Source: Flavobacterium sasangense DSM 21067
GTDB taxonomy: Bacteria > Bacteroidota > Bacteroidia > Flavobacteriales > Flavobacteriaceae
Assembly (NCBI RefSeq): GCF_000686885.1
Contig: NZ_JMLU01000006.1
Location: forward strand, 1 to 64,000
DNA length: 64,000 nucleotides
Direction of reading: 5' to 3'
Under the pieces are notes generated by a model. The model was given only the letters and a program-made list of their open reading frames with translations, was not told the DNA's origin and did not search any database. A program made the position numbers and the translations under genes. Shown one piece after another: positions 1-64,000 of the stretch (positions are counted from its first letter, which is position 1; the number at the start of each line of letters is the position of its first letter).

Positions 1-61
1 CTACTAATTCTTTTTGTGCAACGTCAATTCCCGCTACTTGCTTTACTACTTTTCTCATCAT
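1..61 (-). CDS. IS110-family transposase, N-terminal fragment (cut by window edge)
   Basis: Only the first 20 codons are inside the window. The reverse strand from 61 begins ATG ATG and encodes MMRKVVKQVAGIDVAQKELV. The GIDVAQKEL segment is the first strand of the RuvC-like DEDD domain, with its first catalytic Asp, as found at the start of IS110-family transposases. Either ATG (61 or 58) could be the start. The family recombines DNA through the DEDD domain and a C-terminal serine, guided by a bridge RNA encoded in the element's non-coding end. The rest of the gene lies to the left of the window, so an intact reading frame cannot be confirmed. Confidence 0.8.
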   Translation of the reverse strand, partial: MMRKVVKQVAGIDVAQKELV

Positions 62-89
62 TACTTTTGTTTAAAATTTAATCATAAAG

Positions 90-265
90 TGATGAATCTT
101 CCTCCGTCTTTTCTCCTGATTGGATATTCTGGATATTAAGATTCTCTTAATTCCTTACATTCTGTTCAGACTCTAAAAGATAAAAAGAAATGAGGTAATT
201 TCTTATATTCAATGTGCTTCATAGAGCTATTTGTCATTTAACTTACTCTCATCTCTTTTCACTTT
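90..265 (-). ncRNA. Candidate IS110 bridge RNA region
   Basis: This non-coding stretch lies directly upstream of the transposase, where IS110-group elements encode their bridge RNA. A minus-strand TAAATTTG (280-273) fits the TANNTTTG -7 box, so a transcript could begin near 265, although no TTG box is correctly spaced. Small hairpins are visible: AGAAAT/ATTTCT (186-191 and 198-203, 6-nt loop) and ATTAAG/CTTAAT (135-140 and 146-151, 5-nt loop). The end points are guesses. No covariance model could be run, and AT-rich DNA gives such hairpins by chance. Confidence 0.35.
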
Positions 266-368
266 ATTAATGCAAATTTAAAAATCATAACAACTTATAA
301 ATTAACTTTGCAAACATAGGAGTCATATAAGTTTTTAGAGTGAAAGCTTAAAAATTAAAGAAGTTCAT

Positions 369-1040
369 TTAAGATTGTAGCTTTTTCTTTAGTTGGATGA
401 TTTCTTCTGGATTTGCAGTTTCACTTCCATCCGTAATGGCGGATGAGTGATACCAATTCGCATTTACCATCTCATTTAATTCCGAAATATTAGTCGAACG
501 CAATCCACCACCAGGCATGATTTTGATTCGATTATTGGCTTGAATTACTAATTGTCTTAAAACTTCTTTTCCTTCCATCACATTTGGAAAAGTTCCAGAA
601 GTCAGAATAGTTGAAAATCCGCACGAGATGACATCTTCCAATGCTTTTTCGTAATTCGAAACGGCATCAAAAGCTCTGTGAAACGTACATGGAAATGGTT
701 TTGCTAAATCAACCAAAGCTTTGTTTTGTTCGATATTAATTGTTTTATCATCCTTCAAAACTCCAAAAACAAAGCCGTTGACTCCTAATTTTTTAATGAT
801 TTCGATTTCCGATTTCATTTGTTCAAATTCTGCTTCTGAGAAAACGAAATTTCCTCCTCTTGGGCGAATCATCACATATAAATCAATACTTAGATTTTTG
901 CGAGCTTGTTGAATCGTTTCGATAATTGGAGTTGTACCGCCAACCGACATATCTGCGCATAATTCTACTCTATCGGCTGCTGCTTTTTGAGCTATTAGAG
1001 CAGAATCCAGATTAAAACAAGCGATTTCTAGTTTCTTCAT
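369..1040 (-). CDS. cutC: CutC family protein
   Basis: A 223-residue TIM-barrel protein of the CutC family. Family signatures are clear: AADRVELCADMSVGGTTP near residues 21-38, VMIRPRGGNF near 56-65, TFHRAFD near 119, TSGTFPNVMEG near 148 and MPGGGLRS near 175. The family was named for copper homeostasis, but a direct copper role is poorly supported outside a few species. Here it is the last gene of a minus-strand operon with a hexosaminidase and a glycosylasparaginase, and its ATG overlaps the upstream stop (ATGA, 1040-1037). The context points to glycoconjugate catabolism rather than copper. Family assignment is firm; function is open. Confidence 0.92.
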   Translation of the reverse strand: MKKLEIACFNLDSALIAQKAAADRVELCADMSVGGTTPIIETIQQARKNLSIDLYVMIRPRGGNFVFSEAEFEQMKSEIEIIKKLGVNGFVFGVLKDDKTINIEQNKALVDLAKPFPCTFHRAFDAVSNYEKALEDVISCGFSTILTSGTFPNVMEGKEVLRQLVIQANNRIKIMPGGGLRSTNISELNEMVNANWYHSSAITDGSETANPEEIIQLKKKLQS

Positions 1041-1570
1041 TGTTGAATTTTTACTCTGATTTTCTTAAAATTACCATTTTCATCTTCATTCCATTGATCA
1101 TCACCAATTAAATAATATTGATTTTTATCTTTTACAATTCTATTTTCAAAATCCTTATCATTTGAAACAAAACCCTTTGTCTTTTGAATTTCTTGCCATT
1201 TATCATTTTGAAAAGACCAAACAGAAATAGAATTCCACCAACCTTCATGAGTTCTTGAAAAAATGATAATTTCATTCGCTCCATCAAAATTCAAATCTTC
1301 TATTTTTTTAATAGATACGCCATAACTTTGTCCAAAATCTATTTCAGGAATATTATTTGTGAAACGAATTATCATATCACCATATTCGTTTTGTTGATTA
1401 AAATTCACGAATGCGGTATCTTGAACTTTATCCTTGTTAACATCACCCACAAAGAAACTCTGTTTTTCTTCTGAAGTCTCTTCTAACTTATTAGTTTCAG
1501 TAATACTCTCTTTGGTTTTAGTTTCACAACTAAAAAAAATCAAGCCAAATATTAAAAAGAATAACTTCAT
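1037..1570 (-). CDS. Putative lipoprotein with beta-propeller-like (FG-GAP/VCBS-type) segments
   Basis: A 177-residue protein with a lipoprotein signal peptide: a hydrophobic start followed by the lipobox IFFSC, with Cys at residue 14. A charged linker follows, then segments such as VGDVNKDKVQDTAFVNF (about 42-58) and IEDLNFDGANEIIIFSR (about 90-106). Their D-x-N-x-D-G pattern resembles FG-GAP/VCBS repeats that bind calcium. It lies 3 bp after the glycosylasparaginase and overlaps cutC by 4 bp, so it belongs to the same operon. No specific function is recognised. A surface or periplasmic lipoprotein is the safest description. Confidence 0.7.
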   Translation of the reverse strand: MKLFFLIFGLIFFSCETKTKESITETNKLEETSEEKQSFFVGDVNKDKVQDTAFVNFNQQNEYGDMIIRFTNNIPEIDFGQSYGVSIKKIEDLNFDGANEIIIFSRTHEGWWNSISVWSFQNDKWQEIQKTKGFVSNDKDFENRIVKDKNQYYLIGDDQWNEDENGNFKKIRVKIQQ

Positions 1571-1573
1571 AAA

Positions 1574-2572
1574 CTATTTCAAAAAGTAATTCGCATCGAT
1601 TAATTTATTTCCTGTTGCGTCGTGAACGGCATAATTGAAGCCGCCTTGCACACAATACGAACCATATTCTCCTTTTTTATTCAAGGCAATGAACCCAACT
1701 TGGATATCTTTTAAATTTTTTCCTCGATTTTGTGTCAATTTTACAATTCGCATCACGGCTTCTTCGCACGCTTTTTGTGGTGATTTTCCCTGACGCATTA
1801 ATTCCACTACCAAATGACAGCCTGTAATTCGGATTACTTCTTCTCCATGACCTGTTGCGGTTGCCGCACCAATTTCGTTATCCACATATAAGCCAGCTCC
1901 AATAATTGGTGAATCGCCAACTCTTCCGTGCATTTTGAAAGCCATTCCGCTAGTAGTACAAGCTCCTGATAAATTTCCTTGTGCATCTAAAGCAATCATT
2001 CCGATGGTATCGTGATTTTCGATGTTGGCTTTTGGTAAATATTCACTGGTTTTTAGCCATTCCTTCCATTCTTTTTCGGAAGCTTCTAACAATAAATTTT
2101 CTTTTAGAAATCCTTGCGAGATGGCAAACTGCAAAGCGCCATCACCAACCAACATAACATGAGGCGTTTTTTCCATCACCATTCTTGCAACAGAAATCGG
2201 ATGTTTAATATGCTCCAAACAAGCTACCGAACCAATATTCGAAAATTCGTCCATGATACAAGCGTCTAATGTTACGCGACCATCTCTATCTGGGCGACCG
2301 CCGTAACCTACACTTCTTTCATTTGGATCACCTTCTGGAATTTTTACTCCGGCTTCAACCGCATCTAAAGCGCGACCTTTGTTTTTTAACACTTCCCAAG
2401 CGGCTTCGTTTGCTTGTAAACCGAAATTCCAAGTAGAAAGTACGATAGGTTTATTTACTTTTCCTGAATTGATATCGATTTCAGTTTCCTCAGATTTCCC
2501 ATTGAAAGCCTGAAACGCTACGCCAGCAGTTGCTAATGCGGTTGTCTTTAAAAAATTTCTTCTGTTTGTCAT
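1574..2572 (-). CDS. N(4)-(beta-N-acetylglucosaminyl)-L-asparaginase (glycosylasparaginase)
   Basis: An Ntn-hydrolase of about 332 residues that cleaves the GlcNAc-Asn bond left after N-glycoprotein digestion. The ATG at 2572 is chosen because MTNRRNFLKTT then opens a twin-arginine signal (RRNFLK) with a hydrophobic stretch. An in-frame ATG further upstream would lie inside the hexosaminidase gene. The HDTIGM motif supplies the catalytic Thr (about residue 189), the N-terminal residue of the beta subunit after autocleavage. The start overlaps the hexosaminidase stop as TAATG, which implies translational coupling. Export with hexosaminidase fits stepwise breakdown of glycoproteins. Confidence 0.93.
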   Translation of the reverse strand: MTNRRNFLKTTALATAGVAFQAFNGKSEETEIDINSGKVNKPIVLSTWNFGLQANEAAWEVLKNKGRALDAVEAGVKIPEGDPNERSVGYGGRPDRDGRVTLDACIMDEFSNIGSVACLEHIKHPISVARMVMEKTPHVMLVGDGALQFAISQGFLKENLLLEASEKEWKEWLKTSEYLPKANIENHDTIGMIALDAQGNLSGACTTSGMAFKMHGRVGDSPIIGAGLYVDNEIGAATATGHGEEVIRITGCHLVVELMRQGKSPQKACEEAVMRIVKLTQNRGKNLKDIQVGFIALNKKGEYGSYCVQGGFNYAVHDATGNKLIDANYFLK

Positions 2573-4836
2573 TATTCTACACTTATTTCGTCTACAAATA
2601 ACCAACTGTTGGAACCTGCACCTGGATTTCCATCTGAAATGATTCCGTTGTTTTCTGCAATGACTTTTATAAATTGAACATTTTGCTTGTCGAATTCTAC
2701 CACAATTTTCCCTTTCTTTTCTTTAATTTCATTAGAAGGTACAATTGTAATTGGAATATAATTTTCTCCATCTTTTGAAACTAAAATTCCGATGCTTTTT
2801 GGATAGTAAATCCAACTTCCTTCAGATGAAAGGGTGTTGATACTTATTTTTGAAATCATTTCTGTTTTTCCTAAATCGATAGTGGCATTCATATCTTTTC
2901 CCCAGAAACCTAACCAATCTCTTCCGAATTTAGAAGTGTTTCCTTTCATTCCATCTACCAAAGTAAAACTTCCACCGATTCCATAATTTTCATGTGGTTG
3001 GTGCACTAATTCAATCTTTTTACCCGTTGATTTAGTGATGAAAAATGGTTGTTCGATAGTGGCACTTTTTGCTTTTCCGTTTTCGAAATAAGCAGCTTTT
3101 ATGGATTGGTTTTTAGCAACTAGTATTGGTTTTTCATAAGAAATCGAATTCGCATTTGGTTCTGAACCATCGGTTGTGTATTTGATTCCGTTTGGATTTG
3201 CTGATTTTAATTCGAATGCTACTCCGTTTTTGGCAGGTTGTACTTTGGAAGTTACTTCAAAAATGGCTTTGCTGTAGTTGATTCCTTTTTTCTCATAGAT
3301 TTCGAAATGTGAAATCAATCTTTTTTCGAATTCTTTGTATTCTTTCGGATTAGATGTTCCCCAAACCACTTCGGAAAGCGCTGCTATTCTTGGGAAAATC
3401 ATATATTCGGCATGTTCAGGCGTATTGATATATTCCGTCCAAAGATTGGCTTGAGCGCCTAAAATATACTTCGATTCTTCTGCTGAAAGTTCTTTTGGAA
3501 TTGGATTGAAAGAATACACTTTTTCCACATTGGTATAACCGCCAAAAGCAATCGGTTCATTTTTAGGTTCGCCTTGGTAATGGTCGAAATAACAATGTGA
3601 ACCTGGTGACATGACTACGAAATGTTTTTGTTTAGCAGCTGCAATTCCGCCTTCGGTGCCACGCCAACTCATTACTGCTGCGTTTGGCGCTAATCCACCT
3701 TCTAAAATTTCGTCCCAACCGATGATTTTTCGCCCTTTACTGTTGACAAATTTTTCGATTCTTTGGATGAAATAGCTTTGTAATTCGTGTTCGTCTTTTA
3801 ATTTTTCATCTTTGATTCTCTTTTGACAATGCGGACAACTTTTCCAACGCACTTTTGGAGATTCATCGCCACCGATGTGAATATATTCAGAAGGAAATAA
3901 TGCCATAACTTCTGTCAAAATATTTTCTAAAAAAGTAAAGGTTTCGTCTTTTGGACAAAAAACATCTTCTAAAACGCCCCAAGTTTTTCCCACTTCAAAT
4001 GGTCCATCGGTACAAGAAAATTCAGGGTACGATGCTAAAGCTGCTAAAGCATGACCAGGCATTTCAATTTCAGGAATAATGGTGATGTGGCGTTCTTTTG
4101 CGTAAGCTACGATTTCTTTGATTTCTTCTTGCGTGTAAAATCCGCCATAGCGAATGTTATCAAACGTTTGGTCGGTGTAATGTCCAATCATAGAGCCATT
4201 TCGCCAAGCTCCGACTTCCGTTAATTTGGGATATTTTTTAATTTCGATGCGCCAACCTTGATCATCGGTTAAATGCCAATGAAAGGTATTCATTTTGTAC
4301 ATCGCTAAATAATCAATGTATTTTTTGATGAATTCCTTTGGAAAAAAATGACGACAAATGTCGAGATGCATGCCGCGCCAATTGTATTTTGCATAATCTT
4401 GAAGTTGTAGGCAAGGAATTTTAATAATTTGATTTTTTTCTAAAGGTATTATTTGTAAAAGACTTTGGATAGCATAAAAAATTCCTTCTGAACTATTTGC
4501 GTTTATTTTGATTTGATTTTCATCTATTTTAATTTCATATTGACTTTTAATTCTTGTAGAGATTGTATCAATGTATCTTAAATTTAAAATAATCTTAGAT
4601 ACTGCTTGTGACTTATTTTTGGACTGTATTTTTAGTCCGGTTTGATTTAGAATAGAATTTTGTAAATATTCAATATCAAAACTATCAATTACATTCGATT
4701 CAATTTCTGTATTTTTTGATAGTTTGAAATAATTATTTTTAATTTTTAAAAATTCAGGTTTTGGAATAATTGAAATGGATTCTTGTCCAAAAGTCCAACC
4801 AAATATGAGAAGAAGAAAATAAAATAATTTTTTCAT
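2572..4836 (-). CDS. Beta-N-acetylhexosaminidase, GH20
   Basis: A secreted enzyme of about 754 residues that releases terminal GlcNAc/GalNAc. The ATG at 4836 begins a signal peptide (MKKLFYFLLLIFGWTFGQ). An upstream in-frame ATG at 4899 is rejected because its first codons run through the hppA terminator. Domains in order are a GH20b-like N-terminal domain, the GH20 catalytic barrel with HIGGDE (catalytic Asp324-Glu325) and WGVLEDVF, a chitobiase-type C-terminal segment (GIKYTTDGSEPN) and a terminal F5/8-type carbohydrate-binding domain. It heads the hexosaminidase / glycosylasparaginase / lipoprotein / cutC operon. Confidence 0.94.
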   Translation of the reverse strand: MKKLFYFLLLIFGWTFGQESISIIPKPEFLKIKNNYFKLSKNTEIESNVIDSFDIEYLQNSILNQTGLKIQSKNKSQAVSKIILNLRYIDTISTRIKSQYEIKIDENQIKINANSSEGIFYAIQSLLQIIPLEKNQIIKIPCLQLQDYAKYNWRGMHLDICRHFFPKEFIKKYIDYLAMYKMNTFHWHLTDDQGWRIEIKKYPKLTEVGAWRNGSMIGHYTDQTFDNIRYGGFYTQEEIKEIVAYAKERHITIIPEIEMPGHALAALASYPEFSCTDGPFEVGKTWGVLEDVFCPKDETFTFLENILTEVMALFPSEYIHIGGDESPKVRWKSCPHCQKRIKDEKLKDEHELQSYFIQRIEKFVNSKGRKIIGWDEILEGGLAPNAAVMSWRGTEGGIAAAKQKHFVVMSPGSHCYFDHYQGEPKNEPIAFGGYTNVEKVYSFNPIPKELSAEESKYILGAQANLWTEYINTPEHAEYMIFPRIAALSEVVWGTSNPKEYKEFEKRLISHFEIYEKKGINYSKAIFEVTSKVQPAKNGVAFELKSANPNGIKYTTDGSEPNANSISYEKPILVAKNQSIKAAYFENGKAKSATIEQPFFITKSTGKKIELVHQPHENYGIGGSFTLVDGMKGNTSKFGRDWLGFWGKDMNATIDLGKTEMISKISINTLSSEGSWIYYPKSIGILVSKDGENYIPITIVPSNEIKEKKGKIVVEFDKQNVQFIKVIAENNGIISDGNPGAGSNSWLFVDEISVE

Positions 4837-4870
4837 TTGAGTTGTGTTTGTTTGGCTAAAATTAAATAAA

Positions 4871-4896
4871 AAAACCGCACATTGCTGTACGGTTTT
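4871..4896 (-). terminator. Rho-independent terminator of hppA
   Basis: On the minus strand AAAACCG (4896-4890) and CGGTTTT (4877-4871) form a stem, with one mismatch beyond it and further pairing inside. A run of seven T follows. It lies 22 bp after the hppA stop codon and separates hppA from the hexosaminidase gene. Confidence 0.75.
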
Positions 4897-4917
4897 CATT
4901 ATTTGTGTTGAAAAAGA

Positions 4918-7500
4918 TTATTTTCCTAGTTCAGCAATTTTTGCTTCTACTTCTAAATCGTCTCCTTCGAAAACTTTTTCTTCAGTAGTTTCTTTACCAT
5001 CTACTTTTTTTGTAATGGTAACCGTTGCTTTTACTTTTCCGTTAGCTTCTTTTTCTTTCTTAACTTTAATATCAACAATTTCTTGATGTTTGTCATGGTT
5101 ACAACTTGCACTATGAACATGTCCTTCATCTCCAATGAATTTTCCATTTTCATCATACATAGCCATACATTTTTCTTTACATTCTTTAGAACATCCATTT
5201 GCTTCACACATTTTTGCGCACTCGTCTTTTGTCATATCTGCACATTTAGACATATCGCATTTTCCTTTATCGCAACACATCATTTCTGTTTTAGCACAAC
5301 AAGCACCTTTTTCAGTTGTAGCACCGTGACCTCCTAAGATTGGAGCGATTACTAAACCAATTAAACATGTTAATTTGATTAAGATATTCATTGATGGTCC
5401 AGAAGTATCTTTAAATGGATCTCCAACTGTATCTCCAGTTACCGCTGCTTTGTGCGCATCAGAACCTTTGTATGTCATTTCTCCGTTGATTTCAACTCCA
5501 GCTTCGAAAGATTTTTTAGCGTTATCCCAAGCTCCACCAGCATTGTTTTGGAACACTGCCCAAAGCACACCTGAAACGGTAACTCCAGCCATATAACCAC
5601 CTAACATTTCAGCGATTAATTGGTTGTTATCTGCGTAAACTAATTTTCCTAATAATACGATTGCAATAGGGAAACCAATCGTTAAAATTCCTGGCAACAT
5701 CATTTCGCGTAAAGCGGCTTTTGTAGAAATTTCAACACATTTTCCATATTCTGGTTTACCCGTTCCTTCCATAATTCCTGGAATTTCTTTGAACTGACGA
5801 CGTACTTCGTATACCATATCCATTGCAGCTTTACCAACAGAGTTCATTGCTAATGCAGAGAAAACCACAGGAATCATACCTCCAACGAATAACATTGCTA
5901 ATACAGGAGCTTTGAAAATATTAATTCCATCAATTCCCGTGAAAGTAACATAAGCAGCAAATAAAGCTAATGAAGTTAATGCAGCAGAAGCGATTGCGAA
6001 ACCTTTACCTGTTGCAGCCGTCGTGTTACCCACTGAGTCTAAAATATCTGTACGAGTACGAACTTCTTTTGGTAATTCACTCATTTCAGCGATTCCACCT
6101 GCGTTATCAGAGATTGGCCCAAACGCGTCGATTGCTAATTGCATTGCAGTTGTAGCCATCATTGCAGAAGCGGCTAAAGCAACACCGTAAAATCCTGCTA
6201 AAGCATAAGTTGACCAAATAGCTGCTCCAAATAATAATACCGTTGGGAAAGTTGAAATCATACCCGTTGCTAAACCAGCGATTACGTTAGTTCCTGCTCC
6301 AGTAGAAGATTTTTGTACAATTGCCAATACTGGCTTTGTACCTAATCCTGTATAATATTCTGTAACTGATGAAATAGCTCCACCAACAAATAAACCGATT
6401 AAAGTAGCGTAGAAAACACGCATTGCTGAAATTTCTTGTGCTCCTTCACCGAAGAATTCCATTGTCATTACTTCAGGAAGCATGAATTTTACTAAGAAGA
6501 AACAAGAAACCGCAGTTAAAACGATTGAAACCCAGTTTCCTATATTTAGTGCTTTTTGCACTTGAGCTTCTTTAGCATCGTCACTTGAAATTTTCACTAA
6601 CATGGTTCCAATGATAGAGAATAAAATTCCGAAACCTGCGATTGCCATTGGTAATAAAATTGGTCCAATTCCGCCAAAAGCGTCATCGATTTTACCACCC
6701 ATATCTTTAATTACATAATTTCCTAAAACCATTGCCGCTAAAACAGTTGCTACATATGAACCGAATAAATCGGCACCCATACCCGCTACGTCTCCAACGT
6801 TATCACCTACGTTATCAGCAATTGTAGCAGGATTACGTGGATCATCTTCTGGAATACCAGCTTCTACTTTTCCTACTAAGTCTGCACCTACATCGGCAGC
6901 TTTGGTGTAAATTCCACCTCCTACACGTGCGAATAATGCGATTGATTCAGCACCTAATGAAAATCCAGCTAATGTTTCTAAAACAACTGTCATTCCGTCT
7001 GTATCTGTCCAAACGCCATCCATGAACATATGGAAAAACAATATAAAGAAACCTGTTAATCCTAAAACAGCTAAACCAGCTACCCCTAATCCCATTACCG
7101 TTCCACCACCAAAAGACACTTTTAATGCTTGTGGTAAACTTGTACGAGCGGCTTGCGTTGTTCTAACGTTTGTTTTTGTGGCGATTTTCATCCCCATATT
7201 TCCAGCTAAAGCAGAAAAAATAGCTCCAAAAATGAAAGCTACAACTATTAATAAATGCGTTTTAACTCCAGGTATAAAAGTAATTCCAGCCAAAACAACA
7301 CTTGCAATAAGAACAAATATCGCCAATAATCGATATTCTGCTTTTAAAAATGCTAAGGCTCCTTCGTAGATGTAATCTGAAATTTCTTTCATTTTACCAT
7401 CTCCGGCATCTTGTTTAAGAACCCAAGCGCGTTTGGCTGCCATAAATGCCAATCCTAATAGTGCCATGACTATAGGAACATAGATCATCATTGATTCCAT
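4918..7500 (-). CDS. hppA: K+-dependent membrane-bound ion-pumping pyrophosphatase with Cys-rich C-terminal tail
   Basis: An 860-residue polytopic protein that couples PPi hydrolysis to H+ or Na+ export. The substrate site is intact ([20 protein letters not shown], then [19 protein letters not shown]). [10 protein letters not shown] at about residue 489 has Ala and Gly where K+-independent enzymes carry Lys and Thr, so it should be K+-dependent. The pumped ion cannot be decided by eye. The canonical protein ends near residue 725. It is followed by about 130 residues with 12 cysteines (CC, CC, then spaced single Cys), [12 protein letters not shown] and a Lys/Glu/Val-rich end. This tail is absent from well-studied members and could bind metal. 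A soluble pyrophosphatase lies upstream on the same strand but behind its own terminator. Confidence 0.95.
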
Positions 7501-7560
7501 AAAATATAATTTAGATTTTGTTAGTTTATTTTATGGTAATATTAAGAAAATAAAACAAAA

Positions 7561-7590
7561 AAGGCAATATTTTTATCAAAATACTGCCTT
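7561..7590 (-). terminator. Rho-independent terminator of ppa
   Basis: Minus strand AAGGCAGTATTTT (7590-7578) pairs with AAAATATTGCCTT (7573-7561), one mismatch, 4-nt loop, then TTTTTGTTTT. It separates ppa from hppA, so the two pyrophosphatase genes are probably independent transcripts. Confidence 0.8.
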
Positions 7591-7610
7591 TCTATTTAAA
7601 ATTTAATTGA

Positions 7611-8141
7611 TTATTTAATACTAAACAATCCTTCAGGTTTATTTTCAAGTTCGTTGAAACGGTTTGTACATTTCACAAGAATCTCTTTTGCTTCATTTAC
7701 ATCTCCCCATCCTTCAACATCAACTTTTTTGTTTTCTAAGTCTTTGTACACTTGGAAGAAGTGTTCGATTTCTTTAATTAAGTGAGGATTTACATCACTC
7801 AAATCGTTTAATTTGTTCCAAATTGGGTCAGAAACGGGCACACAAATTACTTTTTCATCTGGACCTTTATCATCTGCCATGTGGAAAACACCGATTGGTT
7901 TTACTTCCATCACACAACCTGGGAATGTCGGCTCGTTTACTAAAACTAAAACATCTAATGGGTCTCCATCTAATGCTAACGTTTCTGGAATAAATCCGTA
8001 ATCTGCTGGATACATCATTGACGAAAATAACATTCTGTCAAAACGCATTCTTTTTAATTCAAAATCGTACTCGTATTTGTTTCTACTTCCTCTAGGAATC
8101 TCAATCAATACATCAAATGTAGTAATTTTATCTGCTGTCAT
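7611..8141 (-). CDS. ppa: Inorganic pyrophosphatase, family I
   Basis: A 176-residue soluble enzyme that hydrolyses PPi to phosphate and keeps biosynthetic reactions irreversible. The family I signature is present as D58-G-D60-P-L-D63 with the Mg2+-binding aspartates. Other landmarks are IEIPRGSRNKYEY (residues 13-25) and YPADYGFIP (44-52). Length is normal for bacterial hexameric enzymes. It has its own promoter and terminator. The cell therefore encodes cytosolic and membrane pyrophosphatases side by side. Confidence 0.97.
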   Translation of the reverse strand: MTADKITTFDVLIEIPRGSRNKYEYDFELKRMRFDRMLFSSMMYPADYGFIPETLALDGDPLDVLVLVNEPTFPGCVMEVKPIGVFHMADDKGPDEKVICVPVSDPIWNKLNDLSDVNPHLIKEIEHFFQVYKDLENKKVDVEGWGDVNEAKEILVKCTNRFNELENKPEGLFSIK

Positions 8142-8165
8142 TTTTCTTATATTTTAAAGCGGGTG

Positions 8166-8196
8166 CAAAGTTACCACTATAAAACATTAGAAACAA
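8166..8196 (-). promoter_or_regulatory. Promoter of ppa (TTG-N20-TAACTTTG)
   Basis: On the minus strand TTG (8196-8194), 20 nt, then TAACTTTG (8173-8166). This matches the Bacteroidetes -33/-7 consensus TTG and TANNTTTG. Transcription should start about 20 nt before the ppa ATG. Confidence 0.75.
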
Positions 8197-8233
8197 AAGA
8201 GTTTTGCAAAAAAAGTATAGATTTTACAAAGAT

Positions 8234-8836
8234 TTAATATGTGATTTTTCTACCTCTTTTTTCAAGATAATAATGCCACAAAAAATAGGTTGCTACCGAA
8301 CGATAAGGTTTCCATTTTTGAGCATAACTTTCCATTTCTTCTTTCGTATGAATATCTAAAAGCTCTTTCATGGTATTTACAACAGCAATATCACCAAGTG
8401 GAATAATATCAAGCGAATTCAGGCAAAACATCAGGTAAATATCAATTGTCCAATTACCGATACCTTTGATTTTAATGAGTTCTTTACGAACCACATCAGC
8501 ATCTTTGAAAGCCAAACTTTCCAAATCCAATTCTTTTGACAAAACGGCTTCAGCAAGCGCTTTTATGTATTTTGTTTTTTGACGACTTACGCCACAAACA
8601 CGAAAATCTTCATCTGAAAAAACAACAACTTTTTCAGGTATAAAATTAGGAATAGCTGTTTTTAATTTATTAAAAGTAGCTTTCGCGGAATCAACGGAAA
8701 CTTGTTGTTCTAAAATCAATAAAAGTAAGGTTTGAAAACCTTGAGGTCTTTTTGGTTGAATTGGAAAACCGAATTGTTGGCTTATTTTTTCAAAAATAGC
8801 ATCTTGCTTAAGTAAATATGCTATGGCATTTTCCAT
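8234..8836 (-). CDS. DNA-3-methyladenine glycosylase II (AlkA-like, HhH-GPD)
   Basis: A 200-residue base-excision repair enzyme that removes alkylated bases. The helix-hairpin-helix IKIKGIGNWTIDIYLMF (about 121-137) is followed by LGDIAV, whose Asp149 is the expected catalytic residue of the HhH-GPD fold. EQQVSVDSA (43-51) is the usual Q-rich entry motif. It lacks the N-terminal TBP-like domain of E. coli AlkA and so is a compact form. It lies 2 bp downstream of the DUF5686 gene on the minus strand and is probably cotranscribed. Exact substrate range cannot be read from sequence. Confidence 0.9.
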   Translation of the reverse strand: MENAIAYLLKQDAIFEKISQQFGFPIQPKRPQGFQTLLLLILEQQVSVDSAKATFNKLKTAIPNFIPEKVVVFSDEDFRVCGVSRQKTKYIKALAEAVLSKELDLESLAFKDADVVRKELIKIKGIGNWTIDIYLMFCLNSLDIIPLGDIAVVNTMKELLDIHTKEEMESYAQKWKPYRSVATYFLWHYYLEKRGRKITY

Positions 8837-8838
8837 TT

Positions 8839-11322
8839 TTAGAAATAGAATCCGAAAGAAGCTTTTACGGTAAATTTATTAGCATCTGGAATGTCTAAGT
8901 AACTTCCGCGCCAAGCAAAATCGATTCGTAATACTTTGAAAATATTGCCAATTCCCGCATGGTACTCCCAATAAATATCTTCTGGAGCACGATACACTAA
9001 ACCTGAAGCGTTTATAAATCTATTTTCATCGGAAACCGTTCCGTAAACTCCTTTAATACCTACAATCTCTCTCCAATTTAATTTTCTTAACAACGGAACT
9101 CTTGAAAATAATCTTCCATTAAAATGATGTTCAAAATGAAGCGAAGCATATTGATCTGCCACAAAATCATAGTAATCAAGTAAGTTATACGTATTATCGA
9201 TAATAAAATACGATTGATTTCCTGGAATAACTCCCATTAAACCTAAAGGAACTTGACCAAATGTTTTACCCAATTCTAAAGTAGTAAACAATCTTCCAAA
9301 ACCACCAACTAGAACTGGTTGACGATAGTAAAATTGTAATTTTTGATAATCAAAATCGCTATTTAAAACCCCTTTTAACCCTTGACTATAGCTTAAGAAA
9401 ATTCTAGCATAATTATTATCTACTTCTAAACGCTCTACACCATAACCAACGGTTCTTCTACCTGGAGTGTATTCTGCAACCAAATTAATTTCTGATTGTT
9501 TGATTTCGCTCTTAGTAGTTGTTTGAGTTGCATCGGTATAATAATCCAAACTAAATTGATTAGAGGCTGATTTTAAAGTTCGATACGATAAATTGGTTTG
9601 AAAAGTTAAATTCTTTACAGGTTCAATTTCAAAACCCAATGTAGTCAAGTTAACCGATGTTAATTTATTGTTAGTTCCGCTTGAAAAGAAAGACGAAGAT
9701 GCAAAACTTCTTCCCAAAACATCATTAGAAGTAGTTAAACTTACCCCTATTTGTTCAACATCTCTACGATTTCCAGCTGAAAGAATAATTCGATTTTTCT
9801 TGTCTACCATCCACTTTCCAGAAATACCGTATTTGAATTTATTATCTTTAAATCCGTATGCGGTGTAGCCTTGAATTCTCCAAGTGTCGTTTGAACCAAA
9901 ATACGTTCTTCCGCCAGCTCGTAAGCGTTGTCCTTCAACATCGTTATATCCAAAAGTTGAGAATATTGGACCGTAATCCATTTTTAATTTTGGAATTTCA
10001 ATATAGCCACTTCCAAGAATTGATGCCAAATTATAAATTCTTTTAAAACGTGGCACTTCTTTTAGCGTATCAAGCATTTTATAGATGCCGGCTTCGTTTT
10101 TATTTAAAGCTTCAAATCTATTTTCTTCCCAATACTCATCGGGCTTGTTAAATACAGAGTTGTCGTAGAAATTAACTTCTTCTTTATAAAATTTATCTTC
10201 TTTTTTAATATCGAATTTATGATTTCTAGCCAATGTAGTTCTTTTTCCGTAAACTCCTTTTGATTCTTCTTTCTTCGAAAAACTAAAATCAGACATCATA
10301 TAATCTCGTTTCAACAAGAAAACAGAATCGTTCATTACTTCATACTCTTGTTCAATATAAATTTCTTTTACCCAGTTGATATTAGCGCTTTTACTAGCTT
10401 CTAAATTGATTTTTTTGATAGCGAAAGTGGTGTCGTTTACCCAAAAATCACCTTTAAACGTCAATTCATTTTTACGTCTTGGATAGTATACAATATTATA
10501 ACACCATTTATTATCAATGAACATACTATCATTTAAAACGTAGTTATACACATTTATTCCCGTTCTTGATAATGGACTCACGAAATCTTTATCGAAGAAT
10601 TTTAAGTAATTATCATAGATATCAAAATCGGCATATAAATCTTTGATGAATGTATTTACACCATCACCTGAACCAAATCCAGAATTTTTGTTGGCTTTTG
10701 TAATCTCTTTATATTTTTTTTCTTTATTATCACCGTAAACCTCACTTAAGGTTTCATTGATGAAAATTGGCAAATAGGTTTTTCCTGAAATACTTGAAGT
10801 GTCAATTTGATCGAAAACGAACTCCATTCCTTTAAACACTTTACTATTCATGAAAGCGGAATCGATGGTATTTAAGTCAAACTCCACTTTTTCGTATTTA
10901 TCATATTGGTATTGCTTAAACATTTTAAGACCGTTTTTACGTCGACGTTCCCAAATTTTTCGCAATATATCAATCGCTGGATTGTTCTTTTTAGAAGTTT
11001 TTCCTGTATAAATGACCACTTCTTTAAGTTCCGTTCCCGACTTTAATTGTATTTTTAATCCCGTATTTAAACCTGGTTTTAAAGAAATTTCCTTTTTTTC
11101 AAATCCTACATACGAAACCACTAAAGTGGAATAATTTTCTTTAGATTCGAAATAAAAATTCCCATTTTCATCTGTAATTACTCCTTCTTTTGAGTTTTTA
11201 AAAATAACATTTGCAAAAGCTACAGGATCGCCAAACTCGTCTGTTACTTTTCCACCAACCTTGGTTTGCCCAATAACTATTGAGCTCAGAAATAAAAAGA
11301 ATAATACAATTTTTGTCTTCAT
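8839..11322 (-). CDS. DUF5686 outer-membrane protein with carboxypeptidase-regulatory-like domain
   Basis: About 827 residues. The ATG at 11322 opens a signal peptide (MKTKIVLFFLFLSSIVIGQ). An upstream in-frame ATG at 11340 lies inside the pdhB terminator and is rejected. Residues about 20-105 are a CarboxypepD_reg-like domain (VGGKVTDEFGDPVAFANVIF and VSYVGFEKKEISL). The rest is the DUF5686 region, rich in amphipathic strands and ending FGFYF, a terminal aromatic typical of a beta-barrel. The family is common in Bacteroidetes and has no established function. It may be cotranscribed with the glycosylase that follows. Confidence 0.85.
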   Translation of the reverse strand: MKTKIVLFFLFLSSIVIGQTKVGGKVTDEFGDPVAFANVIFKNSKEGVITDENGNFYFESKENYSTLVVSYVGFEKKEISLKPGLNTGLKIQLKSGTELKEVVIYTGKTSKKNNPAIDILRKIWERRRKNGLKMFKQYQYDKYEKVEFDLNTIDSAFMNSKVFKGMEFVFDQIDTSSISGKTYLPIFINETLSEVYGDNKEKKYKEITKANKNSGFGSGDGVNTFIKDLYADFDIYDNYLKFFDKDFVSPLSRTGINVYNYVLNDSMFIDNKWCYNIVYYPRRKNELTFKGDFWVNDTTFAIKKINLEASKSANINWVKEIYIEQEYEVMNDSVFLLKRDYMMSDFSFSKKEESKGVYGKRTTLARNHKFDIKKEDKFYKEEVNFYDNSVFNKPDEYWEENRFEALNKNEAGIYKMLDTLKEVPRFKRIYNLASILGSGYIEIPKLKMDYGPIFSTFGYNDVEGQRLRAGGRTYFGSNDTWRIQGYTAYGFKDNKFKYGISGKWMVDKKNRIILSAGNRRDVEQIGVSLTTSNDVLGRSFASSSFFSSGTNNKLTSVNLTTLGFEIEPVKNLTFQTNLSYRTLKSASNQFSLDYYTDATQTTTKSEIKQSEINLVAEYTPGRRTVGYGVERLEVDNNYARIFLSYSQGLKGVLNSDFDYQKLQFYYRQPVLVGGFGRLFTTLELGKTFGQVPLGLMGVIPGNQSYFIIDNTYNLLDYYDFVADQYASLHFEHHFNGRLFSRVPLLRKLNWREIVGIKGVYGTVSDENRFINASGLVYRAPEDIYWEYHAGIGNIFKVLRIDFAWRGSYLDIPDANKFTVKASFGFYF

Positions 11323-11331
11323 AGGAAAAAA

Positions 11332-11362
11332 AAACTTCATCAGAAAGTTACTGATGAAGTTT
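11332..11362 (-). terminator. Rho-independent terminator of pdhB
   Basis: A perfect 11-bp stem, AAACTTCATCA (11332-11342) with TGATGAAGTTT (11352-11362), 9-nt loop, followed on the minus strand by nine T. It lies 20 bp after the pdhB stop and shows that the ATG at 11340 is not a gene start. Confidence 0.9.
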
Positions 11363-11382
11363 CAAATATAATAAGTTAATTG

Positions 11383-12360
11383 TTATTTATACATAACTTT
11401 TTTTACTGCCTTAATTACATCTTGCGAATTTGGCAACCATTCTTTTAATAAAGTTGGCGAATAAGGCGCAGGAGCATCTGCTGTTGTAATTCTCTGAACC
11501 GGAGCATCTAAGTAATCAAATGCTCTTTCTTGCACCATATAAGTGATTTCAGAAGCAACGGAAGCAAATGGCCAAGCTTCTTCTAAAACTACCAATCTAT
11601 TTGTTTTCTTAACCGAATTAATAATCGCATCATAATCCATAGGACGAACCGTTCTTAAATCGATGATTTCACAAGAAATGCCTTCTTTAGCTAATTCGTC
11701 AGCTGCTAAATGCGCTTCTTTAATAATTTTTCCAAAAGAAACAATCGTTACATCAGTTCCTTCTCTTTTGATATCAGCAACTCCTAATGGAATAGTGTAT
11801 TCTCCTTCTGGCACTTCCCCTTTATCTCCATACATTTGCTCTGATTCCATGAAAATAACTGGATCGTTATCACGAATAGCTGATTTCAATAAACCTTTGG
11901 CATCATAAACAGTTGATGGAACTACAACTTTTAAACCTGGAGTGTTAGCAAACCAGTTTTCAAAAGCTTGCGAGTGCGTAGCACCTAATTGACCTGCAGA
12001 AGCTGTCGGACCTCTAAATACCATTGGCATTGGAAATTGTCCAGCAGACATTTGGCGCATTTTTGCTGCGTTATTGATAATTTGGTCAATTCCTACTAAT
12101 GAGAAGTTGAACGTCATGAATTCTACAATAGGGCGATTCCCGTTCATAGCCGAACCTACAGCGATTCCTGCAAATCCTAACTCTGCAATTGGTGTATCAA
12201 TTACACGTTTTGGTCCAAATTCATCTAGCATTCCTTTTGAAGCTTTGTAAGCTCCATTATATTCTGCTACTTCTTCACCCATTAAATATATTGATTCGTC
12301 GCGACGCATTTCTTCGCTCATAGCTTCACAAATAGCTTCTCTAAATTGTATCGTTCTCAT
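11383..12360 (-). CDS. pdhB: Pyruvate dehydrogenase E1 component, beta subunit
   Basis: A 325-residue transketolase-like protein. With E1 alpha it forms the thiamine-pyrophosphate enzyme that decarboxylates pyruvate. Family features include REAICEAMSEEMRRDESIYLMGEEVAEYNGAY at the start, TPIAELGFAGIAVGSAMNG (TPP-contacting Glu) and FRGPTASAGQLGATHSQAFE. The usual C-terminal PVQRITTADAPAPYSPTLL follows. E1 alpha and E2 genes are not in the window, so the complex is encoded at split loci. The gene has its own promoter and a strong terminator. Confidence 0.95.
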   Translation of the reverse strand: MRTIQFREAICEAMSEEMRRDESIYLMGEEVAEYNGAYKASKGMLDEFGPKRVIDTPIAELGFAGIAVGSAMNGNRPIVEFMTFNFSLVGIDQIINNAAKMRQMSAGQFPMPMVFRGPTASAGQLGATHSQAFENWFANTPGLKVVVPSTVYDAKGLLKSAIRDNDPVIFMESEQMYGDKGEVPEGEYTIPLGVADIKREGTDVTIVSFGKIIKEAHLAADELAKEGISCEIIDLRTVRPMDYDAIINSVKKTNRLVVLEEAWPFASVASEITYMVQERAFDYLDAPVQRITTADAPAPYSPTLLKEWLPNSQDVIKAVKKVMYK

Positions 12361-12388
12361 GAAATTAATTTCTTTGAATTATGATTGG

Positions 12389-12417
12389 CAAAAGTAAGAA
12401 AAATAAAATTATTCCAA
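12389..12417 (-). promoter_or_regulatory. Promoter of pdhB (TTG-N18-TACTTTTG)
   Basis: Minus strand TTG (12417-12415), 18 nt, TACTTTTG (12396-12389), within 30 bp of the pdhB ATG. It fits the Bacteroidetes consensus. Confidence 0.72.
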
Positions 12418-12590
12418 TTCGTTATTAAAAAAAATGAATTTACTTTCTACTACAACCTTATAGTATTAAAAAAATGCATTTTAAGACGATCATAAAAACA
12501 TGATTTTAAACAATTCGTAAAAAAAAGCTAATTTATCTAAGAAAAACATATTTATTATGCATGCATAGTTTTTATTTAGAAATTATTTTG

Positions 12591-12598
12591 TATTTTTG
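12591..12598 (+). promoter_or_regulatory. -7 box of the etfBA promoter (TATTTTTG)
   Basis: TATTTTTG lies 34 bp before the etfB ATG and fits TANNTTTG. No TTG is correctly spaced upstream, so only the -7 element is supported. The 272-bp divergent gap to pdhB also contains an AT-rich tract and TGCATGCA (12558-12565), whose role is unknown. Confidence 0.5.
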
Positions 12599-12632
12599 GG
12601 ACTGAAAATATTCACTAACAAAATACATAAAA

Positions 12633-13379
12633 ATGAAAATATTAGTTTGCATCAGTCACGTACCTGATACTACTTCAAAGATTAATTTTGTCAATGGTGA
12701 CAGCGAATTTGACACGAATGGTGTTCAATTTGTAATTAATCCTAATGATGAATTTGGTTTAACAAGAGCCATTTGGTTTAAAGAGCAACAAGGAGCAAAT
12801 GTTACCGTTGTAAACGTTGGTGGAGCTGACGCTGAAGCAACCCTAAGAAAAGCATTAGCTATTGGAGCAGACGAAGCAATTCGTATTAACGCCAACCCAA
12901 CTGACGGAATGTTTGTTGCAAAACAATTAGCTGATGTAGTTAAAAATGGAGGTTACGATTTAGTAATCGCTGGAAAAGAATCATTAGACTACAATGGCGG
13001 AATGGTTCCTGGAATGATGGCTGCTATGTTAGGATACAATTTCGTAAACGCTTGTGTTGGTATTGATGTAAACGGAAACGAAGCAAAAGTAACTAGAGAA
13101 ATTGATGGTGGAAAAGAAATCGTTTCTGCAAGTTTACCATTAATTATTGGTGGTCAAAAAGGTTTAGTAGAAGAAAAAGATTTACGTATTCCAAACATGA
13201 GAGGCATCATGATGGCAAGAACTAAAGCTTTAACTTTAGTAGAGCCAACAGGAGATGCTTCTGCAACTAAAGCCGTTAAATTTGAAAAACCAGCTGCAAA
13301 ATCAGCAGTTAAATTAGTAAGTGCTGATAATTTAGATGAGTTAATCAGTTTGTTACACAACGAAGCTAAGGTTATTTAG
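12633..13379 (+). CDS. etfB: Electron transfer flavoprotein, beta subunit
   Basis: A 248-residue ETF beta subunit that binds AMP and, with EtfA, carries electrons from acyl-CoA dehydrogenases toward the quinone pool. It shows the family opening KILVCISHVPDTTSKI, NPNDEFGLTRA, the loop ALAIGADEAIRI and GKESLDYNGGMVPGMMA. The gene starts with a clear ATG and no Shine-Dalgarno, as usual in this phylum. etfA follows after 76 bp that hold a repeat-like spacer, so the two are probably one operon. Confidence 0.95.
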   Translation: MKILVCISHVPDTTSKINFVNGDSEFDTNGVQFVINPNDEFGLTRAIWFKEQQGANVTVVNVGGADAEATLRKALAIGADEAIRINANPTDGMFVAKQLADVVKNGGYDLVIAGKESLDYNGGMVPGMMAAMLGYNFVNACVGIDVNGNEAKVTREIDGGKEIVSASLPLIIGGQKGLVEEKDLRIPNMRGIMMARTKALTLVEPTGDASATKAVKFEKPAAKSAVKLVSADNLDELISLLHNEAKVI

Positions 13380-13455
13380 TAATCAGTGTTCAGTTTTTAG
13401 TGTTCAGTTAACACTTAAACTTTTAAACATTTTAAACTCTTAAACTTAAAAAATC
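13380..13455 (+). repeat. AT-rich spacer with repeated AGTGTTCAGTT and AAACTTTTAAAC-like units
   Basis: Between etfB and etfA. AGTGTTCAGTT occurs twice, 5 nt apart, followed by several copies of TTAAAC/TTTAAAC. It is non-coding. Such spacers are probably dispersed intergenic repeats in this group. The present case is unusual because it sits inside an operon. Confidence 0.5.
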
Positions 13456-14424
13456 ATGTCGATATTAATATATGCTGAATCAGCAGAAGGAAAAATCAAA
13501 AAAGTAGCACTTGAATTAGCTTCTTACGCAAAAAAAGTTGCTGCTTCAATGGGAACAACAGTTACAGCAGTAACTATCAACAACTCTGATAACAGTGCTT
13601 TAGCAGCTTACGGAGTAGACAAAGTATTAAACGTTTCTAACGATAAATTAAACAACTTCAGTGCTAAAGCTTACGCAGATGTAATTGCTCAAGCAGCTAA
13701 AAAAGAAGGAACTCAAATCGTTTTAGTTTCTTCATCAACAGATAGTTTATATTTAGCACCACTTGTAGCGGTAGCTCTAGAAGCTGGTTATGCATCAAAT
13801 GTAGTGGCTTTACCAGAAAGCACTTCGCCTTTCCAAGTAAAAAGAACTGCTTTCTCAAACAAAGCTTTCAATATTACTGAGATTTCAACCCCAGTAAAAG
13901 TTTTAGGAATTGCTAAAAACTCTTTCGGATTAGTAGAAAATGCTGCTGCTATGACTGAAGAAAGTTTTGCTCCTTCATTAAACGATGCGGATTTCGGAAT
14001 CAAAGTTGAAAACGTAGAAAAAGTAACTGGAAAAGTAACTATCGCTGATGCTGAAATCGTAGTTTCTGCAGGTCGTGGAATGAAAGGTCCAGAAAACTGG
14101 GGAATGATTGAAGAATTAGCTTCTGTTTTAGGTGCTGCAACTGCATGTTCTAAACCAGTTTCTGATATTGGATGGAGACCTCACAGCGAGCACGTAGGAC
14201 AAACTGGAAAACCAGTAGCTTCTAATTTATACATTGCTGTTGGGATTTCTGGAGCAATTCAACATATTGCAGGTATTAACTCATCAAAAGTAAAAGTAGT
14301 AATCAACACAGATCCAGAAGCACCTTTCTTTAAAGTTGCTGATTACGGAGTTGTAGGTGATGCTTTCACTGTAGTGCCTCAATTAATTGAAAAATTAAAA
14401 GCATTTAAAGCAAGCAACTCGTAA
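13456..14424 (+). CDS. etfA: Electron transfer flavoprotein, alpha subunit
   Basis: A 322-residue FAD-binding partner of EtfB. The C-terminal FAD domain shows VSAGRGMKGPENW (about 195-207) and SKPVSDIGWRPHSEHVGQTGK, then ASNLYIAVGISGAIQH and KVVINTDPEAPFFKVADYGVVGD, all diagnostic. Full length for the family. It is followed by a good terminator, which ends the etfBA transcript. Acyl-CoA dehydrogenases and ETF-quinone oxidoreductase are not in the window. Confidence 0.96.
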   Translation: MSILIYAESAEGKIKKVALELASYAKKVAASMGTTVTAVTINNSDNSALAAYGVDKVLNVSNDKLNNFSAKAYADVIAQAAKKEGTQIVLVSSSTDSLYLAPLVAVALEAGYASNVVALPESTSPFQVKRTAFSNKAFNITEISTPVKVLGIAKNSFGLVENAAAMTEESFAPSLNDADFGIKVENVEKVTGKVTIADAEIVVSAGRGMKGPENWGMIEELASVLGAATACSKPVSDIGWRPHSEHVGQTGKPVASNLYIAVGISGAIQHIAGINSSKVKVVINTDPEAPFFKVADYGVVGDAFTVVPQLIEKLKAFKASNS

Positions 14425-14461
14425 TAAAATAGTTGTTTAAAAAATATATTAAATTAAAATT

Positions 14462-14487
14462 AGAGTTATCTTTGTTTAGATAGCTCT
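14462..14487 (+). terminator. Rho-independent terminator of etfBA
   Basis: AGAGTTATCT (14462-14471) pairs with AGATAGCTCT (14478-14487) with one G-T pair and a 6-nt loop, followed by a T-run. The downstream half overlaps a promoter-like sequence. Confidence 0.82.
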
Positions 14488-14501
14488 TTTTTTTATTTTT
14501 G
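14472..14501 (+). promoter_or_regulatory. Promoter overlapping the etfA terminator (TTG-N19-TATTTTTG)
   Basis: TTG (14472-14474) lies in the terminator loop, and TATTTTTG (14494-14501) includes the end of the T-tract. Spacing is 19 nt, a full match to the consensus. Transcription would begin near 14508 and give the next gene a leader of about 120 nt. Confidence 0.55.
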
Positions 14502-14533
14502 GGGCGACCCGAGTGGTAACGAATTGACGAAGT

Positions 14534-14562
14534 AATGGCTAACCGTTTTTCTGTTAGCCATT
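14534..14562 (+). other. Perfect hairpin in the leader of the bifunctional-nuclease gene
   Basis: AATGGCTAAC (14534-14543) and GTTAGCCATT (14553-14562) form a perfect 10-bp stem with a 9-nt loop, followed by TTCT. The flanking 14500-14533 is notably GC-richer than its surroundings. An ATG in the stem opens a 13-codon frame (MANRFSVSHFLTL). The structure could be a leader hairpin, a weak terminator of a small RNA or a dispersed palindrome. Confidence 0.5.
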
Positions 14563-14630
14563 TTCTGACTTTGTGATTGTATTTAAAATCCGAATCAGAG
14601 TATCAAAAAAATGATAATTAACAATTTCAA

Positions 14631-15254
14631 ATGAGTTTAGTAAAATTAACTATAAAAGGTATTTCCTATAGCCAAACGCAAAACGGAGCTTATGCCTTAA
14701 TCTTAAATGAAGTGGATGGTGAGAGAAAACTTCCAATTGTTATTGGTGCTTTTGAAGCCCAATCGATTGCTATTGCTTTAGAAAAAGAAATTAAACCGCC
14801 TCGCCCACTTACACACGATTTATTTAAAAACTTTGCCGACCGATTTGACATCGTAGTAAAGCAAGTGATTATTCATAAATTAGTAGATGGTGTTTTCTAT
14901 TCGAGTATTATTTGCGAAAGAGACAAAATCGAGGAAATTATTGATGCTCGTACTTCAGATGCGATTGCATTAGCTTTGCGTTTTAATGCTCCTATTTTTA
15001 CTTACAAAAATATTTTAGACAAAGCTGGAATTTACCTAAGCATCAATCCTACCGAAAATACCGAAAACCAAGAAAACGACGACATCCTTTCAACTCCTGA
15101 AACTTTTGGACAAGAAGATGTAGTGGTTCCTGCGGATAGTTATTCAGGTTATTCGCTAAAAGAATTATACCAAAAATTAGACGAAGCTGTACAAAACGAG
15201 GACTACGAAAAAGCAGCAAAAATAAGAGATGAAATCTCAAAAAAAGAATCTTAA
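14631..15254 (+). CDS. Bifunctional nuclease family protein (DUF151) with UvrB/UvrC motif
   Basis: A 207-residue protein. Residues 1-135 match the BFN/DUF151 family (KLTIKGISYSQTQNGAYALIL, LPIVIGAFEAQSIAIALE, RPLTHDLFKNF and ARTSDAIALALRFNAPIF). A short acidic linker follows, then a UVR motif near the end (LKELYQKLDEAVQNEDYEKA), a helical hairpin found in UvrB, UvrC and Clp adaptors. Plant and thermophile homologues have been reported to have nuclease activity. The role in Bacteroidetes is not settled. It lies 12 bp before the nucleoside permease gene and is likely cotranscribed with it. Confidence 0.88.
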   Translation: MSLVKLTIKGISYSQTQNGAYALILNEVDGERKLPIVIGAFEAQSIAIALEKEIKPPRPLTHDLFKNFADRFDIVVKQVIIHKLVDGVFYSSIICERDKIEEIIDARTSDAIALALRFNAPIFTYKNILDKAGIYLSINPTENTENQENDDILSTPETFGQEDVVVPADSYSGYSLKELYQKLDEAVQNEDYEKAAKIRDEISKKES

Positions 15255-15266
15255 AACTATTTCAAA

Positions 15267-16583
15267 ATGAATATAAAATTAAAATTAACGATTGTAAGTT
15301 TCTTACAATTATTTGTATGGGGCGCATGGCTAACTACACTTGCAAGTTATGGATTTGGTTTTAAACAATGGTCTGGAGCTGAGTTTGGAATAGTTTTTTC
15401 AACTTTAGGAATTGGTTCTATTATAATGCCTCCGATTTCTGGAATCATCGCGGATAAATATCTAAATCTTGAAAAATTATATGGAATTCATCATATACTT
15501 TATGGGATAATTTTACTTTTCTTACCAGCTATTGATAGTCCTTCGACTTTCTTTTGGGTATTACTTATTGGAATGATATTTTACATGCCAACCTTATCAT
15601 TGTCAAATTCTCTTTCCTACGCAATTCTAAAAAAATTCAATTTTAATGTAGTAAAAGATTACCCACCTATTCGTGTTTGGGGAACTATTGGTTTCATTGT
15701 GGCCATGTGGTGTACTAATATTTTTAGTAATGTAAGTCCACCATTCTCTTTTGGAATTGGAATTGGAAAAGCAATTGCTTCAGTCACAAATATGCCAGTA
15801 GAATGTAATCAATTTTATATTGCTTCATTTTTCGCATTTGTATTAGGAATTTTCTCTTTCACCTTGCCAAAAATCGAACCAACAAAAGATGAAAGCATTA
15901 ACAAAACCTTCTCGCAAATTTTTGGTTTAGACGCTTTTAAATTATTCAAACAATCTAAAATGGCGATGTTTTTTGTATTTAGTATGTTCTTAGGTGCAGC
16001 TTTGCAATTAACAAACATGTATGGCGAAACTTATATTCACGATTTCAAAAACGTTCCAGAATATGCGAATACATTTGTTGTAAAATCAGCAAATATTGTC
16101 TTATCAATTTCTCAAATTTCTGAAACTATATTTATTTTAGCTATTCCTTTTTTCTTGAGACGATATGGAATCAAAAAAGTGATGCTTTTCAGTTTAATTG
16201 CTTGGGTTTTCCGTTTCGGATTCTTCGCTTTTGGAGATCCAACAGGAAGTTTATGGATGATTATTATGTCGAATATTGTTTACGGATTAGCATTTGATTT
16301 CTTTAATATTTCAGGTTCATTATTCGTAGAAACCTCAACCGATTCTAAAATACGTTCATCTGCGCAAGGCTTATTTATGATGATGACTAATGGATTTGGT
16401 GCCATTTTAGGGAGTTTAGGAAGTGGTTTTTTAATAGACACTTATTTCACAACTCCAGCAGGAAAAGATTGGCATAACATCTGGTTAACTTTTGCAATTT
16501 ATGCGTTAATTATTACTGTTGCTTTTGCAATTTTATTCAAACATAAACACGACCCAAAAGACGTAGAAGCGTTTAATCATTAA
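15267..16583 (+). CDS. Nucleoside:H+ symporter (NupG-type MFS permease)
   Basis: A 438-residue integral membrane protein with about 12 hydrophobic segments. The start LKLTIVSFLQLFVWGAWLTTL and the stretch GSIIMPPISGIIADKYL are typical of the NHS family (E. coli NupG/XapB). It probably imports nucleosides, which agrees with the nearby thyA/folA nucleotide genes, though the substrate is inferred from family only. A palindromic element lies 5 bp after its stop codon and may terminate the transcript. Confidence 0.88.
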   Translation: MNIKLKLTIVSFLQLFVWGAWLTTLASYGFGFKQWSGAEFGIVFSTLGIGSIIMPPISGIIADKYLNLEKLYGIHHILYGIILLFLPAIDSPSTFFWVLLIGMIFYMPTLSLSNSLSYAILKKFNFNVVKDYPPIRVWGTIGFIVAMWCTNIFSNVSPPFSFGIGIGKAIASVTNMPVECNQFYIASFFAFVLGIFSFTLPKIEPTKDESINKTFSQIFGLDAFKLFKQSKMAMFFVFSMFLGAALQLTNMYGETYIHDFKNVPEYANTFVVKSANIVLSISQISETIFILAIPFFLRRYGIKKVMLFSLIAWVFRFGFFAFGDPTGSLWMIIMSNIVYGLAFDFFNISGSLFVETSTDSKIRSSAQGLFMMMTNGFGAILGSLGSGFLIDTYFTTPAGKDWHNIWLTFAIYALIITVAFAILFKHKHDPKDVEAFNH

Positions 16584-16588
16584 ATTAA

Positions 16589-16621
16589 AAACCTGACAGG
16601 TTTTGGAAACCTGTCAGGTTT
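16589..16621. repeat. Nested palindrome, CCTGACAGG-type intergenic element
   Basis: AAACCTGACAGGTTT (16589-16603) and its exact reverse complement AAACCTGTCAGGTTT (16607-16621) are separated by TGG. Each arm is itself almost palindromic around its central base. It lies between the permease gene and thyA and could act as a terminator, but the missing T-run and nested symmetry suggest a dispersed repeat element. Confidence 0.8.
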
Positions 16622-16634
16622 AAACTTACTATAT

Positions 16635-17459
16635 ATGCAACAATATCACGATTTAGTAAAACACGTATTAGCAAACGGCAACCAAAAAGGCGACCGTACC
16701 GGAACTGGAACCTTAAGTGTTTTTGGTTACCAAATGCGTTTTGATTTAAGCGAAGGTTTTCCAATGGTAACCACTAAAAAATTACACTTAAAATCGATTA
16801 TTTACGAATTGTTGTGGTTTTTAAATGGTGACACCAACATCAAATATTTACAAGAAAACGGTGTGAAAATTTGGGACGAATGGGCGGATGAAAATGGCGA
16901 TTTAGGTCCGGTTTACGGACACCAATGGCGCAATTGGAACAGCGAAGAAATCGACCAAATTACCGAATTAATCGAAACGCTAAAAACCAATCCAAACAGC
17001 AGAAGAATGTTAGTTTCTGCATGGAATCCTAGTGTTTTACCAGATACTTCAGTTTCGTTTGCGGAAAATGTTGCTAATGGAAAAGCGGCTTTACCTCCAT
17101 GTCATGCCTTTTTTCAGTTTTATGTGGCGGATGGAAAATTAAGTTGCCAGTTGTACCAACGCAGTGCTGATATTTTCTTAGGCGTTCCGTTTAATATTGC
17201 ATCTTATGCTTTGTTTACAATGATGATTGCTCAAGTTTGTGATTTACAAGTAGGCGAATTCATCCACACCTTTGGTGATGCACACATTTACAACAACCAT
17301 ATGGAACAATTAGAATTACAATTGTCTCGCGAGTGCCGACCTTTACCAACGATGAAACTAAACCCAGAAATTAAAAATATTTTCGATTTCAAATTTGAAG
17401 ATTTCACGTTAGAAGGCTATGACCCGCATCCGCATATTAAGGGAGTTGTGGCGATTTAA
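16635..17459 (+). CDS. thyA: Thymidylate synthase
   Basis: A 274-residue enzyme that converts dUMP to dTMP with methylenetetrahydrofolate. The catalytic Cys156 is in [10 protein letters not shown], followed by [19 protein letters not shown]. Arg21-Thr-Gly-Thr-Gly near the start binds phosphate. Compared with E. coli ThyA it carries about ten extra residues (around 138-150) just before the catalytic Cys. folA follows two genes later in the same direction, so the dTMP cycle genes are together: thyA, a TonB-like gene, folA, separated by 10 and 2 bp. Confidence 0.98.
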
Positions 17460-17469
17460 AATTTAATTT

Positions 17470-18231
17470 ATGAAAAAGTTTATATTTTTTATTTTGTTTA
17501 CTTGTCTTGCAAATGCGCAAGATTATTCTAAATTATTTAATTCATTAGATAGTGTTCAAAAAAGCCAAGCAGTTGATCATTTGAGAAAAATTAAAAAATT
17601 GATTAACTATGAAATTATTAAAAGCGGAATTAAAGTAGGAGAAAAAGAATTTATTAAAGGTGTTTTTTTTATTGACAAACAAGGTAAATTTAGCGTAATA
17701 ATAATTGATGATAAGTCAAAAAAATACAATGATATTATCTCAAATATTATTAATAATATCCCTCCATCTAATTGCTCAAAATACTTTAACGAATATACAT
17801 CTTTTCGATTCAAATTGAACGAAATAAGTGATTTAGAGAAATATTATAACGAGTTAATGCAAGAAGAAAACAATAATCCCCAAGCTATTTCAGAATTAAA
17901 CACATACCCTGCTTTTAAAAAATCTAAATTTTTAGACAACAAAGAAAAAGCATTAAAATCATTTAGTGTTTCAATGGCTGAACACATAAAAGCAAATTTC
18001 AACTATCCTGAAAAAGCAATGAATGAGAATATACAAGGTAAAACCAATGTTACATTCATCATATCAAGCGAAGGAGAAGTAAATGAAATTTATGCTTGTA
18101 ACGCACACCCTTTATTACAACTTGAAGGAGTTCGAATAATAGAATTACTACCCAAAATGATTCCAGGAAGTAAGAATGGGGAAAATGTAGCTATTAGATA
18201 CGCTCAACCATTAACTTTTAAAATGCGTTAA
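17470..18231 (+). CDS. Secreted protein with TonB C-terminal-like domain
   Basis: A 253-residue protein with a cleavable signal peptide (MKKFIFFILFTCLANAQ). The middle is Lys/Asn-rich without recognisable domain. Residues about 178-253 resemble the TonB C-terminal fold: NYPEKAMNENIQGKTNVTFII, SSEGEVNEIYA and a final PLTFKM. True TonB has an uncleaved anchor and a proline-rich spacer. Neither is here, so it is probably a soluble periplasmic protein using the domain for protein contact. It lies between thyA and folA with almost no gaps. Confidence 0.72.
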   Translation: MKKFIFFILFTCLANAQDYSKLFNSLDSVQKSQAVDHLRKIKKLINYEIIKSGIKVGEKEFIKGVFFIDKQGKFSVIIIDDKSKKYNDIISNIINNIPPSNCSKYFNEYTSFRFKLNEISDLEKYYNELMQEENNNPQAISELNTYPAFKKSKFLDNKEKALKSFSVSMAEHIKANFNYPEKAMNENIQGKTNVTFIISSEGEVNEIYACNAHPLLQLEGVRIIELLPKMIPGSKNGENVAIRYAQPLTFKMR

Positions 18232-18233
18232 AC

Positions 18234-18719
18234 ATGCTCACCATAATCGCAGCCGCATCCGAAAACAATGCTTTAGGAAAAGACAATCAATTGGTTTGGC
18301 ATTTGCCAGATGATTTTAAGCGTTTTAAAACAATCACTTCCGGACATTATATTGTGATGGGAAGAAAGACTTTTGAAAGTTTTCCAAAACCGTTACCCAA
18401 TAGAACACATATTATCATTACGCGCCAAAAAGATTACGAAGTTCCAGAAGGTTGTTTCGTAGCGAGTAGTTTGCAAAAAGCAATTGATTTATGCCCGAAA
18501 AATGAAGAAGTTTTCATCATTGGCGGAGGCGAAATTTACAATCAGTCTATAGAAATCGCAGATAAAATCGATTTAACTCGCGTGCATACTACGATTGAAG
18601 CCGATACTTTTTTTCCCGAAATCGATACAAATAAATGGGAATTAGTCTTCGAAGAATTTCATTCTAAAGACGAAAAACACGATTACGATTTTACTTTTTT
18701 GACGTACATTAGAAAATAG
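18234..18719 (+). CDS. folA: Dihydrofolate reductase
   Basis: A 161-residue DHFR that regenerates tetrahydrofolate used up by ThyA. Visible signatures are IAAASENNALGKDNQLVWHLPDD with the substrate-binding Asp27, VMGRKTFESF (NADPH binding) and FIIGGGEIYNQ. Length is typical. It begins 2 bp after the TonB-like gene and ends the thyA operon. A long imperfect palindrome follows. Confidence 0.97.
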   Translation: MLTIIAAASENNALGKDNQLVWHLPDDFKRFKTITSGHYIVMGRKTFESFPKPLPNRTHIIITRQKDYEVPEGCFVASSLQKAIDLCPKNEEVFIIGGGEIYNQSIEIADKIDLTRVHTTIEADTFFPEIDTNKWELVFEEFHSKDEKHDYDFTFLTYIRK

Positions 18720-18797
18720 TTTTTTAGAACGCGGATGACGCAGATTTAAGGAATTTTCACAGATTTTTTAAATTTCTTAAATCTGTGTTCTAAAAAA
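18720..18797. repeat. Long imperfect intergenic palindrome
   Basis: TTTTTTAGAAC at the left (from 18720) is mirrored by GTTCTAAAAAA at the right (ending 18797). AGATTTAAG and TCTTAAATCT form a second paired block inside. It is non-coding and directly follows folA. It may act as a terminator in both directions, or be one copy of a dispersed repeat. Confidence 0.65.
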
Positions 18798-18841
18798 TAT
18801 TTCTTTAATTTGAATTTTGAAGTTCAAATTGAATTTTGCCC

Positions 18842-18870
18842 TTGTATTTGATTTTTTATCAGTACTTTTG
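18842..18870 (+). promoter_or_regulatory. Promoter of menG-porT (TTG-N18-TACTTTTG)
   Basis: TTG (18842-18844), 18 nt, TACTTTTG (18863-18870). It fits the Bacteroidetes consensus and lies 20 bp before the ATG at 18890. This argues against the upstream in-frame ATG at 18836. Confidence 0.8.
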
Positions 18871-18889
18871 TGTTCCAAAAAATTGCAAA

Positions 18890-19621
18890 ATGTCAAAAAA
18901 TATTACGCCATATCAAGATTCTGAATTAGGAAAAAAAGAACAAGTTGCTCAAATGTTTGATACCATTTCTGAAAATTATGATGGTTTAAACCGAGTTATT
19001 TCTTTTGGAACTGATGCCAAGTGGAAAAAGAAAATCTTAAAAATGGTAGCAGCAAAACAACCAAAATCTATTTTAGATATTGCAACTGGCACGGGTGATT
19101 TAGCGATTTTATTTGCCAATACTTCTGCTACTGAAATTATTGGTTTGGATATTTCGCAAGGTATGCTTGACATTGGAAAGAAAAAAATTGCAGCTCAAAA
19201 CTTGGATTCTAGAATTCAAATGGTGTTAGGCGATGGCGAAAACATTCCATATCCTGACAATTATTTTGATGCTATTACCGTGGCGTATGGTGTTCGTAAT
19301 TTTGAAAATCTAGAAAAAGGGTTAACCGATATTTTAAGAACATTAAAACCAGGCGGCCAATTGATTATTTTAGAAACTTCGGTACCTACGCAGTTTCCTT
19401 TTAAACAAGGATATTATGTTTATACCAATTTCATCATGCCAACTATTGGTAAATTATTTTCAAAAGACAAAAAAGCGTATCAATATTTGTCTACCTCAGC
19501 ACAAAATTTCCCATTTGGAGAAGCCTTAAACAATATTTTGAGAAAAATTGGGTTTATAGAGGTGAAGCATTTACCTCAAACCTTTGGAGTAGCGACTATT
19601 TATCAAGCATCTAAAAAATAA
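18890..19621 (+). CDS. menG: Demethylmenaquinone methyltransferase
   Basis: A SAM-dependent methyltransferase of about 243 residues that makes the last step of menaquinone synthesis, also annotated ubiE. Signatures are MFDTISENYDGLNRVISFGTD near the start, LDIATGTGDLAI (SAM motif I) and DAITVAYGVRNFEN. The start at 18890 (MSKNITPYQ) is preferred because a consensus promoter lies just upstream of it. Menaquinone is the only quinone expected in Bacteroidetes, hence menG. porT follows after 1 bp. Confidence 0.95.
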   Translation: MSKNITPYQDSELGKKEQVAQMFDTISENYDGLNRVISFGTDAKWKKKILKMVAAKQPKSILDIATGTGDLAILFANTSATEIIGLDISQGMLDIGKKKIAAQNLDSRIQMVLGDGENIPYPDNYFDAITVAYGVRNFENLEKGLTDILRTLKPGGQLIILETSVPTQFPFKQGYYVYTNFIMPTIGKLFSKDKKAYQYLSTSAQNFPFGEALNNILRKIGFIEVKHLPQTFGVATIYQASKK

Positions 19622-19622
19622 C

Positions 19623-20315
19623 ATGAAGAAGTTACTGTTTTTATTACTTTTTTCACCCCTACTCTTTGCCCAAGAAGGCATGTTTAGTAAAGATCCAATA
19701 ATCAATAAAGAAAATTGGAACAAACAGCGCGTTCATTGGGGCTATTATTTAGGATTTAATAGTTTAGATTTTAAATTTGATTATTTATCGGTTACTCAAG
19801 ATATTGAAGTTCAATCTTCAACGGGTTTCAACGTGGGATTAATTGGCAATTTAAGATTAACGGAATTTTTAGATTTCCGTTTTGAACCGGGTTTATACAT
19901 TACACAAAGAAATCTAATTTACCCTAATATTACCGACCCAGTTGATCGATTACGAGAAGTAAAATCAACCTATATTTTCTTTCCATTTTTGTTGAAATAT
20001 TCTGCCTTACGTACTGGAAATGTACGTCCGTATCTTGTAGGTGGTATATCTACTGCCTTAAATTTAGGTAGTAACGCCGAAGCTCCAGATGACAATTACA
20101 ACGATAGATTCCGAATGACAAAATGGTCGAATTTCTACGAAGTAGGATTTGGAATTGACTTGTATTTTGAATATTTCGTGTTTTCACCTTCTATAAGAGG
20201 TGTTTTCAGTATGAAAGATGAATTAATTCGTGATAACACCCCAGGAAGTCCTTGGACAGGAAATATTCAAGAAATGAAAACGCGTGGCTTTTTCATCAAT
20301 TTTGCATTTCACTAA
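19623..20315 (+). CDS. porT: PorT family outer-membrane protein (type IX secretion)
   Basis: A 230-residue protein with signal peptide (MKKLLFLLLFSPLLFAQ) followed by a small beta-barrel-like sequence: alternating hydrophobic strands, GFNVGLIGNLRLTEFLDFRFEPGLYI, RPYLVGGISTALN and a C-terminal GFFINFAFH. PorT is needed for type IX secretion and gliding motility in Bacteroidetes. Its position directly after menG is, from memory, the usual arrangement in flavobacteria. It converges on the TrmH gene with a 4-bp gap. Confidence 0.85.
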   Translation: MKKLLFLLLFSPLLFAQEGMFSKDPIINKENWNKQRVHWGYYLGFNSLDFKFDYLSVTQDIEVQSSTGFNVGLIGNLRLTEFLDFRFEPGLYITQRNLIYPNITDPVDRLREVKSTYIFFPFLLKYSALRTGNVRPYLVGGISTALNLGSNAEAPDDNYNDRFRMTKWSNFYEVGFGIDLYFEYFVFSPSIRGVFSMKDELIRDNTPGSPWTGNIQEMKTRGFFINFAFH

Positions 20316-20319
20316 AAAA

Positions 20320-21045
20320 TTATTTTCGTTTAAATTCGCTTAAAATTATTGCGGTTGCAGTAGCAACATTAAGACTTTCTGTAACTTGAAGATTTCCAAA
20401 TCTTGGAATAGCAATGCGCTCTGAAACTAATTTTTCAACCGAAGTTGAAATTCCGTTGGCTTCATTGCCCATGATAATGATTCCTTCTTTAGGTAATTCT
20501 TCTTGGTAAATGTTATTTCCATCCATAAAAGTACCAAAAACCGGTAATTTAGTTTGTGATAAAAACGTTTCTAAATTTCCATACACCACATTTACTCTAC
20601 TAATAGAACCCATCGTAGCTTGTACTACTTTAGGATTATAAATATCTACCGATTCTTCAGAACAAAACAACGTTTCAATTCCAAACCAATCACATAAACG
20701 AATAATTGTTCCCAAATTCCCAGGATCGCGCACATCGTCTAAGGCAACGATTAGTCCTTTTTCAACCATTTCTTTTACTTTCGGAATTTTAAAAACAGCT
20801 AAACAAGTATTTGGTGTCGTTAAGGCACTGATTTTTTTTAACTCAACTTCAGAAATGGCATGAACTTTGTTTTTTGGAACTGTAAGAAAATCTTGCTTTG
20901 TAGTAAACAAATCTTGCAATTCAAAGTTAGAATGTAACAATTCTTGAACTACCTTTACGCCTTCGGCAAAGAAAAGTTGTTCTTGTTTTCTATATTTTTT
21001 TTGTTGTAAACTCGTTATTAGTTTAATTTGGTTTTTACTAACCAT
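20320..21045 (-). CDS. TrmH-family (SpoU) RNA 2'-O-methyltransferase
   Basis: A 241-residue protein with an N-terminal RNA substrate-binding domain (about 1-85) and a SPOUT domain. SpoU motifs are ALDDVRDPGNLGTIIRLCDWFG (motif 1), IIMGNEANGIS (motif 2) and VTESLNVATATAIILSEF (motif 3), where the SAM-binding knot forms. Substrate (rRNA or tRNA) is not predictable. It faces away from tamL across a 36-bp gap and converges on porT. Confidence 0.92.
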   Translation of the reverse strand: MVSKNQIKLITSLQQKKYRKQEQLFFAEGVKVVQELLHSNFELQDLFTTKQDFLTVPKNKVHAISEVELKKISALTTPNTCLAVFKIPKVKEMVEKGLIVALDDVRDPGNLGTIIRLCDWFGIETLFCSEESVDIYNPKVVQATMGSISRVNVVYGNLETFLSQTKLPVFGTFMDGNNIYQEELPKEGIIIMGNEANGISTSVEKLVSERIAIPRFGNLQVTESLNVATATAIILSEFKRK

Positions 21046-21061
21046 AAAAATTGTATTTTTG
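21028..21061 (+). promoter_or_regulatory. Promoter of tamL (TTG-N23-TATTTTTG)
   Basis: TTG (21028-21030), 23 nt, TATTTTTG (21054-21061). The spacing is at the upper limit of the consensus. The -33 box lies inside the 5' end of the divergent TrmH gene. Confidence 0.6.
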
Positions 21062-21081
21062 ACTAACTTTTAAAAAGTGCT

Positions 21082-23631
21082 TTGAGAAATAATTTATCAA
21101 AAATAACATTATTATTTGTAATCGGAACAATAATTTATTCGTGTTCGCAAGTTAAGCGAGTTCCCGAAAGTAAAAAATTATTGACCAAAAACGAGGTATT
21201 CGTAAATGACGAATTGGTAAAAGAAGATCGCGTTAATAATTTAGTGCTTCAACAACCCAATACTCGTTTTTTAAATTACCCTTTTGGTTTGTTACTCTAT
21301 AATACTGCAAAACCAAATCCAGATTCTTCTTACCAAGCTTGGTTAAACCGTAAACCAAATAGAATTAAACGATTAAACCAATTTTTATCAGCCAAACAAG
21401 TAGCCCGATTAGGAAACTCTTTTTTTGTTAGTGGAATACACAACTTCATGAAAGAAACTGGAGAAGCTCCAGTAATTATCGACGAGAAAAAAGCAGGTAG
21501 ATCAAAAGATCGTCTTAGTGGTTATTATTACAACGATGGTTACATTCGAAATAAAGTAACCATGGAAGTAGATTCTGTAGGTAAGAAAAAAGGGAAAGTA
21601 GTTTATAAAGTAAACACCGGGAAACCTTATTTTATTGATTCTATTTCAAAAAACATAGAAACGCCTGTTATTGATAGCTTATATTCGCTTCAAGAAAAAA
21701 AATCTTTCATAAAAAAAGGAGAACAATATAGTTTTAATAATTTTGATACTGAAAGAAAAAGAATTACCCAATATTTGAGAAATAATGGCGTATATCATTT
21801 TCAAGAAAGTAATGTAAAATATGACGCTATTATTGATGATTCTGTTCAAAAAATGGACATCAATTTAAAAATTGAAGATCGTTATGTAAAAGATGGTGAT
21901 ACTTTAATCAAACGTCCTTTTTCGGTATATAAAATTAGTCAGGTTAATATTTTTACCAATAATACTTCTAAAAAGGAACGCAATCAATTTAACGATAGTG
22001 TTACATACAAAAACTTCAATATTTACAGTGCTGGAAAATTAAAATACAAACCAAAAGCCATTACAAACGCCATTTTTATTGAAAAAGGGAAATTATTTAG
22101 TGATAATGACAGAACGTTAACTTCTAAATCATTAAGCAATTTAAAAGTATTTAACTATCCAAATATCGAGTACATTGAAGATCCAAATGATAGCACAAAC
22201 ACTTCACTTATTGCTAACATTTATTTGATGAGTAAACCAAAATACATTTGGCAGCCATCACTTGATGTTACCACATCTGATGTTCAAGAATTTGGAATTA
22301 GCGGAAGAATGTCTTTTACTTGGCGAAACTTATTTAAAAGAGCCGAAATATTTGAGTTATCAGCAAAAGGAAACATTGGTTCATCAAAAGATTTAGCAAA
22401 TCCAAACAATGTGTTTTTTAATATCTCTGAATATGGTTTAGAAGGAAAGCTTAGTTTTCCAAGAATTGTTTTTCCAGTAAACACTCGAAATATCATTAAA
22501 AAAGAAATGTTGCCAACTACCAATGCCAACATCGGTTTAACCAGTCAGCGAAACATTGGATTGGATAAAGAAAATTTAACTGGAGTATTTGGATATAATT
22601 GGACTCCGAAACAAAAACACACCGTTCGATTTGATTTATTGAGTATACAATTTATTAAGAACTTAAATCCAGAAAATTATTTTAATGTTTATTCTTCTTC
22701 GTACAACACTTTAAATAATTTAGCTCAGACTTATAATGTTGATCCTCTAAATATAGAAAATGGAAATTTAACGACACAGGGCGCCATCAATTTCATTCAA
22801 GATGTTCAGGACTTAGCAACTTCTTTAACTCCAGGTGATAACGAATACAAAACTATTCGAAGTATTGGAGAAAGAAGAAAACGTTTAATTGAAAATAACT
22901 TAATTGTTTCTTCAGCGCTAACCTTTTTTAGAAATACTAAAGCTAATTTACTAGATAATAATTTTTATTCTATCAGAACCAAAGTAGAGTCTGCAGGAAA
23001 TGTATTGTCATTATTTGCTAACACCAAAAACGAACCTTTAAGTTCAAACGGAAACAAAACCATGTTTGGAATTGAATATTCCCAATACATAAAAGGTGAA
23101 GTTGATTTTATTAAGCACTGGGATTTTGGCAAGAAAAACACACTTGCAATGCGCGCCTTTGCAGGATTAGCGGTTCCTTACGGCAATGCGCAATCGATTC
23201 CTTTTTCACGAAGTTATTTTTCGGGAGGTTCTAACGACAACAGAGGTTGGCAAGCGTATAGTCTTGGACCTGGAAGAAGTGGAGGAACAAATGATTTTAA
23301 CGAGGCCAATTTTAAATTAGCGTATAGTTTGGAATATCGTTTTAGAGTGGGAGGAAATTTCTATAGTGCTTTCTTTGCCGACATAGGAAATATTTGGAAT
23401 CTATTTGATAACGTAACTGATAAAAACTACACTTTTAACGGATTTAGTTCTTTTGAAGACTTAGCTTTTGGTTCTGGTATTGGTTTACGATACGATTTTG
23501 ATTTCTTTGTTTTCCGTTTCGATTTAGGCTACAAAGCTTATGACCCAGGAAGAGAAGTGGGCGACCGATGGATGAAAGGAGTCAACTTTAGCAAAACAGT
23601 GCTAAATTTTGGTATTAATTATCCGTTCTAA
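21082..23631 (+). CDS. tamL: TamL, lipidated BamA/TamA-family outer-membrane protein
   Basis: An 849-residue Omp85-family protein. It starts with TTG, since no ATG or in-frame GTG fits. The lipobox YSCSQ makes it a lipoprotein, which distinguishes TamL of Bacteroidetes from TamA. POTRA-like repeats fill the first half. The C-terminal barrel has the L6 signature as YFSGGSNDNRGWQAY and ends FGINYPF. It should help insert or assemble outer-membrane proteins, usually with TamB, which is not in this window. It has its own divergent promoter. Confidence 0.88.
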   Translation: MRNNLSKITLLFVIGTIIYSCSQVKRVPESKKLLTKNEVFVNDELVKEDRVNNLVLQQPNTRFLNYPFGLLLYNTAKPNPDSSYQAWLNRKPNRIKRLNQFLSAKQVARLGNSFFVSGIHNFMKETGEAPVIIDEKKAGRSKDRLSGYYYNDGYIRNKVTMEVDSVGKKKGKVVYKVNTGKPYFIDSISKNIETPVIDSLYSLQEKKSFIKKGEQYSFNNFDTERKRITQYLRNNGVYHFQESNVKYDAIIDDSVQKMDINLKIEDRYVKDGDTLIKRPFSVYKISQVNIFTNNTSKKERNQFNDSVTYKNFNIYSAGKLKYKPKAITNAIFIEKGKLFSDNDRTLTSKSLSNLKVFNYPNIEYIEDPNDSTNTSLIANIYLMSKPKYIWQPSLDVTTSDVQEFGISGRMSFTWRNLFKRAEIFELSAKGNIGSSKDLANPNNVFFNISEYGLEGKLSFPRIVFPVNTRNIIKKEMLPTTNANIGLTSQRNIGLDKENLTGVFGYNWTPKQKHTVRFDLLSIQFIKNLNPENYFNVYSSSYNTLNNLAQTYNVDPLNIENGNLTTQGAINFIQDVQDLATSLTPGDNEYKTIRSIGERRKRLIENNLIVSSALTFFRNTKANLLDNNFYSIRTKVESAGNVLSLFANTKNEPLSSNGNKTMFGIEYSQYIKGEVDFIKHWDFGKKNTLAMRAFAGLAVPYGNAQSIPFSRSYFSGGSNDNRGWQAYSLGPGRSGGTNDFNEANFKLAYSLEYRFRVGGNFYSAFFADIGNIWNLFDNVTDKNYTFNGFSSFEDLAFGSGIGLRYDFDFFVFRFDLGYKAYDPGREVGDRWMKGVNFSKTVLNFGINYPF

Positions 23632-23644
23632 TTTTTTAAATTAT

Positions 23645-23652
23645 TATTTTTG
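23645..23652 (+). promoter_or_regulatory. -7 box upstream of fbaA (TATTTTTG)
   Basis: TATTTTTG lies 26 bp before the ATG at 23678. No TTG is correctly spaced. The box lies inside an upstream extension of the reading frame, which supports the later start. Confidence 0.5.
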
Positions 23653-23677
23653 CACAACTATATTAAAACAATCAACT

Positions 23678-24745
23678 ATGAGTCACAATATTAAACCTGG
23701 TGTTGCTACCGGAGATCAAGTTCAAGAAATCTTTAACTATGCAAAACAAAAAGGATTTGCATTACCTGCTGTTAATGTTGTAGGATCTAGTACAATTAAT
23801 GGAGTTTTGGAAACAGCTGCAAAACTAAACGCACCTGTAATCATTCAATTTTCTAATGGTGGAGCACAATTTAATGCTGGAAAAGGATTGTCAAATGAAA
23901 ATCAACAAGCAGCTATTTTAGGAGCAGTTGCTGGCGCAAAACACATTCATACTTTAGCAGAAGCTTATGGTGCTACGGTAATTTTACATACTGACCACTG
24001 TGCCAAAAATCTTTTACCATGGATTGATGGTTTATTAGATGCTTCTGAAAAACATTTTGCTGAAACTGGAAAACCATTATACAGTTCTCACATGATTGAT
24101 TTATCTGAAGAACCAATCGAAGAGAACATTGAAATTTCTAAAAAATATTTAGAAAGAATGAGCAAAATGGGCATGACATTAGAAATCGAGTTAGGAATTA
24201 CAGGTGGTGAAGAAGATGGTGTGGATAATTCAGATGTAGATAGCTCAAAATTATATACACAACCTAGTGAAGTAGCTTATGCTTACGAAGAATTAATGAA
24301 AGTAAGTCCAAGATTTACAATTGCTGCTTCTTTTGGAAATGTTCACGGTGTTTACAAACCAGGAAATGTAAAATTAACTCCGAAAATTCTTAAAAACTCA
24401 CAAGAATACGTTCAAAATAAATTCAGCACAGGAAATAACCCAGTTGATTTTGTTTTCCATGGCGGTTCTGGTTCTACGTTAGAAGAAATTAGAGAAGCTA
24501 TTTCTTACGGAGTTATTAAAATGAATATTGATACCGATTTACAATTTGCATTCACTGAAGGAATTCGTGATTACATGGTAAATAAAATTGATTACTTAAG
24601 AACACAAATCGGAAGTCCTGACGGAGCTGATAGTCCAAATAAAAAACACTACGATCCAAGAAAATGGGTTCGTGAAGGAGAAGTTACGTTCAACAAACGT
24701 TTAGAACAAGCTTTTGCCGATTTAAATAACGTAAATACTTTATAA
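23678..24745 (+). CDS. fbaA: Fructose-bisphosphate aldolase, class II
   Basis: A zinc-dependent aldolase of glycolysis and gluconeogenesis, about 355 residues, close to E. coli FbaA. The ATG at 23678 (MSHNIKPGVATGDQ) gives the normal N-terminus. A frame extension to 23609 overlaps tamL and the promoter and is rejected. Metal-site and substrate motifs are ILHTDHCAKNLLPW, LEIELGITGGEEDGVDN, FGNVHGVYKPGN, FHGGSGS and KMNIDTDLQFA. The acyl-CoA carboxylase gene accD follows in the same direction after a short repeat. Confidence 0.96.
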   Translation: MSHNIKPGVATGDQVQEIFNYAKQKGFALPAVNVVGSSTINGVLETAAKLNAPVIIQFSNGGAQFNAGKGLSNENQQAAILGAVAGAKHIHTLAEAYGATVILHTDHCAKNLLPWIDGLLDASEKHFAETGKPLYSSHMIDLSEEPIEENIEISKKYLERMSKMGMTLEIELGITGGEEDGVDNSDVDSSKLYTQPSEVAYAYEELMKVSPRFTIAASFGNVHGVYKPGNVKLTPKILKNSQEYVQNKFSTGNNPVDFVFHGGSGSTLEEIREAISYGVIKMNIDTDLQFAFTEGIRDYMVNKIDYLRTQIGSPDGADSPNKKHYDPRKWVREGEVTFNKRLEQAFADLNNVNTL

Positions 24746-24800
24746 TTAACATTTGATAATTGATAATTATGTAATTGTCAATTATTCATTATCCATTAAA
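24746..24800. repeat. Short AT-rich inverted repeat between fbaA and accD
   Basis: GATAATTGATAATTA and the facing AATTGTCAATTATTCATTATC form an imperfect inverted repeat over about 45 bp with no coding capacity. It resembles a small dispersed palindrome rather than a terminator, since no T-run follows. Confidence 0.4.
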
Positions 24801-24803
24801 ATT

Positions 24804-25658
24804 ATGGCTTGGTTTAAAAGAAAAGAAAAAGGAATTACAACAGCTACTGAGGACAAAAAAGATGTCCCTAAAGGCTTATGGTATAAATCACCAACAGGAA
24901 AAATTGTTGATACTGATGAATTAGCAAGAAACTTATGGGTTAGCCCAGAAGATGATTTTCATGTTAGAATTGGTAGTAAAGAATATTTCGGAATTTTATT
25001 CGACAATAACGAATTCAAAGAATTAGATGCGAACTTAACATCTAAAGACCCATTAAAATTTGAAGACACTAAAAAATATAGCGATCGTTTAAAAGAGGTT
25101 ATGGATAAAACCAAACTGAAAGATGCTATTCGCACAGGTGTAGGAAAATCAAAAGGAAAAGATTTAGTAGTTTCTTGTATGGATTTTGCTTTTATTGGTG
25201 GTTCTATGGGAGCCGTAGTAGGAGAAAAAATCGCAAGAGCTATCGACTATTCTATCAAACACAAAATTCCGTTTGTATTGATTTCTAAATCAGGTGGAGC
25301 ACGTATGATGGAAGCAGCTTTCTCTTTGATGCAGTTAGCTAAAACATCGGCAAAATTAGCGCAATTAGCTGAAGAAAGAATTCCATACATTTCATTATGT
25401 ACAGACCCAACAACGGGTGGAACAACAGCTTCTTATGCTATGCTTGGTGATATCAATATTGGAGAACCAGGAGCTTTAATTGGATTCGCAGGACCACGTA
25501 TTGTAAGAGACACAACCGGTAAAGATTTACCAGAAGGTTTCCAAACGTCAGAATTCTTATTAGAGCACGGTTTCTTAGATTTCATCGCTCACAGAAAAGA
25601 GTTGAAAAACAAAATAAACTTGTATTTGGATTTAATTCAAAATCAACCAATCAGATAA
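24804..25658 (+). CDS. accD: Acetyl-CoA carboxylase, carboxyltransferase beta subunit (zinc-ribbon-less)
   Basis: About 284 residues. AccD with AccA transfers carboxyl from biotin to acetyl-CoA to make malonyl-CoA. The ATG at 24804 begins [10 protein letters not shown], the usual start. The carboxyltransferase core is intact ([48 protein letters not shown] and IGFAGPRIV). The N-terminal region that in E. coli carries a four-cysteine zinc ribbon is here [19 protein letters not shown] with no cysteine at all, so zinc binding has been lost. A bidirectional terminator follows. Confidence 0.95.
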
Positions 25659-25661
25659 AAA

Positions 25662-25689
25662 AAATCCCGATAGGAAACTATCGGGATTT
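25662..25689. terminator. Bidirectional terminator between accD and the TonB receptor gene
   Basis: AAATCCCGATAG (25662-25673) and CTATCGGGATTT (25678-25689) form a perfect stem with a GAAA tetraloop, flanked by A-run and T-run on the two sides. It serves accD and the convergent receptor gene. Confidence 0.93.
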
Positions 25690-25707
25690 TTTTTGTTCTT
25701 TATATTC

Positions 25708-27918
25708 TTAGAAAGTGTATTTAATTCCACCATAAATATTTCTTCCAGGAGCGTTAATTCCTGAAGCAAACACTCTGTATTGTGTATCTAAAATATTTTC
25801 TACTCCAGCAAAAAGAGTTCCGCCTTTTAACACTTGGAAACCTGCTTTAAAATTATAAGTTTCCCAAGCTGGCATACCATTAGCTGGTGCATATTGTGCA
25901 TTATCTTCACCACTTGTTGAATAATCTTTAATGTCTTTTTTACCATTATACAACATATAACCTTCTAAGTTAAGTTTGTTGTACGTGTACGTTAATCCCA
26001 CTTTACCAAAATAAGGCGCAATATGATCTAATGGACGTTGTGAACCATCCTCTACTACTCTACCAAGCGTATAATTGAAATTAGCACTAAATAATAAATC
26101 AGAAATGATGTAAGCACTTACGTTAGTTGAAAATCCAGTTACAAAAGCCTTTCCTTTATTTTGATTCGCTTTCACTTGTGCATCAAATCCGTTGTAGTTA
26201 ACGATGCTTTGTCCGTTGTATGTGAAATCATCTGTTACTATGGCATCATACATTCTTGTATAGAAATACGTACTTTCTAATTTAATTCTCTTAGAATCAG
26301 ATTGAATTACAATTCCTAAATCTCCGGTAATTGTTTTTTCTGGTTTTAAATCTTCGTTTGGCACAATTAAAATACCTAATGAAGAAGAAGAACCCGCTTT
26401 TGATTCAAATACTTTTGCTAAGTCATCAATATTTGGCGCTCTAAATCCAGTAGCAATATTTCCTTTTAAAGCAAAGTTTTTTGATGTATTATGCGTAATC
26501 CCTAAAGTTCCACTATAAGTAAAGTTTCCTTGAGAAATTGAGTTAAAAGGCAATGAAAATACCGAATTATCAGCAATAGTACTTTTTAAAGTTGTATAAC
26601 CCGCTCTAGCTCCTACATTCCAAAATGTTTTATCCGACATTTTTTCGTTATAAGAAATATACAAATCATTACGCATCATGTTGTTATCTCCGTTTGGATA
26701 ACGCGTGTTGATATCAGTTACAGCTCCTGTATTGATATTTTTAGCATAAGCTGTTGATTTTAAAGTTTCGTAATACGATTCAAAACCATAAAACAATTCT
26801 CCTTTAGTAAATTTTTTATTTAAATCTAACGAAACCGAAAACATGTCTACATTTTCTTCGTTGTGTTGTAAATTGTAGTTCCCAAATCTTCTGTTATGAC
26901 GACTTTCTTTTACATTTTGATACGCTACATTAACTTTTAAATCGCTATTTAAAAACGCTTTTTCTTTTTGTAATGAATAAACCGCCAACAATCTATCTTG
27001 TGGACCGTAATACCATTGTGCAAATTTCAATCCTGAACCAGCAGTTTCTGTTAATCTATCATAACGATTGATATCAGAAGTAGTCGAATATTGAAGATTT
27101 AATCCGTGTACAAATCCTGAATTTGTTTTGTAGGCAAATTTCTGCATGAAATTATACTGTTTGTAAGCCGACCCCACTTGTGTGTACTTATCATCATTTA
27201 CATTTAATTGGTCAACACCACCAACTGTTGAAACATAATTAGGTCTTTCTCCAAAGTAATCCCCATTATGATTTCTTTCTTTACCCATTTTTAAATCTCC
27301 AAAATCATTAAATGAAAAGAAAGTCAAGGAAGCAAACTTTGAAGTAGCATAATTTAAATTCAGAGCAATCGATTTTTCCTCATTTACACTACTATAACGT
27401 GTATTAACCCCTCCAGTAAATTTGTTGTGAACCTCATTTAAAAACTTAGCATTCTTAGTTGTCATTGCAACTGAACCACCGAGTGCATCACTACCAAATA
27501 ACGTAGAAGATGGACCATAGAAAACACCCACATTTTCTAACATATTTTCGTCAACTGTAATTACATTTTGCAAGTGACCTGCTCTGAATATTAAGTTATT
27601 CATTCTTACACCATCAACAGTGATTAAAACTCTACTTGCTTCAAATCCTCTAATCACAGGACTTCCACCGCCTTGTTGGGATTTTTGCACAAATAAGGCT
27701 CCTGAATTAGAAAGCATCTCAGCCGTACTTTGAAAGTTTTGAAAGTCGATTTGTTTTGCTGTGATTACCTCAACTTGATTAGGTAATTGTGTATATTTTT
27801 TTGGAACTTTATTTGAAATTACCACTTCGCTTAATTCGGTTGTAGCGGTATCTTTTGCTGTTTGCGAAAACCCTAAAAAAGGTAACAACACAACAGCATA
27901 AAAAATAATTTTTTTCAT
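25708..27918 (-). CDS. TonB-dependent outer-membrane receptor
   Basis: A 736-residue receptor. Signal peptide MKKIIFYAVVLLPFLGFSQ, TonB-box-like region ELSEVVISNK (about 29-38), plug domain (PNQVEVITAKQI, GGSPVIRGFEASRVLITVDGVRMNN and FYGPSSTLFGSDALGG) and a barrel ending GGIKYTF. FRAPNIDDL and PNEDLKPEKT resemble the FRAP and NPDL boxes of haem/haemoglobin receptors, but no His lies between them, so a haem ligand is not supported. The substrate (iron complex, haem or other) is unknown. The two genes upstream on the minus strand may belong with it. Confidence 0.92.
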   Translation of the reverse strand: MKKIIFYAVVLLPFLGFSQTAKDTATTELSEVVISNKVPKKYTQLPNQVEVITAKQIDFQNFQSTAEMLSNSGALFVQKSQQGGGSPVIRGFEASRVLITVDGVRMNNLIFRAGHLQNVITVDENMLENVGVFYGPSSTLFGSDALGGSVAMTTKNAKFLNEVHNKFTGGVNTRYSSVNEEKSIALNLNYATSKFASLTFFSFNDFGDLKMGKERNHNGDYFGERPNYVSTVGGVDQLNVNDDKYTQVGSAYKQYNFMQKFAYKTNSGFVHGLNLQYSTTSDINRYDRLTETAGSGLKFAQWYYGPQDRLLAVYSLQKEKAFLNSDLKVNVAYQNVKESRHNRRFGNYNLQHNEENVDMFSVSLDLNKKFTKGELFYGFESYYETLKSTAYAKNINTGAVTDINTRYPNGDNNMMRNDLYISYNEKMSDKTFWNVGARAGYTTLKSTIADNSVFSLPFNSISQGNFTYSGTLGITHNTSKNFALKGNIATGFRAPNIDDLAKVFESKAGSSSSLGILIVPNEDLKPEKTITGDLGIVIQSDSKRIKLESTYFYTRMYDAIVTDDFTYNGQSIVNYNGFDAQVKANQNKGKAFVTGFSTNVSAYIISDLLFSANFNYTLGRVVEDGSQRPLDHIAPYFGKVGLTYTYNKLNLEGYMLYNGKKDIKDYSTSGEDNAQYAPANGMPAWETYNFKAGFQVLKGGTLFAGVENILDTQYRVFASGINAPGRNIYGGIKYTF

Positions 27919-28000
27919 TTTTATGGATTATTTATTCTTACTTAACTATGTGTTTAATGAGGAATTACTTTGTAATAGTATTCCAAATTAATTAAAAAAA

Positions 28001-28537
28001 TTAAGAATAAATATTGGGCGGAGGCGAATCTAAAATTAAAGACTTTGATTGATAAAAATCATCACACATATTAACCACAATAGTATGATTTTTATCTATA
28101 AAGGGTAACCATGAAAAAACAGGTTGTAAATAAAGCGATTTATAAAACTTATAAACTAAATTTTGTTTCTCTTCAGACTCTGAATCGTTCTCATAAACAC
28201 CAACCAAAAGTTCGTCTAATTGTTTGTTTAATTTTGTTTCTTTAAAATCCCACCAGCACCAATACTTGATAGAGTCTTTTGAAACTACTTTATCCACAAC
28301 ATCATACATTTGATTGTTGAATTCAAACTCTTTAGAATGTTTCCACTTTAATTTACTGGTTGTTTCAGCTTTGGAAAATTTTAGAAGAACCAATTCCTTT
28401 TTATCAATTCCCGCAATCATTTTCCATTTCACTTCTTTTTTAACAACACGCTTTCTTTGTTGAAGCCAAGAATAGGTTACAACAGCAGGCGCTATCAACA
28501 TAAATAGCAAAAAGATACTAATGATTTGCTTTTTCAA
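28001..28537 (-). CDS. Small anchored protein upstream of the TonB receptor, unknown function
   Basis: A 178-residue protein with one N-terminal hydrophobic segment (about residues 5-24) followed by QQRKRVVKKEVKWKM, so it is probably anchored in the inner membrane with a periplasmic body. It contains WCWWDF near the middle, an acidic patch and a proline-ended tail (SPPPNIYS). No known domain is recognised. It lies between the permease gene (32-bp gap) and the TonB receptor (82-bp gap) on the same strand, which suggests a role with the receptor. Confidence 0.65.
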   Translation of the reverse strand: MKKQIISIFLLFMLIAPAVVTYSWLQQRKRVVKKEVKWKMIAGIDKKELVLLKFSKAETTSKLKWKHSKEFEFNNQMYDVVDKVVSKDSIKYWCWWDFKETKLNKQLDELLVGVYENDSESEEKQNLVYKFYKSLYLQPVFSWLPFIDKNHTIVVNMCDDFYQSKSLILDSPPPNIYS

Positions 28538-28569
28538 TTTGGGATATTAATCGCCAAATATACTAAAAA

Positions 28570-29820
28570 TTACATTCCGCTTCTAATAGCTTCTACAGGG
28601 TCTAATTTTGAGGCTGAAATTGCAGGAATAATTCCAGAAATCAATCCAATTAAGGCTGCTAAACCAGAACCTAATAACATATTTGCGGCACTCAAGACAA
28701 ATTCAAAATCAAGAGCTGCTGAAAGTCCGATGGCAATAATCCAAACTAAAAACATTCCTACGATTCCGCCAATTAAAGACAAAATAACAGCTTCAAACAA
28801 AAATTGAAACAAAATGAATTTATTTTTAGCCCCAAGAGCTTTTTGAATTCCGATTAAGTTGGTACGTTCTTTTACCGATACGAACATAATGTTGGCAATT
28901 CCAAAACCTCCTACCAAAAGCGAAAAGGCACTGATAATCCAACCAATCATATTCATTTGTCCTACGATATTATCAATAAAATCGGTAAAACCTGATAATA
29001 CATTAAGGAAGAAATTATCAATTTCACCTGTTTTTACACCTCTAAAACTTCTTAATTTTTGCGCCAATTCAGCTTTAAATTCAGCTATATCAATTCCTTT
29101 CTCGGGTTTTATTAAAATAGCTGGCGTTAACATATCGCTATTATCTCCATACATTTTTCTTAAGAAATTTACCGGAAAAAACACAGCAATATCACTACTA
29201 TCGCCAAACATGCCTTGACCTTGCTTTTTTAACACACCGATTACAGTAAATTTTTGACCGTAAAGACGCACTTTTTTTCCGATAGGATCGCTATTTTCAA
29301 ACAATCCAGTAGCTACTTCGCTTCCTATTACAATAACTGGGCTACCCGAATTAGACTCCGATTCATTAAACAAACGTCCTTTATCGATTTTAACAGGTTC
29401 GATATCAAAAAATTCAGAAGTTGAAGGTTTTACACGAATCGAATTCACCGTTTTAGAATCGTATTTTATGCTTTCATTTCTTGTAAACAAATTGAAAGAC
29501 ATTTTATCAATACCTTTTACATTTCTTCTCAAATGTTCATATTCTTCATACGTTACATCTGGAAATTGCTCACGCTTCCATCTTGGCACTTCAGATGGGC
29601 CGAATGAAAAACGGATTAAATAAATCGTATTCATATCCATATCACTCAAATCTTCCTTGATTTTTTTATCCATAGAATCTACCGCAGCCAACACCGCAAT
29701 AATGGAAAAAATACCAATGGTAACGCCTAACAACGACAAAAGTGTACGCAATTTATTGTTGCGCAACGCATTGATGGCAAAACTGAAACTTTCTGAAAGT
29801 AATCGTAAATATAAAAGCAT
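28570..29820 (-). CDS. ABC transporter permease, MacB/FtsX type
   Basis: A 416-residue membrane protein with the MacB layout: a first transmembrane helix (about 22-45, LRTLLSLLGVTIGIFSIIAVLAAVD), a large periplasmic MacB_PCD domain (about 46-270), then three helices forming the FtsX domain. The late segment contains GFGIANIMFVSVKERTNLIGIQKALGAKN and ends ISASKLDPVEAIRSGM, as in the family. No ATPase gene is next to it, so the MacB-type ATPase must be encoded elsewhere. Likely role: mechanotransmission-type export of lipoprotein or small molecules. Confidence 0.92.
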   Translation of the reverse strand: MLLYLRLLSESFSFAINALRNNKLRTLLSLLGVTIGIFSIIAVLAAVDSMDKKIKEDLSDMDMNTIYLIRFSFGPSEVPRWKREQFPDVTYEEYEHLRRNVKGIDKMSFNLFTRNESIKYDSKTVNSIRVKPSTSEFFDIEPVKIDKGRLFNESESNSGSPVIVIGSEVATGLFENSDPIGKKVRLYGQKFTVIGVLKKQGQGMFGDSSDIAVFFPVNFLRKMYGDNSDMLTPAILIKPEKGIDIAEFKAELAQKLRSFRGVKTGEIDNFFLNVLSGFTDFIDNIVGQMNMIGWIISAFSLLVGGFGIANIMFVSVKERTNLIGIQKALGAKNKFILFQFLFEAVILSLIGGIVGMFLVWIIAIGLSAALDFEFVLSAANMLLGSGLAALIGLISGIIPAISASKLDPVEAIRSGM

Positions 29821-29951
29821 AATACTGAGCTATTACTAATAAGTAGAGCAATGAGTGAAAATGTTACAGTTGGAGGGAATTTATTTATATTGAAGAAATT
29901 CTTTAATTTTCAATTTTACGGAAATACGTATTTTCTTATTTAAAAATTAAT

Positions 29952-29959
29952 TAACTTTG
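29952..29959 (+). promoter_or_regulatory. -7 box upstream of the nuclease gene (TAACTTTG)
   Basis: TAACTTTG lies 25 bp before the ATG at 29985. No correctly spaced TTG is seen. The 164-bp divergent gap to the permease gene otherwise holds AT-rich DNA with no clear structure. Confidence 0.5.
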
Positions 29960-29984
29960 GTTTCAAACTATAAAAAATTCCAGT

Positions 29985-31001
29985 ATGCCAATCAACAAAC
30001 AATTTGTAACTGTTATCAAAAAATCATTAACAAAATTTGATTTTTCTAGACTTGAAGAAAAATGCACAAATGAAGCACAAACTAGAATGTATCTAATTGA
30101 ACCATTATTTGAAATATTAGGATACAGTCACCATGATGATATGTTGACAGAATTTAATGCAGGCTGGGGACAAAAAAATGACAAAGCAGATCTTGGATTA
30201 ATCATAAAAGGTAAAAGTCCTGAAATTTTAGTTGAATGTAAAAAATATGGAAAAAACCTAACAGACAAAGAAGCGTCTCAATTAAACGGATACTTTATCA
30301 ATACACCAAGTTCTAAAATTGGAATTTTAACTAACGGAATTGAATGGAGATTCTATTGTCCTGACGAATCAAACAAAGAAACAAATTTAAATGTTACACC
30401 ATTTTTAGTATTAGACTTTTCAGAATTAAATGATGCTCTTTTCGAAAATCTTTCAAAGTTTCACAAAAACAATATTGACATCAAAGAATTATTAGAAGAA
30501 GCGTCTGAGTTTTATTTTTTACAAGGTTTTAACGAGGCTTTTACTGCTGAACTATCAGATCCTTCTGATGACTTTATAAAAGCAGTTTTCAACAGAATGC
30601 AAGGTAAAAGAATGACTGATACCATAAAAAGTAAATTAAGAACTTTAATAAACTCAAATGCCATTCAGAATGCTTTACCAAGAGTTATAGAACAAGAAGC
30701 TAAAAATGGAAATGTAATCATTACTACTGCAGAAGAATTAAAAATTTATCATGCAATTAAGACAATTCTTATCCATAAAAAAGAAATAGACTCTGATAGA
30801 ATTTCATACAGAGATCAAAAAAACAGTTTCAATATTTTAGTTGATGACAACAACAAAAAAATTATTTGTAAAATAACATGCTCAAAAAACAAATACTTCA
30901 TTGAACTTAATGGATTGAAATACGAAGTTAATGGGATTGATAGTATTGTTGCGATAAAGAAACAACTCCTTGATTTCACAATGCAATATTTTCAAAAATA
31001 A
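29985..31001 (+). CDS. Stand-alone PD-(D/E)XK protein, predicted type IV restriction endonuclease
   Basis: A 338-residue protein without signal peptide. Residues 30-150 resemble the HsdR N-terminal nuclease domain: EAQTRMYLIEPLFEILGY, then D69 (KADLGLII) and E84-C-K86 (ILVECKKYGK), which form a complete PD-(D/E)XK set. STPSSKIGILTNG-like TPSSKIGILTNGIEWRFY follows. The C-terminus (about 240-338) has TTAEELKIYHAIKTIL and ILVDDNNKKIICKI, similar to COG2810-type predicted type IV restriction endonucleases. No methylase or specificity subunit is adjacent. It has its own promoter-like box and a terminator. Defence is an inference. Confidence 0.75.
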   Translation: MPINKQFVTVIKKSLTKFDFSRLEEKCTNEAQTRMYLIEPLFEILGYSHHDDMLTEFNAGWGQKNDKADLGLIIKGKSPEILVECKKYGKNLTDKEASQLNGYFINTPSSKIGILTNGIEWRFYCPDESNKETNLNVTPFLVLDFSELNDALFENLSKFHKNNIDIKELLEEASEFYFLQGFNEAFTAELSDPSDDFIKAVFNRMQGKRMTDTIKSKLRTLINSNAIQNALPRVIEQEAKNGNVIITTAEELKIYHAIKTILIHKKEIDSDRISYRDQKNSFNILVDDNNKKIICKITCSKNKYFIELNGLKYEVNGIDSIVAIKKQLLDFTMQYFQK

Positions 31002-31007
31002 ATTAAG

Positions 31008-31028
31008 AAACCACTTTTTTAGTGGTTT
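31008..31028 (+). terminator. Rho-independent terminator of the nuclease gene
   Basis: AAACCACT (31008-31015) and AGTGGTTT (31021-31028) with a 5-nt T loop, then TCTTTTTTT. It lies 6 bp after the stop codon. Confidence 0.88.
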
Positions 31029-31060
31029 TCTTTTTTTAAAAAAATCCCTTCCAATAAAGT

Positions 31061-31091
31061 TTGACTATTTTAAGAAGTATAACTACTTTTG
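31061..31091 (+). promoter_or_regulatory. Promoter of purH (TTG-N20-TACTTTTG)
   Basis: TTG (31061-31063), 20 nt, TACTTTTG (31084-31091). Consensus spacing. The expected leader of about 50 nt contains a hairpin TATCTGA/TCAGATA (31113-31119 and 31127-31133). An alternative in-frame TTG at 31089 lies within the -7 box and cannot be the start. Confidence 0.82.
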
Positions 31092-31148
31092 CACCACGAA
31101 AACAACAACATTTATCTGAGACCTATTCAGATACAACAACACAACACC

Positions 31149-32681
31149 ATGAACACAACAAAAAAAATTGCTTCGGCATTGATTTCTGTATTTGACAAAA
31201 ACGGTTTAGAACCTATTGTTAAAGCCCTTCACCAAAACAATGTAACCATTTATTCTACCGGCGGAACTGAAACTTTTATTAAAGATTTAGGTATTCCAGT
31301 AGTTGCTGTAGAAGATATTACGGCTTTCCCTGAAATTTTAGGCGGAAGAGTAAAAACGTTGCATCCAAAAATCTTCGGCGGTATTTTAAACCGTCAAGAC
31401 CACGCTGGTGATGTGGAACAAATGAAAGAATTCAACATTCCGCAAATCGATTTAGTGATTGTGGATTTGTATCCGTTTGAAAAAACCGTTGCTTCTGGCG
31501 CTAGCGAACAAGATATTATTGAGAAAATTGATATCGGTGGTATTTCTTTAATTAGAGCAGCTGCTAAAAACTTCAAAGACACGGTAATTGTCCCTTCAGT
31601 TGAACAATACGTACCATTTTTGAATTTCTATACCGAAAACAATGGCGCTACTACTTTAGAAAACAGAAAATTATTAGCTTCAAGAGCTTTTAATGTTTCT
31701 TCACATTATGATTCGGCTATTTTTAACTACTTCAATCAAGTTTTTGAAGAACCGGTTTTAAAAATCAGCGAACAAAACGGAAATGTATTGCGTTATGGCG
31801 AAAATCCACATCAAAAAGGATTTTTCTATGGCGATTTTGATAAAATGTTTACCAAAGTTCACGGAAAAGAATTGTCGTACAACAATTTACTAGACGTTGA
31901 TGCGGCTGTGAATTTAATGAACGAATTCAAAAACGACAATCCAACTTTTGCGATTTTAAAACACAATAATGCTTGCGGTTTAGCGACCAGAAATACGATG
32001 AAAGAAGCGTATTTAGATGCTTTAGCAGGTGACCCAACTTCTGCCTTCGGAGGAGTTTTAATTGCTAATGGAAAAATTGATGTGGCTACGGCTAACGAAA
32101 TCAACCAATTGTTCTGCGAAGTGGTAATTGCTCCGTCTTATGACCAAGAAGCGATAGATATTTTGGAAGAAAAGAAAAACAGAATTATCTTAATTTTAAA
32201 CGAAGTTGAATTACCTCAAACAACAGTTCGTACTTGTTTAAACGGTGTTTTAGTTCAAGATAAAGACAATGTTACCGATTCTAAAGACCATTTAAAAACG
32301 GTTACATCAGCAGTTCCAACAGCAGAAGAAATTGAAGATTTATTATTTGCTTCAAAAATTTGCAAACACACAAAATCAAACACAATTGTATTTGCAAAAA
32401 ACAAACAATTGTGTGCTTCTGGAACCGGACAAACTTCAAGAGTTGACGCTTTAAGACAAGCCATTGAAAAAGCCACTTCTTTCGAATTTGATTTAACTGG
32501 AGCGGTTATGGCAAGTGATGCGTTCTTCCCTTTCCCAGACTGTGTTGAAATTGCAAACAAAGCTGGAATTACAGCGGTGATTCAGCCAGGAGGTTCAATA
32601 AAAGATGAGTTAAGTATCAATTATTGTAACGATAATAACATGGCAATGGTATTCACTGGAATTCGTCATTTCAAACATTAA
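31149..32681 (+). CDS. purH: Bifunctional AICAR transformylase / IMP cyclohydrolase
   Basis: About 510 residues. It performs the last two steps of de novo IMP synthesis. The N-terminal MGS-like cyclohydrolase domain (about 1-150) begins KKIASALISVFDKNG and carries YSTGGTETF and GGRVKTLHPKIFGGIL. The C-terminal transformylase domain has LRYGENPHQKGFF, the KHNNACG catalytic Lys-His motif, GDPTSAFGG and ASDAFFPFPD. The start at 31149 follows a consensus promoter and 5' leader. Single-gene unit closed by a terminator. Confidence 0.97.
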   Translation: MNTTKKIASALISVFDKNGLEPIVKALHQNNVTIYSTGGTETFIKDLGIPVVAVEDITAFPEILGGRVKTLHPKIFGGILNRQDHAGDVEQMKEFNIPQIDLVIVDLYPFEKTVASGASEQDIIEKIDIGGISLIRAAAKNFKDTVIVPSVEQYVPFLNFYTENNGATTLENRKLLASRAFNVSSHYDSAIFNYFNQVFEEPVLKISEQNGNVLRYGENPHQKGFFYGDFDKMFTKVHGKELSYNNLLDVDAAVNLMNEFKNDNPTFAILKHNNACGLATRNTMKEAYLDALAGDPTSAFGGVLIANGKIDVATANEINQLFCEVVIAPSYDQEAIDILEEKKNRIILILNEVELPQTTVRTCLNGVLVQDKDNVTDSKDHLKTVTSAVPTAEEIEDLLFASKICKHTKSNTIVFAKNKQLCASGTGQTSRVDALRQAIEKATSFEFDLTGAVMASDAFFPFPDCVEIANKAGITAVIQPGGSIKDELSINYCNDNNMAMVFTGIRHFKH

Positions 32682-32707
32682 AATTTCACTTACAAAACAT
32701 ATTTCAC

Positions 32708-32739
32708 AAGCGCATTAAAAAAAATATTTTAATGCGCTT
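32708..32739 (+). terminator. Rho-independent terminator of purH
   Basis: AAGCGCATTAAAA (32708-32720) pairs perfectly with TTTTAATGCGCTT (32727-32739), 6-nt loop, followed by TTTATTTG. Confidence 0.9.
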
Positions 32740-32744
32740 TTTAT

Positions 32745-32777
32745 TTGTATTTATTCCAGATTATTTTTATAATTTTG
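32745..32777 (+). promoter_or_regulatory. Promoter of the mreB operon (TTG-N22-TAATTTTG)
   Basis: TTG (32745-32747), 22 nt, TAATTTTG (32770-32777). It lies 47 bp before the mreB ATG, directly after the purH terminator. Confidence 0.78.
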
Positions 32778-32824
32778 CGAGTTGAATACAATTATACAAA
32801 AAACGCTAAACCCTTATCAAACTT

Positions 32825-33853
32825 ATGGGATTTTTTGATTTCATGACCGAGGATATCGCAATCGACCTTGGTACCGCAAATACTCTAATCATTCACAACG
32901 ATAAAGTCGTGATTGACAGTCCATCTATCGTTGCAAGAGACCGAATTACTGGCAAAATTATTGCTGTAGGTAAAGAGGCCAACATGATGCAAGGTAAAAC
33001 TCATGAAAATATCAAGACCATTCGTCCTTTGAAAGATGGGGTTATTGCTGATTTTGATGCGTCGGAACAAATGATAAAAATGTTTATCAAAAGTATTCCG
33101 GCTTTAAAAAAGAAATTATTTACGCCAGCACTTCGTATGGTAATTTGTATTCCATCTGGAATTACCGAAGTGGAAATGCGTGCGGTAAAAGAATCTGCTG
33201 AGCGTGTTAACGGTAAAGAAGTATATTTGATTCATGAACCTATGGCGGCAGCAATTGGTATTGGTTTAGATATTATGCAACCAAAAGGAAACATGATTGT
33301 AGATATCGGAGGTGGTACAACAGAAATTGCAGTTATTGCTTTAGGCGGAATTGTTTGTGATAAGTCGGTAAAAATTGCCGGAGACGTTTTCACAAATGAT
33401 ATCATTTACTACATGAGAACGCAACACAATTTATTTGTTGGAGAAACTACCGCTGAAAAAGTAAAAATTCAAATTGGTGCGGCTACTGAAGATTTAGACA
33501 GCCCACCAGAAGATATGGCAGTTGACGGAAGAGACTTATTAACCGGAAAACCAAAACGTGTTGATGTATCGTACCGTGAAATTGCAAAAGCATTAGACAA
33601 ATCGATTCAACGTATTGAAGATGCGGTTATGGAAACCTTATCACAAACGCCACCTGAATTATCTGCCGATATTTACAACACAGGTATTTACCTAGCAGGT
33701 GGAGGTTCGATGTTAAGAGGTTTAGACAAACGAATTTCAATGAAAACAGATTTACCTGTTTACATCGCAGAAGACCCTTTAAGAGCCGTTGTAAGAGGAA
33801 CGGGAATGACCTTAAAGAACATCAACAAATACAAAGGAATCCTGATTAAATAA
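32825..33853 (+). CDS. mreB: Rod shape-determining actin homologue MreB
   Basis: A 342-residue actin-fold ATPase that organises lateral wall synthesis. Signatures are IDLGTANTLI (phosphate 1), MIVDIGGGTTEIAVIALGG (phosphate 2) and YLAGGGSMLRGLDKR (adenosine site). The opening MGFFDFMTEDIAIDLG is usual, with a short amphipathic start. It heads a five-gene plus-strand operon (mreB, mreC, mreD, mrdA, rodA). mreC starts 10 bp after its stop. Full length. Confidence 0.98.
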   Translation: MGFFDFMTEDIAIDLGTANTLIIHNDKVVIDSPSIVARDRITGKIIAVGKEANMMQGKTHENIKTIRPLKDGVIADFDASEQMIKMFIKSIPALKKKLFTPALRMVICIPSGITEVEMRAVKESAERVNGKEVYLIHEPMAAAIGIGLDIMQPKGNMIVDIGGGTTEIAVIALGGIVCDKSVKIAGDVFTNDIIYYMRTQHNLFVGETTAEKVKIQIGAATEDLDSPPEDMAVDGRDLLTGKPKRVDVSYREIAKALDKSIQRIEDAVMETLSQTPPELSADIYNTGIYLAGGGSMLRGLDKRISMKTDLPVYIAEDPLRAVVRGTGMTLKNINKYKGILIK

Positions 33854-33863
33854 AAAATAGTCC

Positions 33864-34694
33864 ATGCAGCAAATAATTAATTTTATCATAAAAAACAGCC
33901 ATCGATTGCTGTTTTTGCTGCTTTTGGGCATCTCATTTTCTTTGGTTGTAAAATCGCATTCCTATCACCGAAGCGAGTATGTAAATTCGGCTAACGCTGT
34001 TACTGGTGCTTACTATGAAAAAGTGAATGAGGTAAATGAATACTTTAGTTTAAAGCAAAAAAACAAAGATTTAGCTTCGGAAAATGCATTGCTTAAGGAA
34101 TTGTTATTCAACAAAAAAGATACCATTTTAACTTCTAAAACATTATTTAGAAACGACCTCAACAATTACAATGTCGTGGTAGCCAAAGTGGTAAAAAACA
34201 CATTTAATACAAGGGAAAACTATATCACCATCAATTCAGGAAAAAATTCAAAAATTGAAGTTGATATGGGAGTGGTGAATGACAAAGGAATTATTGGTAT
34301 TATAGAAAAGACTTCTGCAAATTATTCAACTATTTTAAGTGTCTTAAATACGAAATCAAAGATTAATGCTAAAATTAAAAATTCAAATCACTTTGGATCT
34401 TTAATTTGGGATGGACGAAATGTAGGTTTTGCACAACTAATTGACGTTCCAAGATTAGCATCTTTAAAACACGGAGATTCAATCGTAACAGGTGGAAATT
34501 CAGACATTTTTCCAGAAAATATTCCAATTGGAAAAATTGACAAAATTTTCATTGACAAGAAAACAAATTATTACACTATCAATATTCGTTTATTCAATGA
34601 CATGACATCGTTAGGCTATGTTTACGTTATTGAAAACAAAAGAAAAAAAGAGAAACAACAATTAGAAGCAGCAACCACAGCACCAAAACAATAA
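33864..34694 (+). CDS. mreC: Rod shape-determining protein MreC
   Basis: A 276-residue bitopic protein linking MreB to periplasmic wall enzymes. One transmembrane helix (about 11-28, LLFLLLLGISFSLVV) is followed by a coiled coil (about 50-78, NEYFSLKQKNKDLASENALLKELLF). The MreC beta-domain follows (VVNDKGIIGIIEKTSANYSTILSVL and SIVTGGNSDIFPENIPIGKI). It ends with a Lys/Gln-rich tail. The mreD GTG follows the stop codon immediately. Confidence 0.95.
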   Translation: MQQIINFIIKNSHRLLFLLLLGISFSLVVKSHSYHRSEYVNSANAVTGAYYEKVNEVNEYFSLKQKNKDLASENALLKELLFNKKDTILTSKTLFRNDLNNYNVVVAKVVKNTFNTRENYITINSGKNSKIEVDMGVVNDKGIIGIIEKTSANYSTILSVLNTKSKINAKIKNSNHFGSLIWDGRNVGFAQLIDVPRLASLKHGDSIVTGGNSDIFPENIPIGKIDKIFIDKKTNYYTINIRLFNDMTSLGYVYVIENKRKKEKQQLEAATTAPKQ

Positions 34695-35198
34695 GTGAAC
34701 AATAGTATTTTAAATAGCATCCGATTTGTCGTTTTCTTAGCCCTTCAGGTTTTAATATTTAACAATATTAACTTGTTTGGTTACTTAAACCCGTATCCTT
34801 ATGTTTTATTTATTCTACTATATCCTGTAAACAGTAATAAAAGTGTTTTGTTACTTGGAAGTTTTGCTATGGGAATTCTTTTAGATATGTTTTGCAATTC
34901 AGGAGGTATTCATACGATGTCATCTTTAATTTTAGCCTATGTTCGCCCAACTCTTTTTAAATTTTCATTTGGATTAAGTTACGAATATCAAACTGTAAAA
35001 ATTGCTGATAAAATTTCGCCTGAACGAATTACTTTATTACTATTAGCTATTTTTATTCATCATTTTGTTATGTTCTTTTTTGAATATTACCGATTTGATT
35101 TAATTTTAACGATACTTACTCGTACACTATTTAGTACGCTTTTTACGTTTATTATTTGTTTGCTAACACTTTTTATAATTAAGCCGAGTAGACGATGA
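34695..35198 (+). CDS. mreD: Rod shape-determining protein MreD
   Basis: A 167-residue integral membrane protein with about five hydrophobic helices, the partner of MreC. It starts with GTG directly after the mreC stop, and its end overlaps the mrdA start by 4 bp (ATGA). Sequence conservation in MreD is weak. Identification rests on size, hydrophobicity and position. Confidence 0.9.
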   Translation: MNNSILNSIRFVVFLALQVLIFNNINLFGYLNPYPYVLFILLYPVNSNKSVLLLGSFAMGILLDMFCNSGGIHTMSSLILAYVRPTLFKFSFGLSYEYQTVKIADKISPERITLLLLAIFIHHFVMFFFEYYRFDLILTILTRTLFSTLFTFIICLLTLFIIKPSRR

Positions 35199-37123
35199 GA
35201 AAAGCTGTTTTACCTGCCGTAATCATTATTACTTCCCTTCTTCTGATTGTTCGAATTTTCTATCTTCAAGTAATTGATGAGAATTTAAAATTACAATCGG
35301 AAAATAATGCTATTAAAAAAGTATTTGATTTCCCAGAGAGAGGTTATATCTATGATCGTAATGGTAAGCTTTTGGTTGCCAATCAGCCATCATATGACAT
35401 CATGGTGGTTCCGAGAGAAATAAAAAATATTGACACGACTGAATTTTGTAATTTACTTCACATTACCAAAGAGTATTTTATCAAAAAAATTGAAAAAGCA
35501 AACGTATATAGTCCGAGACTTCCTTCCGTATTCTTGTCACAATTAAACAAAGCAGAATATGCAGCTTTTCAAGAAAAAGAAAGAAAATTCGAAGGATTCT
35601 ATACACAAAAGCGTTCGCTTCGTGATTATCAAGTAAATGTTGGGGCAAACGTTTTTGGTTTTATAACACAAGTTAATGAAGCCATTCTAAAGAAGAACAA
35701 ATACTACAACAGTGGTGACTTAATAGGAAAACAAGGTGTTGAGCAACAATACGAAGAAACATTAAGAGGAATTAAAGGAGTAAAATATTTACTTCGCGAC
35801 AAGCATAATAAAATTATTGGTCCCTATAAAAATGGGCAATTTGACACCATTGCACAACAAGGAAAAGATTTAACCTTAACTATCGATTACGAGCTTCAGA
35901 AATACGGAACCGAGTTAATGATTAACAAAAGAGGAGGAATTGTAGCTCTTGAACCTAAAACAGGCGAAATTTTAGCTTTGGTTACAGCTCCTACTTATGA
36001 CCCTGCATTGTTAGTAGGAAGACAACGTTCTAAAAATTACACAGCTCTTTATCATGATTCCATTGCTAAGCCTTTATATGACAGAGGACTTCAGGCTACA
36101 TATCCGCCAGGTTCTCCATTTAAAATTATAACTGGTTTGATTGGGTTACAAGAAGAAGTAATTGATGAACAATCGACTTTTTATTGCAATCATGGAGCTA
36201 ATTTTGGACGTTTCATGAAATGCCACTGTGGTTTACACACCTTACAATTAAACAATGGTGTTTATAAATCATGTAACAGTTATTTTGGAAACACATACAA
36301 AAGAACCATTGAAAAATATAAAGATTCATATTATAGTGTAGACAATTGGGCTAACCACGTAAAAAGTTTTGGATTAGGTCAATTTTTAGGAACCGATATG
36401 CCCATTGGATCAAAAGGATTAGTTCCTGATTCTAAAATGTACAAAAGAATGTATAATGGTGCCAAAATCAGAAGTTCGTATATTATTTCAAACTCCATTG
36501 GCCAAGGAGAAGTTTCTACTTCAACCTTACAATTAGCAAACATGATGGCAGTTGTAGCAAATAAAGGATATTACTACACGCCTCACATTGTAAAAAAGAT
36601 TAAAGGAGAAGTTTTAGACAAAAAATTTACCACAAAACATTATTCTACCATCGACAAACAATATTTCCCACCGATGATTCAAGGATTAGCAGATGTGTAT
36701 AATGTAGGTACAGCTTGGAATTTAAAAGTAGAAGGATTAGAACTTTGTGGAAAAACAGGAACAGCTGAAAATAAAATTAGAGTTGCTGGAAAAACCTATC
36801 AATTAAAAGACCACTCTATATTTGTTGCATTTGCACCAAAAGAAAATCCAACAATTGCTATTGCTGTAGTTGTTGAAAATGGATATTGGGGTAACCGATG
36901 GGCAGGACCAATTGCAACATTAATGGCCGAAAAATATGTAACTGGAAAAATTACCAGAAAAGATTTAGAAACCACCATGCTTAATGGAAGTTTATTAGAA
37001 GAATATAAAAGAATTGAAAACATCATCTTTCAAAGAAAAGTTGACCCTACAAAACTGCAAGATTCTTTAAATAAAATAAAAGTAGAAATAAGCGACGCCA
37101 AAAAAGAAGAGGAAGAAAACTAA
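35195..37123 (+). CDS. mrdA: Penicillin-binding protein 2 (peptidoglycan transpeptidase)
   Basis: A 642-residue class B PBP that cross-links peptidoglycan during elongation. It has one N-terminal helix (about 5-22), a PBP dimer domain with RGYIYDRNGKLL and a transpeptidase domain. Active-site motifs are S307-P-F-K310, S359-C-N361 and K520-T-G522. The Ser of SPFK is the acylated residue. The final 70 residues are a charged helical extension beyond KTG. It works with RodA, whose gene follows directly after the stop codon. Confidence 0.97.
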   Translation: MRKAVLPAVIIITSLLLIVRIFYLQVIDENLKLQSENNAIKKVFDFPERGYIYDRNGKLLVANQPSYDIMVVPREIKNIDTTEFCNLLHITKEYFIKKIEKANVYSPRLPSVFLSQLNKAEYAAFQEKERKFEGFYTQKRSLRDYQVNVGANVFGFITQVNEAILKKNKYYNSGDLIGKQGVEQQYEETLRGIKGVKYLLRDKHNKIIGPYKNGQFDTIAQQGKDLTLTIDYELQKYGTELMINKRGGIVALEPKTGEILALVTAPTYDPALLVGRQRSKNYTALYHDSIAKPLYDRGLQATYPPGSPFKIITGLIGLQEEVIDEQSTFYCNHGANFGRFMKCHCGLHTLQLNNGVYKSCNSYFGNTYKRTIEKYKDSYYSVDNWANHVKSFGLGQFLGTDMPIGSKGLVPDSKMYKRMYNGAKIRSSYIISNSIGQGEVSTSTLQLANMMAVVANKGYYYTPHIVKKIKGEVLDKKFTTKHYSTIDKQYFPPMIQGLADVYNVGTAWNLKVEGLELCGKTGTAENKIRVAGKTYQLKDHSIFVAFAPKENPTIAIAVVVENGYWGNRWAGPIATLMAEKYVTGKITRKDLETTMLNGSLLEEYKRIENIIFQRKVDPTKLQDSLNKIKVEISDAKKEEEEN

Positions 37124-38380
37124 ATGAAAAATCAAAGTGTAGGAAATAGAATTGATTATATCAGCATATTACTTTACATAGTTTTAGTAATTATGGGCTG
37201 GATGACTATTTATTCTGCCTCTTTGCCATTAGAAGAAACTTCAATTTTTGATATTTCACAAATCTATGGCCGTCAAATGCTTTTTATAGGATTAACCATT
37301 CCTTTGATACTAGTAATTTTATTCAGTGATGCAAAGATATTTGAACGCCTTTCTTTTGTTTTTTATGGCGTGGGAATTCTACTTTTACTTGGACTTTTTG
37401 TTTTTGGTGTTACTAAAAAAGGACAAACTAACTGGTATCAATTTGGAGGATTTGGTTTTCAACCATCAGAATTCGTGAAAACCGCAACCGCTTTATTGCT
37501 AGCAAAATACTTAAGTTATTCGCAAATAAATTTAAAATACACCAAACATCAAATCATAGGTTTGGCAATTGTAGGGTTACCCGTTTTGCTAATATTAATG
37601 CAACCTGATGCTGGTAGTGCTATGATTTTTATTTCACTAATCTTTGTTTTAAATCGTGAAGGATTACCAAGTTGGTACTTTTTCTCAGGTATAATTGCTA
37701 TTGCATTGTTCTTTTTATCATTGGTAATAGAGCCATTCTATTTGATTGGAATTGTATTTGTTGTAATGGTAATTCATTATATATTTAATAGAAAAATATC
37801 AAGAAATCCTATCGTATATGGACTACTTTACCTGATTATGGCAGGTTTTGCATTTTCTGTCAGCTATGTCTATGATAAAGTATTAGAACCGCATCAAAAA
37901 GACCGTATTAATGTATTAATTGGTGATGATGTTGACATGAAGCGCGAAGGTTATAATCTTAATCAGTCGATGATTGCCATCGGTTCTGGAGGTTTACTTG
38001 GAAAAGGTTATCTAGAAGGAACGCAAACAAAAGGAGGATTCGTCCCGGAACAACACACCGATTACATCTTTACCACAGTAGGCGAAGAATGGGGATTTGT
38101 GGGAAGTATTACGGTAATTCTTTTATTTGTTGCCTTATTTTTAAGAATAATTTACTTAGCCGAAAATCAGAAAACAAAATTTAGTAGGGTTTATGGCTAT
38201 TGCGTGGCAACTTATTTATTTACGCATTTCTTTGTAAATATTGCCATGTTGATTAAATTATTCCCAACAATTGGAGTACCACTTCCCTTTTTCTCATACG
38301 GTGGTTCGAGTTTATGGGCATTTACCATTTTACTATTTATCTTTATTAAGCTTGACGCTAATAAAGTAAATGAATGGTAA
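37124..38380 (+). CDS. rodA: Peptidoglycan glycosyltransferase RodA
   Basis: A 418-residue SEDS-family protein with about ten transmembrane segments that polymerises glycan strands with PBP2. Family signatures are QPSEFVKTATALLLAKYLS, QPDAGSAMIF, the loop segment NQSMIAIGSGGLLGKGYLEGTQTK with FVPEQHTDYIFTTVGEEWGF, and LPFFSYGGSSLW. Its stop codon at 38378-38380 touches the stop of the convergent nuclease gene, and no terminator is visible between them. Confidence 0.97.
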   Translation: MKNQSVGNRIDYISILLYIVLVIMGWMTIYSASLPLEETSIFDISQIYGRQMLFIGLTIPLILVILFSDAKIFERLSFVFYGVGILLLLGLFVFGVTKKGQTNWYQFGGFGFQPSEFVKTATALLLAKYLSYSQINLKYTKHQIIGLAIVGLPVLLILMQPDAGSAMIFISLIFVLNREGLPSWYFFSGIIAIALFFLSLVIEPFYLIGIVFVVMVIHYIFNRKISRNPIVYGLLYLIMAGFAFSVSYVYDKVLEPHQKDRINVLIGDDVDMKREGYNLNQSMIAIGSGGLLGKGYLEGTQTKGGFVPEQHTDYIFTTVGEEWGFVGSITVILLFVALFLRIIYLAENQKTKFSRVYGYCVATYLFTHFFVNIAMLIKLFPTIGVPLPFFSYGGSSLWAFTILLFIFIKLDANKVNEW

Positions 38381-39172
38381 TTAGAAACTCCAATCTTTAT
38401 AATCAGATTTCGACTCCATTTTATTTTCAATTTCGTCTGGCAAATTTGGATAAAAATCAATTCCAGTCATCTTTTCAATTTCATCAACAGAAACAACAAA
38501 TTCATACAAAGGATTGTTAGAATTTTTATGAGGTACTAAAAAACCAATCATTTTGGTTCCATCTTTAGATAAAAGTACTTTATAAAAATAATTAGGAACT
38601 GAAACCTTTTCTTTTCCTATTGTTTTCAAATTATCAATTAAAACACCACCTGTAACAATATATAATCCATCGTTTTTTGTAGCCCAATATCTCACTTTTT
38701 CTTCTAAACGATTCCAAACACCCGAATTGAATTCATGCTCTTGTGGACTAATATTAGAAGTAAAGAAAGTCTCATTATATTCATCTAATGTTTCTTTTCT
38801 ATCTCCAGCTGGACACAAGTGACCCTTATCGTAACCCGATTTTTTATAATTTCTCCAATCTGCTGATTCTGTTTTTACTAATGGATCTTGTTCGAAAAAA
38901 GGCCGATCATAATTAGTAGTTTTTACATCATCACTATCTAAATAATATGCCACCCATTCGCTTTGTTCATGAGCTTCTGAATATGAAAAAGCATAAGTAT
39001 TACGTTTGTAAACATCGCTTGTGGTTGATGTTGGCAGAAAATCAAAATCACTAGAAATCACATTTTTACTTACTAAAACTTCCTTGTTTTCAAGTGAATT
39101 CTCATTATTTACATCAAATTCTTTACAAGAGAATAGTGAGATAACTAATAGGATATAAAGGGTTCTTATCAT
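38381..39172 (-). CDS. Lipoprotein DNA/RNA non-specific endonuclease (NUC1 family)
   Basis: A 263-residue secreted nuclease. The lipobox SLFSC places Cys16 as the lipid anchor. The betabeta-alpha-metal active site is GYDKGHLCPAGD, with His118 as general base. The usual DRGH is DKGH here. N140 (FFTSNISPQ) and the N/E of EFNSGVWNRLEEK complete the Mg2+ site. It could digest extracellular nucleic acid for nutrition, or act in competition. It converges on rodA with no spacer. Confidence 0.92.
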   Translation of the reverse strand: MIRTLYILLVISLFSCKEFDVNNENSLENKEVLVSKNVISSDFDFLPTSTTSDVYKRNTYAFSYSEAHEQSEWVAYYLDSDDVKTTNYDRPFFEQDPLVKTESADWRNYKKSGYDKGHLCPAGDRKETLDEYNETFFTSNISPQEHEFNSGVWNRLEEKVRYWATKNDGLYIVTGGVLIDNLKTIGKEKVSVPNYFYKVLLSKDGTKMIGFLVPHKNSNNPLYEFVVSVDEIEKMTGIDFYPNLPDEIENKMESKSDYKDWSF

Positions 39173-39191
39173 GATTTGGCTTAGTTTTTGT

Positions 39192-39199
39192 TACCTTTG
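39192..39199 (+). promoter_or_regulatory. -7 box upstream of the coiled-coil protein gene (TACCTTTG)
   Basis: TACCTTTG lies 26 bp before the ATG at 39226. No TTG is correctly spaced. Confidence 0.5.
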
Positions 39200-39225
39200 T
39201 AAAGATAATTTTAAAATCGAAGATC

Positions 39226-39723
39226 ATGAAAATAAAATTTTTAATTTTAGTGGGTTTATTTAGTTTACAAGCCACATTAGCTCAAGAAACTGTAATAGAT
39301 AGTGTAAAAGTAAAACAAGAAAAGCTACTACTTGAACAACAAAAAGCGGAAAAAGAAAGAATAAAAGCAGAAGAAAAAATAATTAAAGAACAACAAAAGG
39401 CAGAAAAAGAACGTCAAAAAGCTTTGAAAGAAGCAGAAAAAGCTCAGAAAAAGGCAGAAAAAGAATTAAAGCAAGCTCAAAAAGCGATTGCTCAAAGAGA
39501 AAAAGCCAAAAAGAACATAGAAAAAGCTAAATCTAAAATGGAAGACAACAAAAAAGATTTAGAAAAAGATAAAGAGAAATTTGAAAAGCTTAGAAGAAAA
39601 GGAAAATTAAACACTGAAGAAGAGTTAAAATGGAGAGAGAAAATTCTTAAAAAAGAAAACAAAGCTTTAGAACTTCAATTAGACTTAGAAAAAGCACAAA
39701 ACAAACTTGATAAACTAGATTAA
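39226..39723 (+). CDS. Secreted, highly charged coiled-coil protein
   Basis: A 165-residue protein with a signal peptide (MKIKFLILVGLFSLQATLAQ). The remainder is almost entirely Lys/Glu/Gln/Ala heptads (EKERIKAEEKIIKEQQKAEK and similar) predicted to form a long coiled coil. No Cys, no catalytic motif. It is single-gene, between the nuclease and a bidirectional terminator. A periplasmic structural or chaperone-like role is possible, but nothing in the sequence shows it. Confidence 0.8.
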   Translation: MKIKFLILVGLFSLQATLAQETVIDSVKVKQEKLLLEQQKAEKERIKAEEKIIKEQQKAEKERQKALKEAEKAQKKAEKELKQAQKAIAQREKAKKNIEKAKSKMEDNKKDLEKDKEKFEKLRRKGKLNTEEELKWREKILKKENKALELQLDLEKAQNKLDKLD

Positions 39724-39729
39724 TAAAAA

Positions 39730-39756
39730 AAATCCCGATTCTTTGAATCGGGATTT
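39730..39756. terminator. Bidirectional terminator between the coiled-coil gene and prc
   Basis: AAATCCCGATTC (39730-39741) and GAATCGGGATTT (39745-39756), 3-nt loop, A-run and T-run on either side. It is the same CCCGAT...ATCGGG type as the one after accD. Confidence 0.93.
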
Positions 39757-39764
39757 TTTTTATT

Positions 39765-41918
39765 TTAATTCATACTTATTTTTTGTGGTAATCCTTTTCC
39801 TTTAGTCAACAATTTCATATCGGAAATAACATTTAAAGTTTCTTCCACATAAATATCTTTTTGTAATTCTTCGTGCCAACGTTCTCTTTTCTGTTTTAAT
39901 AAAGTGTCTTTTTCAAACAAAGCAACTTCATCAGGTAAGGACGTAAAAGTATATTTATTGTTGTAATCTGAAATAGCTTTAAACTTTTTAATCTTAACAT
40001 CTGCAGCCGCAATTTCTCTCTTAAAGTCATTTAAGTTTAAACTAAAATCATTCTCATCTTTACGCTCAAAAATCCACTTAGCATTTTCATCTATTAAATT
40101 GAAAGTTGGATTAGCAGCTATTCTCTTTTTGCTATTTGCAATAACATTATCAAAATTAACATTTAATGGTTGGTATTTAGCAGGTTCAATCTTATCCCAA
40201 GGCAATGCGCTTTCTTCATCACGTTCACCCATATCTAAATAAGAAAAACGATCTGGGAAAACAATATCGCTCTTAACCCCTTCACGTTGCGTTGAACCAC
40301 CATTAATTCTATAAAATTTTTGAATAGTAGTTTTTAACGCTCCTAAATCACCATAAGAATTTCCTCTGATAAACTGATTTAAATCAATTACATTCTGAAC
40401 GGTTCCTTTACCGTAAGAATGTTTACTTCCTACCACTATTCCACGTTTGTAATCTTGTATAGCTGCTGCAAAAATTTCAGAGGCCGAAGCAGAGAAATTA
40501 TTAATCATTACTACAAGTGGACCATCATATTGTACTTTTTTATCTGGATCTGGCAAAATTTCAGGATTTCTTCCTGGTGCTTTTACTTGAACAATTGGAC
40601 CATCTGGAATGAACAAACCTACCATTTTAACAACCGTTTCTAAAGAACCTCCTCCATTATCGCGTAAATCCATAACAAGACCATCGATGTTTTGTGCTTT
40701 TAGTTTTTCAATCTCAGCCGCTACATCTTTAAATGCATCACGATTTTCTTTGTTTTCAAAACTAATATAGAATTTAGGCAAATAAATAATTCCATATTTT
40801 TTACCATCTTTTACTACGATACTTGATTTTGCAAATGTTTCTTCTGTTTCAACTTCATCTCTAATAATTGAGATTACTTTAATAGTACCATCAACTTTTT
40901 TAACTGTTAAACGAACTTCAGTTCCTTTAGGACCTTTGATTTTTTTTACTACATCATCTAAACGCATTCCTGCAATATCTAAAGGCTCTTCTTTTCCTTG
41001 AGCCACTTTCAAAATCAAATCACCCGCTTCTAATTCTTTTCCTCTCCAAGCCGGACCGCCAGAAATTAATTCTGAAACTTCAACTCCAGATTCTTTCTTT
41101 TGTAAACGCGCACCAATTCCTTGGAATGTTCCGCTCATGCTTACATCAAATTTTTCTTTATCATCTGGCGAAAAATAGAAAGTATGTGGATCAAAGCGTT
41201 CCACAATAGAATTTAAAAATATTGCAAACCAATCGTCTCTTTCTAACTCTTTCTCTATGAAGTCAAAATACTCATTTAATGATTTTAATGAGTTTTCGCG
41301 TACTTCTTTCTCAATCACATCAAATGATTTCATCTCATACGCATTATCCTTTTTCTTTTTATCTTCCTCAAGTTGTTCTTTATCCGTTATAGAAGAAAGA
41401 GCTGACAGTTTCAATTGTTTTCTCCATCTATCCATTAACTCCGACTTATTTTTTGAAAAAGGCAATTTTTCATAATCTACATTAATACTTTCCTTAACAG
41501 TAAAATCAAAAGGTTTACTTAAAACATCTTCATATATTTCTCTAGACTCGCTCATTCTTTTTAACAAACGAGCATTTGTTAAATTAAAGAAAGTCAAATC
41601 TTTATTTTTTATCATATCGTCAATTGAAGTCTCATACTTACTAAACTCATCAATATCACTTTGAATAAAAAATCGTTTTGTAGGATCAATATTATCTAAA
41701 TATTTTTTATAGACTTTTTTTGAGAAATCATCATTAATCTCAACTGGACTATAGTGACCTTTTTCTAAAACAAACGTCAATAGCTCTAATAAAAGCTTGT
41801 CTTTTTCTGGATCTTCTGTTTTCTCTCTAGGAATAAAACTCCACAGTATTGCTGATAAAGCAGTTACCAACAATATAACCTTATAATTTCTTTTCATAAA
41901 TTCCACTATTCGTTTCAT
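39765..41918 (-). CDS. prc: C-terminal processing (tail-specific) protease
   Basis: About 717 residues. A periplasmic serine protease that trims C-termini. The start is placed at 41918 (MKRIVEFMKRNYK). 41897 (MKRNYKVILL) is equally possible. A hydrophobic helix follows, then a long helical N-terminal domain, a PDZ domain (GIGARLQKKESGVEVSELISGGPAWRG) and the S41 catalytic domain. The Ser/Lys dyad lies in NFSASASEIFAAAIQDY and SYGKGTVQ. The C-terminal DUF3340-type helical region is present. In Bacteroidetes it probably handles envelope proteins. Confidence 0.95.
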   Translation of the reverse strand: MKRIVEFMKRNYKVILLVTALSAILWSFIPREKTEDPEKDKLLLELLTFVLEKGHYSPVEINDDFSKKVYKKYLDNIDPTKRFFIQSDIDEFSKYETSIDDMIKNKDLTFFNLTNARLLKRMSESREIYEDVLSKPFDFTVKESINVDYEKLPFSKNKSELMDRWRKQLKLSALSSITDKEQLEEDKKKKDNAYEMKSFDVIEKEVRENSLKSLNEYFDFIEKELERDDWFAIFLNSIVERFDPHTFYFSPDDKEKFDVSMSGTFQGIGARLQKKESGVEVSELISGGPAWRGKELEAGDLILKVAQGKEEPLDIAGMRLDDVVKKIKGPKGTEVRLTVKKVDGTIKVISIIRDEVETEETFAKSSIVVKDGKKYGIIYLPKFYISFENKENRDAFKDVAAEIEKLKAQNIDGLVMDLRDNGGGSLETVVKMVGLFIPDGPIVQVKAPGRNPEILPDPDKKVQYDGPLVVMINNFSASASEIFAAAIQDYKRGIVVGSKHSYGKGTVQNVIDLNQFIRGNSYGDLGALKTTIQKFYRINGGSTQREGVKSDIVFPDRFSYLDMGERDEESALPWDKIEPAKYQPLNVNFDNVIANSKKRIAANPTFNLIDENAKWIFERKDENDFSLNLNDFKREIAAADVKIKKFKAISDYNNKYTFTSLPDEVALFEKDTLLKQKRERWHEELQKDIYVEETLNVISDMKLLTKGKGLPQKISMN

Positions 41919-42061
41919 TGAAAAATTTTCAACTAAATTACACAAAAAATCATGCCACAAGTGTGCAAATTACTATAATTTTTTGTTAAACCCATAAAAT
42001 TTAGCATTCAAAAAAAAGGTTTCGACATAAATTATTTAATTTAGCAAAAAATGTACAAAAA

Positions 42062-42829
42062 ATGTCAAAACCACTGATACTAGTAACTAACGATGATAGC
42101 ATTGTTGCTCCTGGAATTCGCGCTTTAATTGAAGTGATGAAAGAATTGGGAGAAGTTGTTGTTGTTGCTCCCGATAGTCCACAAAGCGCAATGGGACACG
42201 CAATAACCATAAACAACACTTTAAAATTAGAAAAAGTACATTTAGACAAAGACCTTGAACAAGAATACAGTTGTAGCGGAACTCCCGTAGATTGTGTAAA
42301 AATTGCGGTGAATGAAATTCTAAAAAGAAAACCCGACTTGTGTGTTTCAGGAATTAATCATGGTTCTAATTCTTCTATTAACGTCATATATTCGGGAACT
42401 ATGAGTGCAGCAGTAGAAGCTGGAATCGAAGGTATTCCTGCTATCGGATTTTCGTTGTTAGATTATAGTTGGGATGCCGATTTTGAACCCATCAAAAGTT
42501 ATATAAAACAAATAGCATCAGAAGTTTTAAAAAATGGTTTACCAGAAGGGGTAATTTTAAACGTTAATTTCCCAAAATTAAGCAAAGAAGATATCAAAGG
42601 AGTAAAAATTTGTCGTCAAGCGAAAGCCATGTGGCAAGAGGAATTTGACAAAAGAACAAATCCACAAGGAAAAGAATATTATTGGTTAACTGGCAAATTT
42701 GTCAATTTAGATAAAGGAACTGATACGGATGAATGGGCTTTAGAAAATGGTTATATTTCGATTGTTCCAGTGCAATTTGATTTAACAGCACATCATGCGA
42801 TGCAACAATTAAATTCTTGGGAATTATAA
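42062..42829 (+). CDS. surE: 5'/3'-nucleotidase SurE
   Basis: A 255-residue metal-dependent phosphatase that removes 5' or 3' phosphate from nucleotides. The metal site is ILVTNDDS (Asp-Asp) with PDSPQSAMGHAIT, SGTPVDCVK and the conserved SGINHGSNSSINVIYSGTM. Full length. It is divergent from prc and lies 17 bp before lpxB, probably cotranscribed. No TANNTTTG box is obvious in the 143-bp gap. Confidence 0.96.
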   Translation: MSKPLILVTNDDSIVAPGIRALIEVMKELGEVVVVAPDSPQSAMGHAITINNTLKLEKVHLDKDLEQEYSCSGTPVDCVKIAVNEILKRKPDLCVSGINHGSNSSINVIYSGTMSAAVEAGIEGIPAIGFSLLDYSWDADFEPIKSYIKQIASEVLKNGLPEGVILNVNFPKLSKEDIKGVKICRQAKAMWQEEFDKRTNPQGKEYYWLTGKFVNLDKGTDTDEWALENGYISIVPVQFDLTAHHAMQQLNSWEL

Positions 42830-42846
42830 ATTTAGACGATTAGAAA

Positions 42847-43962
42847 ATGAAATATTATATCATAGCAGGAGAAGCTTCGGGCGATTTACATGGTTCTAAC
42901 CTTATGAAAGCTTTGTATGAAAAAGATCCATCAGCCGAAATCCGTTTTTGGGGTGGCGATTTGATGCAAAATGTGGGCGGAACTTTAGTAAAACACTACC
43001 GTGAATTGGCTTTTATGGGATTTATTGAAGTCGTAATGAATCTAAAAACGATTTTGAACAACATCAAAATCTGCAAAAAAGACATTGAAGCTTTTCAACC
43101 CGATGCGATTATTTTTATAGATTACCCTGGATTTAATATGCGTATTGCTACTTGGGCAAAAGAGCGAAATATCCCAACACATTACTATATTTCACCTCAA
43201 ATTTGGGCTTGGAAAGAAAATCGCATTAAAGCTATTAAACGAGATGTGGATTTTATGTACGTAATTCTTCCTTTTGAAAAAGATTTTTACGAGAAAAAAC
43301 ATAGTTTCCCAGTTCATTTTGTCGGACATCCGCTAATTGATGCTATTGCAAGTAGAACGGAAGTTTCAGATGAAGTTTTTAGAAAAGAAAATCATTTATC
43401 AGACAAACCAATTATTGCATTATTACCAGGAAGTCGCAAGCAAGAAATTGCTAAAATGCTTTCGATTATGCTTTCGGTTGTAAAAGATTTTCCGGATTAT
43501 CAGTTCGTAATTGCTGGCGCTCCAAGTCAGGAATATGAGTTTTACAAGACGTTTTTAACGAATGAAAATGTAAAATTTATTTCGAACAAAACTTACGATT
43601 TATTAAGTCATTCGCACGCTGCTTTGGTAACTTCTGGAACAGCAACTTTAGAAACTGCATTGTTTAATGTTCCTGAAGTGGTTTGTTATAAAGGAAGTTG
43701 GGTTTCATACCAAATTGCCAAACGCATCATCACTTTAAAATACATTTCATTGGTAAATTTAATCATGGATAAAGAAGTGGTTAAGGAGTTAATCCAAGAG
43801 GAATTGAACACGAAGAATTTAAAATTAGAATTGAATAAACTTTTGAATTCAGAAAGTCGCAGCATTTTATTGAACAATTATGCCGATTTAAAACAAAAAT
43901 TAGGTGGCGAAGGCGCAAGTAAAAAGACTGCGGAACTAATTCTAGATTCTTTCAAAAAATAA
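42847..43962 (+). CDS. lpxB: Lipid-A-disaccharide synthase
   Basis: A 371-residue GT19 enzyme that joins UDP-diacylglucosamine and lipid X. It begins KYYIIAGEASGDLHGSNLM, the family N-terminus, and contains FIDYPGFNMRIA, YYISPQIWAWKENR, VGHPLIDAI, LLPGSRKQEIAKML and TSGTATLETAL. Normal length. It implies lipid A synthesis, consistent with a Gram-negative envelope. It follows surE closely. Confidence 0.97.
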   Translation: MKYYIIAGEASGDLHGSNLMKALYEKDPSAEIRFWGGDLMQNVGGTLVKHYRELAFMGFIEVVMNLKTILNNIKICKKDIEAFQPDAIIFIDYPGFNMRIATWAKERNIPTHYYISPQIWAWKENRIKAIKRDVDFMYVILPFEKDFYEKKHSFPVHFVGHPLIDAIASRTEVSDEVFRKENHLSDKPIIALLPGSRKQEIAKMLSIMLSVVKDFPDYQFVIAGAPSQEYEFYKTFLTNENVKFISNKTYDLLSHSHAALVTSGTATLETALFNVPEVVCYKGSWVSYQIAKRIITLKYISLVNLIMDKEVVKELIQEELNTKNLKLELNKLLNSESRSILLNNYADLKQKLGGEGASKKTAELILDSFKK

Positions 43963-44005
43963 AGAATATTCTTATCGATTTATTATAAACTTAACGATTT
44001 TTTTA

Positions 44006-44013
44006 TATTTTTG
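44006..44013 (+). promoter_or_regulatory. -7 box upstream of comEC (TATTTTTG)
   Basis: TATTTTTG lies 55 bp before the comEC start. No spaced TTG is seen. The 106-bp gap after lpxB has no clear terminator. Confidence 0.45.
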
Positions 44014-44068
44014 GAATTAAGAAGTCCCAACTCCTTAAAACTAAATACTACTTCAAAAACAACAGTGA

Positions 44069-46081
44069 TTGAAAGTATTAAAGTTTCCTTTACTCACCAT
44101 TACCATTAGTTTTGCGATAGGAATTATTGCAGCATTTCACTTGCAGTGGAGTTTTCAAACACTTGTAATTTTACTATTTTCTTATTTGGGAATTTTTAGC
44201 TTCCTCTTTTGGAAAAGTAAAAAAGCTTTGCTTCAAAATTCTCTTTTCGGAATTACCACTTACCTACTCGCTTTTACTTTAGGAATGATGAGTTTTTATA
44301 TTCATTCCGATTTGAATTCGAAACATCATTACACCAAAAATTCATTTGAAGAATCCAATTCGATTAGAGCCATCGTTACCACAACTTTAAAACCGAATGA
44401 TAAATACCATAAATATTTCATTTCACTTTCGCATTTTAATGATTCGATTGCTTCTGGAAAATTGTTGCTTTATGTTCCGAAATCAAATATTGAGACCTTA
44501 CATTCAGGTGATGAAATTTGGCTAAATAGCACAATTTATCCGATTCCAAAAGCTTTCAATCCGTACCAATTTGATTATTCGAAATATTTAGAAAAGCAGA
44601 ATGTCTTCCATCAAATTTACACGCAAGAAAATCAAATTAAAATCATTCAAAGACATAAAACCACAGATTATTACATTGAAAATTTAAGAAATAATCTCAG
44701 TAAAAGTTTTGAGATTCATCATTTTGAACCTAAAACCAAAGCCATAATTGACGCTTTGATTTTAGGGCAACGATTAGAATTAGACAAAGAAACCATTGCC
44801 GATTATTCTAACGCTGGCGTGATTCATATTTTAGCGATTTCGGGATTGCATATTTCTATCATTTACTTCTTTATTGTGTTCTTGTTGAAACCTCTGAAGA
44901 AAGTAAAGTTTGGAGCGGAAATTAAATTGTTAATTGTCTTAGCAATTTTATGGTTATTTGCTTTGCTTACAGGTTTGCCAGCATCAGTAACAAGAGCGGT
45001 GACTTTGTTTAGTTTTATTAGTATCGGAAATTATTTCAATCAGCCGAAAGCGATTTATAATGCGTTAGCTATTTCTGCTTTTTTGATTTTATTGGTAAAA
45101 CCGAATGCGATTTTTGATATTGGATTTCAATTGAGTTATGCAGCCGTTTTATCAATCGTTTTGTTTCAACCTTTTTACAAGAAATTCTATTTTTCCGAAA
45201 ATAAAATAGCAGTTTACTTTACCGATACGATTTTAGTTTCATTAGCAGCGCAAATTGGTGTTCTACCTTTGAGTTTGTATTATTTCAATCAATTGCCTTT
45301 ATTATTTTTATTAGCGAATTTAGTTATTATTCCACTTTCAAGTTTGGTTTTGATTGTTGGAATTGTGATTTTACCTCTAAATTATGTACTTCCTATAGTT
45401 GCAGTTTTCTTAGGGAAAATTTTAGAATTCAGCATTCAATTTATGAACGATTATATTCATTGGATTGCCCAATTTAAAAGTGGCATTATCACGAATATTT
45501 CGTTTTCGGGTTGGCTCACTTTTTCGATGTATTTAGTTATCGTTGCCTTTATTTATTGGATGTATCACACAAAAGTTAAAAATATAAAATACATTTTAGC
45601 AAGCATTTTACTTTTTCAATTGAGTTATATTAGTGTAAAATGGAACGAAAATCAAGGAAGTGAATTAGTTATTTTTAATGAAAAATCGACTTTAATTGGA
45701 ATCAAAAATCAAAATAGTGTTATTGCATTTACTGACATTCCGGAAAATCACAACACGACTTTAAATCATTACACAAGAGGAACGTTCTCCGATTCATTGC
45801 GAATTTTCCCGATGCAAAATGCGATTTCATTTCAAAATAAAAGAATTTTGGTGGTTGATAGTTTAGGCATATACAAAACTTCTATTCCTCCTGAAATTAT
45901 CATATTAACTCAAAATCCTAAAATCAATTTATCACGATTGATTCATAAAATAAAACCAAAAGTGATTATTGCGGACAAAAGCAACTACAAAAACATTGTT
46001 AAACGTTGGGAAGCCACTTGTAGAAAAGAAAAAATCCCTTTTCATGCTATTGCCGAAAAGGGATTTTATAGATTGAAATAA
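44069..46081 (+). CDS. comEC: ComEC/Rec2-family DNA uptake channel, without a functional C-terminal nuclease domain
   Basis: A 670-residue polytopic protein beginning at TTG (no ATG or GTG in frame nearby). The N-terminal DUF4131-type region (about 1-200) is followed by the competence channel (LILGQRLELDKETIADYSNAGVIHILAISGLH, GLPASVTRA and FDIGFQLSYAAVLSI). The C-terminal 140 residues keep only a remnant of the metallo-beta-lactamase domain, and no HxHxDH is present. Its predicted role is passage of single-stranded DNA across the inner membrane. The last 17 codons contain the terminator of the convergent thioredoxin gene. Confidence 0.92.
   Translation: MKVLKFPLLTITISFAIGIIAAFHLQWSFQTLVILLFSYLGIFSFLFWKSKKALLQNSLFGITTYLLAFTLGMMSFYIHSDLNSKHHYTKNSFEESNSIRAIVTTTLKPNDKYHKYFISLSHFNDSIASGKLLLYVPKSNIETLHSGDEIWLNSTIYPIPKAFNPYQFDYSKYLEKQNVFHQIYTQENQIKIIQRHKTTDYYIENLRNNLSKSFEIHHFEPKTKAIIDALILGQRLELDKETIADYSNAGVIHILAISGLHISIIYFFIVFLLKPLKKVKFGAEIKLLIVLAILWLFALLTGLPASVTRAVTLFSFISIGNYFNQPKAIYNALAISAFLILLVKPNAIFDIGFQLSYAAVLSIVLFQPFYKKFYFSENKIAVYFTDTILVSLAAQIGVLPLSLYYFNQLPLLFLLANLVIIPLSSLVLIVGIVILPLNYVLPIVAVFLGKILEFSIQFMNDYIHWIAQFKSGIITNISFSGWLTFSMYLVIVAFIYWMYHTKVKNIKYILASILLFQLSYISVKWNENQGSELVIFNEKSTLIGIKNQNSVIAFTDIPENHNTTLNHYTRGTFSDSLRIFPMQNAISFQNKRILVVDSLGIYKTSIPPEIIILTQNPKINLSRLIHKIKPKVIIADKSNYKNIVKRWEATCRKEKIPFHAIAEKGFYRLK
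46031..46067 (-). terminator. Terminator of the thioredoxin gene, inside the comEC coding sequence
   Basis: AAAATCCCTTTTC (46031-46043) and GAAAAGGGATTTT (46055-46067) form a perfect 13-bp stem with an 11-nt loop. Read on the minus strand it ends in TTTTTTCTTTTC, a proper T-tract, 18 bp after the thioredoxin stop. On the plus strand it is also stem plus TTTTAT but lies before the comEC stop. Confidence 0.82.
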
Positions 46082-46084
46082 TTG

Positions 46085-46552
46085 TTATTTGTTTTGGATA
46101 ATTTGATTAGCTCCATCAATCCAAACTTTTGGACCTCCAGCCACATAACCTGTACTTCCTAAAGCCGTTAAATTAACTTTAGCTTCAGCTGTTTTAGCGG
46201 CACTTACAAACCAAACTGTTGGATATCCTCTAACTTGTAATTGTTGCTGTAGCTGTGCATTTTGCATTTTCACAGCATCTGTTTGTTCATTTTTTCTGGG
46301 AAAATCTAATTCTACTAAAACCACATTTTCTTTTGCCCATTTGATAAATTCTGGAGTTTTGAAAACTTCTTTTTGCAAACGAATACACCATCCACACCAA
46401 TCAGAACCCGTAAAAAACAAAAACATTGGTTTATTCTCTTTTATAGAAATATCAGCTGCTTTTGACATATCGGTATGCCATGTTAACTCTTCTTGTGCTT
46501 GTATTGACATACTCGTCAAAGTTAAAAACGCTATAACTAAAATCTTTTTCAT
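46085..46552 (-). CDS. Secreted thioredoxin-family protein (CGWC)
   Basis: A 155-residue protein with signal peptide (MKKILVIAFLTLTSMSIQAQ). The thioredoxin fold carries the active site DWCGWC (about 51-56) and the cis-proline in GYPTVWF. CGWC is typical of DsbD-gamma-like and DUF255-like secreted thioredoxins, so a reductive role in the periplasm is likely. It is 51 bp downstream of the first POT gene on the minus strand. Its terminator lies inside comEC. Confidence 0.9.
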   Translation of the reverse strand: MKKILVIAFLTLTSMSIQAQEELTWHTDMSKAADISIKENKPMFLFFTGSDWCGWCIRLQKEVFKTPEFIKWAKENVVLVELDFPRKNEQTDAVKMQNAQLQQQLQVRGYPTVWFVSAAKTAEAKVNLTALGSTGYVAGGPKVWIDGANQIIQNK

Positions 46553-46603
46553 ATTATAAATTTATAAAACAAAATTAAGCAAATAAAATGCCAAAAATAG
46601 CTG

Positions 46604-48088
46604 TTACTTAACTTCTTGCATTAATTTTTTAATGATTGGCGAAATAGCAATCAAAAATACCCCAGCAACCAGAGCATAAATAGCTAACGTATAATAGCCA
46701 TCTGTATAAGATTGTAATTTTGACATTAAAGTTGTTCCTCCATTAGATTGTGATATTGCGGCACCTAATTTTCCAGCAGCTAATTGACCAAATGCACTTG
46801 CCAAAAACCATAATCCCATCATCATTCCGAACAATTTTTTAGGCGATAACTTGGTGATAATTGACATCCCTATTGGTCCTAAACAAAGCTCTCCAATTGT
46901 TGTTACTAAATAAGCAAACGTAAAAAGGTTTAAAGAAGTCATTCCGTCAATATTTGCGAAAAACTTAGTATAGTAGAACAAGTAAAAGGAAGCTGAAAGA
47001 AATAAAAAGCCAATTCCAAATTTAATTAATGTATTAGGTTCTATTTTTTTCTTTGCTAACCACAACCATAACAATCCTATTAGCGGGCTTAAAACAATAA
47101 CAAAAAATGTATTTGAACTATTATTAACAACATTAGGATCAATGGTAAAACCTAACAAATTAGAATTTAAATTATCTTTTGCAAATAGCGATAATGAACC
47201 GCCACTTTGTTCATAAATTGCATTGAATAAGAAGTAAAAAAAGATAAATGAAAATGCCGCAATTAACTTTTTTTGCAAGCTTATTTCACCTAATTTTAAT
47301 AACTCAAAAACAAAATAACCAATTGCAACAATTCCAATTGTGTACATGAAATAATCAGTGTAATCGGTATTAATTACCATAGTATAAATGAATGGAATAC
47401 TTAAAAGAGACCCTACATAAACAGCAATTTCTCTAATTTTTCTTTTCGATTCTGGCATTGCTAATAATGGTGAATCTCCAATTGGCCCAAGGTATTTCTT
47501 TGTTAATAGAAAAGTTATTAAACCTGCTACCATTACAATTGCTGCTGCTAAAAAGCATAACGTCCATGAATGATATTTACCCAAATAAATACAAAGCGCA
47601 CCGCCAAGTAAACCACCAATATTAATTCCTGCATAGAACATTCCGTATCCTGCATCCCTTCTTGGATCTTTTTCATGGTATAATTCCCCAACCATTGAAG
47701 AAATGTTAGGCTTGAAAAAACCTGTTCCTATAATTGAAAAAGCTATTCCATAATAAAACATCTGTTGAGGAGCAAATGCAATCAGTAAATTCCCAAGAAT
47801 CATAACAATTCCCCCAAAGAATAATGATTTTTTGAAACCTAGAATTTTATCCGCAAATATTCCACCTATGAATGTAAAAGCATACACAAAGGCCTGAATG
47901 GCGCCATATTGCAAATTGGCAGCGTCATCTTTTAATAAAAGTTGATCCACCATAAAAAAAGTTAGCACTCCACGCATTCCATAAAAACAGAAGCGCTCCC
48001 ACATTTCTACAGTAAATAAATACCAAAGTTGTTTTGGATACTTTCCTTCAAAATTTTGAATTTCTTCAATTGTTATTTCTTTTTCCAT
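46604..48088 (-). CDS. POT/PTR2-family proton-coupled oligopeptide transporter (copy 1)
   Basis: A 494-residue MFS protein with about 14 hydrophobic segments. The proton-coupling signature is EMWERFCFYGMRG (ExxER), and GTGFFKPNISSMVGELY and YGMFYAGINIGGLLGG are the PTR2 motifs. It imports di- and tripeptides with protons. The gene starts 2 bp after the stop of the next POT gene and is coupled to it. Compared with the two neighbours it lacks their extra loop and is the most divergent. Confidence 0.94.
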   Translation of the reverse strand: MEKEITIEEIQNFEGKYPKQLWYLFTVEMWERFCFYGMRGVLTFFMVDQLLLKDDAANLQYGAIQAFVYAFTFIGGIFADKILGFKKSLFFGGIVMILGNLLIAFAPQQMFYYGIAFSIIGTGFFKPNISSMVGELYHEKDPRRDAGYGMFYAGINIGGLLGGALCIYLGKYHSWTLCFLAAAIVMVAGLITFLLTKKYLGPIGDSPLLAMPESKRKIREIAVYVGSLLSIPFIYTMVINTDYTDYFMYTIGIVAIGYFVFELLKLGEISLQKKLIAAFSFIFFYFLFNAIYEQSGGSLSLFAKDNLNSNLLGFTIDPNVVNNSSNTFFVIVLSPLIGLLWLWLAKKKIEPNTLIKFGIGFLFLSASFYLFYYTKFFANIDGMTSLNLFTFAYLVTTIGELCLGPIGMSIITKLSPKKLFGMMMGLWFLASAFGQLAAGKLGAAISQSNGGTTLMSKLQSYTDGYYTLAIYALVAGVFLIAISPIIKKLMQEVK

Positions 48089-48090
48089 GC

Positions 48091-49749
48091 TTAGTGAATT
48101 CCTTTTTCTTGCATTACCTTATTAAGTTGTTTCAATAAAACAAACATCAACATGGTTGCAAACATTAATAATCCGAAGTTAACCCAAAAGAAGTCTTGTT
48201 TGTTATCATAGGTATCCCAAAGACTCGCTAAAACTCCACTTAATTTATTTCCTATAGAAGTAGATAAAAACCAACCACCCATCATTAAAGAAGTAATGTT
48301 CGTTGGACTTAATTTAGAGACAACAGACAATCCCATCGGACTCAAAAATAATTCTCCAATTGTGATAACACCATAATTGGCAACTAACCACCAAACGCTT
48401 ACTTTTTCGGTTCCGTTTGCTCCCATATTTACGGCAGCAATCATTACTAAAACAGATAAAGCGGAAATTAATAATCCGAACGCAATTTTTGTTGGTGTTG
48501 ATGGTTCTTTCTTTCTGCTTCTTAAAAACGTGAAGAAAGCAACAACTAATGGCGTTAAAATAATTACCCAACCAGGATTGATTGACTGACTTAAATTGGT
48601 TGCCCAAAGCGATACTTTCGAACCTTCTTCAGGTAATTTATCTTTGGCTACGTTTCTGAAATAAACTGGATAATCAACCGTTTTTTGAACTTCGCCATCT
48701 ACTTTTTGAATTCGAAAACTTGAATCGTATAATTCAACGGTATCTTTTTTGTATTCTACTTCTTTAGCTAATTTCAATCCATTAAAAACCGTTTGAGTGG
48801 TTCCTGTGATTTCTCTATCTGTATAACGATCTGCCCAAGTTGTTAGAGCTGAACCATTCAATTTGAAAACAGCCCAAAATAAAATTACCACTGCGAAAAT
48901 GGTTAACAAAGCACCGATTGGTCTTTTGTCTTCTACTTTGGCTTTAAAATATAAACTTCCGTAGAAGAAAATTACGGGAATACAAGCGAAAATAAAAGCA
49001 TCTGTACTATCCGAACCAAAAATATAACCGTTTGGATTAGCCTCAGAAGTCACTCCTTTTAACAACCAACCAATAACTCCAAAAACTGCAGATGGTACTA
49101 AAATAAACATTACAATTTTCCAGAAAGGCATATCGCCTGGTTGTACTCCTTTTTTTTCTGTTTTATCGCCATAATGTTTTGTTCCTAAAATGAAAACGAT
49201 TACACCAATAAACATTCCAACACCAGCCGCCATGAAAGCATATTGCCAACCTAATAAAATTTGTAAAGCAGCTCCAAAGAAGTTACAAATGAAAGCTCCA
49301 ACGTTAATTCCCATGTAGAAAATGTTGTACCCTTCGTCTTTTTTGTCTTTATATTTATCCTCTGAATAGAAGTTTCCTAATAATGTTGAAATATTTGGTT
49401 TGAAAAAACCATTACCTACAATTACTAATGTCATGGCGATGTAAAGCATGGTAACATCATGAATTCCCATCATGAAATAACCAGCTCCCATCATTAATCC
49501 ACCTATAACAATGGATTTTTTATAACCCCAATATCTATCAGCAACTAAACCACCAATGAAAGGTGTTAAGAAGACTAAAGCGATAAAAGTTCCGTATAAA
49601 TCGGATGCTTCTTTCTCGGTCATAGCGAATCCGGCTTCGACATCTTTTAAATAAAGGGTAAAAATACCAATCATTAAATAGTAACCGAAACGCTCCCACA
49701 TTTCAGATAAAAACAAGTAAGGCAATGCTTTAGGATGACTTTTCCACAT
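48091..49749 (-). CDS. POT/PTR2-family proton-coupled oligopeptide transporter (copy 2, with insertion)
   Basis: A 552-residue transporter. SEMWERFGYYLMIG, GNGFFKPNISTLLGNFY and GYNIFYMGINVGAF identify the family. It is about 50 residues longer than its neighbours because of a hydrophilic insertion (about 310-390, DREITGTTQTVFNGLKLAKE and following) that probably sits outside the membrane. A terminator lies upstream of its start, so it may have its own promoter or depend on read-through from the peptidase operon. Confidence 0.94.
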   Translation of the reverse strand: MWKSHPKALPYLFLSEMWERFGYYLMIGIFTLYLKDVEAGFAMTEKEASDLYGTFIALVFLTPFIGGLVADRYWGYKKSIVIGGLMMGAGYFMMGIHDVTMLYIAMTLVIVGNGFFKPNISTLLGNFYSEDKYKDKKDEGYNIFYMGINVGAFICNFFGAALQILLGWQYAFMAAGVGMFIGVIVFILGTKHYGDKTEKKGVQPGDMPFWKIVMFILVPSAVFGVIGWLLKGVTSEANPNGYIFGSDSTDAFIFACIPVIFFYGSLYFKAKVEDKRPIGALLTIFAVVILFWAVFKLNGSALTTWADRYTDREITGTTQTVFNGLKLAKEVEYKKDTVELYDSSFRIQKVDGEVQKTVDYPVYFRNVAKDKLPEEGSKVSLWATNLSQSINPGWVIILTPLVVAFFTFLRSRKKEPSTPTKIAFGLLISALSVLVMIAAVNMGANGTEKVSVWWLVANYGVITIGELFLSPMGLSVVSKLSPTNITSLMMGGWFLSTSIGNKLSGVLASLWDTYDNKQDFFWVNFGLLMFATMLMFVLLKQLNKVMQEKGIH

Positions 49750-49769
49750 AATTTATTGTATTAAAAAAA

Positions 49770-49798
49770 CAAACCTACAAGGGTTTCTTGTAGGTTTG
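49770..49798 (-). terminator. Terminator between POT copies 3 and 2
   Basis: CAAACCTACAA (49770-49780) and TTGTAGGTTTG (49788-49798) form a perfect stem with a 7-nt loop. On the minus strand it is followed by TTTTTTT. It ends the peptidase-POT transcript or attenuates read-through to the next two transporters. Confidence 0.87.
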
Positions 49799-49829
49799 AA
49801 AGATATAAAAAATATTTTAAAATTCGAAT

Positions 49830-51338
49830 CTATTCTGGTTGGCCTTCTACGTGGTCGTTGTGCATTCTTTTTTCTAACCAAGAACTCAATACAAATAAAA
49901 TTGCAGCAGCAGCTCCCGACATGATAATGAACAAAATGAAGAACTCATATAAATTCGTGATTTGGAATCCTAAGAAAGATGTTGCACCACCTGTTCCGTC
50001 TTCACCACCAGGAATTAAAGCACTTAATGTTCCTGCGAATTTATTTGCAGCCGCATTTGCTAAGAACCAAGTTCCCATCATTAAAGATGACAAACGTAAA
50101 GGAGCTAATTTGGAAACCATTGATAAACCAATTGGCGATAAACATAATTCTCCAATCGTATGAATTACATATAATCCAATTAACCACCACATAGAAACTT
50201 TTTCACCTAACCCTAAACCTTTTACAGCAATTGCAATTACTACATATCCTAAAGCAACTAAACCAAGTCCAATCGCCATTTTCTTAGGAGAAGATGGCTC
50301 TAATTTTCTAGCATACAAGAATCCCCAAACGATAGTCATAATTGGCGCTAAAGAAATAACTGCTAAAGGATTTACTGATTGAAAATAAGACGCTGGCATC
50401 TCCCATCCAAAAATGGTTCGCTCTGTTTGTCTATCTGCAAATAACGTTAATGAAGCTCCTGCTTGCTCGAAAGCACCCCAGAAGAAAATTACGAAAAACG
50501 CTAAAAGGAAAATTACCGTAATTCTTTGTGTTTCAATTTTAGTTAAACTTTTATCACTAAAAATTAAAATTGGCATTGCCACCATAGCACCATAGATGAA
50601 GTAACTAATAATATCTACATCACTTTTAAACATTTGTTTGAAGTTCAACATAAAGAAAATAATTCCAATTGAACCAATAATCATAGCGATACTTTTAACA
50701 TCTAACTTTTTAACTGGCAATCCAATTGATTTTCCTTCTTCTGAAACCAAATATTTTTTTTGACCTAAAACAAAAGCAACTAAACCAATCAACATTCCTA
50801 CTCCGGCTGCTAAAAATCCCCATTTAAAATCCATAGATCCACAAACTAAAGGCGAAAAGAAAGCCCCTAAGTTAATTCCCATGTAGAAAATGGTAAATGC
50901 ACTGTCGATTCTTCTGTCGTTTGCAGGATATAATTGTCCCACCATGGTTGAAATATTTGGTTTAAAGAAACCATTACCAATGATAATTGCGGTTAATCCC
51001 ATCCACATTAACGAAACACCTCCATTTGCTCCAACCGAAGCACTGAAAAACATGAAGAACTGACCAATTGCCATTAAAAGACCTCCAATTACAATACTTC
51101 TTCTATTACCTAAAAACTTGTCGCACAAATAACCTCCTAAAAGGGGTGTTAAGTATACTAATCCTGTATAACTTCCGTAAATTTCAGAAGCATCAGCATC
51201 TTTCATTAATAATACTTTAGTCATAAATAGAATAAAGATAGCTCTCATTCCATAATAACTGAATCGCTCCCACATTTCTGTGAAGAATAAAAAGTACAGC
51301 CCTTTAGGATGTCCCGTTTTTACAGCATTGTTTTCCAT
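49830..51338 (-). CDS. POT/PTR2-family proton-coupled oligopeptide transporter (copy 3)
   Basis: A 502-residue transporter with TEMWERFSYYGMRA, GNGFFKPNISTMVGQLY and FTIFYMGINLGAFF. It ends with an acidic/His tail (HNDHVEGQPE). It is 26 bp downstream of the dipeptidyl peptidase gene and should be cotranscribed with it: the exported peptidase makes dipeptides, the transporter takes them up. Confidence 0.95.
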   Translation of the reverse strand: MENNAVKTGHPKGLYFLFFTEMWERFSYYGMRAIFILFMTKVLLMKDADASEIYGSYTGLVYLTPLLGGYLCDKFLGNRRSIVIGGLLMAIGQFFMFFSASVGANGGVSLMWMGLTAIIIGNGFFKPNISTMVGQLYPANDRRIDSAFTIFYMGINLGAFFSPLVCGSMDFKWGFLAAGVGMLIGLVAFVLGQKKYLVSEEGKSIGLPVKKLDVKSIAMIIGSIGIIFFMLNFKQMFKSDVDIISYFIYGAMVAMPILIFSDKSLTKIETQRITVIFLLAFFVIFFWGAFEQAGASLTLFADRQTERTIFGWEMPASYFQSVNPLAVISLAPIMTIVWGFLYARKLEPSSPKKMAIGLGLVALGYVVIAIAVKGLGLGEKVSMWWLIGLYVIHTIGELCLSPIGLSMVSKLAPLRLSSLMMGTWFLANAAANKFAGTLSALIPGGEDGTGGATSFLGFQITNLYEFFILFIIMSGAAAAILFVLSSWLEKRMHNDHVEGQPE

Positions 51339-51364
51339 ATAATTTGTTTTAGTTTATTGGTTTA

Positions 51365-53536
51365 TTATAATTTTTCTTTGATGTAATTGGTCATTTTAGT
51401 GTACAATTGTAGGCGGGTTTTTCCACCATAAATTCCGTGGTTTTTATCTGGATAAATTGCCCAATCGAATTGTTTGTTGGCTTGCACTAAAGCCTCTACC
51501 ATTTTCATAGTGTTTTGAACGTGAACGTTGTCATCAGCTGTTCCGTGAATTAACAAGAAGTTTCCCTTTAATTTACTTACGTGATTGATTGGTGAATTGT
51601 TATCATAACCACTTGCATTTTCTTGTGGTGTTTGCATGTATCTTTCTGTATAAATACTATCATAATATCTCCAAGAAGTTACTGGAGCTACTGCAATTGC
51701 CATTTTGAATACATCAGCACCTTGGAACAAACAGTTAGACGACATGAATCCGCCATAACTCCATCCAAAAATTCCAATTCTAGATGCGTCAACGTAGTTG
51801 TATTTTCCGATTACTTTAGCCGCATCAATTTGATCTTCTACTTCAAACTTTCCTAATTCTTTTTGGGTACATTTTTTGAAAGCAGCTCCTTTGAAACCAG
51901 TTCCTCTTCCATCTACACAAGCTACGATATAGCCTTGTTGCGCTAACATCATGAACCAATAATCATTAGTTCCGTTCCAAGTATTCGCTACTTGTTGAGA
52001 ACCTGGTCCAGAATATTGAAACATGAAAACTGGATATTTCTTAGTAGCATCAAAATTTTTCGGTTTAATCATCCAAGCGTTTAATTGATGCCCTTTTTCT
52101 GTAGTTAATACGAAAAACTCTTTTGGAGCTACATCGTATTTTGCTAATTTTTGTTCAACAGCTTCATTTGAAACAATAGTTTTAATAACTGCTCCTGTTT
52201 TAGAATCATTTAAAGTATAAGTTGGTGCCGAAGTTGCACTTGAATACGTATTGATAAAGAATTGGAAATTTGGACTAAAAGTTGCTGAATTTGTTCCTGT
52301 TTTTGATGACAATCTTACTTTTGATTTTCCATCAACTTTGATTGCGTAAACATCTCTATTGATAGAACCATTCTCTACAGATTGGTAGTAAACCATTCCT
52401 GATTTTTCATCAAAACCGTAATAGTTTGTTACTTCCCATTTTCCAGAAGTAATTTGTTTTTTCAATTTACCTGATTTATCATAATGGTAAATATGATTGA
52501 ATCCGTCTTTTTCTGATGTCCAGATAAAACTATTGTCTTTCAAGAAAGTTAAGTTATCAGTAACATCAACATAAGCTGCGTCTTTTTCGTTTAAAACAAT
52601 TTTTGTTGTTCCAGCGTTTGCATCTACAAAATGTAAGTCTAAATTATTTTGGTGACGATTCATTACTTGAACACTCAAAGTAGCAGCATCATTCGTCCAT
52701 TTGATTCTTGGAATATAAAAATCTTTGTAATCTCCTAAATTGATTTTCTTTGTTGTTCCTGATTTTAAATCGAAAATGTGCAACGAAACAATTGCGTTTT
52801 TTTCACCCGCTTTTGGATATTTAAAAACAGTTTGCGTTGGATATAAACCTTCATTATACATGTCCATAGAAAATTCTGGAACTTCCGTTTCATCAAACTT
52901 GATGTAAGCGATTTTTGTACCAGTTACATTCCAATCATACGCTTTTACGAAGGCAAATTCTTCTTCATAAACCCAATCTGTAATACCGTTAATGATTTTA
53001 TTTTTTTGGCCATCTTGCGTAATTTGAATTTTTACACCTGATGATAAATCATGAACATATAGATTGTTTTCAAATGCGTAAGCAATTTTGGTTCCATCAG
53101 CGCTAAATGTTGGCTCTTGAATGGCATTTGTAGTAAAACTATTTACCGTTTTTGATGGAATATCGTAGATAAAATACTGCGCCGTAAAAGAATGACGGAA
53201 AATAGGATTTGAGTTAGTTGCGATTAAAATCTTTTTCTCGCTTTTATCAAATGAATAGCTATCAATTGATTTTACTTCAGGATGATTTTTAGTATCAAAA
53301 AGGGTGCTTACTTTTTCTAAAGTAGCAAAATCGTATAAATCGATTTGATAACTTTTAGAATTTCTATCGAAATTTAACACCGTGTATTGGTTGGTGTTTT
53401 TCATAGCACTTAAAGCGTCCATTCCTTTTGTTCTGAAAGCGCCACCCCAGATTTCTTCTAACGTAATTTTTTGTTGCGCTACAACTGATAATGAGCTAAC
53501 TACAAAAAATAGTATTGTTAAACTGATTTTTTTCAT
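51365..53536 (-). CDS. Dipeptidyl peptidase IV-type prolyl peptidase, S9 family
   Basis: About 723 residues, exported. Start at 53536 (MKKISLTILFFVVSSLSVVAQ, signal peptide); an upstream ATG at 53563 gives a poor N-terminus. The N-terminal beta-propeller (about 25-470) carries EEEFAFVKAYDWN, the DPP-IV Glu-Glu motif that binds the peptide amino end. The alpha/beta-hydrolase domain has GWSYGGF (Ser593), HGTADDNVH (Asp) and PDKNHGI (His). It removes N-terminal X-Pro dipeptides. It heads the operon with POT copy 3. Confidence 0.94.
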   Translation of the reverse strand: MKKISLTILFFVVSSLSVVAQQKITLEEIWGGAFRTKGMDALSAMKNTNQYTVLNFDRNSKSYQIDLYDFATLEKVSTLFDTKNHPEVKSIDSYSFDKSEKKILIATNSNPIFRHSFTAQYFIYDIPSKTVNSFTTNAIQEPTFSADGTKIAYAFENNLYVHDLSSGVKIQITQDGQKNKIINGITDWVYEEEFAFVKAYDWNVTGTKIAYIKFDETEVPEFSMDMYNEGLYPTQTVFKYPKAGEKNAIVSLHIFDLKSGTTKKINLGDYKDFYIPRIKWTNDAATLSVQVMNRHQNNLDLHFVDANAGTTKIVLNEKDAAYVDVTDNLTFLKDNSFIWTSEKDGFNHIYHYDKSGKLKKQITSGKWEVTNYYGFDEKSGMVYYQSVENGSINRDVYAIKVDGKSKVRLSSKTGTNSATFSPNFQFFINTYSSATSAPTYTLNDSKTGAVIKTIVSNEAVEQKLAKYDVAPKEFFVLTTEKGHQLNAWMIKPKNFDATKKYPVFMFQYSGPGSQQVANTWNGTNDYWFMMLAQQGYIVACVDGRGTGFKGAAFKKCTQKELGKFEVEDQIDAAKVIGKYNYVDASRIGIFGWSYGGFMSSNCLFQGADVFKMAIAVAPVTSWRYYDSIYTERYMQTPQENASGYDNNSPINHVSKLKGNFLLIHGTADDNVHVQNTMKMVEALVQANKQFDWAIYPDKNHGIYGGKTRLQLYTKMTNYIKEKL

Positions 53537-53646
53537 AATTAATATATTCTTAAAAGACCCCAATTTTAGTGAAAATATATGAATTAACCATAATTTTAAC
53601 TTGATTTAATAAACTTTTTGATTTTATAAAAATATTTAATTACATT

Positions 53647-53654
53647 TATATTTG
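53647..53654 (+). promoter_or_regulatory. -7 box upstream of the histidine kinase gene (TATATTTG)
   Basis: TATATTTG lies 18 bp before the ATG at 53673. A TTG at 53618-53620 is 26 nt upstream, slightly beyond the usual spacing. Confidence 0.5.
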
Positions 53655-53672
53655 AAACAGTAACATCGCTAA

Positions 53673-56600
53673 ATGGCAGTAACTCTACAAAATGGATTCT
53701 TTTTTTTATCCAACATCTCGGCTGTTGCCAGTCTATATGTTTTTATTTATTTAATTTTATTACTAACCGTTTTTGGGTTGTTTTTTAACTTTCAATTAAA
53801 ATCGTCTAATATTGATTTTCGAACTTTAAGAAACACTATAAACCATCATTCCAACGCACAATATCGATATTATTTTTTGTATCTCGGATTGATTTTTCCG
53901 GTTGCCGAATTGTTCTATTTGATTTTTAATGAATCTAAAAGCATTAGTTCCTATTTTGAATTTCTCATTGGAGCTTTTTGTGTTTTCATTTTCATAATAA
54001 CATCAAAGAAAGAAATAGCTAGATACAGTTATACTATTTTTAGAATTTGCTTTTATTTACTGCTTTTATCTGTAATTTATGGTTTTTTTAAAGAAAGCAT
54101 GAACTTTCTTTTGTTTTCAAAATATTTATTACTGCTATTTTTTGCTTTTGCAATTTTTAAACGATTTACAACCTATATTATTTTTATTGGTATTAACTTT
54201 ATTCTGTTATTCTTTCTTACCATTTTAAAAAATGAAGAAACATTAAATATCGTAACACTTATAAATGCTTTGTTTATTATTATGATTATTCATTTAGGGC
54301 AAATAATAAGAAACATTAAAGCAAATGAAAGGCTCATTTTTACTCAAGACATTATAAACAATACAAACTCTATAATTATTGCGGCAGACAATTTAGGCAA
54401 CGTTCAATATTGTAATGATTCCATAACTAAAATTTTAGGTTATACTCCCGAAGAAGTTTTAGGAAAAGCATTTTGGTCTTTAACCGAAGATACTGAATTT
54501 GAATCTGGAGATTATTCAAATAAATTCAAACCAAATGCTGTTTATTTCAGAAAATTAAAATGCAAAAACGGTGATTACAAATTCATTCAATGGACCGATT
54601 TTAAACAAACCAACAACACTTATGTAGCAACAGGACAAGATGTTACCTCAAAAATTAGTTTAGAAACTAAATATACCAATTTAATTCAAAATGCTAAAGA
54701 CATTATCTATGAAAGCGATAGATATGGAAATATTATTTATGCTAACAAATTTTCAATTCAAACACTAGGTTACAAACTTGAAGAACTTTTAGGAAGACAC
54801 TTTAGTGATTTCATTAGAGAAGATTTTAAAAGCACTGTGTCAAAATTTTATGTCGATTCTATTTCTGAAACCGATGAATTTGACATTTTAGAATTTCCTA
54901 TAATTAAAAAGAATGGCGAAGAAATTTGGGTTTCTCAAAAAGTAACCATTAAAAGAGACGAAAATGATATGGTCTCTGGATTTTCGTGTATAATTAGAGA
55001 TATTACAACTGCTAAATTAATAGAACTTGAAGAACACAAGCGAATTGAGGAAATCAGTCGATTAAATAATGTCTCAAATAAATTATCCACATTAAACTTT
55101 TTAACTTTTCAAGATTTAGATGCTTTAATCCAACATATTTGTAAAGAAACTGCTATCGGATTAAAAATTGACCGAGTGGCGCTTTGGAATTATGAGCAAG
55201 ACCAAATTGATTTAAAAAACATTTATGTACATAGCGAAGACAAACATTATGCAGATTTGTCAATTCCTAAGAAAAATATTAGCAACTACATTTCAAATAT
55301 TGAATCGCAACCAATAATTATTGCTTCAAATGTGTTTAAAGATGAATCCCTGGAAGAATTTACCACAGAATATTTTCCAAAGTATGACATTAAATCATTA
55401 CTAGATATCCCCATATACATAGGTGGTGAACTAAACAATATTTTGTGTTTAGAAGCTACTCACGAACTCAGATATTGGACAAATGAAGATATTAATTTCT
55501 CAAAAACTGTTGCCGAAATAATAGCGCTTGCAATTGAAACCACCAAAAGAAAAAATGCTGAAAACCAAATCATTTACAAAAATGAAATTTTAACCGCAAT
55601 TGCAAACGTAACCAGCAATTTGTTAATTCACAAAGATAAATCTAAAATATTCGATTCGTCAATAGAGCAAATAGGAAAGGTTTTAAAAGTAGATCGCCTG
55701 TATTATTTTGAAAATGATATCAAAACAAATTTAATAAGTCAACGTTTCGAATGGGTTTCTGAAACCGATTTAGCAGAGATAGACAATCCTATTTTTCAAA
55801 ATATGCCTCACGAAGAATTTGCAGATTTTATACAAATTATATTAAATAAGAAACCTTACATAAATTTAACCAAGAATGTTCCAGAAAGCAATTTCAAAGA
55901 TATCTTAATTGACCAAAATATTGTTTCTATCTTAATAATTCCTCTTTTTTACAAAGATACTTTTTTAGGCTTTATTGGCTTTGACGACTGTAAAACTGAA
56001 CGCATTTGGAATGACGAAGAAATCAGCATTTTACTTACATTAGCAAACAATATTGCTTCAACAATTATTAGAATCAACAATGAAAAGGCAATTGCAGAAA
56101 GCGAAGAAAAATTTAGACTGTTAGCAAATAACATTCCTGCTTCTGTTTTCTTAGTTAAATATGACACTGCTCGAACAAAAGTTTATCTAAACGATGAAAT
56201 TGAAAAATTAACAGGATACCATCGCGATGATTTTATGAGTAATAAAGTTACATTACTCGACCTTTATCATCCCGAAGAAAAAGAAGAGTTAAGATTCAGA
56301 ATAGAAGAAGCTTTACACAACAGAAAACCTTACAAAGTTACCTGTAGAATTAGACGAAAAGATGGCAATTACGTTTGGATTGAAGAATATGGTGAAGGCA
56401 TTATCATTAATAACGAAGTTGCATACATTGAAGGCGTTTTAATTGATATTACAGAAAGAAAAGTTGCCGAAGAAGCCGTTATTGCAAAAGAATTAGCCGA
56501 ATCTTCCAATAAAGCTAAATCAGAATTCTTGGCAAACATGAGTCATGAAATCAGAACACCATTAAATGGAATTATTGGCTTTAGTAATTTGCTTTTAAAC

Positions 56601-58013
56601 TCCGATTTAACAGAAATTCAAAAACAACATTTAGAAACCGTTAATCAATCGGCATCTACTTTACTAGATGTCGTTAATGACATTTTAGACATTTCAAAAA
56701 TTGAAGCTGGAAAATTAATTATCAATAACGAAAAAACAAGTTTACATTCCATCATAAATCAATGCATTGATATGATGAAATTAATGGCACATCAAAAAAA
56801 CCTTGAACTCATTGTAAACATTCATAAAAATGTACATTGTGCTATTTGGGTTGATGAAATGCGATTAAAACAAATTTTACAAAATCTTCTTAATAACGCA
56901 GTCAAGTTTACTCAAAAAGGGCAAATTGAGCTAGAAGTTTCGTCGACCAACATAAATGATAACTCGTCTAAAATTAAATTTAGTGTTAAAGATACCGGTA
57001 TTGGAATTAAAAAAGGAAACAAGAAAAAAATCTTGGAAGCTTTTACACAAGAAGACAATTCTACAACACGAAATTATGGAGGAACTGGACTTGGATTAAC
57101 CATAACCAACAGCCTTCTTAAATTAATGAATAGTAAATTAGAAATTGATAGCGAACCGAATGTAGGTTCTACTTTTAGCTTCGAATTAGACTTAAAATCA
57201 GAATTTTACAACAACCACTTAAATACAAACAAACACAACTTTAAGAACGCATTAATCATTGAAGATAATGAACTTGTAGCTTCAATAATTAAAAACATGT
57301 TACAAAACTTTGCTATTAATGCTGATGTTTACCAAAACAACCTAGAAAACATTGCTGCATTTATTTCCAAAAATAATTACGATTTATTACTTTTAGATTT
57401 AGAATATTTGTCTGAAACAACAACAATTAATATCATAAATGAGTTAAATGATTTGCCTTACATATCCATAATTGTAATGCAAAATTCTAATTCGAAATTT
57501 AATGAAATTGGAACAAATAAAAACGTACAAAGCATTATAAAACCAATAAAACATGATGCTTTACAGAATTATTTTAACCGAAATAATTCAGAAAACAAAC
57601 CATCAATCCCAAATAGTAAGGAAGAGGTTTTACATAACGCAATTAAAATTCTAATTGTAGATGACAACAAAATAAACATGTTGTTGACCAAAACATTAAT
57701 ATTGAACAAAGTTCCAAATTGCATCATTTACGAAGCAAGAAATGGTCAAGAAGCCGTTGATTTAGCAGTAGAAAACAATCCTGACATCATTTTCATGGAT
57801 ATTCAAATGCCAATAATGAATGGTTATGAAGCAACAACTGAAATTAGAAAAACAAATCCAAATACAATAATTATTGCCATTACAGCAGGAATAATTACGG
57901 GCGAAAAAGAAAAATGTTTAGAAATTGGGATGAATGATTTTATCATTAAACCAATTGATAAAATTTTATTTGAAACCACTTTAATTAAATGGATAAATAG
58001 TCTTCCTAATTAA
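53673..58013 (+). CDS. Hybrid sensor histidine kinase / response regulator with PAS, GAF and two receiver domains
   Basis: A 1446-residue signalling protein. Order: about seven membrane helices (1-220), PAS (about 225-335), PAS with PAC (about 335-455), GAF (about 465-630), GAF (about 640-810), PAS (about 815-940), HisKA with NMSHEIRTPLNG (His958), HATPase (NLLNNAVKFTQKG, GTGLGLTITNSL), REC1 (about 1188-1305) and REC2 (about 1325-1446, ILIVDDNKINMLL, FMDIQMPIMNGYEA, IIKPID). REC1 retains Asp (LLLLDLEY) and Lys but has a divergent context. It has no output domain of its own, so a separate partner is needed. It is divergent from the peptidase operon. Confidence 0.93.
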   Translation: MAVTLQNGFFFLSNISAVASLYVFIYLILLLTVFGLFFNFQLKSSNIDFRTLRNTINHHSNAQYRYYFLYLGLIFPVAELFYLIFNESKSISSYFEFLIGAFCVFIFIITSKKEIARYSYTIFRICFYLLLLSVIYGFFKESMNFLLFSKYLLLLFFAFAIFKRFTTYIIFIGINFILLFFLTILKNEETLNIVTLINALFIIMIIHLGQIIRNIKANERLIFTQDIINNTNSIIIAADNLGNVQYCNDSITKILGYTPEEVLGKAFWSLTEDTEFESGDYSNKFKPNAVYFRKLKCKNGDYKFIQWTDFKQTNNTYVATGQDVTSKISLETKYTNLIQNAKDIIYESDRYGNIIYANKFSIQTLGYKLEELLGRHFSDFIREDFKSTVSKFYVDSISETDEFDILEFPIIKKNGEEIWVSQKVTIKRDENDMVSGFSCIIRDITTAKLIELEEHKRIEEISRLNNVSNKLSTLNFLTFQDLDALIQHICKETAIGLKIDRVALWNYEQDQIDLKNIYVHSEDKHYADLSIPKKNISNYISNIESQPIIIASNVFKDESLEEFTTEYFPKYDIKSLLDIPIYIGGELNNILCLEATHELRYWTNEDINFSKTVAEIIALAIETTKRKNAENQIIYKNEILTAIANVTSNLLIHKDKSKIFDSSIEQIGKVLKVDRLYYFENDIKTNLISQRFEWVSETDLAEIDNPIFQNMPHEEFADFIQIILNKKPYINLTKNVPESNFKDILIDQNIVSILIIPLFYKDTFLGFIGFDDCKTERIWNDEEISILLTLANNIASTIIRINNEKAIAESEEKFRLLANNIPASVFLVKYDTARTKVYLNDEIEKLTGYHRDDFMSNKVTLLDLYHPEEKEELRFRIEEALHNRKPYKVTCRIRRKDGNYVWIEEYGEGIIINNEVAYIEGVLIDITERKVAEEAVIAKELAESSNKAKSEFLANMSHEIRTPLNGIIGFSNLLLNSDLTEIQKQHLETVNQSASTLLDVVNDILDISKIEAGKLIINNEKTSLHSIINQCIDMMKLMAHQKNLELIVNIHKNVHCAIWVDEMRLKQILQNLLNNAVKFTQKGQIELEVSSTNINDNSSKIKFSVKDTGIGIKKGNKKKILEAFTQEDNSTTRNYGGTGLGLTITNSLLKLMNSKLEIDSEPNVGSTFSFELDLKSEFYNNHLNTNKHNFKNALIIEDNELVASIIKNMLQNFAINADVYQNNLENIAAFISKNNYDLLLLDLEYLSETTTINIINELNDLPYISIIVMQNSNSKFNEIGTNKNVQSIIKPIKHDALQNYFNRNNSENKPSIPNSKEEVLHNAIKILIVDDNKINMLLTKTLILNKVPNCIIYEARNGQEAVDLAVENNPDIIFMDIQMPIMNGYEATTEIRKTNPNTIIIAITAGIITGEKEKCLEIGMNDFIIKPIDKILFETTLIKWINSLPN

Positions 58014-58022
58014 TCCAATTAG

Positions 58023-58030
58023 TATCTTTG
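58023..58030 (+). promoter_or_regulatory. -7 box upstream of the HMG-CoA reductase gene (TATCTTTG)
   Basis: TATCTTTG lies 28 bp before the ATG at 58059. No correctly spaced TTG is visible. Confidence 0.5.
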
Positions 58031-58058
58031 CCTCCTATTTGAAAAAAAATTCACCGCT

Positions 58059-59375
58059 ATGAATCAAAATGTTAAAGGCTTTTCAAAATTATCTAAAGAA
58101 GAAAAAATAAATTGGATTACAAATACGTATTTCGTAAATCCTGAAGAAGCAAAAGAAAGCATCACTAAATATTGGAATTCCGACGAAAATTTACAAAGAC
58201 TTCACGACGAATTCATTGAAAATACCTTAACCAACTTTTATCTTCCTTACGGAGTAGCGCCAAACTTTACCATCAACGGAAAAAGTTACACAATTCCTAT
58301 GGCAATTGAAGAAAGTTCCGTGGTTGCAGCCGCTTCAAAAGCAGCGAAATTTTGGGGTGAACGCGGTGGCTTTAAAGCTACCATTATCAATACCGAAAAA
58401 ATTGGTCAAGTTCACTTTCTTTTCAATGGAAATTCAGAAAAACTAACTGATTTTTTCAATAAAATAAAACCAATATTCTTCGAGGACACAAAAGAAATTA
58501 CCAAAAACATGCAAAAGCGTGGTGGCGGAATTTTAGACATCGAGTTGAGAAATAAAACCAATGAAATTCCAAATTATTACCAATTACATGCTACTTTTAA
58601 TACCAAAGATAGTATGGGTGCGAATTTCATTAATACGTGTTTAGAGCAATTTGCTAAAACATTAGAAAATCAAGCGCAGGAATATTCCGATTTTACTTCG
58701 GATGAAAAAAACATTCAAATTGTAATGAGTATTCTGAGCAATTTTGTACCAAATTGCCTTGTTCGTGTTGAAGTTTCTTGTCCGATAAACCAACTTTCAG
58801 ATGATAAAAACATCGATTCATCTGAATTTGCTCAAAAATTTGCAACCGCAGTTCGAATTGCCGAAGTAGAACCTTTCCGTGCCGTAACGCACAACAAAGG
58901 CATCATGAACGGAATTGACGCCGTAGTATTAGCAACAGGAAACGACTTCAGAGCTGTTGAAGCAGGAATTCATGCCTACGCAAGTAAATCGGGACAATAT
59001 TCTAGTTTATCGCATGTAAAAATTGAGAATGATATTTTTACTTTTTGGATGGAAATTCCTTTAGCATTGGGAACAGTTGGTGGTTTAACTTCATTACATC
59101 CATTAGTGAAATTCTCAATGGAATTATTAGGAAAACCATCGGCAGAAGAATTAATGCAAATTGTAGCAGCCGCTGGATTAGCGCAAAATTTTGCAGCACT
59201 TCGTTCATTAACGACCACAGGAATTCAACAAGGCCACATGAAAATGCATTTAATGAATATCTTAAACCAACATCAAGCTACCAAAGAAGAGAAACAAAAA
59301 GTTTTAGATTATTTCAAAGAAACAACTGTTTCGCATAGTTTAGTGGTTGATTATTTGGAAAAAATTAGAAGTTAA
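58059..59375 (+). CDS. Hydroxymethylglutaryl-CoA reductase, class II
   Basis: A 438-residue enzyme of the bacterial class II (often annotated degradative) family. The HMG-binding Glu84 lies in PMAIEESSVVAAASKAAKFW. The cofactor-domain and catalytic segments TVGGLTSLHPLVK, AAAGLAQNFAALRSLTTTGIQQGHMKMHL and the C-terminal His in TVSHSLVVDY are present. In Flavobacteriaceae it is thought to make mevalonate for isoprenoids. The next gene, a GHMP kinase, overlaps its stop by 1 bp (TAATG). Confidence 0.94.
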   Translation: MNQNVKGFSKLSKEEKINWITNTYFVNPEEAKESITKYWNSDENLQRLHDEFIENTLTNFYLPYGVAPNFTINGKSYTIPMAIEESSVVAAASKAAKFWGERGGFKATIINTEKIGQVHFLFNGNSEKLTDFFNKIKPIFFEDTKEITKNMQKRGGGILDIELRNKTNEIPNYYQLHATFNTKDSMGANFINTCLEQFAKTLENQAQEYSDFTSDEKNIQIVMSILSNFVPNCLVRVEVSCPINQLSDDKNIDSSEFAQKFATAVRIAEVEPFRAVTHNKGIMNGIDAVVLATGNDFRAVEAGIHAYASKSGQYSSLSHVKIENDIFTFWMEIPLALGTVGGLTSLHPLVKFSMELLGKPSAEELMQIVAAAGLAQNFAALRSLTTTGIQQGHMKMHLMNILNQHQATKEEKQKVLDYFKETTVSHSLVVDYLEKIRS

Positions 59376-60289
59376 TGGAAACCCAAACTTTTTACAGTAA
59401 CGGAAAATTACTCATTACAGGCGAATACGTTGTTTTAGATGGCGCAAAAGCATTAGCATTGCCTACAAAATTCGGACAAAGCTTAATCGTGAAATCAGGA
59501 AATAACAACCAAATTAAATGGACAAGTTTTGATTCGGATAAAAGTATTTGGTTTGAAGATGTGATTTTGTTCAAAGAAATAGAACAAAAAATTATTACTG
59601 ATAAAAATTTCACTGTAAAAAATACGTTGATCGAAATTTTACATCAAGCTTTTGTTCAAAATGCATCGTTTTTAGAAAAAGACGGTTACGAAATTGAAAC
59701 GCACTTAACTTTTCCAAGACTTTGGGGTTTAGGCACTTCTTCTACTCTAATAAATAGCATTGGCGATTGGCTAAACATTGATGTCTTTGAATTGTTACAA
59801 AAAAGTTTTGGTGGAAGTGGTTACGATATTGCTTGTGCAAAATCTAATTCGCCAATAGTATATCATTTAGAAAATGAAACACCGCATTTCAAAGCGATTC
59901 ATTTCAATCCATCATTCAAAGAAAACATTCATTTTGTGTATTTGAATCAGAAGCAAAGCAGCAAATTAGCAATTGCGAATTATATGTCGAAACACCATCA
60001 TGTAAATGCCGTAATATCAAAAATAAACACCATAACTTACGATACCATAGATTGTAAAGAAGAAAAAGAATTTGCCAAACAAATGGAAAAACATGAAATT
60101 ATAATGAGTGATGTTTTAGAAATTGAAACCATTAAAGAAAAACTTTTTCCAGATTTTAAAGGTGTAATAAAAAGCTTAGGTGCTTGGGGTGGCGATTTTG
60201 TAATGGCAATTTCTAAAGACAATCCTAAAGATTATTTCAAAGAAAAAGGGTATCCAGTGGTACTTTCTTATAAAGAAATGATTTTATAA
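59375..60289 (+). CDS. GYDIA-family GHMP kinase (mevalonate pathway candidate)
   Basis: A 304-residue GHMP-fold kinase. The N-terminal strand is SNGKLLITGEYVVLDGAKALALPT. The phosphate loop is LWGLGTSSTLINS, and GGSGYDIACAKS is the motif that names the family. It lacks the longer C-terminal domain of standard mevalonate kinase. Coupled translation with HMG-CoA reductase (TAATG) supports phosphorylation of mevalonate or a mevalonate phosphate. The precise step is not decided by sequence. It is the last chromosomal gene before the integrated element. Confidence 0.9.
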   Translation: METQTFYSNGKLLITGEYVVLDGAKALALPTKFGQSLIVKSGNNNQIKWTSFDSDKSIWFEDVILFKEIEQKIITDKNFTVKNTLIEILHQAFVQNASFLEKDGYEIETHLTFPRLWGLGTSSTLINSIGDWLNIDVFELLQKSFGGSGYDIACAKSNSPIVYHLENETPHFKAIHFNPSFKENIHFVYLNQKQSSKLAIANYMSKHHHVNAVISKINTITYDTIDCKEEKEFAKQMEKHEIIMSDVLEIETIKEKLFPDFKGVIKSLGAWGGDFVMAISKDNPKDYFKEKGYPVVLSYKEMIL

Positions 60290-60316
60290 TCCTATTTTAC
60301 AAACCGGGAAAACAAA

Positions 60317-60340
60317 AAAACCACTCAAATGAGTGGTTTT
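60317..60340 (-). terminator. Terminator, strongest on the minus strand, next to the tRNA-like remnant
   Basis: AAAACCACTC (60317-60326) and GAGTGGTTTT (60331-60340) form a perfect stem with loop AAAT. On the minus strand it is followed by TTTGTTTT. It fits a terminator placed after a minus-strand tRNA, and could also end the plus-strand kinase transcript. Confidence 0.75.
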
Positions 60341-60354
60341 TGTGGTACCTCCAG
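60341..60354. other. Candidate attachment site (tRNA 3'-end remnant)
   Basis: TGTGGTACCTCCAG, read on the minus strand as CTGGAGGTACCACA, looks like the last part of a tRNA: 3' T-stem CTGG plus acceptor AGGTACC and discriminator A. The T-arm beyond it is not found, since the sequence changes to AAACCC. This is the pattern of an integrative element inserted at a tRNA 3' end, with the intact gene rebuilt at the far side. The tRNA species was not identified. Confidence 0.45.
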
Positions 60355-60437
60355 AAACCCTTTTAATAAAGATATATTTTTTAATACATTGATTATTAGT
60401 GATTTGAAATTTTGGTAAAAACATATTTTGGCTATAT

Positions 60438-60467
60438 TTGTTTTACACTTGTTTTACACTATCTTTG
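60438..60467 (+). promoter_or_regulatory. Integrase promoter with tandem 11-bp repeat (TTG-N19-TATCTTTG)
   Basis: TTGTTTTACAC occurs twice with a 2-bp offset of spacing (60438-60448 and 60449-60459), followed by TATCTTTG (60460-60467). The TTG of the first copy and the -7 box are 19 nt apart, a full consensus match. The tandem repeat fills the core promoter and could be an operator for element-encoded control of excision. Confidence 0.72.
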
Positions 60468-60487
60468 TTTTTTAAAATTATACTTTT

Positions 60488-61954
60488 ATGGGTAAGACAA
60501 CTTATATTCCTTGTTTGAAAAAAAAATATTCTTCTGATGACTTTGGTACAATTCAAATAAGAATAACTACAGACCGAAAATCCAAATATGAAACTCTTGG
60601 AGAAAAAATAAAAGAAAAGTTTTGGAATCCTGATAAAAAAGAAGTTAGAAAAACACATCCTGATCACGAGCGGTTAAATTCATTAATAGAAACCACTATA
60701 AACGAACTTAAACAATTAAACAAAACACCTGAAGCCGAAAAGATTTTAATTGAAGAGGTTTCCTTTATTAATTTTTTTAAAAATCAATTAGAGCACTTAA
60801 TTACTAGAAAAAGACTAGGTTCGTACAAATCTCAAAAAACAGGTTTTTATCATTTATCCAATTACTTAAGTTCTAAAGGTAAAACTGATTTATTATTTGA
60901 TGAAATCACACCTTTATTCATAAGAGATTTTGAAACTTACCTAAAAGAGAAAGGGATTCTAAATAATAGTTGCATTAAATATATTAAGACATTCAAAAGT
61001 GTATATAATCAAGGGGTAAAACTTGGAATCTATCAACAAAAAAGCAATCCCTTTATTTTAGTTAAAAACAAGTATTCACCTGTAGAGAAGAAAACATTAA
61101 AACGAATTGATATTGAAAAGATTTTCAAAACAACTTTTGGAGTTAAAGATCCTCTTTACAATATTAAAAATTACTTCTTGTTTCAAATATTTGCGCAAGG
61201 TATGCGAGTAAGTGATTTAATGACTTTGAGATGGGGAAATATCAAAGATGGTGAAATTAACTTTTATCAACTAAAAACAAAAACACAGCATAGAATCCCT
61301 TTTAATGATATTATTGTTTTAAAAATTGCAGATTATTTACCAAATAGAGGCTTAGATATTATCAATCACAAGTTTAATTTTAATGTCCTAGAAGAGAATT
61401 TTACAATGAATTTTAGAGAGATTGAAGAAAAATACGAAAGGATTAGAAGTGGGAATATTCAAAAGTTTATTGATGGTGATGAGAAGTTTATAAAAGAATT
61501 AGAAAGCTGGTATGACACACTAAATAAACATAAAGAATTATTAATTACTAAATTGATAATTACTATTGTAGAATATTCAAAATCGAACCTTAAAAAGTTC
61601 ATTTTCCCAATATTAGATAATGAGATTTTCAAAGATGTAGATTTCACTTCCGAAAAATATACTTTATCAAAATACCAATTTAATCAAATGTCTTCTAAAA
61701 CAGCGGTATATAATAAGTACTTAAAAAAATTACAAGAAAAATGTGAGTTAGATGTTGTTCTCACTAGTCATTTAGCAAGACATTCCTATACAAGTTTAAT
61801 GATTGAAAGTACTGATAAAGATATTTATACCATTTCAAAAAGTTTAGGACATGCAAACTTATCAACTACTCAACATTATATCAATGAGTTTTTGGATGAA
61901 AGAGTACATAAAGAAAATGACAAATTGAATAAAACCTTTAAGAATATTTTCTAA
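60488..61954 (+). CDS. Tyrosine recombinase / phage-type integrase
   Basis: A 488-residue site-specific recombinase. The N-terminal Arm-type and SAM-like domain (about 1-200) leads to the catalytic domain with R240 (GMRVSD), H428-x-x-R431 (HLARH), H455 (LGHANLSTTQ) and Y464 (HYINEF), a complete set. The distance from R240 to H428 (188 residues) is about twice that of XerD, because of an extra helical segment (about 295-385). It is the first gene of the element and should catalyse integration and excision at the adjacent tRNA-like site. Confidence 0.95.
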   Translation: MGKTTYIPCLKKKYSSDDFGTIQIRITTDRKSKYETLGEKIKEKFWNPDKKEVRKTHPDHERLNSLIETTINELKQLNKTPEAEKILIEEVSFINFFKNQLEHLITRKRLGSYKSQKTGFYHLSNYLSSKGKTDLLFDEITPLFIRDFETYLKEKGILNNSCIKYIKTFKSVYNQGVKLGIYQQKSNPFILVKNKYSPVEKKTLKRIDIEKIFKTTFGVKDPLYNIKNYFLFQIFAQGMRVSDLMTLRWGNIKDGEINFYQLKTKTQHRIPFNDIIVLKIADYLPNRGLDIINHKFNFNVLEENFTMNFREIEEKYERIRSGNIQKFIDGDEKFIKELESWYDTLNKHKELLITKLIITIVEYSKSNLKKFIFPILDNEIFKDVDFTSEKYTLSKYQFNQMSSKTAVYNKYLKKLQEKCELDVVLTSHLARHSYTSLMIESTDKDIYTISKSLGHANLSTTQHYINEFLDERVHKENDKLNKTFKNIF

Positions 61955-62022
61955 AAAATAAGTGTTTTTACGTGTTGACATCATATTCTTATTTTTTTTA
62001 ATTTTATTGAAATTTAAAATTT

Positions 62023-62346
62023 ATGAAAATGTATATTACAGAACAAGACGTTACTATGGTGGTACGTTCCGCTCTTATTAGAGTAGCAAAGTGTATAAAA
62101 TTGAAAGATTTTGATTTAAAGTCAAACCTTGAAATTTATGATGAAATAAGAAATTCTGAAACAGATTTAATTTACCCATTAAATACTTTTATCAATTCCT
62201 ATATTGAATGGTATATGTTTCATAAAATTAAAGAACATAATTCTATAATTTCTCAAGAAGATAAAAGTAAGTTATCAGGTTTGATTTCAAACAGAGATAG
62301 ATCAAGAGAACAATTGATTGAAATTCTGTCCCAAAAAGGGTGTTAA
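62023..62346 (+). CDS. Conserved-looking small protein of the mobile element, unknown
   Basis: A 107-residue, mostly helical protein without signal peptide, with ordinary flavobacterial composition. No motif is recognised. It ends near the sequence SQKGC. It lies 68 bp after the integrase and 108 bp before the serine recombinase, in the same direction. An excisionase or accessory role is only a possibility, given its position. Confidence 0.55.
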   Translation: MKMYITEQDVTMVVRSALIRVAKCIKLKDFDLKSNLEIYDEIRNSETDLIYPLNTFINSYIEWYMFHKIKEHNSIISQEDKSKLSGLISNRDRSREQLIEILSQKGC

Positions 62347-62368
62347 GTTAAAAATTGTACCAAACCAC

Positions 62369-62451
62369 AAAGTGTATCATTTTAATCAATAAAGTTATGG
62401 TTTAATGATACACTTTTCGTATCTTTGTAATATAAAATATTAAAATGATAC
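62369..62451. promoter_or_regulatory. Three copies of AATGATAC (two as a 13-bp inverted repeat) before the serine recombinase
   Basis: AAAGTGTATCATT (62369-62381) is the perfect inverse of AATGATACACTTT (62404-62416), 22 nt apart. A third half-site AATGATAC lies at 62444-62451, close to the recombinase ATG. They flank a -7-like TATCTTTG (62420-62427). The arrangement fits a crossover/res site or an operator used by the recombinase for autoregulation. Confidence 0.65.
62420..62427 (+). promoter_or_regulatory. -7 box of the serine recombinase promoter (TATCTTTG)
   Basis: TATCTTTG lies 28 bp before the ATG at 62455, between the second and third AATGATAC copies. No TTG is correctly spaced. Confidence 0.55.
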
Positions 62452-62454
62452 AAT

Positions 62455-63078
62455 ATGAAAGTGGTTATTTACTCTAGGGTTTCAACAAATAGTCAAGATT
62501 ACAAAAGACAAACAGAAGAATTGTTAGAATTCTCAAAAAATATGAATTATGAGGTAGTTTCTATTTTTGAAGAAAAGATTTCCGGAGGTAAAAAAAATGA
62601 GGAACGTTCAGAACTAATGAAAATGATAAACTTTATCAAAAAGAATAAAATTGATAAAGTCCTATGTTGGGAATTAAGTAGATTAGGTAGAAATACCATC
62701 GAAGTTCTTAAAACAATTCAGTTGCTTAATGAAAATTGTATTTCTCTTTATATTAAAAATCACAATATCGAAACATTGAATGATAAATGTGAGATCAACC
62801 CGATGTCTCAATTTTTAATACAAATTCTTACTTCTGTAAGTGAGATGGAAAAAACTCAAATCCGTCAAAGAATAAAATCGGGTTATGAGAGTTATAGAAA
62901 AAATGGCGGGAAAGTTGGCAGAAAAGAAGGATTCAAAAAAGATACCGAAACTCTTTTAACAGAACACAAAGACGTTGTTAAATTGTTAAAACAAGGATAT
63001 TCGGTTAGAAAGACTATGAAACTGACGGATAAAAGTAGCGGAACGATTCAAAAAATTAAAAAACTTATTTCAGAATAA
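62455..63078 (+). CDS. Serine recombinase (resolvase/invertase family)
   Basis: A 207-residue small serine recombinase. YSRVSTNSQ supplies the nucleophile Ser10 and Arg8. ELSRLGRN supplies R76 and R79. SVSEMEKTQIRQRIKSG is the long E helix, and a C-terminal HTH (about 165-205, LKQGYSVRKTMKLTDKSSGTIQKI) binds DNA. The size matches resolvase/invertase rather than large serine integrases. It might resolve dimers or invert DNA within the element. The upstream AATGATAC copies are candidate sites. A small ORF starts 1 bp after its stop. Confidence 0.94.
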   Translation: MKVVIYSRVSTNSQDYKRQTEELLEFSKNMNYEVVSIFEEKISGGKKNEERSELMKMINFIKKNKIDKVLCWELSRLGRNTIEVLKTIQLLNENCISLYIKNHNIETLNDKCEINPMSQFLIQILTSVSEMEKTQIRQRIKSGYESYRKNGGKVGRKEGFKKDTETLLTEHKDVVKLLKQGYSVRKTMKLTDKSSGTIQKIKKLISE

Positions 63079-63079
63079 A

Positions 63080-63262
63080 ATGGATACCTCAACAAAATAC
63101 TACGAATTAAAAACCAAGATCGAAAAGGATTTAACGATATTAAATCAAAAACTAGAAAAACATCAAAATAGTTTTGAAAAGAACAAATCTAATTGGGGTT
63201 ATGTTGGAGACCTTGAATATATCAGTAAAAAAATAAGCGAGATTACAAGTTTTATATCTTAA
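63080..63262 (+). CDS. Small helical protein following the serine recombinase
   Basis: 60 residues, predicted mostly helical/coiled (LKTKIEKDLTILNQKLEKHQN), with a conserved-looking NWGYVGDLEYISKKISEI near the end. It starts 1 bp after the recombinase stop, so it is probably cotranscribed, and it overlaps the convergent XRE gene by 4 bp. No domain recognised. It is presumed real because of its placement and amino-acid composition. Confidence 0.6.
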   Translation: MDTSTKYYELKTKIEKDLTILNQKLEKHQNSFEKNKSNWGYVGDLEYISKKISEITSFIS

Positions 63263-63498
63263 ACAAAATTAAACAGCTCGGCAACCGAAACCCCCAAAGC
63301 TCTTGTTATTTTTAACATTGTAGAAATCTTCATTTCTTGCTTTCCTTTAATATACTTCCTTAAATTTTCCACGTCCATATCGGCATCGTGAGCGACTTCA
63401 CGGGTCTTTAGTTTTTTGGATTTAATCAACTCTTCAATTCTTTTTCCAAGGAGTATAACTTCTTGATTTACCTCCGATTTTCTTGCTCTTTTTTCCAT
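63259..63498 (-). CDS. XRE-family HTH transcriptional regulator
   Basis: A 79-residue Cro/CI-like DNA-binding protein. A basic N-terminus (MEKRARKSEV) is followed by the HTH (about 26-75): KLKTREVAHDADMDVENLRKYIKGKQEMKISTMLKI and a hydrophobic tail ALGVSVAELFNF. It is transcribed away from the next plus-strand gene. The palindromic TGTATTGCATACA between them covers the rightward promoter. It is a likely repressor of the element's accessory or transfer genes. Confidence 0.93.
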   Translation of the reverse strand: MEKRARKSEVNQEVILLGKRIEELIKSKKLKTREVAHDADMDVENLRKYIKGKQEMKISTMLKITRALGVSVAELFNFV

Positions 63499-63535
63499 AT
63501 CGGAAAATTACTTTCAATCCGTTTGTTTTAAGGGA

Positions 63536-63580
63536 TTGTATTAAATGTATTGCATACAACCGATTTATTTTTTAAGTTTG
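63536..63580 (+). promoter_or_regulatory. Operator palindrome over the rightward promoter (TTG-N20-TAAGTTTG)
   Basis: TGTATTGCATACA (63546-63558) is a perfect 5+3+5 palindrome, nested in TTGTAT-N12-ATACAA (63536-63559). The promoter TTG (63550-63552), 20 nt, TAAGTTTG (63573-63580) has its -33 box at the centre of the palindrome. Binding there would block rightward transcription. Only one regulator gene (XRE, minus) is a natural candidate. Confidence 0.75.
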
Positions 63581-63590
63581 TTAATGCAAA

Positions 63591-63623
63591 TTAACATAGT
63601 GCAGGGTATTCGCACCGTGTTAA
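63591..63623 (+). other. Leader hairpin downstream of the rightward promoter
   Basis: TTAACATAGTGC (63591-63602) and GCACCGTGTTAA (63612-63623) pair over 10 of 12 positions with a 9-nt loop (AGGGTATTC). It lies in the expected 5' leader of the HTH gene. It could be a regulatory RNA structure, a second operator or part of an element-specific site. No T-run follows. Confidence 0.6.
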
Positions 63624-63649
63624 ACTAGTATTGCATAAATTTTACTTGA

Positions 63650-63898
63650 TTGAATATAAAAGTAATAATAAGGATACACGATTTAATTTGTATAGAACAA
63701 ACCGGAAAACCATCAGAATTCGCTAATAAAATTGGAATTTCCAAAAGAAGTCTATACGAATACTTATCCTTTATGAAGTGTGAAATGGATGCACCAATAG
63801 TTTTCAATAGAGTAAAAGAAAGTTATGAATATTATATAGAGTGCAGTTTGTGTTTTAAACAGAAATTAGAAATAGAATATCAAAATTCAATAAAATGA
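63650..63898 (+). CDS. Small HTH DNA-binding protein
   Basis: An 82-residue protein starting at TTG (ttgaatata), which opens IKVIIRIHDLICIEQTGKPSEFANKIGISKRSLYEYLSFMK. Residues about 20-43 form a helix-turn-helix, and the rest (APIVFNRVKESYEYYIEC) resembles small winged-helix regulators common in flavobacteria. Its end overlaps the next start (ATGA, 63895-63898). It is the first gene of the rightward unit under the operator, so it may be an activator or anti-repressor. Confidence 0.72.
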   Translation: MNIKVIIRIHDLICIEQTGKPSEFANKIGISKRSLYEYLSFMKCEMDAPIVFNRVKESYEYYIECSLCFKQKLEIEYQNSIK

Positions 63899-64000
63899 AA
63901 AAAACATTTTTTTATACAATCATATTGCTTATAACCTTAAACACTTACGCTCAAAATAACGATACCGAATTGAGTGATGAATATAAAGAAGGAGCTTTTC
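63895..64000 (+). CDS. Exported protein, partial (cut by window edge)
   Basis: From ATG 63895 the first 35 codons encode MKKTFFYTIILLITLNTYAQ followed by NNDTELSDEYKEGAF. The first 20 residues form a signal peptide with an A-Q cleavage site. It overlaps the preceding HTH gene by 4 bp and so is translated in coupling with it. The product and function are unknown from this fragment. It is too short to tell whether a conjugation or defence gene begins here. Confidence 0.75.
   Translation, partial: MKKTFFYTIILLITLNTYAQNNDTELSDEYKEGAF

What the first reader, a model, noticed from the sequence alone, without database searches (positions are those of the whole stretch)
62..343. Candidate IS110 bridge RNA with a possible donor-guide match to the element end
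The window starts with 20 codons of an IS110-family transposase (GIDVAQKEL), and the 280 bp upstream have no open frame. IS110 elements are known to encode a bridge RNA in this kind of region. Seen directly: TTTTAGAGT (minus strand 178-170) is the exact complement of ACTCTAAAA (minus strand 342-334), the latter at the probable outer end of the element. That arrangement would fit a donor guide pairing with the left end, with a CT dinucleotide available as core. A 9-nt match in AT-rich DNA could be chance.
Basis: partly seen in the sequence, partly recalled or inferred. Interest (0 to 1): 0.75.

Follow-up and report, generated by a model that had tools for sequence, protein, structure and literature searches.

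The report
Bridge RNA of an IS110 transposon
The stretch is the start of a jumping gene that carries a guide RNA telling it where to land; in relatives the guide changes in step with the landing site, and some relatives carry metal-transport genes along.

Summary
The region is the left end of an IS110-group insertion sequence, and it encodes a bridge RNA (minus strand, about 262-85). The real boundary is the CT core at 322-321; the element starts at 320. Other copies in the genome and uninterrupted sites in two relatives show this. TTTTAGAGT (178-170) runs through stems of the donor hairpin. The 9-nt match is chance.

The guides are LTG 241-233, RTG 208-202, LDG 165-159 and RDG 117-113. Sixty-two sequences (its own and 61 relatives) fold into two hairpins with 34 of 39 pairs compensated. 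Right target guides covary with targets: all five non-core bases match in 42 of 51 clusters, against 109 of 2550 mismatched pairs. This copy sits in a dispersed host repeat.

Two by-products look new. A related lineage carries 3-11 kb units with metal-transport and other genes, inserted at a site its RNA predicts, one shown inside a conjugative transposon. And 61 of 62 readable clusters lack the fourth catalytic aspartate that IS621 needs.

The parts
2..61 (-). first 20 codons of the IS110-group transposase (runs off the window edge; the contig starts here)
   Evidence: (window = contig C6:1-64000); homology
62..320 (-). left non-coding end (LE) of the element; the element begins at 320 (CCTATGTTTGC...)
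   Evidence: same end in the relatives
321..322 (-). CT core dinucleotide shared by target and donor
   Evidence: flanks against uninterrupted sites; five copies in G440
323..331 (-). left target (CTTATATGA), host DNA: part of a dispersed host repeat AACTTATATGACTTATATGTTTAAA
85..262 (-). bridge RNA, conserved region as modelled (transcript ends not measured)
   Evidence: 62-sequence alignment, structure
185..257 (-). target-binding hairpin (basal stem, internal loop with both target guides, apical hairpin)
   Evidence: helices 1 and 2 (17 of 19 pairs with a change on both sides); coordinates
233..241 (-). left target guide TTAAATGAC (8 of 9 with TTATATGA-C of the target, one base out of the family's main register)
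202..208 (-). right target guide ATATAAG, exact reverse complement of core plus right target CT-TATAT
96..181 (-). donor-binding hairpin
   Evidence: helices 3-6 (17 of 20 pairs with a change on both sides); coordinates
159..165 (-). left donor guide ACAGAAT, same as the last 7 bases of the right end
   Evidence: present in 62 of 63 clusters
113..117 (-). right donor guide AGGAG, reverse complement of core plus left end CT-CCT; its GG is paired in the small predicted helix 6
   Evidence: (AGGAG plus A or G in 59 of 63 clusters)
170..178 (-). TTTTAGAGT of the finding: structural, runs through the donor-hairpin stems, not a guide
   Evidence: helix 3 (178-176) and helix 4 (171-170)
311..318 (-). 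TATGTTTG, match to the flavobacterial -7 box TAnnTTTG; in the excised circle a TTG of the right end would lie 20 nt upstream
   Evidence: consensus seen in PMC9723704 passages
333..341 (-). ACTCTAAAA of the finding: host DNA outside the element, chance complement

Best explanation
This is the left end of an IS110-group insertion sequence that encodes a bridge RNA upstream of its recombinase. Inferred cycle, by analogy with IS621: the element excises as a circle; its abutted ends form a donor (ACAGAAT-CT-CCTAT) and a Bacteroidota-type promoter that drives the RNA and the recombinase; the donor loop pairs with that junction, the target loop pairs with a chromosomal site, and the recombinase exchanges strands at the CT core. 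Shown here: the two-loop structure, the covariation of target guides with targets, nearly constant donor ends with matching stretches in the second loop, precise insertion between left target and CT in a dispersed host repeat, and several near-identical copies in the genome. Inferred: transcription, circle formation, binding and chemistry.
For: Copies: left ends at contigs C6, C25, C10, C14 and right ends at C36, C45, C35, C12, C16; three left ends are 100% identical over 331 bp. Uninterrupted site: the right flank of the window's copy is contig C16, and relatives G012 and G023 carry left and right flank together with no element (79-81% identity). Target: the repeat ACTTATATGTTTHAA occurs 12 times in the genome, the reversed control 0. 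Structure: 62 sequences, 39 pairs, 34 with compensatory change, 96.8% of cells paired against 42-49% when slid by 1-3 columns. Right guide: complementary at RT positions 3-7 in 92-100% of 51 clusters against 28-48% shuffled; 5 of 5 in 42 of 51 and at least 4 of 5 in 51 of 51, against 5 of 5 in 109 of 2550 mismatched pairs. Left guide: mean longest shared run 5.66 against 3.27 shuffled (sd 0.13), 61 clusters. Donor: right end reads ACAGAAT in 53 of 54 clusters, the RNA stretch carries ACAGAAT in 62 of 63 and AGGAG plus A or G in 59 of 63; left end reads CTCCTATGTTTG exactly in 44 of 54. Multi-copy check: five copies in G440 share ends and target. Promoter across the junction: TTG 20 nt upstream of the -7 box position in 42 of 54 clusters, about 0.5 expected.
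Against: No transcript was seen. The single-sequence fold is only mildly better than shuffles (z -1.72, 9 of 200 shuffles as good). The left guide of this copy fits one base out of the main register, and cells off the main diagonal also reach z above 4. The shuffles ignore relatedness: clusters below 90% identity are still kin, so numbers of clusters are not numbers of independent events. Donor ends hardly vary and were part of the search motif, so donor pairing rests on fixed matches, not on covariation; the right donor guide overlaps the small helix 6, which has no compensated pair. No complete copy is assembled in this genome; only the window's copy had its left and right flank paired.
Confidence: 0.94

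Rival explanations
1. One reading: TTTTAGAGT (178-170) is the donor guide and pairs with an element end at 334-343.
For: The 9-nt complement is real.
Against: The true end is at 322-320; the partner lies in host DNA, is absent from the other three left flanks and from two uninterrupted loci; TTTTAGAGT is mostly stem; chance gives such a match in 9-40% of resampled sequences depending on the search space.
Confidence: 0.01
2. The region is only a structured 5' leader that regulates the transposase, with no guide role.
For: The same RNA could be part of the transposase transcript; small RNAs thought to modulate the IS110 member ISPpu9 are mentioned in PMC11208160 (passage).
Against: A leader would not make loop bases track the chromosomal target, element by element, over 51 clusters.
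Confidence: 0.03
3. An IS1111-group element or a decayed remnant.
For: The window holds only the left end, cut by the contig edge; some relatives are broken (for example G105, two stops).
Against: The long non-coding end is upstream and the right end is short; copies are near identical and the locus is uninterrupted in two relatives.
Confidence: 0.03

Closest known systems
IS621 and its bridge RNA (IS110 group; PMC11208160, PMC11208158; passages and one section seen)
   Same: RNA upstream of the recombinase, two internal loops, CT core, PF01548 plus PF02371, insertion into repeated extragenic DNA, promoter made by the joined ends (as described there). Recombinase profile matches IS621 at E 9e-31.
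   Different: Different sequence family; the right target guide tracks the target over 7 bases including the core (IS621: 4, programmable to 7, passages); the recombinase subfamily has C, A, S or M where IS621 has the essential D105 in 61 of 62 readable clusters; hosts are mostly Bacteroidota.
IS110/IS1111 seekRNA elements (PMC11187229, passages seen)
   Same: Upstream RNA in the IS110 type; target matches on both strands; instances of natural retargeting reported there (such as ISEc11 and ISXne4).
   Different: Here retargeting is seen over 51 clusters with a nearly constant donor; relatives carry cargo naturally, whereas the cargo in that paper's passages was engineered.
Transposons that ride on conjugative elements (Tn7-like and res-hunters; recalled, no call)
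   Same: The cargo-bearing relatives insert at a recurring site, mostly beside a PRTRC-type ThiF gene, in L190 within a conjugative transposon.
   Different: Target choice by a bridge RNA and a single recombinase; no target-selector protein was recognised among the cargo proteins scanned (three elements).

Membership tests
IS110 family (IS110 group) | recombinase with RuvC-like domain PF01548 and Tnp domain PF02371 | tested here: met
   relative L031; the window itself holds only 20 codons and has no Pfam match alone
IS110 family (IS110 group) | all four catalytic acids D, E, D, D | tested here: not met
   tblastn of the L063 protein against 63 clusters: first D 61 of 61 readable, E 62 of 62, third D 62 of 62, fourth position C 29, A 28, S 3, M 1, D 1 (L126). 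Not readable in the window's own copy, so this concerns its relatives. They remain IS110 by domains, ends, RNA and target covariation.
IS110 family (IS110 group) | conserved serine in the Tnp domain | tested here: met
   serine of the SGTSV motif in 61 of 62 readable clusters, L in one; the motif aligns with SGSSV of IS621; that it is S241 itself was not checked residue by residue
IS110 family (IS110 group) | long non-coding end upstream of the transposase | tested here: met
   259 bp upstream (62-320); short right end in L031, L032 and the own right ends
IS110 family (IS110 group) | no target duplication beyond the core | tested here: met
   flanks against two uninterrupted loci; cargo element L186 against L198 and L215
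Bridge RNA | two internal loops in one structured RNA | tested here: met
Bridge RNA | one loop matches target flanks and covaries with them | tested here: met
Bridge RNA | other loop matches the joined element ends | tested here: met
   fixed match ACAGAAT and AGGAG; no covariation test possible because the ends hardly vary
Bridge RNA | transcribed and bound by the recombinase | not testable with these tools
   needs RNA sequencing or pull-down
IS1111 group | non-coding RNA region downstream of the transposase | tested here: not met
   right end is short, RNA is upstream
Rfam family | match at gathering score | tested here: not met
   window 1-2000 searched at E up to 10: 8 matches, best E 0.16, all below gathering score

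The most novel reading that the evidence does not exclude
A subfamily of bridge-RNA recombinases, mostly in Bacteroidota, works without the fourth RuvC aspartate that IS621 cannot lose. It has also given rise to natural RNA-guided cargo transposons of 3-11 kb, carrying arsenite, chromate and cation transport genes, whose bridge RNA aims them at a recurring site beside the PRTRC genes of conjugative transposons, so that they travel between species.
Probability: 0.7. Interest if true: 0.82.

Novelty: new member of a known kind. Interest (0 to 1): 0.64.

Why it matters
The family gives a clean natural record of a guide RNA and its target changing together while the donor end stays nearly fixed. 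That makes it a ready source of new, already diversified bridge systems. The relatives add two testable surprises: a recombinase that seems to do without an aspartate shown to be essential in IS621, and natural multi-gene cargo carried by a bridge-RNA element, which bears on how large an insert the mechanism moves in nature and on how metal-transport genes spread.

Tried and rejected
Rfam scan: only chance-level matches. Sigma-70 promoter scan: one weak site, fewer than shuffles give; replaced by the flavobacterial -7 box test. Pfam searches of the own genome found nothing, probably because no complete transposase is assembled; DNA searches did. The distant group G364 and G310 was fetched to test donor-guide covariation: the G364 copies could not be delimited by the strict shared span, and the shared span of G310 starts differently and was not taken further, so no donor covariation test came of it. 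My first reading of the boundary (331, the last base shared by the copies) was wrong: 331-323 is shared because the copies sit in the same repeat; the uninterrupted sites moved it to 322-321. Family-wide exact search for the cargo right end: 0 of 397 genomes, nearly all of other genera; so the cargo lineage with this target is shown only in Flavobacterium here. Uninterrupted sites for cargo elements were sought for 8: long matches on both sides for L186 and L187, only a 28-40-base left match for L190, none for L183, L184, L185, L189, L192. My note says that a ThiF gene is the right neighbour in 8 of 9 cargo elements; the table gives 7 of 9. L187 was first measured from an inner duplicate of the left end; its outer end is at 1654. 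L188 keeps the transposase and right end, but no left-end motif was found. One search chose proteins by the very motifs of the first three acids and the serine, so its counts for those are built in; one search repeated the reading without motif selection and found one exception (L126 keeps the fourth D). Rows left out: of 97 hits, 90 elements were kept (one per locus, CT start); 63 clusters; L121 was dropped from the structure alignment because its stretch was short (62 of 63 used); 51 clusters had a readable right target and 61 a left one. The element set was gathered by the left-end and RNA-core motifs (up to 2 mismatches each) and the right end by a motif (1 mismatch), so constancy of those is partly built in.

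Full report
What is there. The window is the first 64 kb of contig C6 of a 3.16 Mb draft genome. The genus is Flavobacterium by inference: G004, listed as the same genus, has the contig of Flavobacterium sp. KMS (L063). Minus strand 61-2 starts a transposase. Its closest relatives over the left end are L031 and L032 (84% and 81% DNA identity). L031 has an open frame with both IS110 domains and matches the IS621 and ISCro4 chains; the frame of L032 (G105) is broken by two stops. The same left end occurs at the ends of contigs C25, C10 and C14, and right ends lie at C36, C45, C35, C12 and C16. The assembly broke at the repeats, so no complete copy is readable.

Where the element ends. The four left ends agree up to window 331 and then differ; the five right ends agree up to AATCTTATATGTT. 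The reason is that the copies sit in one dispersed host repeat, AACTTATATGACTTATATGTTTAAA; its form ACTTATATGTTTHAA occurs 12 times in the genome and its reversed control 0 times. The right flank of the window's copy is contig C16. In relatives G012 and G023 the two flanks meet at a related, uninterrupted form of the repeat (ACTTACATGC-CTTATATGTTTAAAA in G012). So the order is left target, CT core (322-321), element from 320. The finding's ACTCTAAAA (341-333) lies outside, in a host stretch of about 30 bases that the two relatives lack and that the other three left flanks do not share.

The RNA. Sixty-two, the window's own included, were folded together. The consensus has two hairpins, each with an internal loop; 34 of 39 pairs have compensatory changes, 96.8% of cells pair, and versions slid by 1-3 columns reach 42-49%. 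The 5' hairpin (257-185) holds the target guides; the 3' hairpin (181-96) holds the donor guides (coordinates). TTTTAGAGT of the finding runs through the stems of the second hairpin. Folded alone, the window's RNA is only mildly better than shuffles (z -1.72).

Guides. For 51 clusters with a readable right target, the right guide is complementary at RT positions 3-7 in 98, 98, 100, 92 and 94% of cases, against 34, 45, 43, 28 and 48% with targets shuffled among elements. All five match in 42 of 51 and at least four in 51 of 51, against five in 109 of 2550 mismatched pairs; there are 28 distinct right-target pentamers. The left guide shows the expected diagonal (positions -6, -5, -4, -3, -1; z 4.1-7.0), though cells beside it also pass z 4, and a mean longest shared run of 5.66 against 3.27 in 61 clusters. 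In several elements, the window's own included, the best left fit is out of the main register. The shuffles do not correct for kinship. The right end reads ACAGAAT in 53 of 54 clusters and the left end CTCCTATGTTTG exactly in 44 of 54; the RNA stretch carries ACAGAAT (62 of 63) and AGGAG plus A or G (59 of 63), placed in the second loop by the alignment. Five copies in one complete genome, G440, have the same ends and CCGATA-type targets that fit their guide.

Expression. Joining the ends places a TTG 20 nt upstream of the -7 box position in 42 of 54 clusters, with about 0.5 expected from shuffled right ends. TATGTTTG matches the flavobacterial -7 box TAnnTTTG (PMC9723704, passages). PMC11208160 and PMC11187229 describe a promoter made by the joined ends of IS110-type circles (passages). 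That it works here is inference.

Cargo-bearing relatives. In one Flavobacterium lineage of the same subfamily (three of its proteins 56-57% identical to L031), the right end was missing after the transposase in the eight loci looked at. The guide predicted the right target CTTTTCTTG (note). In nine genomes fetched over about 20 kb, an exact right end ACACAGAAT-CT was then found further down, followed by CTTTTCTTT: 8 of 9 predicted bases. Eight of the nine have a complete left end, giving units of 3.25, 5.0, 6.5, 8.27, 8.28, 9.26, 11.07 and 11.08 kb. Proteins of three units (L186, L187, L189) were family-scanned: chromate transporter, ACR3 arsenite efflux, ArsR-type regulator, a weak arsenate-reductase match below cut-off, sulfate permease, NhaA, CDF transporter, TonB receptor and others; the frames of all nine are listed. 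Two genomes hold the uninterrupted site of the 11-kb unit of L186: left flank ends at base 1508 and right flank starts at 1509 in both L198 and L215, at 88-94% identity; L207 does the same for L187 with a 2-base overlap, the core. For the other six units tested no such pair of long matches was found. The target TTTTGCTTCTTTTCTTTGG is present in 39 of 398 genomes of the genus and its reversed control in none. A ThiF-like gene lies near it in 27 of 30 sites looked at and beside 7 of 9 cargo elements; that of L186 is PRTRC ThiF (TIGR03736). Around L190 lie TraJ, TraK, TraM and TraN of a Bacteroidota conjugative transposon and PRTRC E; the other surroundings were not scanned for transfer genes. 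Searches for natural cargo in this family (listings; two papers, passages) showed only engineered cargo in what I saw; subscription papers and preprints are not in the library.

Catalytic residue. PMC11208158 (passages) names D11, E60, D102 and D105 as the RuvC site of IS621 and reports that mutating any of them abolishes recombination. A tblastn reading of 63 clusters finds the first D in 61 of 61 readable, E in 62 of 62, the third D in 62 of 62, but the fourth position C 29, A 28, S 3, M 1 and D 1 (L126, Brumimicrobium). The spacing from the third D to a conserved Trp is unchanged, 19 in 43 of 43, and the IS621 alignment is ungapped there. A more distant Flavobacterium group (NDSIDA) keeps D. 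Acids at reference positions 16 (43 of 43) and 103 (42 of 43) might substitute; that is a guess. The residue cannot be read in the window's own copy.

Verdict. The relatives give the more novel points.

Noticed in passing
L183-L187, L189, L190, L192 (L188 partly): IS110-group elements with metal-transport and other genes between transposase and right end (units of 3-11 kb), inserted at a site predicted by their bridge RNA; 7 of 9 beside a ThiF-like gene, one shown within a conjugative transposon.
   Followed up: yes
transposases of L031, L063 and relatives (RuvC domain, D105 equivalent): 61 of 62 readable clusters have C, A, S or M in place of the fourth catalytic aspartate, yet several members look recently mobile.
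   Followed up: partly
L051-L062; window 323-331 and C16 flank: Dispersed host repeat made of 8-9 base units (CTTATATGA-CTTATATG-TTTAAA, often with CTTTTATGAACTT some 35 bases upstream); its own function is unknown. Relatives sit in similar units of CTTTGCG, TATGTG or CGATAG type.
   Followed up: partly
L010 (1336, 1443), L187 (1654, 1761), L116 (1155, 1254): Some relatives carry two left-end motifs in tandem, as if one element had inserted at or beside the end of another.
   Followed up: no
L198-L227 around base 1500: The cargo lineage's target lies in a conserved stretch that looks like an inverted repeat (GCGAC...GTCGC followed by GGAAAGAAAAGAAGT) near ThiF-like genes; possibly a regulatory or terminator hairpin of the mobile element.
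   Followed up: no
window 369-1040: Gene next to the insertion reads like a CutC-type protein (named from recall); G012 and G023 keep this gene and the far flank together without the element.
   Followed up: partly
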